A DNA stretch of 56,416 nt, from contig CAIMVM010000298.1 of the NCBI GenBank assembly GCA_903844895.1, forward strand, positions 1 through 56,416. Reading direction: 5' to 3'. The translations under genes and the position numbers were made by a program. The notes beneath the pieces were generated by a model. The model did no database searches and was not told where the DNA came from. It saw nothing but the letters and a program-made list of their open reading frames with translations. Each line of letters opens with the position of its first letter. Position 1 is the stretch's first letter. This document shows positions 1-56,416 of this stretch, piece by piece. This DNA comes from an uncultured Pseudomonadota bacterium. GTDB taxonomy: Bacteria > Bdellovibrionota_B > Oligoflexia > Oligoflexales > CAIMVM01.

Positions 1-256
1 GCCTCTCGCCACCACTCTCCTGTTCAGTAACATTCTACAAAGTCTAAAATATCCAAAGAAATCATCACTATAATTTAAAACCGAACCCAGTCCAGGTTGA
101 GCAAATCTATGCGGCTGCGAGTATAGGCAGGGCAAAGTCATTTCGACAGCAGTGGCCGAGCGGATCATGATGATAGATATTCGGCTGCTTTCTGTTTTCT
201 GTAAAGTCGATAGGTTCCCGAAAGTGCTAGTTTTTACAAAGTATACACCAAAATGC

Positions 257-280
257 ACCTACTAGGTACACAGAGTAGGT
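257..280. promoter_or_regulatory. Possible autoregulatory operator of the brnTA locus
   Basis: Two overlapping dyads lie just upstream of the toxin start. ACCTACTAGGT (257-267) is an 11-bp palindrome around a central C, and ACCTACT (257-263) is repeated inverted as AGTAGGT (274-280). BrnA-type antitoxins are known to repress their own promoters, so an operator is expected here. Assignment as the BrnA site is inference. Confidence 0.35.
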
Positions 281-297
281 ATTGTGCGAGGTGGCTA

Positions 298-587
298 ATG
301 GCCTTTGAATGGGATGAGGAGAAGAGCAGAAAGACAAAGCGGGAACGCGGCTTAGATTTCAATGAGGCTTCTCAGCTTTGGGGCGATTTAGATTCGATTG
401 AGGTCCCGGCTTTTTGTGAAATAGAACCGCGTTGGGTTAAAGTTGGGATTGTAAACGGTCAGATACTTGCCGCAATCTTTACAGTTCGAGGCAAAAAAAC
501 TCGCATCATAAGCGTGCGTCGCGGCATCGAAAGGAGATGTCATTTTATGAACAAAATAAGAAAGAAAATCGCAGCCGAGCATTTTGA
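298..587 (+). pseudogene. brnT: BrnT-type toxin, frame broken near its 3' end
   Basis: BrnT is a RelE-fold ribonuclease toxin neutralised by BrnA. The start ATG at 298 has a GAGGTGG ribosome site three bases upstream, and the protein opens MAFEWDEEKS, the usual BrnT beginning (FEWD.xK...KHG.xFxEA). The family core runs through IISVRR near 519. The expected BrnT tail (RKEMSFYEQNKK) is then found in the -1 frame from 528, ending at a TGA at 585-587. In the written frame the reading instead runs straight into BrnA, giving a 154-residue toxin-antitoxin fusion. One missing base around 526-527 explains this best. A genuine fusion protein or an assembly error remain possible. Confidence 0.75.
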
Positions 588-759
588 TAACAAATTTGAT
601 GGAGGTGAAGATGTTGATGAATTCCTTGACTTGGATAACGCCATCAAGAAAGTGAATGTTGATTTTCCATTATGGATGGTAAAGGCATTGGATGTGGAAT
701 CTGCTCGGCTGCAAATTTCGCGGCAGGCAGTTATCAAAATGTGGATCGACGAAAAATAA
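547..759 (+). CDS. brnA: BrnA-type antitoxin
   Basis: The 70-residue product carries the BrnA pattern: an acidic linker (FDGGEDVDEFLDL) followed by VNVDFPLWMVKALD and the SRQAVIKMWI segment of the C-terminal ribbon-helix-helix DNA-binding domain. It would bind and neutralise BrnT and repress the operon. Its own ATG has an AAGGAG ribosome site about ten bases upstream, so it can be made independently even though it is also in frame with the upstream toxin sequence. If the toxin reading frame were repaired, the two genes would overlap by 41 bases. Confidence 0.75.
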   Translation: MNKIRKKIAAEHFDNKFDGGEDVDEFLDLDNAIKKVNVDFPLWMVKALDVESARLQISRQAVIKMWIDEK

Positions 760-1360
760 CAGCAGATCAAGCGAGAAAATTTGTCTGGAGATCGACGTAG
801 AAGTGTAGCTGGTTGACCTCGAGCTAACGTATCTATGTTGGCGCCTTGCGCACGCTGGCCCATTTAACATACCCTTTTTTCAACAAGTATTAATTGGCGA
901 AACTGGATAAAATGCATTGGTTTTCGAAGCATAATTTTCTATCTGCATCTAGGGATAAGCGCGGATCATCTAGGCACCATGACTTTTTAATAGCAAGGCG
1001 CCGATCATTCATCAAAATCAAGGGGCCTTTTTTAGCCTGCTAAGGCGCTCTCGGGCCAAGGCGCTCCTGTCCGTATTGACATGTACGGAAAGACCGTGGA
1101 AAAAAAATCACCTTTGATCTTATTTCCTGGGTATTTCTTCAAAGCAGCTAAATGAGGATCGGATTCAAGTCTCTTTTTTGGTCGGCATTTGGTCCAAAGA
1201 AAACCGAGCGGGCAACTCTAGAAATTTTATTTAGCGCTATAAATAGTCATTCAAAAATGATTTTTTTTGGAGAACTGCCAACAAGTTTTGTCAATTAAAC
1301 TCTGCTTTGCGTCTCTGAATATTGCTGCTGACGCAAGACATCGCATTGTCTTAGCTTTCA
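760..1360. other. 600-bp gap without a recognisable gene
   Basis: No frame shows a protein I can support. AAGGCGCT occurs twice about 16 bases apart near 1042-1066, and there are a few short AT-rich runs. The stretch separates two toxin-antitoxin-like modules and may be degenerate sequence. Confidence 0.5.
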
Positions 1361-1666
1361 ATGTGTGATAAATTCTGGTTTAGTAAGAAGGCGGGGGTAG
1401 TTTTGGCCAAACCAGCTATTAAAAAATGGGTATTGTCTCCTCACGCTGCTATACGAATGATGGAACGTGGAGTTTCGGTTGATGAAATTCATCAATTGAT
1501 AGAGTCACCGGATTTGCTTTTAGCCCAGGGGCCTAAGTGGGTTTTTGCAAAGTCTTTTGCGAGACGCTCAGACAATTTAGTCGCCGCCATTTTATTGGAA
1601 AGGAAGGATAAAGACTTATGGATCGTGATCACGGTCATGATAAACTTTCAACAAAAAGTAAAATAA
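1361..1666 (+). CDS. DUF4258 family protein, probable RelE-like toxin
   Basis: The protein is about 101 residues and contains SPHAAIRMMERGVSVDEIHQ followed by a predicted all-beta second half, the pattern of DUF4258 (H...RM..RGIS..EI). These proteins have a RelE/BrnT-like fold and are often the first gene of toxin-antitoxin-like pairs. The ATG at 1361 has no clear ribosome site. A TTG at 1403 sits after AAGGCGGGGG and is a good alternative start, giving about 87 residues. The next gene overlaps its 3' end by 49 bases, as in a coupled pair. Confidence 0.55.
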   Translation: MCDKFWFSKKAGVVLAKPAIKKWVLSPHAAIRMMERGVSVDEIHQLIESPDLLLAQGPKWVFAKSFARRSDNLVAAILLERKDKDLWIVITVMINFQQKVK

Positions 1667-1899
1667 AGTCCCAAAAAAAGAAAGCTAGCCCCAAATCGTT
1701 GCAATTTCCCATTGTTTCCATCGATAGTGATGCGGATTTTGCCTCTATAAAACTTGCTTCTGGGATAGAGGCTAAGTCTTACCTAAAGGACGGGATTTTA
1801 TTCTCTGAGGATGCAAAGGGGCGCATCATTGAACTTCAAATTTTAAATTTAAGTCTCACAACCAATCCTAAGGCTAACAGAAAGCCCAAAGTGGTCTGA
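1618..1899 (+). CDS. DUF2283 family protein, probable antitoxin partner
   Basis: The 93-residue product has a lysine/serine-rich N-terminus. It then has the DUF2283 pattern: a beta-hairpin (VSIDSDADFASIKL) and a closing DAKGRIIELQILNLS, matching the family consensus D.DG.IVGIEIL..S. DUF2283 genes commonly follow DUF4258 genes, and here the start lies inside the upstream gene. A neutralising role is inferred from pairing only. The lysine-rich N-terminal extension is longer than usual, so the real start could be internal. Confidence 0.55.
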   Translation: MDRDHGHDKLSTKSKIKSQKKKASPKSLQFPIVSIDSDADFASIKLASGIEAKSYLKDGILFSEDAKGRIIELQILNLSLTTNPKANRKPKVV

Positions 1900-2234
1900 A
1901 TATGCCTTTTCATAAAGGGGCCATGGCTCTCATATGCTTTTTAGCGTTGTGAGAGGCTTGAATCTTGACTTTCTAGCATCATGCAGATCCCGGTCGTTGG
2001 GGAATGACACGTGGATTCTTACTCTTAAAATTTGCTGCAATTTCTAAGGAGATTCTATTTTGAGCTCGCGCATCGTGAGATGAGGGCTTCCATTCCTGGG
2101 GTTACCCGGTTCCAGAAGACCAGCAAGGGTAAGGCTGCAAATCTGGCTGGAGTTTGCCAGCTGAATATTGACTCTTCATCGGAAGAGCTTCAGAATAGGT
2201 GGAAATATTTTTTCTCTCACCAAAGGTCAAAACT
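1900..2234. other. 335-bp gap without a recognisable gene
   Basis: Short open frames here show no family pattern. The only clear signal is the AAAGGT ribosome site just before the start at 2235. Confidence 0.4.
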
Positions 2235-3371
2235 ATGAGACGGCTTCTATTGCTTATTACTGCGGTTATGACTTTCGCTTGCAAATCGAGTGTTCTGGAT
2301 GCTGAACTTTTACAAGTGGCACCTTTAAAGAGCATTAGTCGCAGTTCAAAGACCAAGACTCTCTTGTTTACTTGGACCAGCAATCCTTTGGCGAAAGTGA
2401 ATCCGAAGGAGTTTTTGAGATTAGGGCTCCAAGGATCCCACGAGGCAAATCAAAAACTACAAGATTTTCAGGAAGGACTTCAGGCTGGAAATGGCGTCTA
2501 TTTTGCCAGTGATCCCATTCATTCCTACAGCTTTGGAAATATATTAGTAGTAGTAGAGGCGGCTCCTGATGTGGAGTTGGGATTTTTGGAAGATAGCGAA
2601 GTGCCTCTTGCTATAATAAAACAACGCACACCGGGACTGTTCTATAGGTGGAACAACGGTTTTGTTGGCGAATATGCTTTTGTCGCTAGGGATCAAAAAG
2701 CAATCAAACTAGATACGGCCTTTTCCATGGCTGGCAACAGTCCCCTGCCATTTAAAGACAAAGCCCCATTTAATACACCTGCATCTGGTGACTGGAAGGA
2801 GGCCTTTAAGTATGTTGAAGATGTAGCCTCCTTTGTTAACGCAATTCATGAGGGCGAAGCTGATCGAAAGCAAGGAGAAAAAGCGTTCTCAAAGCCACTT
2901 TTCACATTAGAAACGCAAAAACTGAATCCCCACGGAGTATTGGCTGCTATAGAAGCAGAATTTTGGCATCTTCATCCGCATGTAAAAAAAGGATGGTCTA
3001 AGCTCTATCCGAACGGATCCTTGGTCAATGACCAACTTCCACACTGCAATAAAAGTTTAAGTGTCGGAAATGACAAAATGAAAGCAACCAAATTTGGTTG
3101 TGCTGCCGACGTCATACGAACTTTAAAGCGTTTTCTAGAGGGCAGTGACTGGCGCGGTGTTTCTATTTCAGAAGCTTTCCTCATTCTACAAGCTTCCGAG
3201 CATATTGCCAAAGAAGCAACTATGCCCTCAGATTGGGCAGGCCTTAATCAATTGATCCAAGATCAGTTTGCAAGCTCAGGAGCTCTGAATAGGGCAAATG
3301 ATGCTTTTGCTGCCTATCAAATTCTCTTAACCCACTTCAAAACATGGTCTCTGCAGAGTTGGATCAAATAG
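2235..3371 (+). CDS. Lipoprotein of unknown function, faint ADP-ribosyltransferase-like motifs
   Basis: The start ATG at 2235 follows AAAGGTC and gives 378 residues. The first 16 form a lipoprotein signal (MRRLLLLITA then TFAC), so Cys16 would be lipidated. I do not recognise the family with certainty. The N-terminal half shows, in order, a TWTS strand (46-49), GVYFASDPIHSYSFG (87-101) and GEYAFVARDQKAIKLD (145-160). This resembles the three conserved blocks of diphtheria-toxin/PARP-type ADP-ribosyltransferases (H/R - Y - E). The second half is helical with no family match I can name. The gene stands alone, with gaps on both sides. A lipoprotein call is solid; the enzyme suggestion is a hypothesis. 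Confidence 0.55.
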   Translation: MRRLLLLITAVMTFACKSSVLDAELLQVAPLKSISRSSKTKTLLFTWTSNPLAKVNPKEFLRLGLQGSHEANQKLQDFQEGLQAGNGVYFASDPIHSYSFGNILVVVEAAPDVELGFLEDSEVPLAIIKQRTPGLFYRWNNGFVGEYAFVARDQKAIKLDTAFSMAGNSPLPFKDKAPFNTPASGDWKEAFKYVEDVASFVNAIHEGEADRKQGEKAFSKPLFTLETQKLNPHGVLAAIEAEFWHLHPHVKKGWSKLYPNGSLVNDQLPHCNKSLSVGNDKMKATKFGCAADVIRTLKRFLEGSDWRGVSISEAFLILQASEHIAKEATMPSDWAGLNQLIQDQFASSGALNRANDAFAAYQILLTHFKTWSLQSWIK

Positions 3372-3859
3372 TTTGAGAGCGAGCTCCTCCCCAACGATTT
3401 TTTGATGTTTCGCTCCCTTGATTCCATTTGTTTTGTTCTTGGCAGCGAGAAGGTGGATCTATTATTAAATAAGTTGTTCTATTCTAGTTAAGGCAACGGC
3501 TGTTTATAGCTCCAGTTGGTTTAAAATCTAGTGACGTTTAAGTCAGTAGATCCTTCAGCAGGGTGCGCTTGGGTCGCCGATTGAGATATTACCGATCATG
3601 ATGGGGTTTATGGGTTCATGGAGCTGGTGTCATAGCGACTTCGAGAGCTTTTCGACAGGGCGACGGTGATCTTTTTTTTCAATTCGCGACAGAACTTAAT
3701 GGCAACCCTTTCTATCGGCCGCGGTGAGTGCGCAAATTTGGCCGAATCATGGATTACGAGATATTTTTGCGAATCAATTTTGGGATTGCATCCAATTTGC
3801 AGAAATAAACAACGCAATCACGGTGCGGGTGGCTTGATTCTAAAGTTTTGAAGAAACTT
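3372..3859. other. 490-bp gap without a recognisable gene
   Basis: No supported gene, no strong hairpin and no clear promoter are visible. Open frames of 60-70 codons on both strands are mutually overlapping and lack family patterns. Confidence 0.4.
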
Positions 3860-4213
3860 TCAGGAGAAACTAACCCGGCAGCACTCCAAGTTAAGAGTCT
3901 CATGATTTTCAATTTTGAGATCTTCAGCCAGGGTATAAATAATGTTTTTTCCATGCCTAGTCGCTGCTACTAATCCTTCAGAGCGGAGAACCTTAAGGTT
4001 GTGGGACACCAGCGTGCGGCCGATACCGAGGGCTATGGCGATGTCTCCAACGGGACATGGATTTTTCATCAAATATTTAAAAATGGCGAGCCTATTTTTA
4101 TCCCCAAGGATTCGAAATCGCCTCGAAGCGAGTTCAAAGTCAACAGGGACTCGGGTGCTTTTAGCCTTCTTGAGTGCCGTACTGAGTTCCTTCCCGATGT
4201 GAGATGAATCCAC
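3860..4213 (-). CDS. ArsR/SmtB-family transcriptional regulator
   Basis: The 117-residue protein starts at GTG and carries the ArsR winged-helix layout: LGDKNRLAIFKYLM, the recognition helix GIGRTLVSHNLKVLRSEGLV (about 66-85) and the wing ATRHGKNIIYTL. The classic ELCVCD metal site is absent. Cysteines occur only at NPCPVGD and at a C-terminal ECC, so the inducer could be a metal, a thiol/sulfide signal or none. It is divergent from the pst genes, with about 540 bases between. Its targets cannot be read from the sequence. Confidence 0.8.
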   Translation of the reverse strand: MDSSHIGKELSTALKKAKSTRVPVDFELASRRFRILGDKNRLAIFKYLMKNPCPVGDIAIALGIGRTLVSHNLKVLRSEGLVAATRHGKNIIYTLAEDLKIENHETLNLECCRVSFS

Positions 4214-4403
4214 ACTCTTTTAACATATTGACGATTGGAATACTACAAATTAGGGATTTAGCGAAGGTGGGTCGAGACTCGTTGAAATTCTTGTCCACGG
4301 CAACCAACAATGAAAATCTTAAAACTGCGGGGCGTAAATTGCTTTGAACTTCATTTGTAAAGATCGACATCAGGACCTATGACATTTTAAAACCTCCCGA
4401 CGC

Positions 4404-4658
4404 GTGATGTGGCCTGGCTGCAGTGATAGAGAAGGGTCTGGCCGATGCTATCTTCAAAAAATTTTAACAGGACATTTTTTTCAAGCAATGTTGCTGAGTA
4501 TTCCCTATGGTGGCCGTCTCGTTCATGGGTGTTCTAAAGGACAAGGAGGATATACCTTTGCCGCGCTATTTGGGGTGTTGGCGCTCATACTCATGTCTCG
4601 AGATCGGGGTCAGCGTTGGTCAGCCTTTTTTGGCACTTTCTTGATGGGATTGGCTTGA
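4404..4658 (+). pseudogene. Possible remnant of a membrane transporter gene
   Basis: Within the stretch between arsR and pstS, one frame contains PYGGRLVHGCSKGQGG followed by a hydrophobic segment and LMGLA at the stop. The first block resembles the G.RLA.GC..GHG signature of YeeE/YedE sulfur-transport membrane proteins, whose genes often sit beside ArsR-type regulators. Only about 50 residues look protein-like, and no complete gene is present. This would be a decayed fragment. Evidence is weak. Confidence 0.2.
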
Positions 4659-4756
4659 AGCCATTTTTTCTTCCCTTGCGAATTTCAAACTGATAACATG
4701 TCAACAGATGTTCACATGTATTACAAATTGGGACCAGTTTTTTTGGAGCACCTCTG

Positions 4757-5632
4757 ATGAATTTTGATATTAAGAAATCTTTTCTATTTATTGACTCTAG
4801 TTTGTATCGAAGCTTCGCAAAGCGCACTGCATATGTCATTCCATGCTTGGTGGCTCCTTCCTTGAATCTCCCAGCGTTTTCAAAAGAAGTTGCTAAGAAA
4901 AAACTTAATTTGTCTGGGTCAAGTACGATTGCTCCCTTGGCAAGTGAACTTGCCAAAGCATTTGAAAAGAAGTTTCCCGAAAGTCGAGTGGATGTCCAAA
5001 GCGGGGGAAGTGCCCGTGGTCTATCTGATGCACGCAGCGGCCTTTCTGACATTGGTATGGTGTCGCGGGACTTAACGGAGAAAGAGGCGGATCTTCAAGG
5101 TACAGCCATTGCTTATGATGGCATTGCTATGATTGTTCATAGAGACAATCCGATTGTGGATTTAAACGACAAGCAAGTGGTAGCTATCTACACGGGGAAA
5201 ACAACAAACTGGAAAGAGCTAGGTGGTTCAGATCAAGAGATTACAGTTGTTAACAAAGCAGAAGGAAGATCTACTTTAGAGCTCTTTAGGCAGTTTTTTG
5301 TCTTAAAGAATTCAGATATCAAAGCCAAAATGATTGTTGGAGAAAACGAGCAAGCGATTAAGTTTGTAGGCGGAAACAAGTGGGCTATTGGGTATGTGTC
5401 GGTGGGAACCGCAGAATATGCTTCTAAAGTGTCTAAAACCATTAGGGCCATTCGCTTGAATGGAATCGATGCCAATCTTCAAAATGTCAAGAATAGAACC
5501 TATCCCTTGAGAAGAACCTTGAATTTCGTGACTTTAAAACCGACTTCGGAGGCAGCTCAAAAGTTTTTAGCGTTTGTAAAGGATCCGGCGGCTATCAGAA
5601 TTATTGAAGATCAATTCTTTGTGCCTTTATAA
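4757..5632 (+). CDS. pstS: Phosphate ABC transporter substrate-binding protein PstS
   Basis: The 291-residue product is a periplasmic type-II binding protein of the PstS family. After an unusually long basic/hydrophobic leader (about 43 residues) come LNLSGSSTIAPLASELAKAF, VDVQSGGSARGLSDARSGLSDIGMVSR and IAYDGIAMIVHRDNP. The GSST and SGG/SDIG loops supply the phosphate-binding backbone and side-chain contacts. GRSTLELF and IGYVSVGTA follow, as in the family. It is the first gene of a pstSCAB order and ends two bases before pstC. This gene looks intact, unlike the two permease genes downstream. Confidence 0.85.
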   Translation: MNFDIKKSFLFIDSSLYRSFAKRTAYVIPCLVAPSLNLPAFSKEVAKKKLNLSGSSTIAPLASELAKAFEKKFPESRVDVQSGGSARGLSDARSGLSDIGMVSRDLTEKEADLQGTAIAYDGIAMIVHRDNPIVDLNDKQVVAIYTGKTTNWKELGGSDQEITVVNKAEGRSTLELFRQFFVLKNSDIKAKMIVGENEQAIKFVGGNKWAIGYVSVGTAEYASKVSKTIRAIRLNGIDANLQNVKNRTYPLRRTLNFVTLKPTSEAAQKFLAFVKDPAAIRIIEDQFFVPL

Positions 5633-5634
5633 CT

Positions 5635-6465
5635 ATGATTTTTAATGCTTACAAAACAGTCTCAGGCATTTTTGCGATCGTGGCGATTGCAGTAGTTTTA
5701 AGTCTTCTTTTAGTTGATAGTTAAAAAGTTTTGAGTTCAGTTCCTTTTAGTAAATTTTTAATGGGAAGTTGGAATCCTAGTTCAGGCGAGTATAATTTGC
5801 TTCCTATGGTGGCTGGGGGACTAGCGGCTAGCATGGGTGCGCTGCTTCTCGTTAGCCCTGTCGCCATTTTGTCTGCGCTGGCGATCAACGGTTTTATTCC
5901 TAGAACCCTAGGGCTAGTCGTGCGTAAATTATTTGAGATGATGTCAGGGATTCCGAGTGTGATTTTTGGTCTATGGGGACTTGGTTTGCTAGTACCTTTC
6001 ATCAGCCGCATAGCTCCACCTGGAGCTAGCTTATTGGCGGCAAGTCTTGTGCTAAGCTTAATGGTACTTCCCTCTACTATTTTTATGGTGGCTCAGGCAA
6101 TTGAAGACGTCCCAAAGGAGCACGTCGAGGCTTCTGTGGCATTGTCTATGTCGTTATACAACCGCATCCGGGCCGTGATCTTGCCCTTTACTTGGACTAG
6201 AGTTTTTTCCATTTTGTGCCTGCAGTTTGCTCGAACCTTGGGAGAGACCATGGCGGTTGTGATGGTAGCTGGAAATATCCCAGCTTTTCCTACCTCAATT
6301 TTTGATCCGATTCGGACTTTAACTGGACATATAGCGCTTGAGATGCCATATGCTGAAGGACTGCATCGTAGTTCTTTGATGCTTTCGGGATTGATGCTTT
6401 GTTTGCCTTCTTTAGCTCTTTTTTACCTGGCGCGCCACTTTCTTGAAAGAATGAGGTCTACCTGA
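5635..6465 (+). pseudogene. pstC: Phosphate ABC permease PstC, interrupted by an in-frame stop
   Basis: ATG at 5635 begins a PstC-like first membrane helix (codons 7-27), then TAA at 5722-5724 stops translation at codon 30. The same frame resumes immediately with VPFSKFLMGSWNPSSGEYNLLP and continues as a normal PstC to 6465, including GIPSVIFGLWGL and the EAA-type cytoplasmic loop ETMAVVMVAG. A single substitution accounts for the stop, since both sides share one frame. Reinitiation at TTG 5731 would give a 244-residue protein lacking helix 1. Either the permease is inactive, or a shortened form or stop read-through is used. Confidence 0.8.
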
Positions 6466-7333
6466 AAACGAGTCGACTAGGTTTCAAGTTTTCCACGACG
6501 AGTGTTGATATCGTCATTAAAATTTGCGCTTTAGTTTGTCTTTTAATTCCTATTCTGGCGATGTTTTCTATTGTTTGGGAGATGATTTCCAAAGGAATGG
6601 ACAGCTTCTCGCTCGACTTTATAACCGGTTTTCCGGAGCGTTCAGGCAGAGAAGGGGGTATCTTCCCTATACTTGTCTCGACTTTTTATGTGGTTTTGTT
6701 GGCGTTAGCGTTGGTGTTTCCCCCAGCTTTGGGCTGCGCTCTCTTTCTTTCAGACTATCAAAATTCATCAGGCGCCTACAATTGCTTCGAAGGGCTGTTT
6801 CCGTAGCATTAGATGGTCTGACAGCTGTACCTTCGATTGTCTTTGGAATCATTGGTAACGCCATTTTTTGTCGTTATTTTGGCTTTGGGTATTCCATTCT
6901 AGCGGGGGCCCTTACATTGGGTTTTATGATATGGCCCTATATGACTAGGACCTTTGAGGAGACTTTTGCGAGTGTTCCGAAGGACCTTTATTTGCAATCA
7001 TTAAGTCTAGGGATCTCCTCTTATACGCATTTTAGGAAGATTATTTTTGTTCCCTGCTTACCTGGAATGGTTTTGGGGATGGTCTTGGCATTGAGCAGAG
7101 CCCTCGCGGAAACTTCGGCGCTTCTTTTCACAAGCGGGTATTCCGATCGGATGCCAGAGAGTCTTTTGGATTCGGGAAGGGTTCTTTCTATTCATATCTT
7201 GGATTTGGCAATGAATGTCACGGGAGGAGATCAAAACTCTTATGCAAGTGGATTAGTGCTTGTGGCTTTTTTGCTGATTTTGAATAGTTTTTTTTCTGGC
7301 GCCTTTGTTTTTTTTAGAAGATTTTTAAAGTAA
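6462..7333 (+). pseudogene. pstA: Phosphate ABC permease PstA, frameshifted and without ATG start
   Basis: The PstA N-terminus is in one frame: helix 1 ICALVCLLIPILAMF, then SLDFITGFPERSGREGGIFP up to LSDY at 6758. The C-terminal part is in the -1 frame from about 6758: KFIRRLQLLRRAV, TAVPSIVFGIIG, then SRALAETSALLFTSG to the stop at 7333. The switch falls at an AAAA run (6760-6763), and restoring one A gives a continuous PstA. The only in-frame codon at the expected start is CTG 6462, overlapping the pstC stop as CTGA where ATGA would be usual. An internal ATG at 6561 would cut off helix 1. Most likely a decaying gene. Confidence 0.8.
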
Positions 7334-7405
7334 ATTACGTGGATTTGGAAAGGTATAACCAATATCGGCCTACATCTTGAGAATGATTTCCAGGGGAGAA
7401 GACAA

Positions 7406-8236
7406 TTGCTTGACCTAATAGCGGCATCTGACGGAACGACTAGGCGGAAGTTGGATTTAAACTGTGTTCCTAATTCTTTTTTGACAGTTGAAAATCTCAC
7501 TGTTCTTAGAAGCTCAAAAAAAATTATAGAAGGAGTAGGCCTCAAAGCCCTTCCTGGCACCATAACAGCCATTGTCGGCCCGAGTGGCGTAGGAAAATCT
7601 ACTTTTCTAAAATCGATCAATCGAATTTTAGAAATAGAAGCTGCAACTCATTTTTTAGGAGATATTAAAATAGAGGGCGTTTCTATTTTTGACAAAAATA
7701 CAGATCTGCGCCGCCTTAGGCGAAAAGTAGGAATGGTTTTTCAAAAACCTACGCCCTCTCCTGTGAGCATATTTAAAAATATAGCGATTCCACTTTGTGA
7801 TGAGAGTCCTATGTCTAGGGCTGATTTAGACATTGCTATTGAATATAACTTGTCATCAGTGGGGCTTTGGGAAGAGGTTAAAGACAAATTGCATTCCTCA
7901 GCACTTTCTCTGTCTGGTGGTCAACAACAAAGACTTTGTATGGCGCGGGCTATGTCCCTCAGCCCGTCATTAATGTTGCTTGATGAACCTTGCAGTTCTT
8001 TAGATCCTATGTCCACAGCGATTATGGAACAGCTGCTCCTCGACTTGCGCAGTCAAACCACCATGCTCATCGTTACCCATAATCTGGCACAAGCAAAAAG
8101 GATTTCGGATCAAACGGCTCTTTTTTGGCCTGTTAATGGGGTAGGAAAATTGGTTGAGCTCTCTCGAACTAGGGAATTTTTTGGAAATCCTTCAAGTCTC
8201 GAGGCTAGAAGCTACGTGAATGGATTAAGCGGCTGA
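7406..8236 (+). CDS. pstB: Phosphate ABC transporter ATP-binding protein PstB
   Basis: The 276-residue ATPase starts at TTG 7406 after an AGGGGAGAA ribosome site. It has Walker A GPSGVGKST (58-66), a Q-loop (VFQKPTPSPVSIFKNIA) close to the PstB-specific P.SI..N, the signature LSGGQQQR, Walker B LMLLDEP and the H-loop THN. It would power phosphate import with PstC and PstA at the inner membrane. The gene is complete although both permeases are broken. The 72-base gap before it could hold an independent start of transcription, but I see no clear promoter. Confidence 0.85.
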   Translation: MLDLIAASDGTTRRKLDLNCVPNSFLTVENLTVLRSSKKIIEGVGLKALPGTITAIVGPSGVGKSTFLKSINRILEIEAATHFLGDIKIEGVSIFDKNTDLRRLRRKVGMVFQKPTPSPVSIFKNIAIPLCDESPMSRADLDIAIEYNLSSVGLWEEVKDKLHSSALSLSGGQQQRLCMARAMSLSPSLMLLDEPCSSLDPMSTAIMEQLLLDLRSQTTMLIVTHNLAQAKRISDQTALFWPVNGVGKLVELSRTREFFGNPSSLEARSYVNGLSG

Positions 8237-8237
8237 G

Positions 8238-8256
8238 GCCTTGGCGGAAGGCTTTT
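8238..8256 (+). terminator. Weak terminator-like hairpin after pstB
   Basis: GCCTT and AAGGC form a 5-bp stem with a GGCGG loop, followed by TTTT. It lies just after the pstB stop. The stem is short, so termination is only likely. Confidence 0.4.
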
Positions 8257-8445
8257 GCTGCTTGTTATAGAGTCACACATCCAAGGTTAGGATTTTTCTA
8301 GAGTTCGTTAAACATGCAGCTTTGGTCCGCCCTGAGACTCAAATGGATTTGGCGTTCTATCTTAAGGATGTTCTTTAAGAATCTGAATCCATGCCAGTTT
8401 CTAGTTCAAATTTTTGGGGGGCAGGCCGAATTCGTTTTCTACTTG

Positions 8446-8511
8446 TTCTCTGTTTGTTCTCTGTTTGTTCTCTGTTTGTTCTCTGTTTGTTCTCTGTTTG
8501 TTCTCTACTTG
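8446..8511. repeat. 11-bp tandem repeat, about six copies
   Basis: TTCTCTGTTTG is repeated five times perfectly from 8446 to 8500. A sixth copy (TTCTCTACTTG, 8501-8511) follows, and a diverged unit ending TACTTG precedes the array. The repeat lies in a 425-bp gap between pstB and an outer-membrane-type protein gene. The rest of that gap has no recognisable gene. An open frame through the array (8314-8535) encodes only repeat-derived hydrophobic sequence and is not supported as a gene. Confidence 0.9.
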
Positions 8512-8661
8512 CTAGGCACTATTCTGAGGTCATAAAGGACTTCTGAAACAAATTGTTGTTGTATTCTGCTTTAGTTTTGCATTGTTAGTCGCTATTTTGA
8601 CTATCCTCTTTTGCGGGTTGCCACGTTGTGGTATTGCTGTTCACTCATTTTAGGAGTTTTC

Positions 8662-9252
8662 ATGCAGAAATATGTTTTGGTTTTAGGATCGGTTTTTATG
8701 GGTTTAGGGGCGACTACGAGTTTTGCCGATGCAGTACCTGCGGCAAAATCTTGTGAGAATTTGAAGGCCGAGGTAGGCGTGTCATCGGCTGCATCAGAAT
8801 ATGATGGAATTAGAACTAGTGTTATGTCCCCTTGTCTCTTCGACAGAAATATCCAGCTGGGACTGATCTATGGTTTGATCAACTTTCCTTATTTAGGCGA
8901 CGAGGGGTGGGAAAGTGTTGTCGGGCACGAAGTTCTATTTTCCTTCAGCGTCAAGCAAGATTTGGTTGCGAACGAAAAATACACATCGGGCCTTAAAGTG
9001 CAGTTTGGATTTGGGACCGTGAGAGTGGAGTCGCAAAAATATAAGAATAAAGAGTTTGAAAAAGTAAAAATAAATTCCATTCCTGAAAGCGATTTGTCTA
9101 TTGGCTGGTATACCACATTTCAAAACTATGAAGGCAATGTAGGTCTTATTTCCCGGTACTTTAACAGCCTAGAAGCTTATAGCATCAAGAATGACCTTAT
9201 GCCCCAAAGAGACTTTGGCTATCAAGTTAGCATTTCCTACCTCATTAAGTAG
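8662..9252 (+). CDS. Secreted protein, probable small outer-membrane beta-barrel
   Basis: The start ATG at 8662 follows TTAGGAG and gives 196 residues. A signal peptide (MQKYVLVLGSVFMGLGATTSFA) precedes a mature protein built of alternating beta-strand patterns (FSFSVKQDLV, SGLKVQFGFGTVRVES, SIGWYTTFQNYEGNVGLISRYF, GYQVSISYLIK). The amphipathic strands and the final strand ending in a hydrophobic-rich segment suggest a small barrel. The family is not recognised. It is transcribed towards the convergent lipoprotein gene and shares a terminator hairpin with it. Confidence 0.6.
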   Translation: MQKYVLVLGSVFMGLGATTSFADAVPAAKSCENLKAEVGVSSAASEYDGIRTSVMSPCLFDRNIQLGLIYGLINFPYLGDEGWESVVGHEVLFSFSVKQDLVANEKYTSGLKVQFGFGTVRVESQKYKNKEFEKVKINSIPESDLSIGWYTTFQNYEGNVGLISRYFNSLEAYSIKNDLMPQRDFGYQVSISYLIK

Positions 9253-9291
9253 ATCTTGCAGGCCCATGTCGTGATGCGATGTTTCTTGAGC

Positions 9292-9310
9292 AAAAATCCT
9301 TAGGATTTTT
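9292..9310. terminator. Bidirectional terminator hairpin
   Basis: AAAAATCC and GGATTTTT form a perfect 8-bp stem with a TTA loop, A-rich on one side and T-rich on the other, between two convergent genes. The loop is the stop codon of the minus-strand lipoprotein gene. Confidence 0.65.
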
Positions 9311-9878
9311 CAAAAGCTCGATTAGGAAGCGATGTGGGTCTGGTTTCCGATTGAAGATAGATAGTACTTCCAAACCAAAGTTTTCCGGCTTCTATTTCAT
9401 AGATTTGTAGAACCTTTTCATCTGATGCAAAAGGGCGTCCCCAGCTTTGACAGGATTTTGCTTTTACAGATTCCGAAGTGTCGACGGACCAGGTGCTTAC
9501 GCCGCACAGGCTAAAATCAGAGAAGTTTTTTGCGGACTCAGTAGACTTAGGGGTGAGGGAAATCGTTTTCCATTCAAAATTGATATCTTTGCTGTTTGAA
9601 GCACTCTTCGAGTAGGTTCCACCGGCGTTGACGATGGTTTGCATATCTGTAAGACATGCGCTGTCAGAATAAAGTAGTTCCGTATACTTAACATCGGTTG
9701 CGGTGAAAACTACAGTGGACTTGCTATAATAGCTACTCATTAAAGACAAGACGGAAGGCTGACAGTCGCTATGTTTCCAGGTTCCTACTATGGAATCCAA
9801 CGAAGAGGATTTAGAAGTTCCGCAAGAAAGAGAAACAAGACTCAAAAGAGAAATGAAAGATATGTGATGAGTTATCAT
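9300..9878 (-). CDS. Lipoprotein of unknown function
   Basis: The ATG at 9878 gives 192 residues with a lipoprotein signal: MITHHISFISLLSLVSLSC, the lipidated Cys at 19, then GTSKSSS. The mature part starts with SIVGTWKHSDCQ, and I_GTW openings are common in lipocalin-like small lipoproteins. It has several Cys residues (DSACLTD, SLCGVS, KSCQSW) that could form disulfides in the periplasm. It starts ten bases after the hldE stop and is probably co-transcribed with it. A link to heptose metabolism is not supported. Confidence 0.6.
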   Translation of the reverse strand: MITHHISFISLLSLVSLSCGTSKSSSLDSIVGTWKHSDCQPSVLSLMSSYYSKSTVVFTATDVKYTELLYSDSACLTDMQTIVNAGGTYSKSASNSKDINFEWKTISLTPKSTESAKNFSDFSLCGVSTWSVDTSESVKAKSCQSWGRPFASDEKVLQIYEIEAGKLWFGSTIYLQSETRPTSLPNRAFEKS

Positions 9879-9888
9879 TATGAGAATC

Positions 9889-11376
9889 CTATTTTTTTTC
9901 TTGAGATTTTTGAATGATTTTGGATGTGGAAAGACCCTCGACGAGTTCAATCGTTTCTACCCGACCTCCGTGTTCTAATACAAAGTCACCACCTACAATT
10001 TTATCAACAGCCCAGTCAGCGCCTTTTATAAGGATATGAGGGCGAATGGCTTTGATGAGCTCCAAAGGGGTGTCGTCATCGAACTGGACGACGAAATCCA
10101 CGCAAGTTAGTCCTGCTAAAAGTCGAGCTCGCAGTTTTTCTTCGATAATCGGGCGCGTCGGGCCTTTGATGCGGGAAATCGACTGATCTGAGTTGATTCC
10201 GATGACGAGAACGTCACCTTTAGAACGGGCCTTTTCAAGGTAGGTTAAATGTCCGACATGCAGGATGTCAAAACATCCATTGGTGAAAACGATTTCTTTA
10301 GACCTAAAATTTGGAGACTTGAGTTGTTTGAGTAAGTGATCTAAATCCGTTACTTTTTTATCGGTTTGGGCAAATCTAACGGGCTGAGATCGATGGAGGT
10401 AGGCTTCGAGGAGCTCATGTTCATAGATCGGCTGGGTGCCCCATTTTTCAACAACTCTTCCAGCGGCAAGGTTAGCGAGGTCGATGGTGTCTTCATCAGA
10501 AGCTCCGGCAGCTAGCCCTAGTGCTACAATAGCGGCCACGGCGTCGCCAGCTCCAGACACATCAAAGACCTCTCTAGCTTCAGGTTGCCTGAAAATACTT
10601 GCAGCTTGTTCGCCTCTCACGAGCACCATGCCTTTAGCGCTCATGGTGACTAGGACCTGATTCAGTCCAAACTTGGCCTGTAAGGCTTGGCCGAGAGCTT
10701 CGCCAGATTGTCCATAGGGGACATCAAGTGCTTCGCTGGCTTCTTTAAGATTGGGGGTTACGACCCTTGCTCCTTTGTATTTAGAGAAATCCTTTCCTTT
10801 AGGGTCTACGACTACCGGAACGCCTCTTTCATTAGCTAGGGCAATCGCAGCCCGGATAAATCGGTCAGGGAGTGCACCTTTTCCATAGTCACTCACAAGG
10901 AGTGCCTCAAAGGTACTAGACCTCATTTTTTCAAGAAGCATGTCTTGTTGTTCATGGGTTATGGCTACGACCTTCTCCCAGTCGATTCTTACCAATTGCT
11001 GGCTGTTTGCCGTTACTCGAGTCTTTTTGGTTGTGGTTCGATCAGGAATGGAAATGATGCCATGGGTGGACATTCTGTCATTTTCTAAAATGCCGCATAA
11101 GGTTCTATAGGCGTCGTCATCTCCACCAATAGAAAAGAGGAGAGCTCGACCTCCCGCTAGCTGGATATTGCGAGCTGCGTTAGCAGCTCCACCAGCCGTC
11201 TGAGAGATGGACTTTACTAAGTGGACAGGTACTGGAGCTTCCGGTGAAATACGGTCGACGCTTCCATCTAAATATTCATCGAGTATCAAATCACCGATTA
11301 CGGCAACAGTAACTGGTGCGCCCTGATCGCGTTGTAAGGTCCAGGGGAGATTCACATTAGTCGTTTCCATTGTCAT
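9889..11376 (-). CDS. hldE: Bifunctional heptose 7-phosphate kinase / heptose 1-phosphate adenylyltransferase HldE
   Basis: HldE phosphorylates D-glycero-beta-D-manno-heptose 7-phosphate and, after dephosphorylation by GmhB, adenylates heptose 1-phosphate for LPS inner-core synthesis. The N-terminal two-thirds is a PfkB/ribokinase domain: VAVIGDLILDEYLDG near residue 25, GGAANAARNI, and the SGAGDAVAA anion hole with its catalytic Asp near 280. The C-terminal third is a nucleotidyltransferase with FTNGCFDILHVGHLTYL and GINSDQS. The start at 11376 (MTMETTN) fits family length at 495 residues; a longer frame reaches 11424. It is divergent from the flagellar operon. Confidence 0.93.
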   Translation of the reverse strand: MTMETTNVNLPWTLQRDQGAPVTVAVIGDLILDEYLDGSVDRISPEAPVPVHLVKSISQTAGGAANAARNIQLAGGRALLFSIGGDDDAYRTLCGILENDRMSTHGIISIPDRTTTKKTRVTANSQQLVRIDWEKVVAITHEQQDMLLEKMRSSTFEALLVSDYGKGALPDRFIRAAIALANERGVPVVVDPKGKDFSKYKGARVVTPNLKEASEALDVPYGQSGEALGQALQAKFGLNQVLVTMSAKGMVLVRGEQAASIFRQPEAREVFDVSGAGDAVAAIVALGLAAGASDEDTIDLANLAAGRVVEKWGTQPIYEHELLEAYLHRSQPVRFAQTDKKVTDLDHLLKQLKSPNFRSKEIVFTNGCFDILHVGHLTYLEKARSKGDVLVIGINSDQSISRIKGPTRPIIEEKLRARLLAGLTCVDFVVQFDDDTPLELIKAIRPHILIKGADWAVDKIVGGDFVLEHGGRVETIELVEGLSTSKIIQKSQEKK

Positions 11377-11543
11377 GATCTCAAAACTCTCTTGATGGGT
11401 TATGGACTCAGCGCATGTGCGCACTTCTAAAAACAGCAGATTTTTGGCACCCCTCGTCAGGGCTTTGACAGAATTCTATCACAGAACCGGCGAACATTTG
11501 ACGACAGCAAAGGTTTCCCACCCCCTAATCCTGAAATAACTCG

Positions 11544-11560
11544 TTGGCACACCTCTTGCT
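11544..11560 (+). promoter_or_regulatory. Sigma-54 promoter of the flagellar operon
   Basis: TTGGCAC (11544-11550), five bases, then TTGCT (11556-11560) match the -24/-12 consensus TGGCAC-N5-TTGC exactly at the invariant GG and GC. Transcription would start near 11572, about 45 bases before the TTG start of the TPR gene. The second gene of the operon is a sigma-54 activator, which fits the usual sigma-54 control of middle flagellar genes. Confidence 0.8.
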
Positions 11561-11616
11561 TAACATATTCCTAGAATCTAAAGAACTCAATTTAGTCGAT
11601 CATTTCTGGGGTCCCT

Positions 11617-13896
11617 TTGACGAGACGTTTAGCAAATTTTGTAGTTTTGATCGCCCTGGGTACTTTCCCCATGGCCTCCAAAGGTGCAGGCCGTTTTTCC
11701 CAACTTGTATTTAACTTTCCTGACAAACGAACGATTACCGTGAGCGACAATCCTTCGGAACCATCGGTTGAGATTCATTTTGATAAGACTTCCGTCGACG
11801 AGCTGTCAAGCATCAACTTCTATGATGAAGCTCTGGTACACCGCGCTCTTATTTCTGATCTTGGTCCGGCGGGATCAAAGCTTAAGCTTGTTTTGAAAAA
11901 CTTTAGGACAAAAGCTAATGTTTCTACCTTTACGGAGCCGTTTAGAGTTTCGATCGATCTCTTTGAGGATACCTTTAAGCTGGAAAGAGATCCCCGGACT
12001 TCGTTGCCAGTGGCTACCGGCAACGATCTCATCCAAGGAGGCAGCGCCGCTGCATCAGGCTCTCTCAATACGCAGCTACCATCAACGCTAAGCACTCCTG
12101 TGGCCAACAATGAACCGGTGGAAGCAGGAGCCGGCAAGTCTTTAAAACTCGTCGACTCCTTAAAAAGGGGCAATGATTCCACTACGATTCAGTTAGATGG
12201 GGTTCAGGAAGGGCGAGGGCCTGAGTGGTCTAAGTTTCCAATTTATATCTATCCGATTCAATCTGCTCTCTATCATGCACGAAGCGGGAGCCAAGGCAAA
12301 AAAGAGCTCTCCAGCGGCGAGTCTCTGGCGGAGTACGGCCTCAAACTCTACAACTTTGGGCATGAGCTGAAAGCCCTGGAAGCCTACAAAAGCGTCATGA
12401 GAAAGGAGCCGCAGGTTTTTGACACGGATCCGCTTCACTTATGGGCCGTTGCCGAAATTTATCTCGGTAAAGGTGAGCTCAACTTAGCCAGGTCCTACCA
12501 GCAAGCATTACGTGAGAAACATCCTGATTCCCCCCTTGCGACTTTGTCGCTTATACGAGACGTAGATATCGAGGCACTCAAGCTCTCTACTTCACTAAAG
12601 ACGGCAGAACTTCCTGGTCTAGTTAAAAAACTCAGCGAGATTAACGACCGAGGAAACAATGAAGTTAAGGCGCAGATCGCCATCAGGAAAATCTTTTGGG
12701 GTCAGAAGAAGACCTCAGTCTTAAGTATCGATGAGATTCCTGCTATCGACAAGAACCTTCAAGCAGAGCTCTCATCTTGGTGGCCTACTCTCGAAAATCC
12801 AAAAACGGGCTATATCTCGGCAAGTATCATCGTCAATCAGATTAGGCTGTCCGATTGGGACAAAAATAATTCAGAGTTTTTGGGTGCCTACCTAGAAAAA
12901 TATAAAGATTCCTCCTCAGCTACTTGGGTGGCCGACTTTAAAAAAGCTTTTGAAGTTAAGATTGCGGACTACCTTCAAAAAACTATGGTTAATGGGGACT
13001 ATCTGAAGCTGATCGAAAGCTTTGAGGCAATGCCGAAAAGCATCAACAGTATCACCGAAGCACCCGCAACGTCTTGGGCAGTGGCCGAAGCCTATCGCAA
13101 TCTTGGAAAGCCAAAAGAAGCTCTTCCGTTCTATGCAAAGGCCTCTAAAGCAACTCAGCCGATGAGCCAATTTAAGGCTACCTTTTGGACTGCAGTTCTA
13201 AACGCAGAACTTGCTTCTGAGGATAAAGGCACTCAAAGCAGCCAGGACAAAATTGAAAAATCAGTGCGTGAGTCAGACGGTAAGCTATTTGAGGTTTGGA
13301 AGCGGCTTCGGGATGATGAAAAATCTCAAATTGCCGTTGCTTACAAAACACAGATCGATGCGGCGGTATCTCGCAAGCTAAAAACTCCGAGCTTAGCAAA
13401 AATTAGCCTTGAGCTATGGACAAAAGCCTTAAACACAAAAGCAGACTTGTCATCAGCTCCTGAAGAATGGACGAAGGTTTGGAGGCCGGCTGCAAGCACT
13501 GTTATTTTCTTAAAACAGCTGGCAGATGATTTTGAGTTCCTCGGACTTCCAGATAAAAAACAAGCTACCAATGAACTGATTACAAGACTTAAGCCTGATC
13601 TCCTCAAAGACGATCCGAATGCCAAGAATATTTGGCTGAATCAGCTGGTCGACTTAGCTGAGGAACACAGGAAGGCAAATCGTTACCTTGACGCTGGCAG
13701 GCTTTTTGCAGATGCAGCACGTAACTCTGAACAGTGGGATAAGAAAGCAGAAGCGCTCTATAAGGGAGGACTACTGCTTTACCGGGCTGGTCAGAAGGAC
13801 GAAGCGGTAAAAGCATTGACGCAAGCAGCAGAGGATACCAACAACTTCTTTTATGCCAATCTAGCAAAAGAGCGGCTAAATCAACTTGAAAAATAG
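11617..13896 (+). CDS. Secreted TPR protein at the head of the flagellar operon
   Basis: The 759-residue protein starts at TTG 11617 with a signal peptide (to about residue 24). An AMIN-like beta domain follows (FSQLVFNFPDKRTITVSD...FRVSIDLFEDTF, about 28-125), then a low-complexity Ser/Ala linker and a long helical repeat region. TPR-like units include YGLKLYNFGHELKALEAYKSVM, AVAEAYRNLGKPKEALPFYAKA and GGLLLYRAGQKDEAVKALTQA. It should lie in the periplasm or on the outer membrane, perhaps binding peptidoglycan through the AMIN-like part. First in the sigma-54 operon, it may help flagellar assembly through the envelope. That role is inferred from position only. Confidence 0.7.
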   Translation: MTRRLANFVVLIALGTFPMASKGAGRFSQLVFNFPDKRTITVSDNPSEPSVEIHFDKTSVDELSSINFYDEALVHRALISDLGPAGSKLKLVLKNFRTKANVSTFTEPFRVSIDLFEDTFKLERDPRTSLPVATGNDLIQGGSAAASGSLNTQLPSTLSTPVANNEPVEAGAGKSLKLVDSLKRGNDSTTIQLDGVQEGRGPEWSKFPIYIYPIQSALYHARSGSQGKKELSSGESLAEYGLKLYNFGHELKALEAYKSVMRKEPQVFDTDPLHLWAVAEIYLGKGELNLARSYQQALREKHPDSPLATLSLIRDVDIEALKLSTSLKTAELPGLVKKLSEINDRGNNEVKAQIAIRKIFWGQKKTSVLSIDEIPAIDKNLQAELSSWWPTLENPKTGYISASIIVNQIRLSDWDKNNSEFLGAYLEKYKDSSSATWVADFKKAFEVKIADYLQKTMVNGDYLKLIESFEAMPKSINSITEAPATSWAVAEAYRNLGKPKEALPFYAKASKATQPMSQFKATFWTAVLNAELASEDKGTQSSQDKIEKSVRESDGKLFEVWKRLRDDEKSQIAVAYKTQIDAAVSRKLKTPSLAKISLELWTKALNTKADLSSAPEEWTKVWRPAASTVIFLKQLADDFEFLGLPDKKQATNELITRLKPDLLKDDPNAKNIWLNQLVDLAEEHRKANRYLDAGRLFADAARNSEQWDKKAEALYKGGLLLYRAGQKDEAVKALTQAAEDTNNFFYANLAKERLNQLEK

Positions 13897-13906
13897 GGAG
13901 AATTTT

Positions 13907-15010
13907 ATGCAGAGATCTAGGTTTGCAACGTCACATGTTGCCACCCCACGTGACCAAGGAACAAATGGTGCTAGTACTTATTTGGACTTTATTCAAAGAG
14001 CGCGAGGAGCTAAGCGCGCCGAAGGTGAAAGACCCGATCTCTTTTTAACTTCTGACGAAAAAATGCGTCGCATTCAAGATATCGTATGGCAAATTGCAGA
14101 TACAAGTGTCCCGGTACTCATTACTGGAGAAGCTGGTACCGGCAAAGATATTATTTCTCAGTCGATTCATCGAGCTGCCGCCCAAAAAGACAGACCATTT
14201 CTAACGGTCAATTGCTCAGGATCTACTCCGGCGCTTCTCGAGGCGGAATTGTTTGGTTTTGAAAAAGGAGCCTTTCCGGGCGCACACCAAGTGACAGCAG
14301 GTAAATTTGAACTTGCTGCTGGTGGAACGATTGTCTTAGACAATATCACTGAGATGGACCTGAGCTTGCAAGGTAAAATTCTAAAGGCTCTACAGGACAA
14401 GGAACTTTCCCGCGTTGGATCGACGCAAACGTACCCACTAACGGCTAGAATTATAGCCACCACAAACCGAGATATCCTTTCTCTCGTATCGAAGGGGCAC
14501 TTCAGACAAGACCTCTACTACAGGCTCTATGTGATTCACATTGAGGTCCCGCCATTGAGAGAACGTCCAAAAGACATTCAAGTACTCTCAAACTTCTTTG
14601 TCGAAAAATTTTCCCGTGAAAGCGGCCGAAATGTAAAGTTGTCTGATGAAGCACTCGGAGCTCTTTTGGATCACAATTGGCCAGGAAACGTCAGAGAGCT
14701 CCAAAATTTGCTCCAAAGAGCCGTTGCCACAGCGCCGTCTGATTTTTTGACTGCAAAAGATCTTCCGTTACATCAGGCGGTTCAGGTTTCTCAATTGGCA
14801 GAATGGATTTCAGCACTTCCCATTGGCCAGCAGCTTGCTCTTGTAGAAACTCACTTCATTCTTGAGACTTTGAAAGCACATAGTGGCAATAGAACTCATG
14901 CTGCCAAGACATTAGGAATCAGTCTTAGAACGCTAAGAAATAAGATCAATGAATTTACGGCTGAAGGATACGAAGTTATGGATCCGCAGTCAGGAAGATC
15001 CCATGAGTAG
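13907..15010 (+). CDS. Sigma-54 activator (AAA+), flagellar, with altered GAFTGA and Walker B
   Basis: The 367-residue protein starts at ATG 13907 after GGGAG, eleven bases beyond the TPR stop. It lacks an N-terminal receiver. A short leader is followed by the AAA+ domain: Walker A GEAGTGKD (74-81), loop 1 GAFPGA (121-126), Walker B TIVLDN (about 141-146), sensor ATTNRD and the arginine region FRQDLYYRL. A Fis-type HTH ends it (ETLKAHSGNRTHAAKTLGISLRTLRNKI). Most activators have GAFTGA, where Thr touches sigma-54, and Asp-Glu at Walker B. Here these are Pro and Asn. It overlaps flgB and presumably controls this operon or other flagellar genes, as FleR/FlrC/FlbD do. Confidence 0.85.
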   Translation: MQRSRFATSHVATPRDQGTNGASTYLDFIQRARGAKRAEGERPDLFLTSDEKMRRIQDIVWQIADTSVPVLITGEAGTGKDIISQSIHRAAAQKDRPFLTVNCSGSTPALLEAELFGFEKGAFPGAHQVTAGKFELAAGGTIVLDNITEMDLSLQGKILKALQDKELSRVGSTQTYPLTARIIATTNRDILSLVSKGHFRQDLYYRLYVIHIEVPPLRERPKDIQVLSNFFVEKFSRESGRNVKLSDEALGALLDHNWPGNVRELQNLLQRAVATAPSDFLTAKDLPLHQAVQVSQLAEWISALPIGQQLALVETHFILETLKAHSGNRTHAAKTLGISLRTLRNKINEFTAEGYEVMDPQSGRSHE

Positions 15011-15425
15011 CAGAATTTCTGGATTGTTTAATCAAGCTGATCGAACGCAGATGGTTTCTTTAGACCACCGTATGCGTAGATCCGATATCATCAATTCAAA
15101 TATTGCCAATGCTGAAACTCCAGGGTATCGGGCCATGGGATATGACTTTGAAAAGCAGCTGCAAGAAATTGTAGATGCCTCTGATTCAAAACGCTTGAAA
15201 ACAACTAGCTCCAGACATTTGCTAAATGAGTTCGTTTCTGAGGGAGGCGATTTAAGGCCTGATGTTTATGTTCGCCCGAGCGAAAGCATTGGCGAAGACG
15301 GAAATACAGTTGATGTCGATGTAGAGATGGCCGAATTGTCCAAAAACCAGATTCAATATCGTACCGCCATAGAGTCCATAAACCGAAAAATCGCCATACT
15401 TAAGTATGCGATACAAGGAGGGTAA
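15003..15425 (+). CDS. flgB: Flagellar basal-body rod protein FlgB
   Basis: FlgB forms the proximal rod. The ATG at 15003 overlaps the activator stop and gives 140 residues, the usual length. The conserved N-terminal region (RMRRSDIINSNIANAETPGYRA) is present, as is a C-terminal heptad-like helix (AELSKNQIQYRTAIESINRKIAILKYAI). A longer open frame exists upstream, but it is inside the activator gene. No signal peptide, as expected for export by the flagellar type III system. Confidence 0.93.
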   Translation: MSSRISGLFNQADRTQMVSLDHRMRRSDIINSNIANAETPGYRAMGYDFEKQLQEIVDASDSKRLKTTSSRHLLNEFVSEGGDLRPDVYVRPSESIGEDGNTVDVDVEMAELSKNQIQYRTAIESINRKIAILKYAIQGG

Positions 15426-15427
15426 TT

Positions 15428-15865
15428 ATGAGCTTCTTTAAGTCGATGCAAATCAGTTCTGCTGCACTAGGCGCCCAAAGAGTGAGAATGAACGTTCTGA
15501 GCTCCAACCTCGCGAATGCTCAAACCACAAGGACAGCAGAAGGTGGCCCTTACCGCAGAAAGGATGTGATTTTCTCTGCAACTCCTACGGGCGGTCCCTT
15601 CGAAGACTTTCTTGATGACTCCATGAATTCTCAGTTGTCTGAGCCGAGAGTTGTAGGCATTCATCAAGATACCAAAGAGCCTAGGAACGTTTTTGATCCT
15701 ACGCATCCTGATGCAGACAAAAATGGAAACGTCAAGATGCCAAACGTTCAAGTGATGACTGAGATGGTGAATATGATCGCTGCAACGCGAGCTTATGAAG
15801 CGAATGCTACTGCCCTAAGTGAAGCAAAGAATATGGCGATGAAATCACTAGAGATAGGAAGGTAA
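15428..15865 (+). CDS. flgC: Flagellar basal-body rod protein FlgC
   Basis: The 145-residue rod protein starts two bases after the flgB stop, with a GGAGGG ribosome site. It has the N-terminal ALGAQRVRMNVLSSNLANAQTTR motif (SxNLAN..T) and the C-terminal VNMIAATRAYEANATALSEAKNMAMKSLEIGR that pairs with the N-terminal helix in the assembled rod. Length and both ends match the family. Confidence 0.95.
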   Translation: MSFFKSMQISSAALGAQRVRMNVLSSNLANAQTTRTAEGGPYRRKDVIFSATPTGGPFEDFLDDSMNSQLSEPRVVGIHQDTKEPRNVFDPTHPDADKNGNVKMPNVQVMTEMVNMIAATRAYEANATALSEAKNMAMKSLEIGR

Positions 15866-15868
15866 TCT

Positions 15869-16192
15869 ATGTCACGCATTGAAACTAGCTTTCTAAAGGA
15901 TAGCCTGTCAAAAATTGCAGACTCTAAAGAGTTGATGCAAAATCTGAAGTCTCATGATGAGTCCTCATCGAAGACTTCCTTTATGGATCATCTCAAAGAA
16001 GCCGTGGGTGATGTGAATAAAATGCAAGTTGACGCAGATAAGCTATCTGTCGACGTATCCACAGGTAAGTCAGGAAACCTTCATGAAGCCATGTTGGCCA
16101 TGTCTCAAGCGCAACTAGGTTTCAATTTTGTGGTGCAGGTTCGTAATAAAGCTCTAGAAGCTTACAACGAAGTTATGCGGATGCAGGTTTAA
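15869..16192 (+). CDS. fliE: Flagellar hook-basal body complex protein FliE
   Basis: FliE joins the MS ring to the rod and is an early export substrate. The 107-residue protein has the typical pattern: a variable start, then FMDHLKEAVGDVNKMQVDADKLSVDVSTGKSGNLHEAMLAMSQAQLGFNFVVQVRNKALEAYNEVMRMQV. It includes the E-h-hA-QA-l-F--hh-VRNK-l-AY-EhM-M-h signature at the C-terminus. It lies in the conserved flgB-flgC-fliE-fliF order. Confidence 0.95.
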   Translation: MSRIETSFLKDSLSKIADSKELMQNLKSHDESSSKTSFMDHLKEAVGDVNKMQVDADKLSVDVSTGKSGNLHEAMLAMSQAQLGFNFVVQVRNKALEAYNEVMRMQV

Positions 16193-16221
16193 GTTCTTAG
16201 AACTTCTATTGGAGTAGATTT

Positions 16222-17841
16222 GTGGAATCATTTCAGGCATTTTTAAGAAATATGTCTACTCAGTTTTCCAACTTCTGGAAGGGTCTCTCTGGGGGAAAGA
16301 GGGTTCTATTTGGCTCTGTCGCAATTGGCAGTGTCGTGGCATTGTTGGCTCTAGCTTCCCTGGCGACAAGGAAAGATCAAGAATACCTTTTCGTCGATAT
16401 ATCTTCTGAAGATAGCATAGAAATTGCTAATAATATTAAATCTTCAGGATACACAGACTTCATTATTGACAAAAAAGGCATCAAGGTAAATCGAGCTGAT
16501 GTTGCGCGCCTTAGAATGCAAGTCGCACAGGCAGGTCTCCCTACAAAAGGTGTGGTAGGTTGGGAGAAATTTGATGAAGAGCATTTTACTAGAACCGAGT
16601 TCGAACAAGATATACAAAAGCTAAGAGCCATACAAGGCGAGCTGTCTAGAACCATCTCAGCCATAGAAGGTGTTACTAGCGCTAGAGTGCACATTGTTCA
16701 GCCCAGAAATAGTCTATTCGTAAGAGATCAAAAGAAGACAACTGCGGCAATATTTATTAAAACTAAAAAAAATGCCTCCCTTTCGAAAAGTCAAATCAAA
16801 GGTATCCAGCATATTGTGTCCTCTTCTGTAGAAGGTTTAGATAGAAACGATGTTTCTATTATAGACAACGAAGGAAACATGATTAGTGAGCAGGAGTCAA
16901 CTGATGCCACTTCCAAACTAACTAAAGAAATGGTTGCTTACAAAAAAGAAGTTGAGAATTCCCTTGAACGACGTATTCAAATGATAGTGGGACGCGTGGT
17001 TGGAGCAGGGCGAATTGAAGCTAAAGTTGATGCTGAGGTTGATTTTACCCAAGAAAAACAAACAATTTCTGACGTTGATCCGGATAAGGCTGGGGTTCTT
17101 TCGAGGAGTACCACAGGATTTGCCATGGATGGAACCGGGCTTAATCCAACAGGGATACCAGGATCCAAATCTAATGTTCCTGGCGAACAGGAGGATGTGT
17201 CGGGATCGCAGTCTAAGACAGGATCCAAGCGCGATACTGAACTGGTCAATTTCGAGCTATCTAAAACCGTCAGCGAAAAGACTCTTCCTGTTGGAAATTT
17301 AAAGCGACTAACGGTTTCCGTTCTGGTTGATGGCAAGCAAATTTACCCGCCAGACGGCTCGATTCCTAAGTTTCAAGCCCGAACAGAAGAAGAAATGAAG
17401 CAAATTGATTCTCTTATTAGAAATGCTGTTGGCTTTAAAGAGGGGCGAGATTCCATAACTGTACAGAACATGCTATTTCAGATTGACCATGAACAGTTAG
17501 AAGAGATTAAGGTTATAAAGAAAGAAGAAAGAGAGTACACCACTACTATTGCCATGGCATTCGCAATAGCTTTGTCTACAGCACTCTTCTTTATGTTTAT
17601 CGTACGTCCATACATCCGTTGGCTCTCCTATGATCCTCAAAAGAAACATGATGAGAAGTTTATCGAAGAATTCAATGCGGATTTAGAGGTCGCCCAACAT
17701 CAAAACATCCAAATTCAAGAGGATGTGCCGTTTGAAAAACTGTCGCCGACCGAGCAGGTCCACTATTTAGCAAAACATGAACCAAAACGAACGACTGAAG
17801 CCATTCGCATGATGATGAATCCTCATCAGCCTCATGGGTGA
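16222..17841 (+). CDS. fliF: Flagellar MS-ring protein FliF
   Basis: FliF forms the membrane-embedded MS ring. The 539-residue protein starts at GTG 16222. It has an N-terminal membrane helix (about 27-50), ring-building motifs (LRMQVAQAGLPTKGVVGWEKFDE, QGELSRTISAIEGVTSARVHI), a periplasmic beta-collar region rich in Ser/Gly (about 295-335) and a second helix near 443-463. The cytoplasmic tail ends EQVHYLAKHEPKRTTEAIRMMM, in the place of the FliG-binding tail of other FliF proteins. The next gene is fliH-like, not fliG. Confidence 0.95.
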   Translation: MESFQAFLRNMSTQFSNFWKGLSGGKRVLFGSVAIGSVVALLALASLATRKDQEYLFVDISSEDSIEIANNIKSSGYTDFIIDKKGIKVNRADVARLRMQVAQAGLPTKGVVGWEKFDEEHFTRTEFEQDIQKLRAIQGELSRTISAIEGVTSARVHIVQPRNSLFVRDQKKTTAAIFIKTKKNASLSKSQIKGIQHIVSSSVEGLDRNDVSIIDNEGNMISEQESTDATSKLTKEMVAYKKEVENSLERRIQMIVGRVVGAGRIEAKVDAEVDFTQEKQTISDVDPDKAGVLSRSTTGFAMDGTGLNPTGIPGSKSNVPGEQEDVSGSQSKTGSKRDTELVNFELSKTVSEKTLPVGNLKRLTVSVLVDGKQIYPPDGSIPKFQARTEEEMKQIDSLIRNAVGFKEGRDSITVQNMLFQIDHEQLEEIKVIKKEEREYTTTIAMAFAIALSTALFFMFIVRPYIRWLSYDPQKKHDEKFIEEFNADLEVAQHQNIQIQEDVPFEKLSPTEQVHYLAKHEPKRTTEAIRMMMNPHQPHG

Positions 17842-17847
17842 TAAAAG

Positions 17848-19107
17848 ATGCAATATGATGATCAAGACAAAAAAGCAGGAAAATACCTAAGTTGGAAGTC
17901 TTCAGTAATGAAGAAAATTTCAGTCGTGGATTATAGCTTTCAAGAAATAACAAAAACCAAAACCACCCAGACTGACAACCTCGCAGGAAATATCGTATTT
18001 GCTAATCTTCATAGTGCAGAGGAAACTGCCGATCTGAAGGAACCTAGATTCTTCAGCTCAAATTTGCTTACTGAAGATCAACAGTCCCCAGTGATTTTGG
18101 CGCAAGATTTTACTAAAGACTGGACAAAAAGCAGACAGAATGGTTCGAAAAGAAATAGTTTTCTAGATGAAGACGAACTTGATCCACTAGAGGCCCTTCG
18201 TCTTCAGCAAATCATGGATAAGCGGCAGCAGGAGCAAAGTGAGCAAGAAGCTGATTCCGAAGTATCTACTCTCGATTCTGCTTCTAAGAATGAACAAGTA
18301 GAAGACAGGACTGACTCTGCGCCAAGAAATTCCGAAATGGCCTCAATTGATATGATGTCAAAAGTCATTTCTGAAATGAAGTCAGGAAAAAAAGAGTCTC
18401 AAGTAGGCGCTCTTGAAAATGAAGTCCATTCTGCTGAGACGGATTCTTCTTTTATTCCGATGTCTGGTACTCCTGGCCAAGTTGGAGATTATGAAGAAAG
18501 TGCTCGTATGACGTATTTAGCTCAAAAAGAGCTCGATGAAATTCGAAATAGAGCCTATCAAGAGGCGTATGAAGATGCTAAATCGAGCCTTGATCTAGCC
18601 AAAATTTCGGCTGAGGCGAGATCCATTGGCTATGAGGCCGGATTTAAAGAAGGTGAAGCAAAAGGAGTGATCTCAGCGGATCAAAAGAAAGAGGCAGTTG
18701 CGCTAAATATTCAGGGACTTTTAAGCGAGTTTGAAAAACTTAAGTTCAATATAATGGAAAACGCGCAAGAAAACTTTGTCGAGCTGGTCCAAGCTATTTG
18801 TGAAGCTCTTTTAGATCAATATTTTGCTGTGGATCCCGAATCTTTTGCAAAGGTTGTTCTTCAAGCAGTAAAGTCAGGTATCCAGGCCGATCATTTCGTC
18901 GTCCATGTCCACCCAGAGAAATTTGAGTCGATGAAAGGCGTTACCATTCCAGGCTTTATAGAGAAGTTAAAGCCTGATAGCACTCTTGCTAAAGATGAAT
19001 TTAAAATCGATTCCGATTTGACAGCTCTTTCTGGGAATATTCGTCAAATGATTTCGGATCTTGTTAAAAAGGCTGATGTTAATCTTTTTGAAGTGAAGGC
19101 GAGTTGA
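17848..19107 (+). CDS. fliH: FliH-like flagellar export regulator with long N-terminal extension
   Basis: FliH binds and restrains the export ATPase FliI. The C-terminal half has the family layout: AYQEAYEDAKSSLDLAKISAEARSIGYEAGFKEGEAKG (a G-rich helix at about 235-275), then a helical/beta domain (ENFVELVQAICEALLDQYFAVDPESFAKVVLQAV to DLTALSGNIRQMI). At 419 residues it is far longer than the usual 220-260. Residues 1 to about 215 are polar, acidic and probably disordered. It occupies the fliH position but directly follows fliF. A second ATG at 17908 could be the start. Confidence 0.8.
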   Translation: MQYDDQDKKAGKYLSWKSSVMKKISVVDYSFQEITKTKTTQTDNLAGNIVFANLHSAEETADLKEPRFFSSNLLTEDQQSPVILAQDFTKDWTKSRQNGSKRNSFLDEDELDPLEALRLQQIMDKRQQEQSEQEADSEVSTLDSASKNEQVEDRTDSAPRNSEMASIDMMSKVISEMKSGKKESQVGALENEVHSAETDSSFIPMSGTPGQVGDYEESARMTYLAQKELDEIRNRAYQEAYEDAKSSLDLAKISAEARSIGYEAGFKEGEAKGVISADQKKEAVALNIQGLLSEFEKLKFNIMENAQENFVELVQAICEALLDQYFAVDPESFAKVVLQAVKSGIQADHFVVHVHPEKFESMKGVTIPGFIEKLKPDSTLAKDEFKIDSDLTALSGNIRQMISDLVKKADVNLFEVKAS

Positions 19108-20498
19108 TGAGCTTTTTCACTCAAATTCCAACTGTTAAAAAACTAGATCGACAGGAACTAAAAAGTTCTATGGGAAGTCCTATCTGGAACCCGCAAGGCA
19201 AGGTGATTGATGTAGTAGGAACGATTGTGGAAGCTAAACTTCCACAAAGTCGGATGGGTATGGTTGTAGAAATCTGCTATCCAGGACAGAATGAAGACCT
19301 TTTAGCTGAGGTGGTCGGATTTAAAGGTGATAGAAGTCTTCTTCTACCATACTCTTCATTAACGGGAATTTCTTCGGGTGCGATTGTCAAGGGTCAGAGA
19401 ATGTTTGATGAAGTACCGGTAGGTGATTTTCTACTGGGAAAGGTAATTGATCCATTTTTTAGAAATTTAAAGAGTGAGAAAAATGAGACTATCGTCGCCC
19501 CGCAGGGCGCTCATAAGGTTTCATTGGATGCCGTTGCTCCTAATCCGATGGAAAGAGATCGCATTGAGAGGCCTATGACTTTAGGGATCAAGGCAATGGA
19601 TTCTCTTCTCACATTTGGTGAAGGCCAAAGGATTGGAATTTTTGCAGGCTCCGGCGTCGGAAAAAGCGTGTTGCTCGGTATGATTGCAAAAGGTGGAGAT
19701 ACTGATGTTAACGTTATAGGTCTCATCGGGGAACGGGGGAGAGAGGTTCGCGAATTTATCGAACGAGATCTCGGTCCAGAAGGCCTAGCCAAGTCAGTGG
19801 TAGTATGTGTGACTTCGGATAAGTCACCACTCATGCGTATTCGCGCAGCTAAGATGGTGACTGCCATTGCAGAGCATTTTTCTCACAAGGGAAAACGGGT
19901 TATTTTAATGATGGACTCACTAACTCGAGTTGCCCAAGCTCAAAGAGAGATAGGACTTGCAGTGGGAGAACCTCCAACTTCTAAGGGTTATCCGCCTTCT
20001 GTGTATTCGTTACTCCCAAGGCTTTTAGAGCGCTGCGGCCCACAGGCTCAAGGTCGCGGCTCTATTTCAGGTCTTTATACAGTGTTGGTAGACGGCGATG
20101 ATTTTAATGATCCCATTCCTGATGCTGCAAGGGGGATTTTAGATGGGCATATCAATTTGTCTCGAGATCTAGCAGCAAAGGGGCATTTTCCTGCAATAGA
20201 AATTACTACTTCTGCTAGCAGGGTGATGCGAGATATTGTTTCCAAAGACCATTGGAATCTCTCTATTTCCATAAAATCTTTATTAGCGGTATTTCAGCAA
20301 AATCATGATTTGATTCAGATTGGTGCCTATCAGTCGGGGGCGAACCCTTTATTGGACCGAGCCATAGCGATTATGCCTCAATTGGAAAGCTTTTTGAAGC
20401 AAGACACCGATGAGTTTTCTACGATGAAAGATGCTATTTCAGGACTTTTGCGAATCAATCAGGCGTCCCTGGCTTTTGGATCTCAGAAAAACAAGTAG
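19107..20498 (+). CDS. fliI: Flagellum-specific export ATPase FliI
   Basis: FliI is the hexameric ATPase of the flagellar type III export system. The 463-residue product has Walker A FAGSGVGKSVL (about 185-195), GLIGERGREVREFIE, Walker B VILMMDSLTRVAQAQREIGLA and the GEPPTSKGYPPSVYSLLPRLLERCG segment specific to type III ATPases. Its ATG overlaps the fliH stop (TGATG), so the two are translationally coupled. The member is full length with no missing motif. Confidence 0.96.
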   Translation: MSFFTQIPTVKKLDRQELKSSMGSPIWNPQGKVIDVVGTIVEAKLPQSRMGMVVEICYPGQNEDLLAEVVGFKGDRSLLLPYSSLTGISSGAIVKGQRMFDEVPVGDFLLGKVIDPFFRNLKSEKNETIVAPQGAHKVSLDAVAPNPMERDRIERPMTLGIKAMDSLLTFGEGQRIGIFAGSGVGKSVLLGMIAKGGDTDVNVIGLIGERGREVREFIERDLGPEGLAKSVVVCVTSDKSPLMRIRAAKMVTAIAEHFSHKGKRVILMMDSLTRVAQAQREIGLAVGEPPTSKGYPPSVYSLLPRLLERCGPQAQGRGSISGLYTVLVDGDDFNDPIPDAARGILDGHINLSRDLAAKGHFPAIEITTSASRVMRDIVSKDHWNLSISIKSLLAVFQQNHDLIQIGAYQSGANPLLDRAIAIMPQLESFLKQDTDEFSTMKDAISGLLRINQASLAFGSQKNK

Positions 20499-20507
20499 GA
20501 ATGAAAT

Positions 20508-20957
20508 ATGTTGCCCCACAAAAAAATGAAGCAATTAGCTCCCATTATAAAACTTAAGAAGCACAGCTTAGATTTAGAGTCGGCAGAACTTCATGCGATA
20601 CGTCAATCTAAGTTGGAAGTTGTTGAAAGAATGCGTCAAAGCCAAAAGGCATATATGAGCTCAGTGGATCAGTTAAACTTAATGCGCAGTAGAGGAATGA
20701 ATCAGGAGGCATTAAGTCTAGAGCTTGGTATTGATGGATTTAGAAATCGTTGGGCGGCACTTCTCGCTGAGGCAAGGCTGTTGGAGCGTAGGGAAAAAGT
20801 TCAGATAAAGATGGTGATGTCCCTCGAAACCGAGCTTAAGACAGTAGAGAATCTTCATGAAAAGTTTGAAGAAGTGTTTAGAAAAGATATGTCGGTCAAA
20901 GATCAGGCATCGATGGATGATTTTTCTCAAAATAGGTTTTTTGGCCGTTCTAAGTAG
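20508..20957 (+). CDS. fliJ: FliJ-like flagellar export chaperone
   Basis: FliJ is a coiled-coil stalk that connects FliI to the export gate. The 149-residue protein is highly charged and almost wholly helical, with two long heptad stretches (LKKHSLDLESAELHAIRQSKLEVVERMRQ, then LLAEARLLERREKVQIKMVMSLETELKTVENLHEKFEEVF). FliJ sequences diverge strongly, so the call rests on length, coiled-coil character and position right after fliI. Confidence 0.75.
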   Translation: MLPHKKMKQLAPIIKLKKHSLDLESAELHAIRQSKLEVVERMRQSQKAYMSSVDQLNLMRSRGMNQEALSLELGIDGFRNRWAALLAEARLLERREKVQIKMVMSLETELKTVENLHEKFEEVFRKDMSVKDQASMDDFSQNRFFGRSK

Positions 20958-20967
20958 GGGAGTAAGT

Positions 20968-21654
20968 ATGCCTAAATCACTTAAAATTTTACTAGCCTTG
21001 AAATTGTTTGCTCTTGTTGTATTTGTACTAGTTCAGACAGATCAAATTCGAATTGGTGAACTGGCGGGATTTGCGGAGGGTACCAAGGCGCCCGAAGAGC
21101 AGCAGCCAAAGGAAGGTGAAATCCATGATTTTTTGGCTATACCAAAACTAGGTGAAGATGCCCCCAGTTCTCGAGAAACCCTGTCTAGGTATTTGGATGT
21201 CGCCGATAGAAAACGACAAGACGTGCTTCGTAGGATGGAATTTTTAGAAAAGCGAGAAGCTTCGCTTAAACTCATCGAGGGGACCATAGACAGGAAGCTC
21301 TCTCAGCTAGACGAAGAACGAAAGTTTTTTGCGGCATCTATTCAGAAAGAAACAGAACTCAAAAAAGAGAGATTGACGCGACTCATTGAACTTTATGACA
21401 AGATGGAACCCAAAAAAGCGGCTACGTTATTTGAGAGCTTGAGCCCCGATCTCTCGGTCTCACTCCTCAAGTCTTTAAAGCAAAAGCAACTTACAGCTAT
21501 TCTTGAGAAGATGGCACCTGATAAAGCTTCTAAATTAACGGAATATTTTAGTCGCATGAAGTCCGGGGCTGAATACGATCTTCTCAAGGAAATGAATTCT
21601 TCCCTTCGCGATGCCTTTAAGGAGTGTAAAGGAGATTCTATTCCTGCCCACTAG
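20968..21654 (+). CDS. MotE-like / MgtE-N-domain flagellar protein
   Basis: The ATG at 20968 follows GGGAG and gives 228 residues. There is one N-terminal membrane anchor (LKILLALKLFALVVFVLVQT), a periplasmic linker and a coiled coil (RKRQDVLRRMEFLEKREASLKLIEG...LDEERKFFAA). The C-terminal MgtE-N-like helical domain follows (LYDKMEPKKAATLFESLSPDLSVSLLKSLKQKQLTAILEKMAPDKASKLTEYF). This layout is that of MotE, a periplasmic chaperone of the MotC stator-associated protein in alpha-proteobacteria, and of similar proteins after fliJ elsewhere. It closes the operon and ends before a terminator hairpin. Confidence 0.7.
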   Translation: MPKSLKILLALKLFALVVFVLVQTDQIRIGELAGFAEGTKAPEEQQPKEGEIHDFLAIPKLGEDAPSSRETLSRYLDVADRKRQDVLRRMEFLEKREASLKLIEGTIDRKLSQLDEERKFFAASIQKETELKKERLTRLIELYDKMEPKKAATLFESLSPDLSVSLLKSLKQKQLTAILEKMAPDKASKLTEYFSRMKSGAEYDLLKEMNSSLRDAFKECKGDSIPAH

Positions 21655-21751
21655 TTTAGTTACAGGAATTGAATTTCTATAGTAGATTTCGAGTTTTGAA
21701 ATTGAAGTCTATAGGCCTAGGTTTTTCAAGAGGCATTCTATTCAACGACTC

Positions 21752-21793
21752 AATACATCAGACTGAGCTTTAGCAATCTCAATCTGATGTATT
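21752..21793. terminator. Hairpin terminator between convergent motE-like gene and fabI
   Basis: AATACATCAGA (21752-21762) and TCTGATGTATT (21783-21793) pair perfectly. Inside, TGAG and CTCA extend the stem with one mismatch, leaving a 10-base loop. There is no long T run. Position between two convergent genes suggests a shared bidirectional terminator or transcript-end stabiliser. Confidence 0.6.
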
Positions 21794-21807
21794 AGGATTG
21801 GTTTCTT

Positions 21808-22614
21808 TCATTCCGTGGTTTTGTCGAAAGCCCGACCAGGTGAACCCATGACGTGGTAACCTGCGTCCACATGAAGAATTTCCCCTGTAACACCTGAAGC
21901 TAAGTCACTTAGGAGATATCCCGCTGACTTACCTACTTCATCTTGAGTTACATTGCGCTCTAGGGGGGCAATGGATTTGTACATGTCTAGCATTTTGCCA
22001 GCGCCTACTGCTGAAGAAGCTAAGGTTTTGATGGGCCCGGCACTGATTCCGTTCACCCTGATATTTTTGGCTCCCAAGTCATAAGCAGCATAGCGAACCG
22101 ACATATCTAAGGCTGCCTTTGCCAGGCCCATCATGTTGTAGCCAGCAATAACCTTCTCGCCACCAAAATACGTGAGTGTGGCGATGCTGCCACCAGAGTT
22201 CATAACTTTGGAGCCTTCACGACAAATCGCTAAGAAGCTATAGACGCTCACATCCATGGCGTTAAGAAATCCCTCGCGGCTAGCTTCAATGGTGGGACAC
22301 TTTAAATCTTGAAGAGGGGCGAACGCGATAGAGTGTACCAAAAAGTCAATTTTGCCATAGTGCTTGGCAACATCGCCAAAAAAACGGGCGATGTCTTCAT
22401 CTTTTCCTACATTACAAGGAAGTACCAGTTTTGGGTTCCACTCATCCACAACTTTTCTAATTCTGCCTTCCATTTTGCCAGATTCGTCGGGCAAAAAACT
22501 AAAGGCGATTTCAGCTCCTTGGTCGACGAGAAACCGAGCAATGCCTGAAGCAATAGAGTGCTGGTTTGCTATGCCCATGATGACGCCGCACTTGCCTTCA
22601 AATAATCCTGCCAT
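21808..22614 (-). CDS. fabI: Enoyl-ACP reductase (NADH) FabI
   Basis: FabI reduces trans-2-enoyl-ACP in the last step of each fatty-acid elongation round. The 268-residue protein has the FabI form of the SDR fold: GIANQHSIASGIA (14-26) for NADH, LVHSIAFAP (92-100), and the catalytic pair Y159-x6-K166 with Y149 upstream. Spacing is as in E. coli Tyr146/Tyr156/Lys163. The substrate loop NGISAGPIKTLASSAVG follows. Length is typical. It stands alone on the minus strand behind its own promoter. Confidence 0.96.
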   Translation of the reverse strand: MAGLFEGKCGVIMGIANQHSIASGIARFLVDQGAEIAFSFLPDESGKMEGRIRKVVDEWNPKLVLPCNVGKDEDIARFFGDVAKHYGKIDFLVHSIAFAPLQDLKCPTIEASREGFLNAMDVSVYSFLAICREGSKVMNSGGSIATLTYFGGEKVIAGYNMMGLAKAALDMSVRYAAYDLGAKNIRVNGISAGPIKTLASSAVGAGKMLDMYKSIAPLERNVTQDEVGKSAGYLLSDLASGVTGEILHVDAGYHVMGSPGRAFDKTTE

Positions 22615-22652
22615 GACGAGCTTCCCCTTCGTTCGTAATTTTTGTAGCTATC

Positions 22653-22681
22653 TTAATAGTTCAGCTGACACTTCAGTTCAA
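22653..22681 (-). promoter_or_regulatory. Sigma-70-type promoter of fabI
   Basis: On the minus strand TTGAAC (-35, 22676-22681), a 17-base spacer and TATTAA (-10, 22653-22658) lie about 40 bases before the fabI ATG. Spacing is ideal and both boxes match well. Confidence 0.6.
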
Positions 22682-22834
22682 GACCCAACTCTATGTTGAC
22701 AGGGAAAACCTAGGTAGGATAGCTCCGTATTTGTTCTATCCAGCGGTAAACGTCTAGGTATAAGGCTCTTTTTTGAGAGTGACTCCTGCGGCACCGGCCT
22801 AGAGAGGCTTACTGTGTTCGAAAAGGAGTCGCCT

Positions 22835-22891
22835 GTGCTAATTTTATTTTCCGTCGTGGCATTTAGTTTCTTATCTCAGTTCAAGGAGTAG
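22835..22891 (+). CDS. Possible 18-residue hydrophobic microprotein
   Basis: GTG at 22835 has an AAGGAG ribosome site at the best distance and opens an 18-codon frame, MLILFSVVAFSFLSQFKE, ending at TAG 22889-22891. It is a single hydrophobic helix with a charged tail, like many small membrane peptides. An in-frame GTG at 22814 would lengthen it to 25 residues. The rest of the 380-bp gap between fabI and the DUF423 gene holds only the fabI promoter. Support is the ribosome site and composition only. Confidence 0.25.
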   Translation: MLILFSVVAFSFLSQFKE

Positions 22892-22995
22892 GCCTAGATT
22901 CTTCTACTGGACAGAAACTAATATCTTTTTTTGTGATCTGTTTTAATATAGTTGGCTTCGGACCAGTTGAGTCTTAAAAGAAAAGGGCGATAGCA

Positions 22996-23379
22996 ATGAA
23001 TCAGGGTAAGATTTTGATGGCCGCTGGAATTTATGGTTTCCTAGCCGTCGTTTTGGGAGCTTTCGGGACCCATTCTTTGAAGAATCTTTTGGATCCTTCC
23101 AGCTTGCAGATTTTCGACGTGGGAGTGAAGTATCAAATGTACCATGCTTTAGCTCTCGGGTTCGTTGCTGCTTTAGCGCAGCCATCCCTCACAAAGCATT
23201 TAAAAAAAGCAGCCCTCTTTTTTTCTATCGGGATAGCGATTTTTTCAGGTTCTCTTTACATCTTAGTCGCTACTCAGGTGAGAGTTCTCGGAGCCATCAC
23301 CCCCATAGGGGGAGGACTCCTTATAGTGGGGTGGTTTTTTCTTATACTTGAAGGCTGGGATCGATCTCAATCAAAGTAG
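22996..23379 (+). CDS. DUF423 (YgdD/YwdK-type) inner-membrane protein
   Basis: The 127-residue protein has four membrane helices and the DUF423 signatures: the first helix followed by GAFGTHSLKN, VKYQMYHALALG, then GIAIFSGSLYILVAT and ITPIGGGLLIVGW. The function of the family is unknown. Length fits. The gene is convergent with glpK, with 16 bases between the stops and no visible terminator. Confidence 0.85.
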   Translation: MNQGKILMAAGIYGFLAVVLGAFGTHSLKNLLDPSSLQIFDVGVKYQMYHALALGFVAALAQPSLTKHLKKAALFFSIGIAIFSGSLYILVATQVRVLGAITPIGGGLLIVGWFFLILEGWDRSQSK

Positions 23380-23395
23380 CTCGTTTCAGACAACT

Positions 23396-24931
23396 TTAGT
23401 CCGCATCGGCAAAGCATCTTACAGCCTTAACGGCGCGTTTCCAGCCTTTTTGGTGAGCTTTTCTTTCGGCCGCGTCAATCGTACTTTTAAATAGAGCATC
23501 TCTTTTCCATGCAGTTTTCATATCATCTAAGTTCTTATAGATACCTACACCTAGAGCGGAAACCATGGCGGCACCAAAAGCGGTGGTTTCAATATTTTGA
23601 GGACGATCTATCGTGATCCCTAAAATGTCAGCTTGAAACTTCATCAGAACATTGTTGGCGCTTGCGCCACCATCCACTTTGATTGTAATGATGTCGCTGT
23701 CTAAATCGGAGGCCATGGCAGTCATAAGGTCCGCAACTTGAAAGGCAATGCCTTCGAGTGTGGCTCTGATGATTTGATCTTTGCTCGTACCTCGGGTGAG
23801 TCCAAACAGGGCGCCTTGGGCTTTAGGGTCCCACCAGGGGGCACCAAGGCCAGCAAGGCTTGGCACAAAATAGACTTCTGGAGAAGCTTTGGTAGACGCA
23901 GGAATCTTTGAGGTTTGACTGGATTCGTCTATAAAATGGAGCTGGTCGCGAATAAATTGGACGGCGGCACCTGCTATAAATGCCGAACCTTCAAGAGCAT
24001 AGGTCATCTTGCCGTTGAGGGACCAGGCTACCGTAGTCAAGAGGCCAAATTTAGAGGCTTTAGGTATGGATCCAATGTTTGTCAAAGCGAAGGCTCCCGT
24101 GCCATAGGTGCATTTTGCTTCTCCTTCAGAAAAACAGGTTTGCCCCAGCAGTGCTGCTTGTTGATCGCCAAGAATTCCGGTGATGGGTATCCCATCTGGT
24201 AGGATGCCATTTAAATGGGTCTCGCCGAAACTGTAAGCGGAATCAAAAATTTGGGGCAAGATCTGCGGTTGAATTTCAAGGATTTTAAGGAGTTCTTCAT
24301 CCCATGTTCCTGTTTTAATATTGAACATAAGAGTTCGAGATGCGTTGGAGGCTTCGGTTGCGTGAACTTTGCAACCGGTAAGTCTATAGAGCAGCCAGCT
24401 ATCAATGGTACCTACTAGAGCGGATCCATTTTTGAGTGCGTCTGAGACTTCTTTATTTTCCCGAAGTAGCCAAGACAGCTTAGTGCCAGAAAAATAGGGG
24501 TCGAGAAATAGCCCCGTTTTCTCTCTAAAAATTGGCTCCAGTCCGCGAGCTTTAAGTTCGTTACATAGGCCTAGGGAACGTTTACATTGCCAAACAATAG
24601 CTTTACACAAAGGGCGTCCTGTTCCTTTTTCAAAAACACAGAGAGTTTCTCTTTGATTGGTAATGCCAATAGAAGCAAAGTGACTGGCATCTAATGTCAA
24701 GTTAGCCTGGTTTAGAGCTGCTAGAAAGGCTTTTGAAATGGAAGTCCAAATCTCATCTAAATCATGTTCCACCCAGCCGGCTTTGGGGAAATGTTGAGGA
24801 AAGTCAAACGTTGATTTTCCTAGGATTTTAGGTTCTTTCTTATCATCAAAATCGATTATCAAAACTGTGGATCCTGTGGTGCCCTGGTCAATGGTGATTA
24901 TCTTTTTCGAAGAATTATTTTTTGACGTCAT
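23396..24931 (-). CDS. glpK: Glycerol kinase GlpK
   Basis: GlpK makes sn-glycerol 3-phosphate from glycerol and ATP. The 511-residue product has the FGGY kinase pattern: IDQGTTGSTVLIID (ATP phosphate 1), GITNQRETLCVFEKGTGRPLCKAIVWQCKR (glycerol contacts), GDQQAALLGQTCFSEGEAKCTYGTGAF and the C-terminal VDGGASANNVLMKFQADILG. ATG 24931 follows GAGGTG. It is 53 bases downstream of the protease gene on the same strand and may share its transcript. No glpF or glpD lies nearby. Confidence 0.95.
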   Translation of the reverse strand: MTSKNNSSKKIITIDQGTTGSTVLIIDFDDKKEPKILGKSTFDFPQHFPKAGWVEHDLDEIWTSISKAFLAALNQANLTLDASHFASIGITNQRETLCVFEKGTGRPLCKAIVWQCKRSLGLCNELKARGLEPIFREKTGLFLDPYFSGTKLSWLLRENKEVSDALKNGSALVGTIDSWLLYRLTGCKVHATEASNASRTLMFNIKTGTWDEELLKILEIQPQILPQIFDSAYSFGETHLNGILPDGIPITGILGDQQAALLGQTCFSEGEAKCTYGTGAFALTNIGSIPKASKFGLLTTVAWSLNGKMTYALEGSAFIAGAAVQFIRDQLHFIDESSQTSKIPASTKASPEVYFVPSLAGLGAPWWDPKAQGALFGLTRGTSKDQIIRATLEGIAFQVADLMTAMASDLDSDIITIKVDGGASANNVLMKFQADILGITIDRPQNIETTAFGAAMVSALGVGIYKNLDDMKTAWKRDALFKSTIDAAERKAHQKGWKRAVKAVRCFADAD

Positions 24932-24984
24932 TATAGTCACCTCGATAAGTTGAGGAGCTATTGTACTTTTTTATAAAGTAAAAA

Positions 24985-26808
24985 TCACTTGTGTTTTCTG
25001 GAATAGAGCAATGGGGCTACGAGAATGAAATGAAAGATGTTAGACCAATTGGTAGTTCCGGCGGAACATCCCGAGCTAGACCTCTTTTTAAGCGTAGTCT
25101 TCGAGGTCTCGGTGGAACTGGAATTTGGGGAAGCGCCCGTACTTCCGACTATAGGAACGGAGGAATTAGATCTAGGAATTACTTTAGGGGTTTCACAGCT
25201 ACCGGCTGCTGCCGCTAAAGTTCCTAGGCCTCGCGCCTTAGCGCTGGCCAAAATAACAGGACAATACTTACCGGCAAAGAGTTCTTTATCTGAATTTACT
25301 AGGGCTATAAATAGATCTGAATAGGAACTAGCCGGGCTTTTCAAGTAGTCGATCGAATTGAGAGTAAGTTTAGCAAATTCCAGATTGTTTCCTCCATCCT
25401 TCATAGCGTCCCAAAGGGTTGCTGCTACTAGCATTCCTTTGATGTGGACACCCGCATCGGGTTGACTTTTGTAGAATGAGCTTTCATAATTCCAGTCCGT
25501 TTTTGAGAGAGCAGCGGTTCGTAGACAGTTTGGAATTATGCATAGCGAACTTCCAGATGGGCAAATGGACTCTCCTAAGCAGGAGTCGCCAGAGCGTGCG
25601 TAGGCAAAGAAATCTGCCATTCCTTCATGAATGGATCCTGAATGATTTTTAGTAGCGGAAGTATCGTCATATTTTGTGCTGGTAATCGTTCTAAAAATCA
25701 TATGATGCCCGATTTCATGCGCCACTACATCAGAATCCAGGGACAAGTTTTGAAGAGTATATCCGTCACCTTTACCGGTAATAACCAGGGGGCCCGAGGA
25801 CCCATCAGTGCCTCTTGGAAAGTAGCCGGCATTGTTAATGTTTGCAGGATCGGTGGAATTCATAACAAGTTTAATGGCTTTATTGTCCCAGTTGTAGCCA
25901 ATAGATCTATACCAAGCTAACATTTTATTGGCTTGTGCAAAAATATTAGCTTCTGGAAAGTTTTGACTGTTTGTAGCAAATTCGAACTTTCTACTAATAG
26001 AGATAGCTCTTTCCGTGCCGTATGGTGCCGTAGTAAAATATTTATTTTCTAGTTTGTCGGTTTCCGATAATTCAAAGCTTTCAGTGGCTACAGGAGTATT
26101 CGGATTTTTCGTGTAGTATGAAATCGATCCCGTAGCTGAAAATGAGGATCGCTCAAGGTCGATTATCCTTTCTGAATTAGAAGCTCCGTTATAATAAACT
26201 CCCTTCAGTTCCACACTAAAACAGCTGGCGAATTGGTAATCAAGGTCGTCGACAATACAAGGGAATATCTGTAAATGATTTTTGTCTGTGGGCTGATAGA
26301 GGAAGTCTTCACCAGAAAAGACCTGATCAAGTTGCCTAGCGACCTGATTCATCGAAGGCGTATTTTTCAAATCTTGTGACGTCAAGTTCAGAGTCCCGAC
26401 GGGCACTTCACCGACAAAGTAGAGCTCACCTCGAGTTAAGTGAGTAGACAATATAATGTTGTACAGGGGAATCCCACGCCAATAAAAGTTATAACGAAGA
26501 GAGTGCCTTCCGGTTGGCAAACTAACTTCGCTTAATTTTCTAATTTCGATTTCAGGGTCCATCTGAAAGCTAGATAGATATTCAAAAACTTTGGTTTTAA
26601 GAATCTGATCATTTGAGGAGGCTAATTGAAAGATAGAGGTTGAGTCCTGCAGTTCTAAGTGGCTTCGATATCTAATATCTTCTCTAGTTAGGGGCTTAGA
26701 TATTTTAATGCCTATGCTCAAATCGCGGGGGCCCATGCCCTCACTACGTACAGGGGCTGCTAAGACGAGTCCAAATGTGGCAAAAGCAATGTATCGTGAA
26801 AGTTTCAA
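24985..26808 (-). CDS. Secreted zinc metalloprotease (M4/M36-like gluzincin) with C-terminal anchor
   Basis: The 607-residue protein starts at TTG 26808 after GGGAGGGAG. It has a signal peptide (to about 22) and an N-terminal propeptide-like region (RYNFYWRGIPLYNIILSTHL...ELYFVGEVP, resembling FTP/PepSY). The catalytic domain has HEIGHH (364-369) and HEGMADFF (394-401, third ligand Glu395), which is the gluzincin arrangement. The end is a Ser/Thr-rich stretch, then Cys, a short hydrophobic helix and RKHK (about 580-607). That resembles the Cys-TM-basic sorting tails of MYXO-CTERM type. It is probably exported and anchored or cleaved at the surface. Substrate unknown. Confidence 0.8.
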   Translation of the reverse strand: MKLSRYIAFATFGLVLAAPVRSEGMGPRDLSIGIKISKPLTREDIRYRSHLELQDSTSIFQLASSNDQILKTKVFEYLSSFQMDPEIEIRKLSEVSLPTGRHSLRYNFYWRGIPLYNIILSTHLTRGELYFVGEVPVGTLNLTSQDLKNTPSMNQVARQLDQVFSGEDFLYQPTDKNHLQIFPCIVDDLDYQFASCFSVELKGVYYNGASNSERIIDLERSSFSATGSISYYTKNPNTPVATESFELSETDKLENKYFTTAPYGTERAISISRKFEFATNSQNFPEANIFAQANKMLAWYRSIGYNWDNKAIKLVMNSTDPANINNAGYFPRGTDGSSGPLVITGKGDGYTLQNLSLDSDVVAHEIGHHMIFRTITSTKYDDTSATKNHSGSIHEGMADFFAYARSGDSCLGESICPSGSSLCIIPNCLRTAALSKTDWNYESSFYKSQPDAGVHIKGMLVAATLWDAMKDGGNNLEFAKLTLNSIDYLKSPASSYSDLFIALVNSDKELFAGKYCPVILASAKARGLGTLAAAAGSCETPKVIPRSNSSVPIVGSTGASPNSSSTETSKTTLKKRSSSGCSAGTTNWSNIFHFILVAPLLYSRKHK

Positions 26809-26975
26809 TTTCTCCCTCCCGCCTGTAAATTCTTATCGGTCAAGTATGCGAAAATTTGACCTTTTCCTTAATGGCCGTGACAACCCCCCGTAACTTTGGG
26901 ATATTGCTGCATATGTTCAGTCTTTAAAGGGGACCTTGTTTCTCCTATACCAACCCTAAGAAGGGATTAGGCTTT

Positions 26976-27926
26976 ATGAAAGTAGTATTTATGGGCTCTC
27001 CCGAAGAAGTGTTGGGTCCGCTAGAGGCGTTGCAAAATTCCTCTCATTTTCAGCTGGTAGGGGTAGTGTCTCAGCCGCCTAAAGAGCAGGGGAGGGGAAA
27101 GAGCCTTCAAGATACTGCGGTGGCAAGGTTTGCACGAGCTCAAAATATAAAGCTTCTATTGCCGAGTAAAGCATCGGATCCGCTTTTTTTGGACGAAATG
27201 AGAGAGTTAGCTCCCGATGTAATTGTCACAGCTGCCTACGGGCAAATGTTGTCCGAGGAATTCCTTAGAATTCCGAAGCGGGGCACCATTAATATCCATC
27301 CCTCGCTATTGCCTAAATATAGAGGGGCGACTCCCGTTCCGGCTTCCCTTTTGGCTGGTGATCAAGTGACTGGAGTCAGCATTTTATTTACAGTTAAAAA
27401 AATGGATGCAGGGGCGATCATCACTCAAAAAAAGTTTCCCATATTGCCCAGTGAAACTTCGCCAGAATTGACGGCGCGCATGTTTAAAGAAAGTACTACG
27501 CTTCTTTTGGAATCTTTAGACTTACTCCGTGACCCGATGTTTGCAGGCACACCGCAAGATGAAGGTCAAGTTATCAGCTGTCGAAAAATCAGCAAAGTCG
27601 ATGGCACTGTTGATTGGAATTTGGATGCCAAAACTTTAGTCCATCAATTCCGCGCTTATGCTGGGTGGCCGGGATCGGTGGCTTCTATTCAGGGGCAAAG
27701 AATCGTGATTACAGATATGAAAGTTTCGTCTCATGCGCAGAATTTGGCTCCAGGTGTTTTTATATACGATAAAGGATCTAGGCATTTGCGAGTCGGTACC
27801 AAGTTGGAATGTATTGAGATTTCTAAAGTAAAACCCGCAGGTAAGAATGAAATGGATGCGGCAGCTTTCTTTAATGGCTGTCAAGCGAAGGGAGTAAGTC
27901 AATTTGACCACCCCACACAATTATAA
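26976..27926 (+). CDS. fmt: Methionyl-tRNA formyltransferase
   Basis: Fmt formylates initiator Met-tRNA using 10-formyl-tetrahydrofolate. The 316-residue product has MKVVFMGSPE at the start, NIHPSLLPKYRGATPV with the catalytic Asn/His (about 107-109), and MDAGAIITQ supplying the catalytic Asp. A C-terminal OB-like domain follows (VDWNLDAKTLVHQFRAYAGWPGS). The motif HPSLLPKYRG differs a little from the usual HaSLLPrwRG. It overlaps purN by 23 bases and heads an fmt-purN-ispA cluster. Confidence 0.92.
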   Translation: MKVVFMGSPEEVLGPLEALQNSSHFQLVGVVSQPPKEQGRGKSLQDTAVARFARAQNIKLLLPSKASDPLFLDEMRELAPDVIVTAAYGQMLSEEFLRIPKRGTINIHPSLLPKYRGATPVPASLLAGDQVTGVSILFTVKKMDAGAIITQKKFPILPSETSPELTARMFKESTTLLLESLDLLRDPMFAGTPQDEGQVISCRKISKVDGTVDWNLDAKTLVHQFRAYAGWPGSVASIQGQRIVITDMKVSSHAQNLAPGVFIYDKGSRHLRVGTKLECIEISKVKPAGKNEMDAAAFFNGCQAKGVSQFDHPTQL

Positions 27927-28509
27927 TCAAAAGATAGTGGTAGCTGTTTCTGGAAAAGGGAGGCTTTTAGAAAGCCTGTTTGAATCCAGTTCGCGATTTA
28001 ACTATGTCATTTGCGGAGTCATTGTTTCCAATGATTACTGCGGCGCAATTGAAGTCGCAAAGTCACATCAGGTTCCTATCTTTTTCGGTGATTATTCCCA
28101 GCAAGGTTTGGCTGATACTGTAGAAAAGCAAAGAAAATTTCTTCAGAACTGTGCCCCTGGGTTGGTTGTCTTAGCGGGATTTTTAAAGAAATTTCCAGTA
28201 GGGCTAGGAGGTGATGCTTTGACTATAAATATTCATCCCTCGCTGTTACCTAAATATGGTGGACCTGGTTTTTATGGTATGAAGGTTCATGAGGCTGTTT
28301 GGGCGGCAAAAGAAAACCATTCTGGAGCCACCATCCACATTGTAAACGATAAGTACGATGAGGGGCGTATCGTGGCGCAATCTCGCGTTGCTCTCGAAGC
28401 TTCAGATACGCCAGCGGATATTGCTAGTAAGGTATTCGAGATTGAGAAGCAGCTATTGCCTAAAGTCATAGAGAAGATTTTGGCTGGGACTCTAGATGAT
28501 GCAAAATGA
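27904..28509 (+). CDS. purN: Phosphoribosylglycinamide formyltransferase PurN
   Basis: PurN transfers formyl from 10-formyl-THF to GAR in purine synthesis. The 201-residue product (TTG start 27904, inside fmt) has VVAVSGKGRLLESLF, LVVLAGFLKKFP, NIHPSLLPKY with catalytic Asn/His, and HIVNDKYDEGRIVAQ with the catalytic Asp. After the SLLPKY motif comes GGPGFYG rather than the common pGLhA, and the phosphate loop is SGKGR rather than SGxGSN. It may therefore be a divergent member. It is overlapped by ispA at the end. Confidence 0.82.
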   Translation: MTTPHNYNQKIVVAVSGKGRLLESLFESSSRFNYVICGVIVSNDYCGAIEVAKSHQVPIFFGDYSQQGLADTVEKQRKFLQNCAPGLVVLAGFLKKFPVGLGGDALTINIHPSLLPKYGGPGFYGMKVHEAVWAAKENHSGATIHIVNDKYDEGRIVAQSRVALEASDTPADIASKVFEIEKQLLPKVIEKILAGTLDDAK

Positions 28510-29392
28510 AGGAAACAGAAATGAGATGGGCGATACTACCAGTGAATTGAAAATGCACTTTGAAGGTGCTTGGCACAAAATGATGGAAGAGCTTTACAAG
28601 GGACCTGAAAGTCTCCTGCAGGCGGTCCATTACAGCTGCGCTGGGCCAGGAAAGCGAGTGCGGCCCCTCCTGCTTCTTCTTGCAGGCCGCTCATTAGGCG
28701 CTCGAATGGAATCCTGTATGTCGGCTGCCATCGCCTTGGAGATGATTCATTGTTATAGTTTGGTGCACGACGATCTCCCCAGCATGGATGATGATGATTT
28801 TCGCCGAGGTCGTCTGACCACCCATAAGGTATATTCCGAGGCTACAGCCATTCTTGCTGGTGACGCGCTTCTTACAGATTCTTTTTTAGTCATCGCGCGG
28901 GACACATTTCTCGGCGATTCCCTAAAGGTCGCACTCATGGCTGAACTTGCAAAGGCAGCAGGCAGCCAAGGTATGGCTTTAGGTCAGGGTCTAGATATGG
29001 ATACTACCAGGCCTTTAGCGCTTAAAACTAGCGAAGACCTAGATAGAATGCACTCCCTTAAAACGGGCGCACTTCTGGGAGCGTCACTTGCCATGGCCGC
29101 AATCTGCGCCGGTCGGCCTGATCTCTCTCAGAAAATGCGGACCGCCGGCTCAACTATAGGCCTCGCCTTCCAAATTATGGATGACCTCCTAGATGAGTCC
29201 CAGGGAACGGGGAAATCCGCAGGGAAGGATAAGGCTCAAGATAAGCTCACTTATTTAAGTTTTTACTCCCGCGATCAGGCGATACATCTCGCAAACCACT
29301 GGACAAACGAGGGTAAGGCTATTTTAAAAGATTTAGGTATGGTAAGTGAGCTCATGGGTTATTTGGATTTACTACTTTATAGAGAGTTTTAA
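28496..29392 (+). CDS. ispA: Polyprenyl (farnesyl/geranylgeranyl) diphosphate synthase
   Basis: The 298-residue protein is a trans-isoprenyl diphosphate synthase of the IspA type. It has GGKR-equivalent GPGKRVRPLLLLLAG, the first Asp-rich motif DDLPSMDDDDFRRGR, KTGALLGASL and the second Asp-rich motif DDLLD, which bind Mg and the diphosphates. Chain length cannot be told with certainty; length and motif spacing favour C15. Tandem ATGs at 28496 and 28499 overlap the purN end, and a further ATG at 28526 is possible. The lipid would feed quinones and undecaprenyl phosphate. Confidence 0.9.
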   Translation: MMQNEGNRNEMGDTTSELKMHFEGAWHKMMEELYKGPESLLQAVHYSCAGPGKRVRPLLLLLAGRSLGARMESCMSAAIALEMIHCYSLVHDDLPSMDDDDFRRGRLTTHKVYSEATAILAGDALLTDSFLVIARDTFLGDSLKVALMAELAKAAGSQGMALGQGLDMDTTRPLALKTSEDLDRMHSLKTGALLGASLAMAAICAGRPDLSQKMRTAGSTIGLAFQIMDDLLDESQGTGKSAGKDKAQDKLTYLSFYSRDQAIHLANHWTNEGKAILKDLGMVSELMGYLDLLLYREF

Positions 29393-29394
29393 TT

Positions 29395-29658
29395 TTGAAA
29401 CTGACTACGGAAAACTACTCTTCATCTTTTCTTCGATTCGGCGAGCGTCAAGCAGGAGTCAATATAGTATATTGTCCCGATGAACAAAAATATTTCTATA
29501 ATGCCTACTGTTTAGAAACTAAAGTTTTAAAAGAACTTATGAGCGTTGAATTTGAATTTCTTGATGATGCCTTAGAGTTGATTAACGAAGAATTTGCAAC
29601 TTGGGATAAAATAGACTTTGAGCCTGAAAAAGGTTGTGGGTCTTGTGCAGCAAAATAG
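29395..29658 (+). CDS. Small conserved-looking protein, Cys-rich C-terminus, unknown
   Basis: The 87-residue acidic protein starts at TTG 29395, two bases after ispA. It is mixed alpha/beta (VNIVYCPDEQKYFYNAYCLETKVLKELMSVEFEFLDDALELINEEF) and ends in GCGSCAAK. The CxxC ending could bind a metal or be redox active. I do not recognise the family. Tight spacing with ispA suggests one transcript. Confidence 0.55.
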   Translation: MKLTTENYSSSFLRFGERQAGVNIVYCPDEQKYFYNAYCLETKVLKELMSVEFEFLDDALELINEEFATWDKIDFEPEKGCGSCAAK

Positions 29659-29695
29659 ATGGTGCGCATTTTTGATGGAATGAGGGGAGAGTCTC

Positions 29696-30760
29696 GTGGC
29701 GATCTTACGTTTGACCTTGGTTTCTACTTTGTTGTCTGCTTTGTTGTCTACTTGGATTATGCCGGAAAAAGCGCAATCACAGGACTTGGTTGGAATGCCG
29801 GGAGTTTTTAAAAAGGAAGGCTTCGATCGCTCTTGCGTAAAGCTTCCTGCAAAAACTTTAAACGGAGGGGCGGGCGCCGCTCCGGACTATGCATGGGCAA
29901 ATCCAGCCCTAAATAAGATCCTTCAAGATTTAATAATAGGCATTCAGACTGAGAATGTTGAATTGCTAAAGCCGTTGTTTCACCCACAATTAAAAGTAAC
30001 GACAGCAGCTATAAATGAGGTATTGAACAAACAGAAAGCAGTTATTGGAAAGAAATACTCCACGAGTATCGAGCAGGTTTGGGCTGTCTATAGCAAAGAG
30101 AGAACCGTTGATCGCATCAAATGCGAAGACGACGTTATGCAAATATCTCCGCTTTATGGTTATGATCATCAGATTTCGACATGGATTCAGTCTACAGGAA
30201 CATTAGAGGCCGGGCGATTTTTTGTTACCCTCGTTCCCAAAGAGAAGACATGGTACATAGGTAATTTTCATTGGCATCAATGGACTCAAAAGACGAAAAA
30301 CTATAGAAATTGGACAGATGAAGCTGATGGCCTCTTTAAAAGCAAAAATTTTATAGCTGCATGGGTCTATTACGATTTAGCGAGAAAACTTCTGAATGGT
30401 AAGACATACTTTGTCCACGCTGGTGAGACTTTGATTTCCGAACACCAAAAGAACTTTGCACCTGGTAATTCTTGGGAAGCTGAAGTTCTAAAGATTTTTC
30501 CCGCCGAAAAAGTTGTGCATTTGGCCAGTGTACTGACTACAGATGGAGTGGGTCTTATGATGCGGTTTGCGATTGATAAAGAACTGTCAGCGGTCGACAT
30601 CAAGGAGCATTGTAAAAAGAGTCTTCGCTCCTTAATCGCTCAACCATGGTTTGGGCCGTTATCGGGGCTTCGATGTGGGTATGTGCTGCCTCGAGAGCCG
30701 CAGGACAAGGACGGGCATTTGGGCAGTATCTATTTTGACCGAACTACCCTAGATAAATAG
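29696..30760 (+). CDS. Secreted protein of unknown function
   Basis: GTG 29696 after GGGGAGAG begins a 354-residue protein with a signal peptide (to about residue 28, ending QAKA-like EKAQS). The mature protein has a region like NTF2/SnoaL-type folds (ALNKILQDLIIGIQTENVELLKPLFHPQLKVTTAAI...TWYIGNFHW) and several Trp-rich strands. The C-terminal part is a second alpha/beta domain with two Cys residues. No family is certain. It is 38 bases after the preceding small gene and may belong to the same transcript. Confidence 0.55.
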   Translation: MAILRLTLVSTLLSALLSTWIMPEKAQSQDLVGMPGVFKKEGFDRSCVKLPAKTLNGGAGAAPDYAWANPALNKILQDLIIGIQTENVELLKPLFHPQLKVTTAAINEVLNKQKAVIGKKYSTSIEQVWAVYSKERTVDRIKCEDDVMQISPLYGYDHQISTWIQSTGTLEAGRFFVTLVPKEKTWYIGNFHWHQWTQKTKNYRNWTDEADGLFKSKNFIAAWVYYDLARKLLNGKTYFVHAGETLISEHQKNFAPGNSWEAEVLKIFPAEKVVHLASVLTTDGVGLMMRFAIDKELSAVDIKEHCKKSLRSLIAQPWFGPLSGLRCGYVLPREPQDKDGHLGSIYFDRTTLDK

Positions 30761-30828
30761 ATTTATTTGACCGATTTGTTCTTGTTACAAAGATCTGGGC
30801 AGACAAAGCCCATCGGGTTCTATTTCAA

Positions 30829-30853
30829 ACCCCCTAAAATAGCTTTAGGGGGT
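30829..30853 (+). promoter_or_regulatory. Hairpin that hides the ribosome site of the ChaN-like gene
   Basis: ACCCCCTAAA (30829-30838) pairs perfectly with TTTAGGGGGT (30844-30853) around a 5-base loop. The second arm carries the purine-rich ribosome site GGGGGTGAG that directly precedes ATG 30857. In the folded RNA the site would be closed. There is no T run, so a terminator is less likely. Confidence 0.6.
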
Positions 30854-30856
30854 GAG

Positions 30857-32476
30857 ATGTCTCAAAAAGACCTATTCAGCTTTCAGAAAAGGCTCTATGA
30901 AGAGACTTTGGCTGAAGTATCGTTTCATTTGAGTAGGCAGCCTAAGGCGATCCTAAGCTACCAAAAAGAGTTTAATGAAACACTTCCATCAAGAGCCTTT
31001 CCCTGTTCCGTGGATGAATTGTTGAGAGCTATAGTTCCTGGGGCTACTCTTTTGTTTGGGGATTTTCACACTTTAGCATCAAGTCAGCGGGCGGCGCTTC
31101 GCCTCATTAATCTTATCAGAGCCTACAAACCAAATATTAAGCTACAAATCGGTGTCGAGTTTTTCAGATCAGAGCACTCTGAGCACCTTAAAGACTATCA
31201 GTCAGGACGAATTGGTGACCGCGATCTCCTAATCTTGACGGACTATTTCAAAAATTGGGGATTTCCTTGGAAGAACTATCAGCAAATTCTCCAGTGCGCA
31301 AAAGATTTGTGCATTGAGGTTTTTGCGTTTAATGAGAGACGCGCCAAGACGGCAAGTATGAAGTCACGCGACGAAAAAATCGCAAAAAGATGCCTAGATG
31401 CTCGAAATGGCGACCAAGAATTAGTACAAATCATTATTGTCGGAGAGCATCATTTGGCGTCAAGCCACCTTCCTAGGGCGCTTTCCAAGCTTGGAAGAAA
31501 CCCAGAAAAAATCATGCGCATTTTTAACAATATTGACACCTACTACTTCCAACTTCAAAAAATCAAATCGGATGTTCAGCCTGAAGTAATGAAGGTGGAT
31601 TCCAATACTTTTTGTGTAATCAATACGGCGCCTTGGGTCAAGTGGAAGTCACTTTCAATTTGGCTAGAATCCTCTAAGAAGTCCCCTGGTGATGATGATT
31701 TTTATGAGCTTGAATTCGATTCAGATCACTTCTTTTTAACTATGGCTTGCGAACTTTCAGTCTTTCTGAAAGCAGACATTGAATCTCGCCATATTGAAAA
31801 TTTCAATTTAACTAAGACTGCTGATATTGAGGAAATTTCCTTAATTAAGATGGATATTGAGGAATCTCAGTCTAACGAACAAGAAATAATTTTTGAGTCA
31901 TTCAGAAAAGATGGATACTTCTATGTTCCGGAAAGCCGGAACTTAGTAATCTGCGATGACAACCCTCATCATCTAGCAGAACTTGCTGGTCAGCATATCT
32001 TTTCGATTGCATCGAGGAATCGCAACTCGCGAGATTTTCTAGTTAAGATCGTGAGGTATGCATTCGCGGCTTTTGCTAGTAAAATTTATGCTCCTTCAAG
32101 AATCGTTATGACAGATGAAGATCACATCAAGTTTTTGAATAGGAACCAATATCACACCAAATCCAGCCTGATTAAGAGGAAGCGGATCGCCTCTAAATCA
32201 GCCCTTCGATTTAATGAATTGATATTAGGAAATAGCTTAAAAGTACCGCAATTCTTAATTTTAGCAGATCGAGTTACTTATGGTGATGTCTCCAAAATTA
32301 TTGGCAAGTCTCTAGGTATTCGGATGTACGCTAACTATCTATCTTCATCCGTATATAGAAATAGTCTCCGTCAGACGCTTAAGTCTTTCGGAGAACCAGG
32401 ATCTCAAATTGATCTTGAAATTCTAAGGCGTCTTGTAACTATCCAGCCACGGTCATTCGGACGTACCGCGGCTTAA
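30857..32476 (+). CDS. ChaN/Tiki-like (DUF399) protein
   Basis: The 539-residue protein starts best at ATG 30857 (GGGGGTGAG site); an in-frame TTG at 30767 is an alternative. The N-terminal half has the ChaN-like fold: LLFGDFHTLASSQRAALRLI, LQIGVEFFRSEHSEHLKDY, LTDYFKNWGFPWKNYQQILQCAKD and IIVGEHHLASSHLP. These are the family's GE.H...., vGlEmF, W....Y..il.yA and G..H.... blocks. ChaN binds haem; the Tiki superfamily includes proteases. No signal peptide is seen, so it would be cytoplasmic. The C-terminal 250 residues are unassigned. Its end overlaps the convergent gene by 38 bases. Confidence 0.65.
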   Translation: MSQKDLFSFQKRLYEETLAEVSFHLSRQPKAILSYQKEFNETLPSRAFPCSVDELLRAIVPGATLLFGDFHTLASSQRAALRLINLIRAYKPNIKLQIGVEFFRSEHSEHLKDYQSGRIGDRDLLILTDYFKNWGFPWKNYQQILQCAKDLCIEVFAFNERRAKTASMKSRDEKIAKRCLDARNGDQELVQIIIVGEHHLASSHLPRALSKLGRNPEKIMRIFNNIDTYYFQLQKIKSDVQPEVMKVDSNTFCVINTAPWVKWKSLSIWLESSKKSPGDDDFYELEFDSDHFFLTMACELSVFLKADIESRHIENFNLTKTADIEEISLIKMDIEESQSNEQEIIFESFRKDGYFYVPESRNLVICDDNPHHLAELAGQHIFSIASRNRNSRDFLVKIVRYAFAAFASKIYAPSRIVMTDEDHIKFLNRNQYHTKSSLIKRKRIASKSALRFNELILGNSLKVPQFLILADRVTYGDVSKIIGKSLGIRMYANYLSSSVYRNSLRQTLKSFGEPGSQIDLEILRRLVTIQPRSFGRTAA

Positions 32477-32858
32477 CTAAAACCCACTCGCTTGTAAATG
32501 GGTCATAGTCAAACCACATCCAGTGTCGATTGATGCCATCATACAAGCCAGTTTCACAGATCTTTCGGGCTCGACTAATCAGTTTTACGATATTGTGAAA
32601 ATCACATAGAAGCTGGGGGTTTGTTCCACTCAAATCAGTATGTCCATAGATTTTTTGTATTAGATTTAGGCGAGACACACGGCAGTCATCGTTTTCGATA
32701 AAAGCCTGAAATAATTTGATCATAAGAGCTTGTTTTCCCAAGTCTATTGTCATTCCTTCAAAAATAAGTCGTGTGCCATTCATTTGTACTTTAGGTATGC
32801 TCGCTTTAAATTCCTCCTGGTCTAAAATGTTATGAGTTAATAAAATAGCGTTCTTCAT
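32439..32858 (-). CDS. Small protein, possible winged-helix regulator
   Basis: ATG 32858 after AGGAGG gives 139 residues. After MKNAILLTHN come a beta-hairpin (NGTRLIFEGMTIDL) and a helical stretch (KQALMIKLFQAFIENDDCRVSRLNLIQKIYG), then LCDFHNIVKLISRARKICE and a C-terminal beta/aromatic part (HWMWFDYDPFTSEWVLVKPRYVRM). This order is like the winged-helix output domain of OmpR-type or transcriptional-activator proteins, without a receiver. Function is not established. It runs tail to tail into the ChaN-like gene. Confidence 0.5.
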   Translation of the reverse strand: MKNAILLTHNILDQEEFKASIPKVQMNGTRLIFEGMTIDLGKQALMIKLFQAFIENDDCRVSRLNLIQKIYGHTDLSGTNPQLLCDFHNIVKLISRARKICETGLYDGINRHWMWFDYDPFTSEWVLVKPRYVRMTVAG

Positions 32859-32950
32859 AGATCCTCCTAGATTTTTACAAGGGGATATCATCGAGTACTG
32901 CCAGGTTCCTACGAAAGAAATAATTCGCTGTTTAAGGTACAGACTTTATA

Positions 32951-32980
32951 AAAAAAATCCCCCGAGAAGGAGGATTTTTA
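32951..32980 (-). terminator. Rho-independent terminator of the chemoreceptor gene
   Basis: AAAAATCC.CC and GG.GGATTTTT form an A/T-flanked stem with a short loop (GAGAA). Read on the minus strand the hairpin is followed by a T run, 20 bases after the chemoreceptor stop. Confidence 0.75.
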
Positions 32981-33001
32981 GGTGAGAGGTCTTTCCGTTT
33001 T

Positions 33002-34564
33002 TTAGAAAAACAAGACGTCTCCCGAGGCAGCTTTTGTTTCTTCCTTGGCTGGTTCAGTGGTTTCTTTTTTGGCTTCGACATCAAAAAGCATCATGTCCCC
33101 AGCTTTGGCTTCATTAGTCGCGGTTTTCTTACTTTCCGAGTGGCTAGCGCTATTTTTTACAGTTGGGGATGGTTTCTGATTTGATGAAACCGTGTTCGGG
33201 TTCGTGCTTTTACTTAGCATGTCGAACGTGAGGTCACCAATTCGAGCGAGTGGCGAGACTGCTGCTTCAATTTCTTGTCTTGTAATGTCTTGAAACTGGA
33301 GGCTGAGAATGATGTCGTCGATGTTATTAGCCACAGCTTCCGAGCTTAGGACGGCGTTTCCAACTAGCTTGGAGAATACTTCTGTGGAGTCTCGAGCGGA
33401 ATCTAAAAGCGATTCTACGGCCTGGTCGACAAACTCTTTTTTAGCCTTTGTCTTGGTTAAGTTCTCAGTCAATGAACTTGAAATATCTTTCATGGATGCA
33501 TTGACCTTGCCTACAATGAGAGTAATGTCATTAGAAGCTTGATTGGTTCTATCGGAAAGTTTTCTTACTTCTTCTGCAACTACCGAGAACCCTCGACCGT
33601 GTTCTCCAGCTCTGGCGGCTTCAATCGCGGCATTAAGAGCAAGAAGGTTAGTCTGATCAGAAATATACTGAATATCTTCTGTTATTTTGTTGATAGTTGT
33701 AGTGCTTTCTAGAATCATCTCAATGGATCTAGAATATTCGACATTTAGGCGACTATTCTCATCTAACATGTCTGTCATTTCTTTTAGAAGCGTAAGAGCA
33801 TTGTTTAGTACGCTGGATAAAGACTGCTCTTCGGCACTATTTGATGTTCCAAATTGCTTAGATATTTCATTTGATTCGACCAAATGTTGCTGAGCTTTTT
33901 CATAGATTGAACGTACTTTTTCACCTATTTCAATTGCGGAGTTTTCGGTGTGGTCGATTACATCCTTAAGCTGTTTTTCAATCGCTGGCACTAGCTCGAG
34001 GACGCGTCTCATCATAGATTCCTGGGAAATAATCCGCTCTTCTCGATCGGCAAGCCTGGATTCCAAATTTTGCTCTCTAAGATATTGCAGAGATTCACCT
34101 TTGTTAGATACATTTACTTTTGCCTGTGCCTTAGCTTTTTCAAAATCTTCTTTGGCCTCAGCAAGTTGGGCATTTATCATTTTGTTTTTTTCAAACGCTT
34201 TTGCAAGTTCTTCGTCGCGGTTTTTTAGTTCTTGTTGAGCGTTTTGAAGCTGAGATTCAAGGCTTAGCCGGCGACGATCAAACTCATGCTCCATAGTTTT
34301 TTGGGCCAGTTCGCTCGTAGCACTGCTGGAGTTGGCCGTATGATTGCTCGACCTGACGGACTCAAGTTCATTTTCTATGTGAAGTAGCGCTGACGCATTT
34401 CGTTGGGCTAGTGTCCAATAAAGAAGGGCAGAATATCCAAACCACCCGAGGACTGCCCAAGTTGGCTTGACCCATTCTTGCATTCCGCTAACAAAGCCAA
34501 GCGGTATAAATACACATGCACCCAAAATGAGTAGGCTCATAGGTACGGGAGATTTACTTTCCAT
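33002..34564 (-). CDS. Methyl-accepting chemotaxis-type signalling protein
   Basis: The 520-residue protein has two N-terminal membrane helices with almost no periplasmic loop (about 8-27 and 34-52). A long coiled coil (about 75-200) follows, then the conserved MCP tip ([39 protein letters not shown], near residue 320) that contacts CheA/CheW. It lacks a ligand-binding domain, so any signal would come from inside the cell or the membrane. After the tip come LQFQDITRQ (a CheZ-like phrase seen in some receptors) and a disordered tail with two GD-h-LFF/D motifs, the last at the very end. No che genes adjoin it. Confidence 0.88.
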
Positions 34565-34638
34565 CTGTGTCCCCTAAAGATTCTATACGTAAAGGTTCTA
34601 CGGGATTTTCGTCTCCAACTAGAATGCAACTTAGTTTT

Positions 34639-34667
34639 TTTAAAAGAAAAAGTGCCTGGAGTGTCAA
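34639..34667 (-). promoter_or_regulatory. Likely sigma-70 promoter of the chemoreceptor gene
   Basis: On the minus strand TTGACA (34662-34667), a 17-base spacer and TTTAAA (34639-34644) lie about 75 bases before the ATG. The -35 is perfect and the -10 is fair. No flagellar sigma-28 pattern is seen. Confidence 0.5.
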
Positions 34668-34723
34668 AAAAAGATGTGCAACTGGTTATTATTAAAACGT
34701 TTTTGTAAGTTATTGGAGATTTT

Positions 34724-37081
34724 CTATTTATTCTTCCAAAGATCTTCATATTGGGTTTTTTCGCCGTCCAGCTTCAATGTCGCCCATTTGGACTCTTCAA
34801 GGGAAGGCGCTTTGGTTTCAGACAAGAGTTTCCATATTTTTGTGGCATCGTCTTTCCTATGGGCTTTTTCTAAAATCTCGGAAGCTTCCCAAAGATAGCC
34901 GGCTATTGTCGCACTTAAAGGCATAGATAGGCGGCTGAGCCATAGGTCAGAAAGGACTGTTGGCGCTTCACTTTTTTCAATCATTGCCGCTTCTAAATCA
35001 AAGAGCAGTGTTTGGCATGATTCGTCTAAACTCTTGATATTTGAACTTGGGTCATTAAGTAATTGAGTAACAAACTGCCGCCATTTGAAAAGAATTTTCT
35101 TGTCTTTTTCTTTCTGACTTGCGTTAGAGAGGATAGGTACCACTTCAGAGCAAACTTGATCTGAAGTTGGTTTTTTTGCGAGGAGCTTTTCGGTCATCCA
35201 AGTGCCCGAGGAAAAATCAGTGTCTACGGCACGAATCCTAGGGATATATTTGTCAAATGAAGCGGATTCCTCCTTAGTCCAGTCTATTTTCTTAGCTTCC
35301 TTTAGATATGAATTCAATTTCTTGTTTAAAGTTGCATTTTTCTTGGCGGATGTCTTTTCTTCAAGCCAAGAAATTCGTCGAATCAAATCTGCTGTCCCTG
35401 ATGTTTTTTGATGGTCTACTGTATTCCAGAAGTTTGCGGCATTTTCGAACTCTAGTCGATCATAGTAAATGGTAAAGAGTTGTGTTGCCCAATCTGGTGG
35501 GAGCTTTTTTCCATAGAGGCGTTGGCCGTATTTCTGGTAGAAAGCAATAGCTTTGTCATTTTCCCCAGCTTTGAGGTATTCACCTAGGTAGGTTGATTTG
35601 ACGTCTTTGACAGCTTTAGTCATAGACTCTAAAAACTTTGAACGCGGGTAACGATTTGCGAATTCTGTTACTTTAGCGATCATTTCTTCATTTCTTTCCC
35701 GCTCGGAAAATGAGTTTGCATAACATGCCCAAGCGAGTTCTACCCCTTGTCTTGGAAGAAGGTTGTCTTTTTTAAGACCTTCTAGGTAGCCTCTTGCATG
35801 TTGAATATTATTGCCATTGTAGGCTGGAAGTTCGCCACAGTAGAAGCGTAGACTCGCTGTAACCGCAACTTCGTTTCCTCGTAAATCATTCATCAGGCGA
35901 AAATATTCCAACTTAGCGTTCTCTAGATATTTTTTTCGTTGATCGCCTTTCGCGAGGGACGCTTTTGCAAGCCAGGTGTCGGCAAACCGCAATTTCGCCC
36001 AGGCCAAAGTGTTCGGATCCACGGGGTTCTTTGCAGACTTGGCGCCGTCAATTCCATAAAGTAGCATCTCTTGGGCTTGGTCTATTTTTCCTACCCAAAA
36101 TAGGGATTCGCCCTGAAGGAGCGCTTGTGTGGCACTAATCTTTTTTTGTCCTCGATCTAGTGCGATTGCAAGGGAGTAGGCATAGGCAGCAGTTTCATAG
36201 TTGTTCAGCCCAAAGTAGACATCCCCCATGCGACTAAATGCTTCTCGAGCATTGTTTTCAGTCGGGTCTTGTCTAATCGCTACATCAAGTTCTCGAACCG
36301 CGTCTAGATAGTTTCCATTAAGAATTAGTGATTCACTAATAATCCTGTGGAGCTCGTAGCGATATTTATTTTGGCCCTGATCACGAAGTAGGGTTAGAGC
36401 ATCTGTTGCCGTAGAATAGGCGCTTGGGAATCGGCTAAATTTGTGATAGATCGCCGCGATATTGTAGCGGATGACAGGGCCCATGTCGTCTATTTCGGGA
36501 TCTGAGATATCTTTTTCTTTGATGAATGCTTGGCTGAGAAACGTTGCCGCATTGGCGTAAAATCCTTCCTCTATTTTTTCTTGAACATCGGGGGAATAGC
36601 CGCCAGGGTTTTTTTCACTGAGTTTGGCTATTTTTAAATAGGTGAGGCCAATAAAGTAGCTGAGGCGTTTTGAATTCGGGTTTTTGTTTTTAAACTCTTC
36701 ACGCGCTGTCAACCAGATTTTTCTTGCTCTATCATAGTCGCCTTTTAAGTAGGCTACGCGTCCACTATTGATGTGCTCCACAAGCCGAGAGGATCCCTTA
36801 ACAACGGGCATATAGTCGGTCGGGTTTCCGAAGTCTGTTGTGAGGACAAAGTGAGGCTCCGGGAGACGGAGGGGGTACTTCCAGAATACTTCTGGATATG
36901 TGTCTCTTTCTTCAGCTTTGCTCGAGAAGTCTCCCACAAAAGAGTAGTTTTTGAGAATGGTTTTGAAGTCGGACTTGGCGAGCTTTTGGTACCATGTCCC
37001 CATGTCTTCATCGGCGTTTGCTGCCCTAATTGGGGTGATGTAGACGATTAGTGCAAAACATATTAGGAACTTGTGGAACAT
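34724..37081 (-). CDS. Large secreted TPR protein
   Basis: The 785-residue protein has a signal peptide (MFHKFLICFALIVYITPIRAANA) and then many TPR-like helical pairs. Examples are INSGRVAYLKGDYDRARKIWLTAREEF, YNIAAIYHKFSRFPSAYSTATDAL, ESLILNGNYLDAVRELDVAIRQDP and GDVYFGLNNYETAAYAYSLAIALDRG. The later half is helical with weaker repeats. It should be periplasmic or attached to the outer membrane and act as a protein-binding scaffold. Partners are not visible. It is divergent from prfB. Confidence 0.75.
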   Translation of the reverse strand: MFHKFLICFALIVYITPIRAANADEDMGTWYQKLAKSDFKTILKNYSFVGDFSSKAEERDTYPEVFWKYPLRLPEPHFVLTTDFGNPTDYMPVVKGSSRLVEHINSGRVAYLKGDYDRARKIWLTAREEFKNKNPNSKRLSYFIGLTYLKIAKLSEKNPGGYSPDVQEKIEEGFYANAATFLSQAFIKEKDISDPEIDDMGPVIRYNIAAIYHKFSRFPSAYSTATDALTLLRDQGQNKYRYELHRIISESLILNGNYLDAVRELDVAIRQDPTENNAREAFSRMGDVYFGLNNYETAAYAYSLAIALDRGQKKISATQALLQGESLFWVGKIDQAQEMLLYGIDGAKSAKNPVDPNTLAWAKLRFADTWLAKASLAKGDQRKKYLENAKLEYFRLMNDLRGNEVAVTASLRFYCGELPAYNGNNIQHARGYLEGLKKDNLLPRQGVELAWACYANSFSERERNEEMIAKVTEFANRYPRSKFLESMTKAVKDVKSTYLGEYLKAGENDKAIAFYQKYGQRLYGKKLPPDWATQLFTIYYDRLEFENAANFWNTVDHQKTSGTADLIRRISWLEEKTSAKKNATLNKKLNSYLKEAKKIDWTKEESASFDKYIPRIRAVDTDFSSGTWMTEKLLAKKPTSDQVCSEVVPILSNASQKEKDKKILFKWRQFVTQLLNDPSSNIKSLDESCQTLLFDLEAAMIEKSEAPTVLSDLWLSRLSMPLSATIAGYLWEASEILEKAHRKDDATKIWKLLSETKAPSLEESKWATLKLDGEKTQYEDLWKNK

Positions 37082-37109
37082 AGCTTGTCCTCACTTGCGA
37101 GTGTCTGTA

Positions 37110-37138
37110 TTGTTTCAGGTTGCTTAGCACCATTATTA
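37110..37138 (+). promoter_or_regulatory. Possible promoter of prfB
   Basis: TTGTTT (37110-37115), 17 bases and TTATTA (37133-37138) lie just before the prfB start. Fit to the consensus is moderate, and the start of transcription would be only a few bases before the AGGG ribosome site. Confidence 0.3.
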
Positions 37139-37154
37139 GTATAAGGGCTTAAAC

Positions 37155-38259
37155 ATGGATATTGGAACACTCATCGCGAAGACTAACGAAGCCGGCCAGA
37201 AATTTTCCCAAGTTTGGGGGTATCTTTGACGTCTCCAGCAAGAAACAACGATTGCAGGACATTGAAGACACCATTTTAGCTGACCCAGAGTTTTGGAATA
37301 AGCCCAAAGAGTCTGGAGTCCTCCTAAAAGAAAAGAAAGCTCTTGAGACTCTTTTAGGCAGCGCCCAGAAATTGGCTACTCTAAAAGATGACACCTCGGC
37401 TGCCTTGGAGCTAGCTGGCGAAGGTTCGGATTTTATGAGCGAAGCCATCGATCTTTTGTCTGAATTTGAAAAGCTTTTAAGTGATTTAGAAGTGCAAAGT
37501 TTGCTGAGTGGTGACTTGGATGCCAATGATGCTATTTTAACGTTTAATGCGGGTGCAGGAGGCACGGAGTCTTGTGACTGGTGCTCGATGCTGATGCGTA
37601 TGTATCTTAGATACTGCGAAAGAAAAGGCTGGCAAACGGAAATCATAGATATCCAAGATGGTGATGAAGCGGGCATTAAAAGCGCGACGATCCAGGTCTC
37701 AGGAGCTATGGCTTTTGGCCTATTGAAGGCCGAGTCTGGGGTTCATCGCCTGGTGAGAATCAGTCCTTTTGATTCTAATGCCCGTCGGCATACTAGTTTT
37801 GCATCGGTTTTTGCGACAGCTATGATCGACGAGACCGTCGAAATCGATTTGAATCCAGCAGACCTTAAAATAGACACTTATAGGGCATCAGGAGCAGGCG
37901 GACAGCATGTGAATAGAACGGATTCTGCGGTTCGAATAACCCATATACCTACCGGGGTTATTGCAGCCTGCCAGAACCAGAGATCCCAGCATCAAAATAA
38001 AGATGCAGCTATGAAGGTGCTTCGTGCAAGGTTATTTGAACGCGAAATGGAAAAAAGGCGTGAAAAACAACGGGAAGTCGAGGCGGCCAAAAGCGATATT
38101 GCCTTTGGGAGCCAGATTCGATCGTATGTTCTCCATCCTTACAAGTTAGTAAAAGACCATAGAACTGACTTTGAGTCATTTCAGCCTGATGAAGTTCTCG
38201 ATGGTGATATTGATCTCTTTATAAAACATACCTTGGTCGCCAAAATCCAAAAAGCATAA
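37155..38259 (+). CDS. prfB: Peptide chain release factor 2, made by programmed +1 frameshift
   Basis: RF2 releases the peptide at UGA and UAA. ATG 37155 (AGGG ribosome site) opens 24 codons, ending in ...VWGYL with TGA at 37227-37229. The rest of the protein is in the +1 frame from GAC 37228 to 38259. The joined product (about 368 residues) begins MDIGTLIAKTNEAG and continues DVSSKKQRLQDIEDTI, as in other RF2. SPF in ISPFDSNARR reads the stop codon, and GGQ in ASGAGGQHVNRTDSAVRI triggers hydrolysis. The shift lets RF2 level set its own synthesis. Confidence 0.96.
37212..37230 (+). promoter_or_regulatory. RF2 programmed +1 frameshift site
   Basis: The stretch reads GTT TGG GGG TAT CTT TGA C. 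The GGGG run is the internal anti-16S pairing element, CTT the slippery Leu codon and TGA followed by C the weak stop. This matches the conserved (A)GGGGGTATCTTTGAC element of bacterial prfB genes, with TTGGGGG replacing AGGGGG. Confidence 0.95.
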
Positions 38260-38275
38260 CAACTGCCCCTTTTTT

Positions 38276-38308
38276 AAGCTTGAAGGCCCTTCGGGGCCAA
38301 GCTTTCTC
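38276..38308 (+). terminator. Terminator after prfB with TTCG loop
   Basis: AAGCTT-GAA-GGCCC, loop TTCG, GGGCC-AAGCTT, then TTTCTCT. The C(TTCG)G tetraloop is specially stable. It sits 17 bases after the prfB stop. Confidence 0.75.
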
Positions 38309-38315
38309 TAGAATT

Positions 38316-38345
38316 TTGACAATTTACCAACCCCCGCAGTAAAAT
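38316..38345 (+). promoter_or_regulatory. Promoter of the prkA operon
   Basis: A perfect TTGACA (38316-38321), an 18-base spacer and TAAAAT (38340-38345) lie about 70 bases before the prkA ATG. The match to sigma-70 consensus is good. Confidence 0.55.
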
Positions 38346-38415
38346 TAAGGAAATAGCTGGACCCCGAACCTATTCCTGAAGAGCACGGGATATGAACGGC
38401 CAGAAGGGGGAAATC

Positions 38416-40467
38416 ATGAACGCAGATAAAGCATTTGAGTTGATTCGAACTTCAGAGTTTAAAAAGGAACACGCTGAATTGCATTGGAGTGGTACTTATA
38501 AAGAGTACTTAAATCTCGTCATGAAAAATCCTGAAGTGGCCAGGACATCTTTTCAACGGGTTTATGACATGATTGAATCCTATGGTTCAAAGACGTATTC
38601 CGAGTATAAGAAAGCAATTACCCACTGGAATTTCTTTGATGACCCAATGGACAACGGAAAAGATGCAATTTTCGGCTTAGATGTTCATTTAATGAAGCTC
38701 GTTAACGTCATTAAAGCCGGGGCTTATCGATACGGTACGGAAAAGCGCGTTATTTTGCTGCATGGTCCAGTAGGTTCTTCAAAATCAACGATCGCACGTC
38801 TTATAAAGAAAGGCTTGGAGCGCTACTCCAGGACTCCTGAAGGTGCCTTATATGCTTTTGATTGGATCAACCTAGCCGACATTATTGAGATGGAAGATGT
38901 GTTTCCTTCTCCCATGAATGAAGAACCGCTTCTATTGGTTCCTACCGAGCATCGCGCTAAATTAATGAGCGCATTAAATGAGTCCCGCAAACAAGGCGCC
39001 AAGATTCAAATTGAAGGTGAGCTTTGTCCCCCAAGCCGATTTATATTTAAAAAGCTTATGGAACACTATAAGGGAGACTGGGAGAAGCTAGTTACAAACC
39101 ACGTCAAAGTAAAAAGACTCGTTCTTTCTGAACAAGACCGAATCGGTATAGGCACTTTCCAGCCAAAGGACGAGAAAAACCAAGATTCCACAGAATTAAC
39201 TGGCGACATAAACTACCGCAAAATTGCTATTTATGGTTCGGATTCTGATCCAAGAGCTTTCAATTTTGACGGTGAATTTAATATTGCGAACCGAGGTGTT
39301 ATTGAATTTATTGAGGTTCTAAAACTTGATGTTGCCTTTCTTTATGACTTATTGACAGCGAGTCAGGAACACAAAGTTAAGCCTAAAAAGTTTGCTCAGA
39401 CCGACATTGACTTATTGATTCTTGGCCACACCAATGAGCCTGAATTTAGAAAACTACAAAGCAATGAATTCATGGAGGCCCTGAGAGATAGAACTGTCAA
39501 AATTGACATTCCTTACATCACTCGTCTAGACCAAGAAGTAAAAATCTACGAAAAAAGCTACAATTCCAAGACCGTTCCTCATATCCATATTGCTCCTCAT
39601 ACCATCGAAATGGCAGCCATGTGGGCTATTCTCACCCGTCTTGAAGAGCCTAAAAAAGCAAATCTCACCTTGATGCAGAAACTGAAATTGTATAACGGCA
39701 AGACTACTCAGAATTTCACGGAAGACAATATTAAGGAACTGCGCAAGGAAGCAGTTCGAGAAGGTCTTGACGGAATATCAGCTCGCTACATCCAAGATAA
39801 GATTTCTAATGCGCTAATCGTTGATAAAGGGGAAGGATGTCTCAACCCATTTATTCTTTTAAATGAGCTTGAAGGCGGCCTTAAGGCCCATTCTCTAATC
39901 AACGATGAAGAAATCAGAAAGCACTATAAGGAACTTCTTTCTGATGTCAAACGTGAGTATGAAGATGTCGTCAAACATGAAGTTCAAAGAGCGATTTCTG
40001 CTGATGAAAGCGTGATAAATAAGCTATGCGGCAACTATATTGACAATGTCAAAGCCTATGTTCAAAAAGAAAAAATTAAAAATCTATACACGGGATCGGA
40101 TGAAGAACCCGATGAGCGTCTCATGAGATCTATAGAAGAAAAAATCGAAATTGCAGAAAGTCGCAAAGACGATTTTAGACGTGAGATCATGAATTACATT
40201 GGCGCTTTGGCGATTGAGGGGAAACATTTCGATTACAAAACAAACGAAAGGCTTCACAAGGCTCTCGAACTTAAGCTGTTCGAAGACCAAAAAGACACGA
40301 TTAAACTAACAACTCTAGTATCAAATATTGTTGACAAAGAGACACAAGCAAAAATTGATGTCGTTAAGAACCGTTTGATTAAGAACTATGGTTATTGTGA
40401 AATTTGCGCAAGTGACGCTCTTAGTTTTGTTGCCAGTATTTTTGCACGCGGTAATGCAGTCAAGTAA
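38416..40467 (+). CDS. prkA: PrkA serine protein kinase (YeaG family)
   Basis: PrkA/YeaG is an AAA+-type protein with a C-terminal kinase-like domain, active in starvation and stress and, in Bacillus, in sporulation control. ATG 38416 follows AAGGGGGAAA and gives 683 residues. It has a Walker [12 protein letters not shown] (about 119-129), LEVELCPPSR-type [23 protein letters not shown], an AAA core ([56 protein letters not shown]) and the C-terminal [14 protein letters not shown] region. It heads the prkA-yeaH-spoVR operon found together in many proteobacteria. Confidence 0.94.
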
Positions 40468-40487
40468 ATGGGCTCTCGGGGGCAAAA

Positions 40488-41597
40488 ATGTATACCAAAA
40501 TGGAATCCGATTTAAATCGATTTCGCAAAATCGTGCGAGGCAAGATTAAATCTAGTCTTCGTAAGTTTATTTCCTCTGGGGATCTCATCGGTCGCCAGGG
40601 CAATAAGCAAGTTACGATTCCGATACCTCGCATCGACCTCCCGCGATTCACATTTGGTGATAATCAGCAGCAAGGCGTGGGCCAAGGCAAGGGCGAGGTA
40701 GGAGAGGATACTAGTGAAGGGCAACCTCAGCCGGGTGAAGGAGAAGCTGGAGACCAAGAGGGAAACCATGACCTTGAAGTTGAAGTTTCCATGGAAGAAT
40801 TGGCAAAGATCTTAGGCGAAGAGTTAGCTTTGCCGAATATCGAAGACAAAGGTCGAGAAAACTTAGAAGACAAAGAGTATAAATACTCCGGCGTCTTAAA
40901 GCAGGGACCAGAATCTCTTCATCATTTTAGAAGAACCTATAAAGAAGCTCTTAAGCGTTCGATTGCAATGGGAAATTACGATCCCAAAAATCCGATTATT
41001 ATTCCCATAAAAGAGGATAAACGGTATCGTTCCTATACGGTTATTAACAAACCAGTTGCGAATGCAGTTATTATTTACATGATGGACGTGTCTGGTTCCA
41101 TGGGAGATGAACAAAAAGAAATTGTTCGTCTCACAAGCTTTTGGTTGGATACTTGGCTTTCTACTCAATATAAAGGGATAGAACGTCGATATATTATACA
41201 CGACGCTACAGCCAAAGTTGTCGACCAAGACACTTTCTATAGGACTAAAGAGTCAGGTGGTACTCTTATATCAAGTGCTTACCGAACGGCCGTAAAGATG
41301 ATCGAAGATGAATTTAAACCCGCAGAGTGGAATATTTATCTATTTCATTTTTCAGACGGTGACAACTGGTCAGGAAACGACACGACCGAATGCATGAAGA
41401 TATTAGAAGAGAAAATTCTGCCAATTTCTAACTTGTTTTGCTATGGACAAGTGGAGAGTCGTTATGGTTCAGGTCAGTTTCTAAGAGACCTAGTCAAGCA
41501 TTTTGGTGACAATCACGACAAAGTCACCTTGGCTCAAATCAAAGATCGCGATGCAATTATGGAGTCTCTAAAAATATTCTTAGGCACAGGAAAGTGA
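40488..41597 (+). CDS. yeaH: YeaH/YhbH family protein (DUF444)
   Basis: The 369-residue protein has the DUF444 layout: a basic N-terminus ([25 protein letters not shown]), a Gly/Gln/Glu-rich linker, then a von Willebrand A-like domain. That domain has the metal-site phrase MDVSGSMG (about 200-207) and the family's [12 protein letters not shown]. YeaH is the partner of YeaG/PrkA in E. coli. It starts 20 bases after prkA and is followed by spoVR seven bases on, so the three are co-expressed. Confidence 0.93.
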
Positions 41598-41604
41598 GGT
41601 TTTT

Positions 41605-43101
41605 ATGACTCAAAAAGACACTTCCCTTACCCCTGAGCTTCGTGAAGAGGCCGAAAGACTCGCTGAAGCCGCCAAAAAGGCGGGACTTGACTGTTTTCCG
41701 ACCATTTTTGAAGTAGTAGACTACCAGCAATTGAATGAGATTGCAGCCTACGGCGGATTTCCCACAAGATATCCGCATTGGCGGTGGGGCATGGAGTATG
41801 AGCGCCTTTCAAAGAGCTACACCTATGGACTGTCCTTAATCTATGAAATGGTGATCAACACAAATCCTTGTTACGCCTACCTATTGAGGGCGAACTCGAT
41901 GGTGTATCAAAAGACAGTTATGGCACATGTTTACGGACACTGCGACTTCTTTAAAAACAACTATTGGTTTTCAAAGACAAATAGAAAAATGCTTGATCAG
42001 ATGGCCAATCATAGCTCTACAATTCGTAAGATAATGAATGATGTAGGCCACGACGAGGTCGAAGCTTTTATCGATACTTGTTTGGCTTTGGATAATCTTA
42101 TTGATATTCATGGTCAGTTTAAGTCGCCGGTTAAAAAGAAGTCTTTAGAAGAAATGGAATCAGAAGCTAAAAGAATTCCAGGAAAACTTCAGTCTAAAAA
42201 ATATATGGACCAATACGTCAATCCGGCGGATTTCTTAGAAGCCCAGAAAGTAAAAATTCAACATGAGGCTGATCAGCAGAAAAATTTTCCTGAGAGACCT
42301 GAGCGTGATGTTTTGAAATTTTTAATAGATTATGCCCCCATTTCCACATGGCAAAAAAGAGTATTGGAAATCATAAGAGATGAGGCTTACTATTTTGCGC
42401 CTCAAGGACAGACAAAGATCATAAATGAAGGTTGGGCAACCTATTGGCACTCAAAAATGATGACGCAATTGGCGCCTTTAAATGAGTCTGAGATTGTTGA
42501 TTATTGCGATCACTATGCAGGGGTCGTAGCAACGCATGGCGGCAGACTCAATCCGTATAAACTGGGTGTAGAGCTTCTCAGGCATGTCGAGAAAAGATGG
42601 GATGAAGGCAAATTTGGAATTGATTATATAAATTGCGATGACCCCAAGGTGCGGCGTGAGTGGAATACCCAGGCTGGTCTTGGTCGCCAAAAAATATTTG
42701 AAGTTCGAAAGTTTCATAATGACATTACGTTTATAGATGAGTTTCTAGATGAAGATTTTTGTCATCAAACAAAGATGTTTATCTATGATGTAGATCCCAA
42801 AACCGGGCGACAGGTTATTTCAAGCCGAGATTTTTCTAAAATAAAGCAGCAGCTTTTGTCGCAAATTACAAACTTTGGACAACCGCTTATCGATATTGTA
42901 GACGCTAATTTCAAAAATCGAGGCGAGTTGTTACTGTCACACCAGTTTTCAGGCGTAGAAATCAAGCATGATTTTGCGATTGAAACATTGAAATGTCTAC
43001 ACCGAATTTGGAATCGACCGGTGCATATCGAAACTTGGTCTGAAGATTCAAAAAAGAGGATTTCTTGGGACGGTCAGACTAGTTCCATTGATAAGGCTTA
43101 G
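41605..43101 (+). CDS. spoVR: SpoVR family protein (YcgB)
   Basis: The 498-residue product carries the SpoVR signatures: YPHWRWGMEYERLSKSYTYGLS, YEMVINTNPCYAYLLRANS, MAHVYGHCDFFKNNYWF and GWATYWHSKMM. The conserved His, Trp and Glu residues are in place. The family's chemistry is unknown. It travels with PrkA and YeaH in stress-response operons and is third here. No sporulation is implied; Gram-negative members are common. Confidence 0.94.
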   Translation: MTQKDTSLTPELREEAERLAEAAKKAGLDCFPTIFEVVDYQQLNEIAAYGGFPTRYPHWRWGMEYERLSKSYTYGLSLIYEMVINTNPCYAYLLRANSMVYQKTVMAHVYGHCDFFKNNYWFSKTNRKMLDQMANHSSTIRKIMNDVGHDEVEAFIDTCLALDNLIDIHGQFKSPVKKKSLEEMESEAKRIPGKLQSKKYMDQYVNPADFLEAQKVKIQHEADQQKNFPERPERDVLKFLIDYAPISTWQKRVLEIIRDEAYYFAPQGQTKIINEGWATYWHSKMMTQLAPLNESEIVDYCDHYAGVVATHGGRLNPYKLGVELLRHVEKRWDEGKFGIDYINCDDPKVRREWNTQAGLGRQKIFEVRKFHNDITFIDEFLDEDFCHQTKMFIYDVDPKTGRQVISSRDFSKIKQQLLSQITNFGQPLIDIVDANFKNRGELLLSHQFSGVEIKHDFAIETLKCLHRIWNRPVHIETWSEDSKKRISWDGQTSSIDKA

Positions 43102-43103
43102 GG

Positions 43104-44813
43104 ATGACTATGGAGATTTCTATTGTTAAGTTTGTCTTGATTTTTGGCTTATTTCTTGGCTCTCGGTCCCAGGCCGAATCGATGCCGATATTGAGTCATA
43201 TGGGTGTGGTGCCCAGTCAGTTTGTGGGAGATCGATGGGCGAAATTAGCTCCCTTCGATGATACCGACACGATTCTTAAAGAACTGATTGAGGAGTCTAA
43301 GAGATTTCAGGTTTTAGAGCCTGAGCTAGTCAAGGAATTGTGGTCTACTCCAGACGGCAGGGACGAGCTAAAGGCTAGCTACCGCCTAGATGTATTTCTC
43401 AACGTTTCTTTTGTGATGAAACAAGATCATGGGCAAATTACGGCTAGGCTCTTATCGCCAGAAATGAAAATGTATCTTCAAGAATCTGAAAATTGGCCAA
43501 TGAAACTCGTAGAGTCTCAAAGTCGAGATGAAATTAAAGTCCAATTGAAGCAGCTGATGTATCGTTTTTTTAACCGTATTCCCATGGATGTGAGTATCAC
43601 TTCCGTACAAGATAAATTTATAACCCTTTCTGGTGGCATCGAACAAGCCATCCATGTGGGGGATCAGGTGCAATTAGCGAGGGTTTCTGTAAAGTCTCTT
43701 CATCCTATTCTTGGCACTTGGGAAACATTTCAAGTAGAGCCCGTAGGCGAAGCACGCATTATTGAGTCACGAAATAACGTTTCGGTCGCTCGGCTCACTT
43801 CAGAAGTGAGATCTAGTAGCATTTCGGTTGGTGATGGGGTCAAAGTTTCCGGAATTTTAAGTCGCCGCCTTTTTGCGGAGGAAGCTAAGAAGGCAGAAGT
43901 TTTTGATAAGCCCGGCGTCCTGGTAATGCCGCTTCAAAGTGAATCGCCACTTCCTGAGACAGTAAAGGATTTAGATTCTGATGCTACTAAGCCTTTAGAT
44001 CCCTCCACGTTGAAGCCGGTTTTAAATCCAGTACAGTCGTTTCCCGGGGCTTCGCGCGAGATAAAGCCGTCCGAATCTGCGGTAGGCGAACCAGTGGGAG
44101 TGCTCAATAGAGAAAGTGCGGACGTTCCTCCAGCAAAGCCCTTTTTTGCTGATGCTTCCATGCCTGGGATTTTAAGTGCTGTGGATTTTCGTGCGGGACA
44201 CGACATGTGGAGCTTTAACGGGCGAGGAAATACGGAATCGAAGTTTGCGTTGTTTCCTCCTTTGAATACTTTTGGAGCTAAGAGCAGTATGCTTTTTGGG
44301 CCAAACCTCGGTGTCGGAGCCGATATTGAACTAGGTTTTGGGTCCACATTAAAAGGAAGCTATAAAGGCTATGGATTAGGTGGCAGGAGCTTTTGGACAT
44401 CTAAAGTAAATGGGGTGCCGTTTTTAGACTCTTGGGCAGCTGGAATCAGAGCTGATTTGCGCGGGAAAAGTGTTGAAGATGAAGTTTACGGTGGATTCGA
44501 TTTGATTCAGGGAGGGATTTTCTTCGGATTGAGTGGAACGGTAATAGCCGTCAAAAAGCTCAATTATGAATTCGAGTACTCCTTGATGCCGCTTTCAATG
44601 GGCCGAGTGGGATATAGTGGCGGATTTAAAAGTGTGCGCTCAGCTTTTGGGAGCGAGCTTTCAGGGCAGATCTTGTCAGGCTTCATCGTCAGGAACATAA
44701 ATTGGGGAGGAGGATTTCACTATTCCAACTATAATATGTTGGACGAGTCTGGCAAAGAAACCACTACAAATCGGTTTAGTCTTGAGGCTGTCGGTCGCAT
44801 GACTTTGAAATAA
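43104..44813 (+). CDS. Secreted/outer-membrane protein of unknown function
   Basis: ATG 43104, two bases after spoVR, gives 569 residues with a signal peptide (to about 26). Residues 30-260 look periplasmic: a lipoprotein-assembly-like alpha/beta part (FDDTDTILKELIEESKRFQVLEPELVKELW...SYRLDVFLNVSF) and a beta-rich part ending VKVSGIL. A Pro/Ser-rich linker (about 280-350) leads to a C-terminal 220 residues of alternating beta-strands typical of an outer-membrane barrel, ending SLEAVGRMTLK. I recognise no family. Position suggests the prkA transcript may reach it. Confidence 0.6.
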   Translation: MTMEISIVKFVLIFGLFLGSRSQAESMPILSHMGVVPSQFVGDRWAKLAPFDDTDTILKELIEESKRFQVLEPELVKELWSTPDGRDELKASYRLDVFLNVSFVMKQDHGQITARLLSPEMKMYLQESENWPMKLVESQSRDEIKVQLKQLMYRFFNRIPMDVSITSVQDKFITLSGGIEQAIHVGDQVQLARVSVKSLHPILGTWETFQVEPVGEARIIESRNNVSVARLTSEVRSSSISVGDGVKVSGILSRRLFAEEAKKAEVFDKPGVLVMPLQSESPLPETVKDLDSDATKPLDPSTLKPVLNPVQSFPGASREIKPSESAVGEPVGVLNRESADVPPAKPFFADASMPGILSAVDFRAGHDMWSFNGRGNTESKFALFPPLNTFGAKSSMLFGPNLGVGADIELGFGSTLKGSYKGYGLGGRSFWTSKVNGVPFLDSWAAGIRADLRGKSVEDEVYGGFDLIQGGIFFGLSGTVIAVKKLNYEFEYSLMPLSMGRVGYSGGFKSVRSAFGSELSGQILSGFIVRNINWGGGFHYSNYNMLDESGKETTTNRFSLEAVGRMTLK

Positions 44814-44816
44814 GTA

Positions 44817-45644
44817 TTATCCGCCAGGAATGACTTGCGACCAGAGGCTTGCATCACCGCGAGATCCCATATGGGGCTCAAACGTAATGGGATGGATCTC
44901 CCATTTTGAGCTTCTCCATACCCCTCGCATCCACCTCCCATTTACATAGGCAATAAAATTAGGATGTTTCCAACTCCAGCCACAAAGAAGTGAAGCGCCA
45001 TTTTTTTGGGATTCATAAGGATAATGGAAATGGCCAAAAATGCCCACAGATGCTTGGTTCTGGCTAAGCCATTTGAAGCCATCTTCAACGATTTTTTGGT
45101 GATTTAGCTCGCGCTCAGCATCCATGGATCGAGACTTAGCTGCAAATTTTAGGGCGACAAAATCAATACATCGAGCCGGAATGAGACAGAGGACTCCATA
45201 AAAAAAACGAGACTTTACTAAGGAAATATATTTTAAATAGGTTTTGGGAGGATTGATAAGGTCGCCGTGTGCGATAATGACTCTTGTCTCACCGCCGTTA
45301 ATGGTGAGATGAATGTCTTTCTCCCTCACCATACGCACATGGGGCCAGTTGAGGTAGTCCACAAAAAATTCATGATTTCCATGAATGAAATGGACAGATG
45401 TTTGGGCCGCATACAGCCTCTCAAGCGGCCTATTTAGTATGGAAAACTTTTTTCTATAAAAATCTTTTCTACCAAAGCAAAACTCAAAAATATCACCGCC
45501 CAGGACTATGGATGCAACTTCAAGTTGGGCTAAAGACTCAAGAAGGTTGCTTAAAAGCTGGCCGCGGATATCTTGCCCTGATCCCATGTGGACGTCAGAA
45601 ATAAAGATGAGTTCAGCCTTTTTTAGAGAATCCAAGCTCTCCAT
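44817..45644 (-). CDS. Metallophosphoesterase, LpxH-like
   Basis: The 275-residue protein has all five calcineurin-type motifs: ISDVHMGSG, GGDIFEF, GNHEFF, IAHGDLIN and GHFHYP. These bind two metals. The order and size resemble LpxH, which cleaves UDP-2,3-diacylglucosamine in lipid A synthesis, but LpxH proper has GNRD where this has GNHE. It may act on lipid A precursors or on another phosphodiester. It is convergent with the upstream gene (three bases apart) and divergent from acpP. Confidence 0.75.
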   Translation of the reverse strand: MESLDSLKKAELIFISDVHMGSGQDIRGQLLSNLLESLAQLEVASIVLGGDIFEFCFGRKDFYRKKFSILNRPLERLYAAQTSVHFIHGNHEFFVDYLNWPHVRMVREKDIHLTINGGETRVIIAHGDLINPPKTYLKYISLVKSRFFYGVLCLIPARCIDFVALKFAAKSRSMDAERELNHQKIVEDGFKWLSQNQASVGIFGHFHYPYESQKNGASLLCGWSWKHPNFIAYVNGRWMRGVWRSSKWEIHPITFEPHMGSRGDASLWSQVIPGG

Positions 45645-45792
45645 ATATTCTTCCAGATAAGAGTGTTCGACGACTAGTCAGCTAATTTTATTACACATTT
45701 TACCCAAACTCGCCATAGAAAGATACGAAAGGCCTTGCCAAAATAGCTATTATCTGATTAGGTGTGCCTGGCTATATTTTTTTGGAGGAGCC

Positions 45793-46035
45793 ATGACTGC
45801 TACTGTTGAAGATCGCGTAAGGTCACTTATCGTAAACCAGCTTGGCGTTGAAGAAGGTGCTGTAGTATCTAAAGCTAAATTTATCGAAGATTTAGGTGCG
45901 GACTCACTTGATATCGTGGAATTGGTAATGGCGATTGAAGACGCCTTTGGTGTAGATATTCCAGATGATGAAGCAGAAACGATTCGTACAGTTGAAGACG
46001 CAGTGAATTTCGTGCGTAAAGCTGAGCAGGCCTAG
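45793..46035 (+). CDS. acpP: Acyl carrier protein
   Basis: The 80-residue protein is a canonical ACP with [27 protein letters not shown]. The Ser in DSLD is the site of 4'-phosphopantetheine attachment. An excellent GGAGGAG ribosome site precedes the ATG. It is not next to fabD/fabG/fabF, unlike in E. coli, and is flanked by a terminator hairpin. Confidence 0.97.
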
Positions 46036-46050
46036 TCTAGACCTGTTTTT
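46027..46050 (+). terminator. Terminator of acpP
   Basis: CAGG..CT and AG..CCTG form an imperfect stem that starts in the last acpP codons, followed by TTTTT. Stem strength is moderate. Confidence 0.5.
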
Positions 46051-46182
46051 GAATTTAGTTTTTAGCGGTGCCCACTAAGCAATGAGTTTGTGTTATGGGC
46101 CTACTTTCTGGCGTCCGCACAGATCATGCACACCACTAAAAGCTTTAATTTAAATGATGAAACGCTCTTTATTGAGAGACTT

Positions 46183-46653
46183 ATGAACTTTAAATCCATT
46201 GGCATTGCTTCAGATCATGCTGCTAGAGATCTCAAATCTCTTATAGTGGATTATGTGAAGCTCCATGATATCCGTGTGATTGATTTTGGTATCGGCTCCG
46301 ATACGAATAAGTCTGTTGATTATCCTGATTATGCAGCGGCAGTAGCTAGAGAGGTTTCTGACGGAAAACTTGAAGCTGGTATTGCAGTTTGTGGCACAGG
46401 TATTGGTATGTCCATTGCTTGCAATAAGTTTCCTGGGGTGCGTGCCACAGTGGTGTGGGATGACTATTCTGCTAGGATGTCTCGAGAGCATAACAATTCC
46501 AATTTACTGTGCTTAGGAGCAAGAACATTAAATCACCACCGTGCTATTGATTTGGTAAAGATTTGGCTGGAAACAAGATTCTCAGGTGAAAGACATCAAA
46601 ATCGACTTGATAAAATCCGGGAAATTGAAAAAAAGAACTTTAAGCCGCATTAA
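46183..46653 (+). CDS. rpiB: Ribose 5-phosphate isomerase B
   Basis: RpiB interconverts ribose 5-phosphate and ribulose 5-phosphate. ATG 46183 after GAGAGAC gives 156 residues starting MNFKSIGIASDHAARDLK, the family's usual beginning. It has VDYPDYAAAVAREVS, the GIAVCGTGIGMSIACNKFPGVRA catalytic/anion loop with its Cys, and HNNSNLLCLGART. A longer open frame begins at 46090, but family length favours 46183. Confidence 0.93.
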   Translation: MNFKSIGIASDHAARDLKSLIVDYVKLHDIRVIDFGIGSDTNKSVDYPDYAAAVAREVSDGKLEAGIAVCGTGIGMSIACNKFPGVRATVVWDDYSARMSREHNNSNLLCLGARTLNHHRAIDLVKIWLETRFSGERHQNRLDKIREIEKKNFKPH

Positions 46654-46671
46654 TCTGTGCGGCTTTTTTTT
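46642..46671 (+). terminator. Rho-independent terminator at the end of rpiB
   Basis: AAGCCGCA (46642-46649) and TGCGGCTT (46658-46665) form an 8-bp stem followed by T8. The rpiB stop codon lies in the loop, so the last codons are part of the terminator. Confidence 0.85.
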
Positions 46672-46723
46672 ATAAAAAAAACTAAAATACATTAATAACG
46701 TGCAGTCCTTCCTTGGAGTTGAA

Positions 46724-48013
46724 ATGCAAAAGCCGTGGCAGCAAGTTAAAGAAGCAGATTCTGAAATATTCAATCTCATTGAGTCGGAGCTGACACGGCA
46801 AAAAGATGGACTTGAGATGATCGCTTCGGAGAATTTTGCTTCTATGGCAGTGATAGCAGCCATGGGGAATATTTGTACTAATAAGTATGCTGAGGGACTT
46901 CCGGCAAAAAGATATTATGGGGGATGTTCGGAAGTAGACAAGATCGAAAAAATAGCGATTGAGCGAGCATGTCAGGTGTTTGGGGCTAAGTTTGCAAACG
47001 TTCAACCCCACTCAGGTGCTTCTGCAAATCAGGCAGTTTTCCAAGCCTTTTTAAAGCCAGGAGATCGTATATTAGGTCTCGATTTATCCCATGGGGGTCA
47101 TTTAACTCATGGATCAAAAGTAAATTTTTCTGGCGCGAATTATGATTCTCATTTTTATGGATTAGACGCTGAAACTCAGCGGATCAATATGGATGCTGTT
47201 CGGACTAAAGCATGGGAAGTTAAGCCCAAGATGATTATAGCTGGTGCGAGTGCCTATGCTCGGCAATTAGATTTTGCTTCCTTTAGAAGGATTGCTGACG
47301 AAGTCGGTGCACTTCTTATGGTTGATATGGCTCATATTGCGGGATTGGTGGCGGCTGGCTTACATCCCAATCCTGTTCCTTATGCGGATGTGGTCACCAC
47401 TACAACTCACAAAACCCTGCGCGGCCCTCGTGGTGGCCTTATTTTATGGAACAATGAAGCTCATACGGCTCTGCTTAATAAAGGTGTGTTTCCAGGGACT
47501 CAAGGTGGCCCTTTAATGCATGTGATTGCTGCAAAAGCGGTTTGCTTCAAAGAAGCCCTTTTACCAAGTTTTAAGGCCTATCAAAAAGAAGTGATTTTAA
47601 ACGCACAAAGTTTTGCTTCGGAACTCGTGTCACTTGGATTTAGATTGGTTTCTGGAGGCACGGATAATCATCTTGTGCTTTTGGATTTGTCGAACACTCC
47701 CGTGAGCGGCAAGGCTCTCGAAGAGGCTCTAGGGATCGTCGAAATTACGGTTAATAAGAATACAGTCCCCAATGAAACGCGAAGCCCTTTTGTGACTTCC
47801 GGCGTGCGTTTTGGAACTCCTGCATTGACCTCTCGTGGATTTAATGCTGAAAATATGCGAGAAATTGCTCGTATAATTAAAGAAGTCTTTACAAGCCTGG
47901 ATCAATTTCCGGAAATGCCTTCCGCTGATCGCGCGTCAGCATTAGCTCCCCTCAAGGCCCGAGTGAAAATCCTGGCCAATAAATATCCACTATACCCGGC
48001 TTGGGAGGGATAA
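46724..48013 (+). CDS. glyA: Serine hydroxymethyltransferase
   Basis: GlyA converts serine and THF to glycine and 5,10-methylene-THF with PLP. ATG 46724 after TTGGAG gives 429 residues. It has [42 protein letters not shown], and [14 protein letters not shown] with the PLP-binding Lys. The C-terminal folate-contact region ([27 protein letters not shown]) is complete. nrdR follows one base after its stop. Confidence 0.97.
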
Positions 48014-48014
48014 C

Positions 48015-48512
48015 TTGCGTTGTCCAAAATGTAAATATGAAGACACTAAAGTTCTTGAAAGCCGAGTGGCTCAAGATGGGCAAAGCATTCGCCGTAGGCG
48101 GGAATGCCGCGAATGTGACTATCGATTTACAACCTATGAAAACTTAGAAGAATTTGTGCTTCAAGTAAGAAAACGAAGTGGCCAACTTGAACCTTACCAC
48201 CGCGTCAAAGCGATTCGCTCTGTGCAAATTGCCTGTCAGAAACGACCTGTTTCCATTGAAAAGCTAGAAAGTATGTTGACCTCGATCGAACGTACTCTAG
48301 AGGATAAAGGCATTAAAGTCGTGGAATCCAAAGCTTTAGGGCAGATGATTTTAGAGGGGCTAGAGACGCTAGATCATGTTGCTTATATTCGTTTTGCGTC
48401 TGTTTATAGGGACTTTTCAGATCCGAAGGAGTTTCTTGAAGTACTAACGGCCTTTAAGGACCCTAGAAAAACTAAAAAAACACCTCCTCCAGTCGAAACT
48501 TCAAAAACATAA
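48015..48512 (+). CDS. nrdR: Transcriptional repressor NrdR
   Basis: NrdR represses ribonucleotide reductase genes when dATP/ATP bind. The 165-residue protein starts at TTG 48015. It has a zinc ribbon (MRCPKCKYEDTKVLESR...RRRECRECDYRFTTYE, four Cys) and an ATP-cone (FVLQVRKRSGQLEPYHRVKAI to VAYIRFASVYRDF). Length is normal. Coupling with glyA is common. No nrd gene lies in this window. Confidence 0.96.
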   Translation: MRCPKCKYEDTKVLESRVAQDGQSIRRRRECRECDYRFTTYENLEEFVLQVRKRSGQLEPYHRVKAIRSVQIACQKRPVSIEKLESMLTSIERTLEDKGIKVVESKALGQMILEGLETLDHVAYIRFASVYRDFSDPKEFLEVLTAFKDPRKTKKTPPPVETSKT

Positions 48513-48550
48513 TTCTGAAACAAACTTAGGAATTGGTTTCGTGTCCCTTT

Positions 48551-48576
48551 AGCTCCGAGGCGGAGCTATCGTTTTT
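48551..48576. terminator. Terminator between convergent nrdR and folD
   Basis: AGCTCCG (48551-48557), AGG loop, CGGAGCT (48561-48567), then ATCGTTTTT. A strong 7-bp GC-rich stem. Confidence 0.75.
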
Positions 48577-48609
48577 AAATTATATTTGATTCATGAAACT
48601 CGCAAATAT

Positions 48610-49467
48610 CTAAAATGAGTTTCCATAAACTCTCGCTTCGTAGGCTTCCAGGCAATTCTTTAAAAGCATGGCGATGGTCATGGGACCAACTCCTCCGGGA
48701 ACCGGAGTGATGGCTGAAGCGACACCAACTGCAGATTCAAAATCCACATCACCTGTCAGTTTGCCGTCACTACCTCTATGAATGCCAACATCGATGACAA
48801 GGGCGTCTTTTTTAATCCAAGACGCATTTACTAAATGTTTTTTTCCTGCGGCGACAATCAAAATATCTGCCATTCGTGCAAAGTTTTCAGGATGAGGAGT
48901 TTTGGAATGTACTTGGATCACCGTGGCATCTTCTAGAAGAAGCATTTTTGCTATGGGAGAGCCTACTAAGATGGACCGTCCGACCACAACTGCAGTTTTG
49001 CCGCGTAACGACGGAAGTTGGGATTTAATCAATTCCATGCAACCGGCGGGCGTGCAAGGCCTAAGGGCCTTTCTCCCTAGAGAGAGGCAGCCTTGATTGA
49101 AAGCGGTAAGACCATCCACATCTTTGCTCGGATGGATAGCATCAATGACAGCTTCTGAGGAGATGTGTTTGGGAAGGGGGAGTTGAACCAAAATGCCGTC
49201 GACGCCTTGGTCCGCATTAAGTTTGGCAACTAAAGCTATGATGTCTGATTCGGAGGAAGACTCAGGCAATTTATAGGCTTTACTGGTGATACCTGCTTCT
49301 AAACAGGCCTTTTCTTTATGGCCTACGTAGACTTTGCTGGCCGGATCTTCTCCTACTAATACAACCGCTAGGCAAGGTGCCCGATGCCCACTTTTTAAAT
49401 GTTCATGCACTTTAGTTTTTAAATGATCTTTTATTTTTTTTGCTGTTTCTGTGCCATTTATGATCAT
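48610..49467 (-). CDS. folD: Bifunctional methylenetetrahydrofolate dehydrogenase / cyclohydrolase
   Basis: FolD oxidises 5,10-methylene-THF and hydrolyses methenyl-THF to 10-formyl-THF, the substrate of the fmt and purN products found elsewhere in the window. The 285-residue protein has VGEDPASKVYVGHKEKACLEAGI (with catalytic Lys), DGILVQLPLPKH, DVDGLTAFNQG, VVVGRSILVGSPIAKML for NADP and ITPVPGGVGPMTIAMLL. All signature residues are present. Confidence 0.97.
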   Translation of the reverse strand: MIINGTETAKKIKDHLKTKVHEHLKSGHRAPCLAVVLVGEDPASKVYVGHKEKACLEAGITSKAYKLPESSSESDIIALVAKLNADQGVDGILVQLPLPKHISSEAVIDAIHPSKDVDGLTAFNQGCLSLGRKALRPCTPAGCMELIKSQLPSLRGKTAVVVGRSILVGSPIAKMLLLEDATVIQVHSKTPHPENFARMADILIVAAGKKHLVNASWIKKDALVIDVGIHRGSDGKLTGDVDFESAVGVASAITPVPGGVGPMTIAMLLKNCLEAYEARVYGNSF

Positions 49468-49648
49468 AAATGTCCTATGGGGATAAATTTATTTTTATTT
49501 TAAAGCTATTTTTATGATGGAGTGTGCCTAAACTTTCTTTCGATCACGTCCAAGAGCGAATGTGTCATGAATTCTCGAGATTTTCCATGGCAAATCAAAA
49601 GTTTTTAGCTTAGACGCCTATCTCCATGGAAGGAGTTGCGCTGGGGAT

Positions 49649-50989
49649 CTACTCCATTTCTGCAGCTGGTCTTTGGGCAACATCTAATTCGGTGTCTCGC
49701 GCAAAATGAAGGGAAGCGGATTTTGAGTCGAGCGGCCCCGCTGCTATGTGTTCAGAAAGTTGCTCAACGGAACTGATAATATTCAAATCCCCATCGTAGG
49801 AAGTGCCATAAGCATCACCCACAAAAAATAATCCAGATCCGTGACTGTTTTTCATTTTTTGGATGAATTTATGATCCGAGGTGTTCGTAGGTAGAGTCCA
49901 GGCTTCAGGTATTAGGCCGATAAATTCGCCTGCCAACTCAAGTCCCTCAAAATATTGCGCAAGCTTTTTAGCAGCACGTTTGAGTCTCTTTACGGCCTTA
50001 ACAACTTCAGGAGCGTCAAGGCTCATTTCGTAATCGATTGTGGCTTGTAATGTTAAAACGTCGCCATGTTTAATGGCGCGAGCTTCTTCTGAAGCAATCA
50101 TAATAAAGTCTAGATCGAGAGTGCCACCTACGATTTGGGTCGATAGGGCCACTATACTCACAGGCTTTGCTTTTAAAGCAATATTGGAGACTGCTACAGG
50201 CGTGATATCTCTTGCAATCGTGGATGTCGCAGCCCATGGATTATGGGCAATCACAACTTCTTTAGTGGCTATAGGGCCCTGTTCGGTCTGAAGAATCCAT
50301 AAATCACCTTCTTTTTTAAGATCGACCAATCGACAGTGGCGGGCCAATGAAATCAATTGATCGTTAGCCAGAAGATCTAGGGTATCTTCGAGCAAATCAT
50401 CAAAATACCCATAAATTCGGCATGGATTAGAAGCTTTACTCCTCAAAAGCTCCAGGGGAGCATTCCAAACGTCGGGAATGCCAGAGGCTTTAGCGATTTC
50501 AGTTAAAATCGTTCCGCTAGCTCCAGAACGTTTCAAATCGAGCGCTTTTGAGACGGACTCAAACGGATCTTTTTTGGAATCTGTAAACAATAGGGGCTCG
50601 GTATCTTCCCATTCTTTTCCGGCATTTCTACCGCCCATGGCTTTAACGCCGCTTACTCGGAACAAATCGGAAAGCTCAAAACGGCTGACTTTACCGCCCG
50701 AGCAATAGCCAGCATGGTTATGCCTTTCCACAAGATAATCTTGCATAGACCATTCTGGATAAATTTTACTGACAGAGCTCGTCAAAAAAGTAACTAGGTC
50801 AGAGGATAAGGAGTTGAGCCCGAATCCCCATCGATTGTGCTCGCGCCTGCTTGATCTTAGGCGCCCGCCGCAGGTTTTTTCTGCTTCTAAGACATGGATC
50901 TTCAAGTTTTGTTTGGAGTTAATGAGCTGCACTGCCGCCAAGACTCCCGACATGCCGCCGCCCGCGATGACTACATCAAAAGTTTGCAT
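49649..50989 (-). CDS. FAD-dependent amine-oxidase-type oxidoreductase
   Basis: The 446-residue flavoprotein opens DVVIAGGGMSGVLAAVQLINS (Rossmann GxGxxG at about 11-16), with Glu at the strand 2 end and CGGRLRSSR, the FAD pattern of the amine oxidase/protoporphyrinogen oxidase/phytoene desaturase superfamily. The C-terminus has LFFVGDAYGTSYDGDLNIISSVEQLSEHI, the second FAD contact. Substrate is unknown. A HemY-type or carotenoid role cannot be separated by eye. It stands alone, divergent from the ABC exporter. Confidence 0.8.
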   Translation of the reverse strand: MQTFDVVIAGGGMSGVLAAVQLINSKQNLKIHVLEAEKTCGGRLRSSRREHNRWGFGLNSLSSDLVTFLTSSVSKIYPEWSMQDYLVERHNHAGYCSGGKVSRFELSDLFRVSGVKAMGGRNAGKEWEDTEPLLFTDSKKDPFESVSKALDLKRSGASGTILTEIAKASGIPDVWNAPLELLRSKASNPCRIYGYFDDLLEDTLDLLANDQLISLARHCRLVDLKKEGDLWILQTEQGPIATKEVVIAHNPWAATSTIARDITPVAVSNIALKAKPVSIVALSTQIVGGTLDLDFIMIASEEARAIKHGDVLTLQATIDYEMSLDAPEVVKAVKRLKRAAKKLAQYFEGLELAGEFIGLIPEAWTLPTNTSDHKFIQKMKNSHGSGLFFVGDAYGTSYDGDLNIISSVEQLSEHIAAGPLDSKSASLHFARDTELDVAQRPAAEME

Positions 50990-51120
50990 AGAAGTCTCCT
51001 CGTTACTTATGAGCTGAGTTTAACAGATCTCTCCCTCGTTGAAACAAATTTATTTAATCAAATGGCAGGTTTGAGATTGAATCAAGCCGTTTTATAGTCC
51101 TCCGCCTTATGGGAGTGCTT

Positions 51121-51870
51121 ATGACTTACCTCATAGAGGTCAAAAATCTATCAAAGTCGTTTCGATCTTTTGAAGCCGTCAAAGATTTAAGCTTACATGT
51201 TGAGCAGGGTGAGTGCCTGGCTATTTTAGGCCCCAATGGCGCAGGAAAAACTACTACTTTTGAAATGTTGGAAGGGCTTCTGAAGCCTGACTCAGGTGAG
51301 ATTCTATTATTTGGAAAAACTTGGGATAAAGATCGCTCTGAAATTCTTTCAAGAATTGGAGTTCAGCTTCAGGAAACCAGCTTATATAAACGATTTACAG
51401 TGAGAGAGACTTTAGAACTTTTTGGCAGCTTTTATAAACAAAGAAAACCTATAAAAGAGCTCTTAGAGCTGGTCGATCTGAGTGACAAAATGGACGTAGA
51501 ACTTAGGAAGTTATCTGGAGGCCAAAAGCAACGCGTCTATATTGCGGCGGCTTTGATCAATGATCCTGAACTTATTTTTCTTGATGAACCCACAACTGGT
51601 TTAGACCCATTGGCTCGCCGAGGGGTTTGGAACATCATTAATAACTTAAAAAAAGAAGGGGTTGGGATTTTGCTTTCAACCCATCATATGGAAGAAGCAG
51701 AATATCTTGCAAGTCGCATCGTGATACTAGACAGCGGAAAAATCATTGCGCAAGGCACATCTAAAGAACTTATTGAGAAGTTTTCTGGCGGAGAAAAAGT
51801 AACCGTTAGACATGGAACTTTGGAAGATGTCTTCCTAAATCTTACGGGAAAAGAGTTGGCAAATGTATAG
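51121..51870 (+). CDS. ABC-2-type exporter, ATP-binding subunit
   Basis: The 249-residue ATPase has Walker A GPNGAGKTT (about 37-45), Q-loop GVQLQETSLYKRFTVRETLELFG, signature LSGGQKQRVYIAAAL, Walker B ELIFLDEPTTGLDP and H-loop STHHMEEAEYLA. ATG 51121 follows GGGAGTGC; an ATG at 51109 is also in frame. This is the multidrug/daunorubicin (CcmA-like) class. Its stop overlaps the permease start by eight bases. Confidence 0.92.
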   Translation: MTYLIEVKNLSKSFRSFEAVKDLSLHVEQGECLAILGPNGAGKTTTFEMLEGLLKPDSGEILLFGKTWDKDRSEILSRIGVQLQETSLYKRFTVRETLELFGSFYKQRKPIKELLELVDLSDKMDVELRKLSGGQKQRVYIAAALINDPELIFLDEPTTGLDPLARRGVWNIINNLKKEGVGILLSTHHMEEAEYLASRIVILDSGKIIAQGTSKELIEKFSGGEKVTVRHGTLEDVFLNLTGKELANV

Positions 51871-52891
51871 TCTATTTGTGATGATTAAATGCCGATGGCT
51901 TGAGTTTAGACGAGAACCTTCTGCTTTTTATTATGTAATTTTGTTTCCCATTATATCGATAGTTGGATTGGGATTTATTTTTAACTCTCCTCAAAGAAAG
52001 CCTTTTTCCATTGGCGTGGATTCAAGCTCTCAGTTTAATAGTTCGCTTTATGAACTTCGAGGCAATGACCAATTCAAGGTTATAGATGGAAGTCAAGATT
52101 CCTTGGAGACTGAGTTAAAGCGAGGGCATATCCAACTCATTTTGCGGCTCACAGACAAGGAGGCCCATTTTGTTTATGATCCTCAAAATAACGATGCTTA
52201 CATGGCACGACTAGCTGTAAGTGCTAACCTGGAGAAAGCTGCAGGGCAAAATCCAAAGTTTCTCCCGGTGGATACTCAGGTGTCAGCCGCAGGACTTCGT
52301 TATGTAGACTTTTTAATTCCCGGACTGCTTGCTTTTAGTATTGTTTCAACGAGTTTATTTGGCACCGGGCAACTGATTGTCGCTAATCGGCGAGACAATC
52401 TGTTGAAGCGCTATTTTGTAACGCCCATGAAGCCCTTAAGTTATATGGTCTCTCACATTGTCGGAAGACTCCTGATTCTGGCCATGGAAATTTCTGTGGT
52501 TTTAATAAGTGGATGGCTGATCTTTGGCTTTAAAGTGCAAGGTTCTTTGTTCACATTTATCTTTTTTTCAGTTCTGGGCGCCGCTGCATTTACCTCCCTG
52601 GCCCTAGTCGCTGCAAGCAGAACTTCTAACTCTTCCGCATATGCGGGTATTGTAAATGCAATTGTAATGCCCATGGCCTTGATGGGTGGTGTCTGGTTTT
52701 CAAGATCGAATTTTCCTGAGTGGCTAGTTCATATATCGGATTACTTTCCCCTTACCATGCTTGTGGATTCCCTACGATTAATTGCGTTGGAAGGCGCTTC
52801 TTTTGGAGATGCTTGGTCTATGGCTGGGAAGCTTTTATCGATGACAGTTATCTTCGCAGCTGGGGCTTCAAGACTCTTTAAATGGTATTAG
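51863..52891 (+). CDS. ABC-2-type exporter, permease subunit
   Basis: The 342-residue protein has one helix near residues 22-42, an extracytoplasmic domain (about 45-150), and a cluster of five helices from DFLIPGLLAFSIVSTSLFG onward. It includes NRRDNLLKRYFVTPMKPLSYM, the cytoplasmic coupling segment typical of ABC-2 permeases. It is translationally coupled to the ATPase. The transported substance is not evident. Confidence 0.9.
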   Translation: MYSLFVMIKCRWLEFRREPSAFYYVILFPIISIVGLGFIFNSPQRKPFSIGVDSSSQFNSSLYELRGNDQFKVIDGSQDSLETELKRGHIQLILRLTDKEAHFVYDPQNNDAYMARLAVSANLEKAAGQNPKFLPVDTQVSAAGLRYVDFLIPGLLAFSIVSTSLFGTGQLIVANRRDNLLKRYFVTPMKPLSYMVSHIVGRLLILAMEISVVLISGWLIFGFKVQGSLFTFIFFSVLGAAAFTSLALVAASRTSNSSAYAGIVNAIVMPMALMGGVWFSRSNFPEWLVHISDYFPLTMLVDSLRLIALEGASFGDAWSMAGKLLSMTVIFAAGASRLFKWY

Positions 52892-52899
52892 ATTAGAAA

Positions 52900-53658
52900 T
52901 TAAAGGGTCTTTTCGCCTAAGTCGTCATCTAGGTGGCCTATTGCGGTCGCTTTTAACCAATGTTTCTTTCGAGTAGGCGTCTCTATTCGCTGTACTTGAA
53001 ATCCTCCTTGCAAGAGGGCGTCTTTTGTTTTTCTAGCGACAGAATAAGACATAAGAACAGCCTGAGGATTAGAGTATCGGAATAACAAACCAAACCACTT
53101 CGAAGTCCATAACTCAGGATTTTTCTCTGGGGAAAAAGGATCTTGCCAAAAAAAATCAAACGCCATAGGAAGCGCATTCATGTGAGCGGCATCACATATA
53201 AGTATTTTCCACTCACATACCTTTTGGGTTTGTGGATGAATGAGCTTTGTTATGTAAAAGGGGGTTAAGCCAGTTTCAGGCTGTGTAGTGACGGGTTTAA
53301 GAGACAAGCTCCAATTCAGCCAATGTAGAGGCCACTTAGTTTGCCAAGATGCTACACCGCGTGCCATTTGCGAAACGAGTTCAAGCTCCTTTTCTAAACT
53401 CACGATGGTCAAATCGCAGGCGCCATGGACGTGCCATTCTGAAATCGTACATAGAGCGTTATAGGCCAGTCCTAGGCCGATATCTAGAACGCAGATCTCA
53501 GAGCTCTCTTGAAGTCTTTCTTTGATGCCAGATCGATTTATATAAAGCTCGCGAGACTCTAACAGTGCGCCCTCTGTGCTATGGTAGCACTCACCGGAGG
53601 CGGGGTCGCGGATGGTCAAACTCCCGTCTTGTGTCTCAACGATGTCTTCGAAACGCAT
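52900..53658 (-). CDS. MnmC/MnmD-like tRNA 5-aminomethyl-2-thiouridine methyltransferase
   Basis: ATG 53658 after TTGGAG gives 252 residues. A SAM-binding Rossmann block (ICVLDIGLGLAYNALCTI) is followed by FFWQDPFSPEKNPELWTSKWF, the methyltransferase signature of MnmC/MnmD (DxFxPxKNPelW). These enzymes complete the mnm5s2U34 modification of tRNAs. It opens EDIVETQDGSLTIRDPASGECYHSTEGALLES, as MnmD-type proteins do (TxDGSxT....E.YHs..GA..ES). The oxidoreductase half of MnmC is absent. A GTG/other start at 53736 is less likely. Confidence 0.85.
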   Translation of the reverse strand: MRFEDIVETQDGSLTIRDPASGECYHSTEGALLESRELYINRSGIKERLQESSEICVLDIGLGLAYNALCTISEWHVHGACDLTIVSLEKELELVSQMARGVASWQTKWPLHWLNWSLSLKPVTTQPETGLTPFYITKLIHPQTQKVCEWKILICDAAHMNALPMAFDFFWQDPFSPEKNPELWTSKWFGLLFRYSNPQAVLMSYSVARKTKDALLQGGFQVQRIETPTRKKHWLKATAIGHLDDDLGEKTL

Positions 53659-53842
53659 AACGACTCCAAGCCACGATAATAAACGATGTTTCTTATTCGC
53701 CGTTCCTTCTAAATACAAGTAGATTCTGAGAGCCATAGCGGTGATTAAACTTCAGAGTTTCAGCCCCCTCCCAGCTATCGAGTCAGCGGCAGCTATTTGA
53801 AAGCGCGCTATTTTTGAGATCTCTTCATTTTAGACATCGTAG

Positions 53843-53871
53843 TTGACAGTTTAGATTTGATAATCTATCAT
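53843..53871 (+). promoter_or_regulatory. Promoter of the tRNA-Pro gene
   Basis: TTGACA (53843-53848), a 17-base spacer and TATCAT (53866-53871), followed by a GC-rich discriminator (CGGCCCCCT) and the tRNA 5' end at 53885. GC-rich discriminators are typical of stable-RNA promoters under stringent control. Confidence 0.75.
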
Positions 53872-53884
53872 CGGCCCCCTAAGT

Positions 53885-53960
53885 CGGGGTGTAGCGCAGT
53901 TGGTAGCGCGCGTGCTTTGGGAGCATGAGGTCGTAGGTTCGAGTCCTATCACCCCGACCA
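53885..53960 (+). tRNA. tRNA-Pro(UGG)
   Basis: CGGGGTG pairs with CACCCCG in the acceptor, followed by A and an encoded CCA. The D-arm AGCGCAGTTGGTAGCGCG, the anticodon arm CGTGC-TTTGGGA-GCATG with TGG at 34-36, and the T-arm with GGTTCGAGTCC are all intact. It reads proline CCA (and by wobble other CCN codons). The integrase gene ends 107 bases downstream, marking this tRNA as an integration site. Confidence 0.97.
53937..53960. other. Probable attachment site (3' end of tRNA-Pro)
   Basis: Tyrosine integrases next to a tRNA usually recombine at the T-loop/3' end of that tRNA. The integrase gene here lies immediately beyond the tRNA 3' end. No second copy of this stretch is found to the right end of the window, so the other boundary lies outside. 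The site is inferred, not seen as a repeat. Confidence 0.5.
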
Positions 53961-54026
53961 TTTTTCCTCATTAAAATCGAATACATACAAAGACCTCTTT
54001 TTCCTCCTCATCAAAAATTTCCCCTC

Positions 54027-54046
54027 AAGTGCAGCAAAAGTGCAGC
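54027..54046. repeat. Paired 9-bp repeats near the integrase end
   Basis: AAGTGCAGC occurs at 54027-54035 and again at 54038-54046, between the tRNA and the integrase stop. Closely spaced direct repeats beside an attachment site are often arm-type integrase or excisionase sites. The role is inferred. Confidence 0.4.
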
Positions 54047-54067
54047 CGGTTTAAAATTTGTTCCATT

Positions 54068-55138
54068 TTAGCTTGGGCGAGCTATTGCTTTGGCAAGGGT
54101 CAGGAGGCGATCATCGGTACGGTGGACATATCTTTGGGTTGTCTCAGCACTCTTGTGGCCAAGAAGCCGCCGGATATCTTCCAGGGAAGCTCCCCATCTA
54201 AACCAGATCTCTGAGCACGAGTGTCTGAGTTCATGGGGGGAAACCCGTTTGACCCCAGCTTCATCACAAAGCTTGCGAAGTCCGCCATGCAGCTTTTTAT
54301 ACTCGAGCATCCCACCTTTTAGTGCAGGGGCTGCGAATGCCATAGGAAAACGATGTTTGAAGCGATCTAAAAGAAAGTCCATTAAGACTCCGGGCATCGG
54401 CACCATCAACCAATCTTTTTGCTTTGGGTAGGGCTCGATCTTCCCAATGGTTCTCTTATAGGCCGCGCAAACCAGAATCTGACCTTTGTCAAAATCTACC
54501 GCTCTCCATTGCAAAGCTTGAATCTCTGAGGGCCTAAGGCCTGAAAGAATCGATATCCAAATTGCAGGTGCCAAATAGTGATTTTTGCAATGCTCCAAAA
54601 GTTTCCAAGAGTCTTCAGGTGTAAGGTAGGCCCTTTCCACCCGATGAATTTTAGGACGATCTTGTTTTAGCACTGGGGATTTCTGCAAGTATCCGTAGTA
54701 TTCAATGGCATCTTTAAAACACTGATTCAGTAAATTAAAAACGTGAAGTATCGATTGAGCTTTGAGCCCCTTTTCTCTCATAAGTTGCAAAATCCTGCCA
54801 ATATCGGGCGCATTGATGTCACGAAGTCGAAATCCTGCCAAAGCTCCTAAAACATAAGTGTCCGCCATTCGCTTTTGAGAGTCATACCAGCCTTTGGAAA
54901 CCTTTCCGCTCCGCATTGCTAACCATTCAGCAAAATAGACCTGAAACGTTAAGTTTCTAATGGTACCGATAGTTGCAAGCTCACCGCGCATACTTTTGTC
55001 TTTTAATTCTCTTTCGTAGGCTTCAGCATCTACTTTACGTTCGAAGGCCTTACCAGGAAAGTATCCCCTGTACTTGTCTTCGACTCGCACTAGATAGCTG
55101 ACGTTTCCTGTCTTGAGTCGTCTTTTTACAATTGCCAT
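54068..55138 (-). CDS. int: Tyrosine site-specific recombinase (phage-type integrase)
   Basis: The 356-residue protein has an arm/SAM-like N-terminal half (KGWYDSQKRMADTYVLGALAGFRLRDINAPDIGRIL). Its catalytic domain has Arg202 (SGLRPSEIQALQW), His302 and Arg305 (PHELRHS), His328 (LLGHKSAETT) and nucleophile Tyr337 (RYVH). The R-K-H-R-H-Y set is complete. It points at the tRNA-Pro 3' end, the classic layout of an integrated island or prophage. The excisionase-like gene lies upstream on the same strand. Confidence 0.95.
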   Translation of the reverse strand: MAIVKRRLKTGNVSYLVRVEDKYRGYFPGKAFERKVDAEAYERELKDKSMRGELATIGTIRNLTFQVYFAEWLAMRSGKVSKGWYDSQKRMADTYVLGALAGFRLRDINAPDIGRILQLMREKGLKAQSILHVFNLLNQCFKDAIEYYGYLQKSPVLKQDRPKIHRVERAYLTPEDSWKLLEHCKNHYLAPAIWISILSGLRPSEIQALQWRAVDFDKGQILVCAAYKRTIGKIEPYPKQKDWLMVPMPGVLMDFLLDRFKHRFPMAFAAPALKGGMLEYKKLHGGLRKLCDEAGVKRVSPHELRHSCSEIWFRWGASLEDIRRLLGHKSAETTQRYVHRTDDRLLTLAKAIARPS

Positions 55139-55271
55139 TTGTCTCCTATTGACGTTAGGAGGCTCTTATCGTGGCTGTTCAGTTGTCAAAGATCCGACCC
55201 TAGGTTTGCCCTAGGAGAGCTGTTCTTTAACATAGAATGCCTACGAGCCTTTAGAATTATCTTTTAAGAGC

Positions 55272-55436
55272 TTAAAATTCTTGAGCCTTGCTCCTATCCT
55301 TGAGCGCCGCTGGGTCAAATCTGAGAAGTCTCCCATGCTTTCGAAAGGGAATCCGTCTCTTTTGAACCCAAGAATAGACAGTTGACTGCTTCACGCCGAG
55401 AAAAGAGGCCGCCTCATTTAGATCAAGAAAAGGCAC
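55272..55436 (-). CDS. Excisionase-like HTH protein (HTH_17/MerR-type)
   Basis: The 54-residue frame starts at GTG 55436: PFLDLNEAASFLGVKQSTVYSWVQKRRIPFRKHGRLLRFDPAAL. This is the EAA..LGV...TVY.W...g.iP....g...rf....l pattern of small excisionases and related DNA-binding proteins. It lies upstream of int on the same strand, as xis often does. The GTG has no close ribosome site. ATG 55452 has AGAGGATAC before it but is out of frame and would fuse as MAKIE if one base were restored. The gene may therefore be frameshifted or coupled to the short frame upstream. Confidence 0.65.
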   Translation of the reverse strand: MPFLDLNEAASFLGVKQSTVYSWVQKRRIPFRKHGRLLRFDPAALKDRSKAQEF

Positions 55437-55437
55437 T

Positions 55438-55512
55438 CTATTTTGGCCATGTATCCTCTATTCCATCTATGAGCTTCCTTATGAAGAGTGAATGTTTACC
55501 AATCAGATTCAT
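55438..55512 (-). CDS. Possible 24-residue leader frame upstream of the HTH gene
   Basis: ATG 55512, with AGAGGG eight bases upstream, opens MNLIGKHSLFIRKLIDGIEDTWPK and stops at TAG 55440-55438. One base later comes the GTG of the HTH gene. This could couple translation of the HTH gene, or be the true N-terminus if a base was lost. ATGAATCTGAT at this start recurs at about 55737. Weak support as a separate gene. Confidence 0.3.
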   Translation of the reverse strand: MNLIGKHSLFIRKLIDGIEDTWPK

Positions 55513-55925
55513 ACTTACGACCCTCTGAATTTATGTGCCCTCTAAAGCGCAGTTAGAAAAATGGTGATGGACTATCAAGTCTATTGAAAAGGTATTTTGA
55601 ATCAAAGCGCAGCTGGCCAATCGGGGGCAGGTTTAGCTTTGGAATCTTTCGGTTCGAAAAACTCGAGTCAATCATTGGCAGAAAATCTTTAGACAGCGCC
55701 TGAATCGACGATATTCTTAGTATCAGATTCATCGGCAATCATGTTTCTTACATTGCTTGACCTCCCATTTGCCCGGACCATAATTCCATTCCCATTAATT
55801 TTCTTGATCCGTAACTTCGTATTTTTATAACCCGCCTTTCTAAACTCATCCTTATCCACCACCACATCCCTTTCTCGTATCTAACCATCACCCTTCCATT
55901 CTTCCCTTTTTTATTCCTTCCTAAT
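55513..55925. other. Element DNA without a supported gene
   Basis: About 410 bases between the HTH leader and the foldback. A 61-codon minus-strand frame (55553-55738) has no family pattern. The 11-mer ATCAGATTCAT (plus strand) occurs at 55502-55512 and 55727-55737. The second half is T/C-rich. Confidence 0.4.
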
Positions 55926-56036
55926 CTGCCTCTGCCGACCCATTTTCATCCCCAGCTTGAGACCCCTTCCACCCACATCGTTGGGGGGGAGGGGTCTCAA
56001 GCGGCAGGGGGAACGAAAACATAACGGCAGAGGCAG
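55926..56036. repeat. Extended three-tier foldback (about 110 nt)
   Basis: The outer arms CTGCCTCTGCCG (55926-55937) and CGGCAGAGGCAG (56025-56036) are perfect complements. The inner arms GCTTGAGACCCC (55955-55966) and GGGGTCTCAAGC (55991-56002) are also perfect and extend about eight more pairs towards a small loop. Between the tiers, TTTTC and CCCC on the left face GGGG and GAAAA on the right. The right inner part is G-rich (seven, four and five G in runs). It lies 56 bases beyond the stop of the partial minus-strand gene. It may be a terminator, an origin/transfer site or a structured RNA. Confidence 0.85.
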
Positions 56037-56092
56037 TATTTTCTAGTATTTCAAGTCGATTACAGAAATTTTTTGAAAAAATTAGAACCAAG

Positions 56093-56129
56093 TTATGTGT
56101 CGCCCCCTGCGACACATGATGCGACACAT
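56093..56129. repeat. Iteron-like GCGACACAT repeats
   Basis: GCGACACAT occurs at 56109-56117 and 56121-56129, a 12-bp step, and inverted as ATGTGTCGC at 56095-56103. The set spans the last codons and stop of the partial gene. Regular spacing and one inverted copy resemble binding sites for a replication or regulatory protein. Confidence 0.6.
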
Positions 56130-56416
56130 AAATCGTCTGGTTCATTCGGATACTTTTCGCAAATTTCATTGAGCAAAAAGACTTCATTGGCGATATTAAG
56201 TGGCGCTCTGATGGGATCTCTCGACCACTCGTTTGCTCTAACTAGGGCCACTCGATTCGACAGAACCTGATATCCAATTCTTTTAAGCTGTCTTTTTACA
56301 GACTCCAAAATGGCATCAGTCTCACAGACAAATATGACTAAAGAGAAATCTTCCTGTCCAGCATACAACCAAAGAATGTCACGATATCTTTCAGGAGATT
56401 TACGTTGCCTTTCAAA
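56093..56416 (-). CDS. Partial gene of the integrated element, unknown function
   Basis: The frame is open to the window's right edge, so the N-terminus is missing. The 107 visible residues have an alpha/beta pattern: ERYRDILWLYAG, FSLVIFVCETDAILESVKRQLKRIGYQVLSNRVALVRANEWSRDPIRAPL, and an acidic, Cys-containing tail. The ETDAILESVKRQLKRIG helix followed by a strand and a WSRDPIRAPL-like ending vaguely recalls the C-terminal part of plasmid/phage replication-relaxation proteins. That is a guess. Its stop lies in the iteron-like repeats. Confidence 0.5.
   Translation of the reverse strand, partial: FERQRKSPERYRDILWLYAGQEDFSLVIFVCETDAILESVKRQLKRIGYQVLSNRVALVRANEWSRDPIRAPLNIANEVFLLNEICEKYPNEPDDLCVASCVAGGDT

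Follow-up and report, generated by a model that had tools for sequence, protein, structure and literature searches.

The oriT of the enterococcal plasmid pAD1 contains a large inverted repeat beside short direct repeats. Its relaxase TraX, the prototype of the MOB_C family, binds direct repeats 70–120 bp from nic (PMC12857230). MOB_C relaxases, which include MobC of CloDF13, are related to the PD-(D/E)XK superfamily; no covalent DNA intermediate has been observed for them, and the repeats they bind are distant from nic (PMC12857230). Furthermore, the conserved inverted repeat region (IRR) hairpins of Spiroplasma citri pSci and S. kunkelii pSKU146, carried on plasmids with T4SS genes, were proposed in 2008 as transfer or replication signals (PMC2386487). 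In addition, the oriT of the integrative mobilizable element SGI1 is 125 bp long and GC-rich and contains inverted repeats (PMC6414798); a structured sgm-sRNA lies beside it (PMC9299015).

In our study, a candidate structure of this kind was found near the end of the window, that is, the whole 56,416-nt stretch of DNA that was analysed. The order in the window was tRNA-Pro(TGG), tyrosine integrase, HTH_17/excisionase-like gene, hairpin, and a gene open at the contig end. The features are as follows:

53885–53960, plus strand: tRNA-Pro(TGG), which likely serves for attachment; seven other contigs carry its 3′ end
54068–55138, minus strand: tyrosine integrase (PF00589, E 2e-20)
55272–55436, minus strand: excisionase-like HTH_17 protein (PF12728, E 2e-12; TIGR01764, E 3.5e-10)
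55846–55925, minus strand: stretch rich in purines 3′ of the hairpin, with 80% A+G on the mobC strand
55926–56036, minus (mobC-sense) strand: three-tier hairpin, candidate oriT core (folding; held-out covariance model)
55926–55937, no strand: outer arm, perfect 12-bp complement of 56025–56036
56025–56036, no strand: outer arm, perfect 12-bp complement of 55926–55937
55955–56002, minus strand: inner stem with two conserved mismatches and the apical loop (folding; mismatch pattern as in the G003 hairpins)
55979–55981, minus strand: apical ACG of the C[A/T]ACG tip, common to all family members (tip comparison)
56096–56128, no strand: octamer in three copies (TGTGTCGC at 56096–56103; GCGACACA at 56109–56116 and 56121–56128), candidate relaxase binding repeats within the 3′ end of the mobC-like gene
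56093–56416, minus strand: C-terminal part of a MobC/replication-relaxation protein, MOB_C relaxase-like (NF041423, E 0.0024; hhalign 94.4%, E 9e-8)

The sequence-only reading had described a three-tier foldback here, and the structure proved real. The 12-bp outer arms are exact, the middle tier has 13 contiguous pairs on the minus strand, compared with two 5-pair runs on the plus, and the inner stem has 13 + 2 + 4 pairs. Both inverted repeats were found again independently. The 111 nt of 55926–56036 folded to −74.5 (plus) and −75.6 (minus) kcal/mol, with z values of −10.0 and −9.1, respectively, and no dinucleotide shuffle equalled either strand. With 120-nt windows, it was the strongest fold of the whole sequence, at about −75 kcal/mol compared with −44 for the runner-up, a gap of about 31. 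The iteron-like repeats and the partial gene of the same reading were likewise present, the gene being incomplete because the contig ends at 56416.

The hairpin is single-copy in its own 4.2-Mb genome. A search for copies in this genome and 191 relatives returned only the hairpin itself and a 21-base chance match. The exact outer arms had no match in viral and GTDB contigs, and a search of plasmids and phages for similar DNA gave nothing useful. A viral contig with an exact 17-mer showed no hairpin at that place and was rejected as a chance match. Moreover, no target-site duplication was seen around the hairpin by inspection.

The gene beside the hairpin is, on its sequence, MobC/relaxase-like and of the MOB_C (restriction-endonuclease-like) family. 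The match of the fragment to NF041423 was below the curated cut-off and covered profile positions 164–226 of 240, and the profile–profile match of this gene fragment was obtained against seven MobC relatives. D186, E201, E203, and K207 are invariant in these seven. The fragment opens inside this motif, with the remainder beyond the contig, and the hhalign match starts right at the conserved E-x-x-x-K, with E and K aligned. Thus, the MOB_C gene adjoining the hairpin is represented in the window by a fragment, while a full-length MobC stands beside the hairpin in relatives. No coupling protein was visible in the window before the contig end. Scans of viral and genome contigs with the integrase and the MobC fragment returned no relatives.

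The 3′ end of the tRNA-Pro gene (53937–53960) recurs on the contigs C4, C10, C19, C58, C259, C317, and C343 of genome G000, one copy having two mismatches. Several of these contigs carry adjacent integrase remnants, which are 59–94% alike, and the tRNA-Pro site of this genome was apparently used by several elements or by an array. Another genome of the order (L036, G029:C33, positions 7959–10336) has a 65% identical integrase at tRNA-Pro(TGG) with an adjoining small HTH gene of similar type; no hairpin was present there in the 985 bases preceding the contig end. Related integrases of the order and the other contigs with the tRNA-Pro repeat also had no comparable adjoining hairpin.

Relatives of the hairpin were obtained from another family of the same order (G003), in three elements, C700, C21, and C924, all from one fragmented genome bin with 8% contamination. 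C700, which was reached via weak MobC matches, shows the same succession as the window: mobC comes first, then a small membrane-type ORF and a giant hairpin, and finally the HTH_17 and integrase genes. In C21, an ICE, genes resembling VirB4/TraC, VirB9, and TrbI, a coupling-protein gene, and mobC are followed by the hairpin, a small gene, and an integrase. The small gene resembles a ribbon-helix-helix protein by appearance, with no profile match. C924 starts just ahead of its hairpin, which is followed by a relative of this small gene. Accordingly, the hairpin was 3′ of mobC in two of the three elements (C700 and C21). The sequences of the outer and middle tiers are nearly wholly different among the window and G003 hairpins. 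They share the tier order and the [A/T]ACG loop, and near the tip a C.A mismatch is followed by one of C.U or C.C. The inner stem also bulges on its 5′ side, by about 4–6 nt in the window, C700, and C21, and by about 2 in C924. Short triplet repeats precede the hairpin in the window (TGTGTCGC) and in C21 and C924 (analogous TGTACA triplets) and are absent in C700. The G003 and Myxococcus elements are also purine-rich 3′ of the hairpin.

A lack of conserved pairing in homologous elements would have refuted the sequence-only reading; a covariance analysis in related elements found the pairing conserved, with compensatory changes. The model was trained on the three G003 sequences, with the window held out. 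The window hairpin scored 37.9 bits (E 2.6e-9) on the mobC-sense minus strand versus 15.1 on the plus strand. Among the three G003 sequences, the inner helix has 18 pairs, with none broken and five changed on both sides. For the entire structure, the covariation score was 0.377, compared with 0.137 for shuffled and 0.058–0.116 for slid alignments, in a small sample of three related sequences. A hairpin in G228 reached 38.7 bits, level with the window; it sits at the start of an unrelated gene and was discarded as a chance match. Since such a chance hairpin scores as the window does, context and tip bear the argument, not the score. A search of 12 genomes with the apex pattern, allowing three mismatches, gave about as many matches as a control pattern, and the C924 hairpin was the only new true one among the matches folded.

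With the G003-trained model, hairpins next to genes of the mobC type were also found on plasmids of Bdellovibrio and Myxococcus. Bdellovibrio sp. HAGR004 was reached by a coupling-protein search of plasmids. On the plasmids pBdHAGR4 and pBdHAGR5, mobC is immediately preceded by a hairpin of 32 pairs with a single mismatch, and on pBdHAGR1, ACCACCCACTCCCTACGA...GGTGGT directly precedes its own mobC. In the Myxococcus plasmid, a hairpin of roughly 140 nt lies about 750 nt upstream of the annotated replication-relaxation gene. The hairpins of the pBdHAGR and Myxococcus plasmids carry the same tip as the window family. Furthermore, tiered hairpins tipped with CACTCCCAACG or CAACGTAAA occur on Spiroplasma plasmids, mostly past the coupling-protein gene and one further gene; these scored weakly with the G003 model (17–19 bits), and most of the genes in the mob position were unrecognisable as MobC. 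A second, A+T-rich perfect hairpin of about 26 pairs comes right after the tiered one on the Spiroplasma plasmids L153–L157. A coupling-protein gene of the VirD4 type is in the cluster of the C21, HAGR, and Spiroplasma elements, while the window contig ends first. In every member with an identified mobC, the strand coding for this gene is the one that carries the ACG tip.

The C[A/T]ACG tip is rare among apical loops (6 of 303, known members counted in). The C924 and HAGR1 hairpins were found with the motif in hand and the Myxococcus hairpin with the model; therefore, these three are not independent support for the tip. The hairpins of HAGR4, pSKU146, and the S. ixodetis and D. atripex plasmids were found by energy scans alone.

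The association of MobC and hairpin was not general. Six other MobC elements of the order had no outlier hairpin. Elements of this bacterial order (L073, L074, and L105) repeatedly carry a module in which genes for a coupling protein and MobC are joined by a glycine-rich lipoprotein-like gene and a small RHH-like one; the module occurred with or without the hairpin, and its gene order was variable. In addition, E. faecium pEF7150-3 (L148) has a giant hairpin at 4966–5075 with about 23 inner pairs and a different tip, preceding an unnamed 263-aa gene and a coupling-protein gene.

A replication origin, a transfer origin, and a structured RNA had all been proposed by the sequence-only reading. 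The transfer origin was best supported, by the MobC-like neighbour and the recurrence beside mobC or transfer genes, and the other two were weaker. A non-coding RNA in the mobC sense, lying after or within the mobC mRNA and needed for or regulating transfer, seems unlikely. SGI1 offers a precedent, because it requires the sgm-sRNA encoded between mpsA and oriT (PMC9299015), and the constant position of the tip on the mobC strand would suit an RNA. The hairpin, however, is upstream of mobC on pBdHAGR and the Myxococcus plasmid and downstream elsewhere, a variation easier to reconcile with a DNA site than with a fixed transcript. In the window, C700, and C21, G-U pairs number 11 on the mobC-sense strand versus 5 on the other, a count in favour of RNA but ambiguous because C.A mismatches of the sense strand become G-U on the other. 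Moreover, no strong promoter was seen just upstream, and no Rfam family matched the hairpin. An Rfam scan of the window gave only the tRNA at gathering score, the microRNA-like matches being generic hairpins far below the cut-off, and identity with a known Rfam RNA family was thus rejected.

The constant neighbour of the hairpin is mobC or transfer genes, which argues against a replication origin (double- or single-strand) of the excised circle, acting instead of or besides an oriT. No replication gene was seen in the window, and several hairpin plasmids have ParA or separate replication genes. Such an origin is quite improbable here, even though long hairpins and repeats are usual at these sites, MobC-type proteins bear the name replication-relaxation, and a role in replication or conjugation signalling was suggested for the Spiroplasma inverted repeats (PMC2386487). 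A long imperfect palindrome between same-strand genes could also be an oversized transcription terminator or a MITE-like palindromic insertion with no transfer function. The same build in a similar place in several phyla, with compensatory changes, makes this highly improbable. A Rho-independent terminator was rejected, as the stem has no T run and no terminator-like site on either strand; a MITE or dispersed palindromic repeat was rejected because of the single copy, its absence in relatives, and the lack of a visible duplication. Three further identities were discarded. For a retron, no reverse transcriptase gene was in view on a contig that ends soon. An integron attC was rejected by eye, as the hairpin is without R′/R″ boxes. 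In an SGI1-type mobilization module, MpsA and MpsB would be present, but the adjacent gene is MobC-like, and no tyrosine recombinase was seen other than the integrase close to tRNA-Pro.

The window hairpin is thus probably the oriT core of an integrative conjugative or mobilizable element using a MOB_C-type (MobC/TraX) relaxase, judging from structure, conservation, compensatory changes, neighbours, and orientation. Because hairpins of the same build stand beside equivalent genes in three phyla, it is most likely a start of conjugative transfer. A DNA site for relaxase action would explain the tie of the hairpin to mobC, its occurrence on either side of the gene, and the nearby repeats. For repeat binding, nicking, the strand, and the role of the apex, we infer the following course. 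Int/Xis would excise the element from tRNA-Pro, and MobC, perhaps with a small DNA-binding helper, would bind the short repeats lying between mobC and hairpin. The long inverted repeat may then extrude, or fold as a single strand, and the apex, with C[A/T]ACG, the defined mismatches, and the 5′-side bulge, might present the site for recognition and nicking. The nicked strand would be handed to the coupling protein, and the hairpin could be reused for the ending and resealing of transfer.

It is also possible, though we put it forward tentatively, that a single structure-defined oriT class is common to MOB_C-type elements of Bdellovibrionota, Myxococcota, and Mollicutes. The class would be known by its fold and tip and not by sequence: a tiered hairpin tipped with C[A/T]ACG that has a 5′-side bulge or a side hairpin; sequence-based typing would consequently call its carriers non-mobilizable. 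PLSDB labels the examined Bdellovibrio, Myxococcus, and Spiroplasma plasmids non-mobilizable, and this label would be wrong if the oriT reading is true. MOB_C relaxases are among the least understood, and a conserved, alignable structure by the relaxase gene provides a concrete candidate site in several elements. The hairpin structure also offers a way of searching for oriT that does without sequence similarity. The Spiroplasma hairpins have already been published as possible transfer origins; according to a limited search of the open-access literature, the new part appears to be the structure and tip that link the MobC-type elements of the three phyla.

Compared with the known systems, the SGI1 oriT resembles the window hairpin in having inverted repeats in an integrative element, whereas its relaxase MpsA is tyrosine-recombinase-like and not MOB_C. 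CloDF13, with MobB as coupling protein and MobC as relaxase, is like the relatives found here, where a coupling protein is next to or near mobC. Unlike the window, the CloDF13 record has no outlier hairpin, a weak comparison because mobB and mobC are not annotated intact there. The hairpins of pSci2 and pSKU146, which may correspond to the published IR1–IR6, share the tiers and the CAACG tip with the window, but differ in the sequence outside the tip and in a mob-position gene that is mostly not recognisable as MobC. At the oriT of pAD1, direct repeats number five and nicking was shown by experiment, while the window has three octamer copies, one of them inverted. Compared by description, the two are alike in a MOB_C-type relaxase gene accompanied by short repeats, which TraX binds 70–120 bp from nic in pAD1 and which are candidate binding sites in the window.
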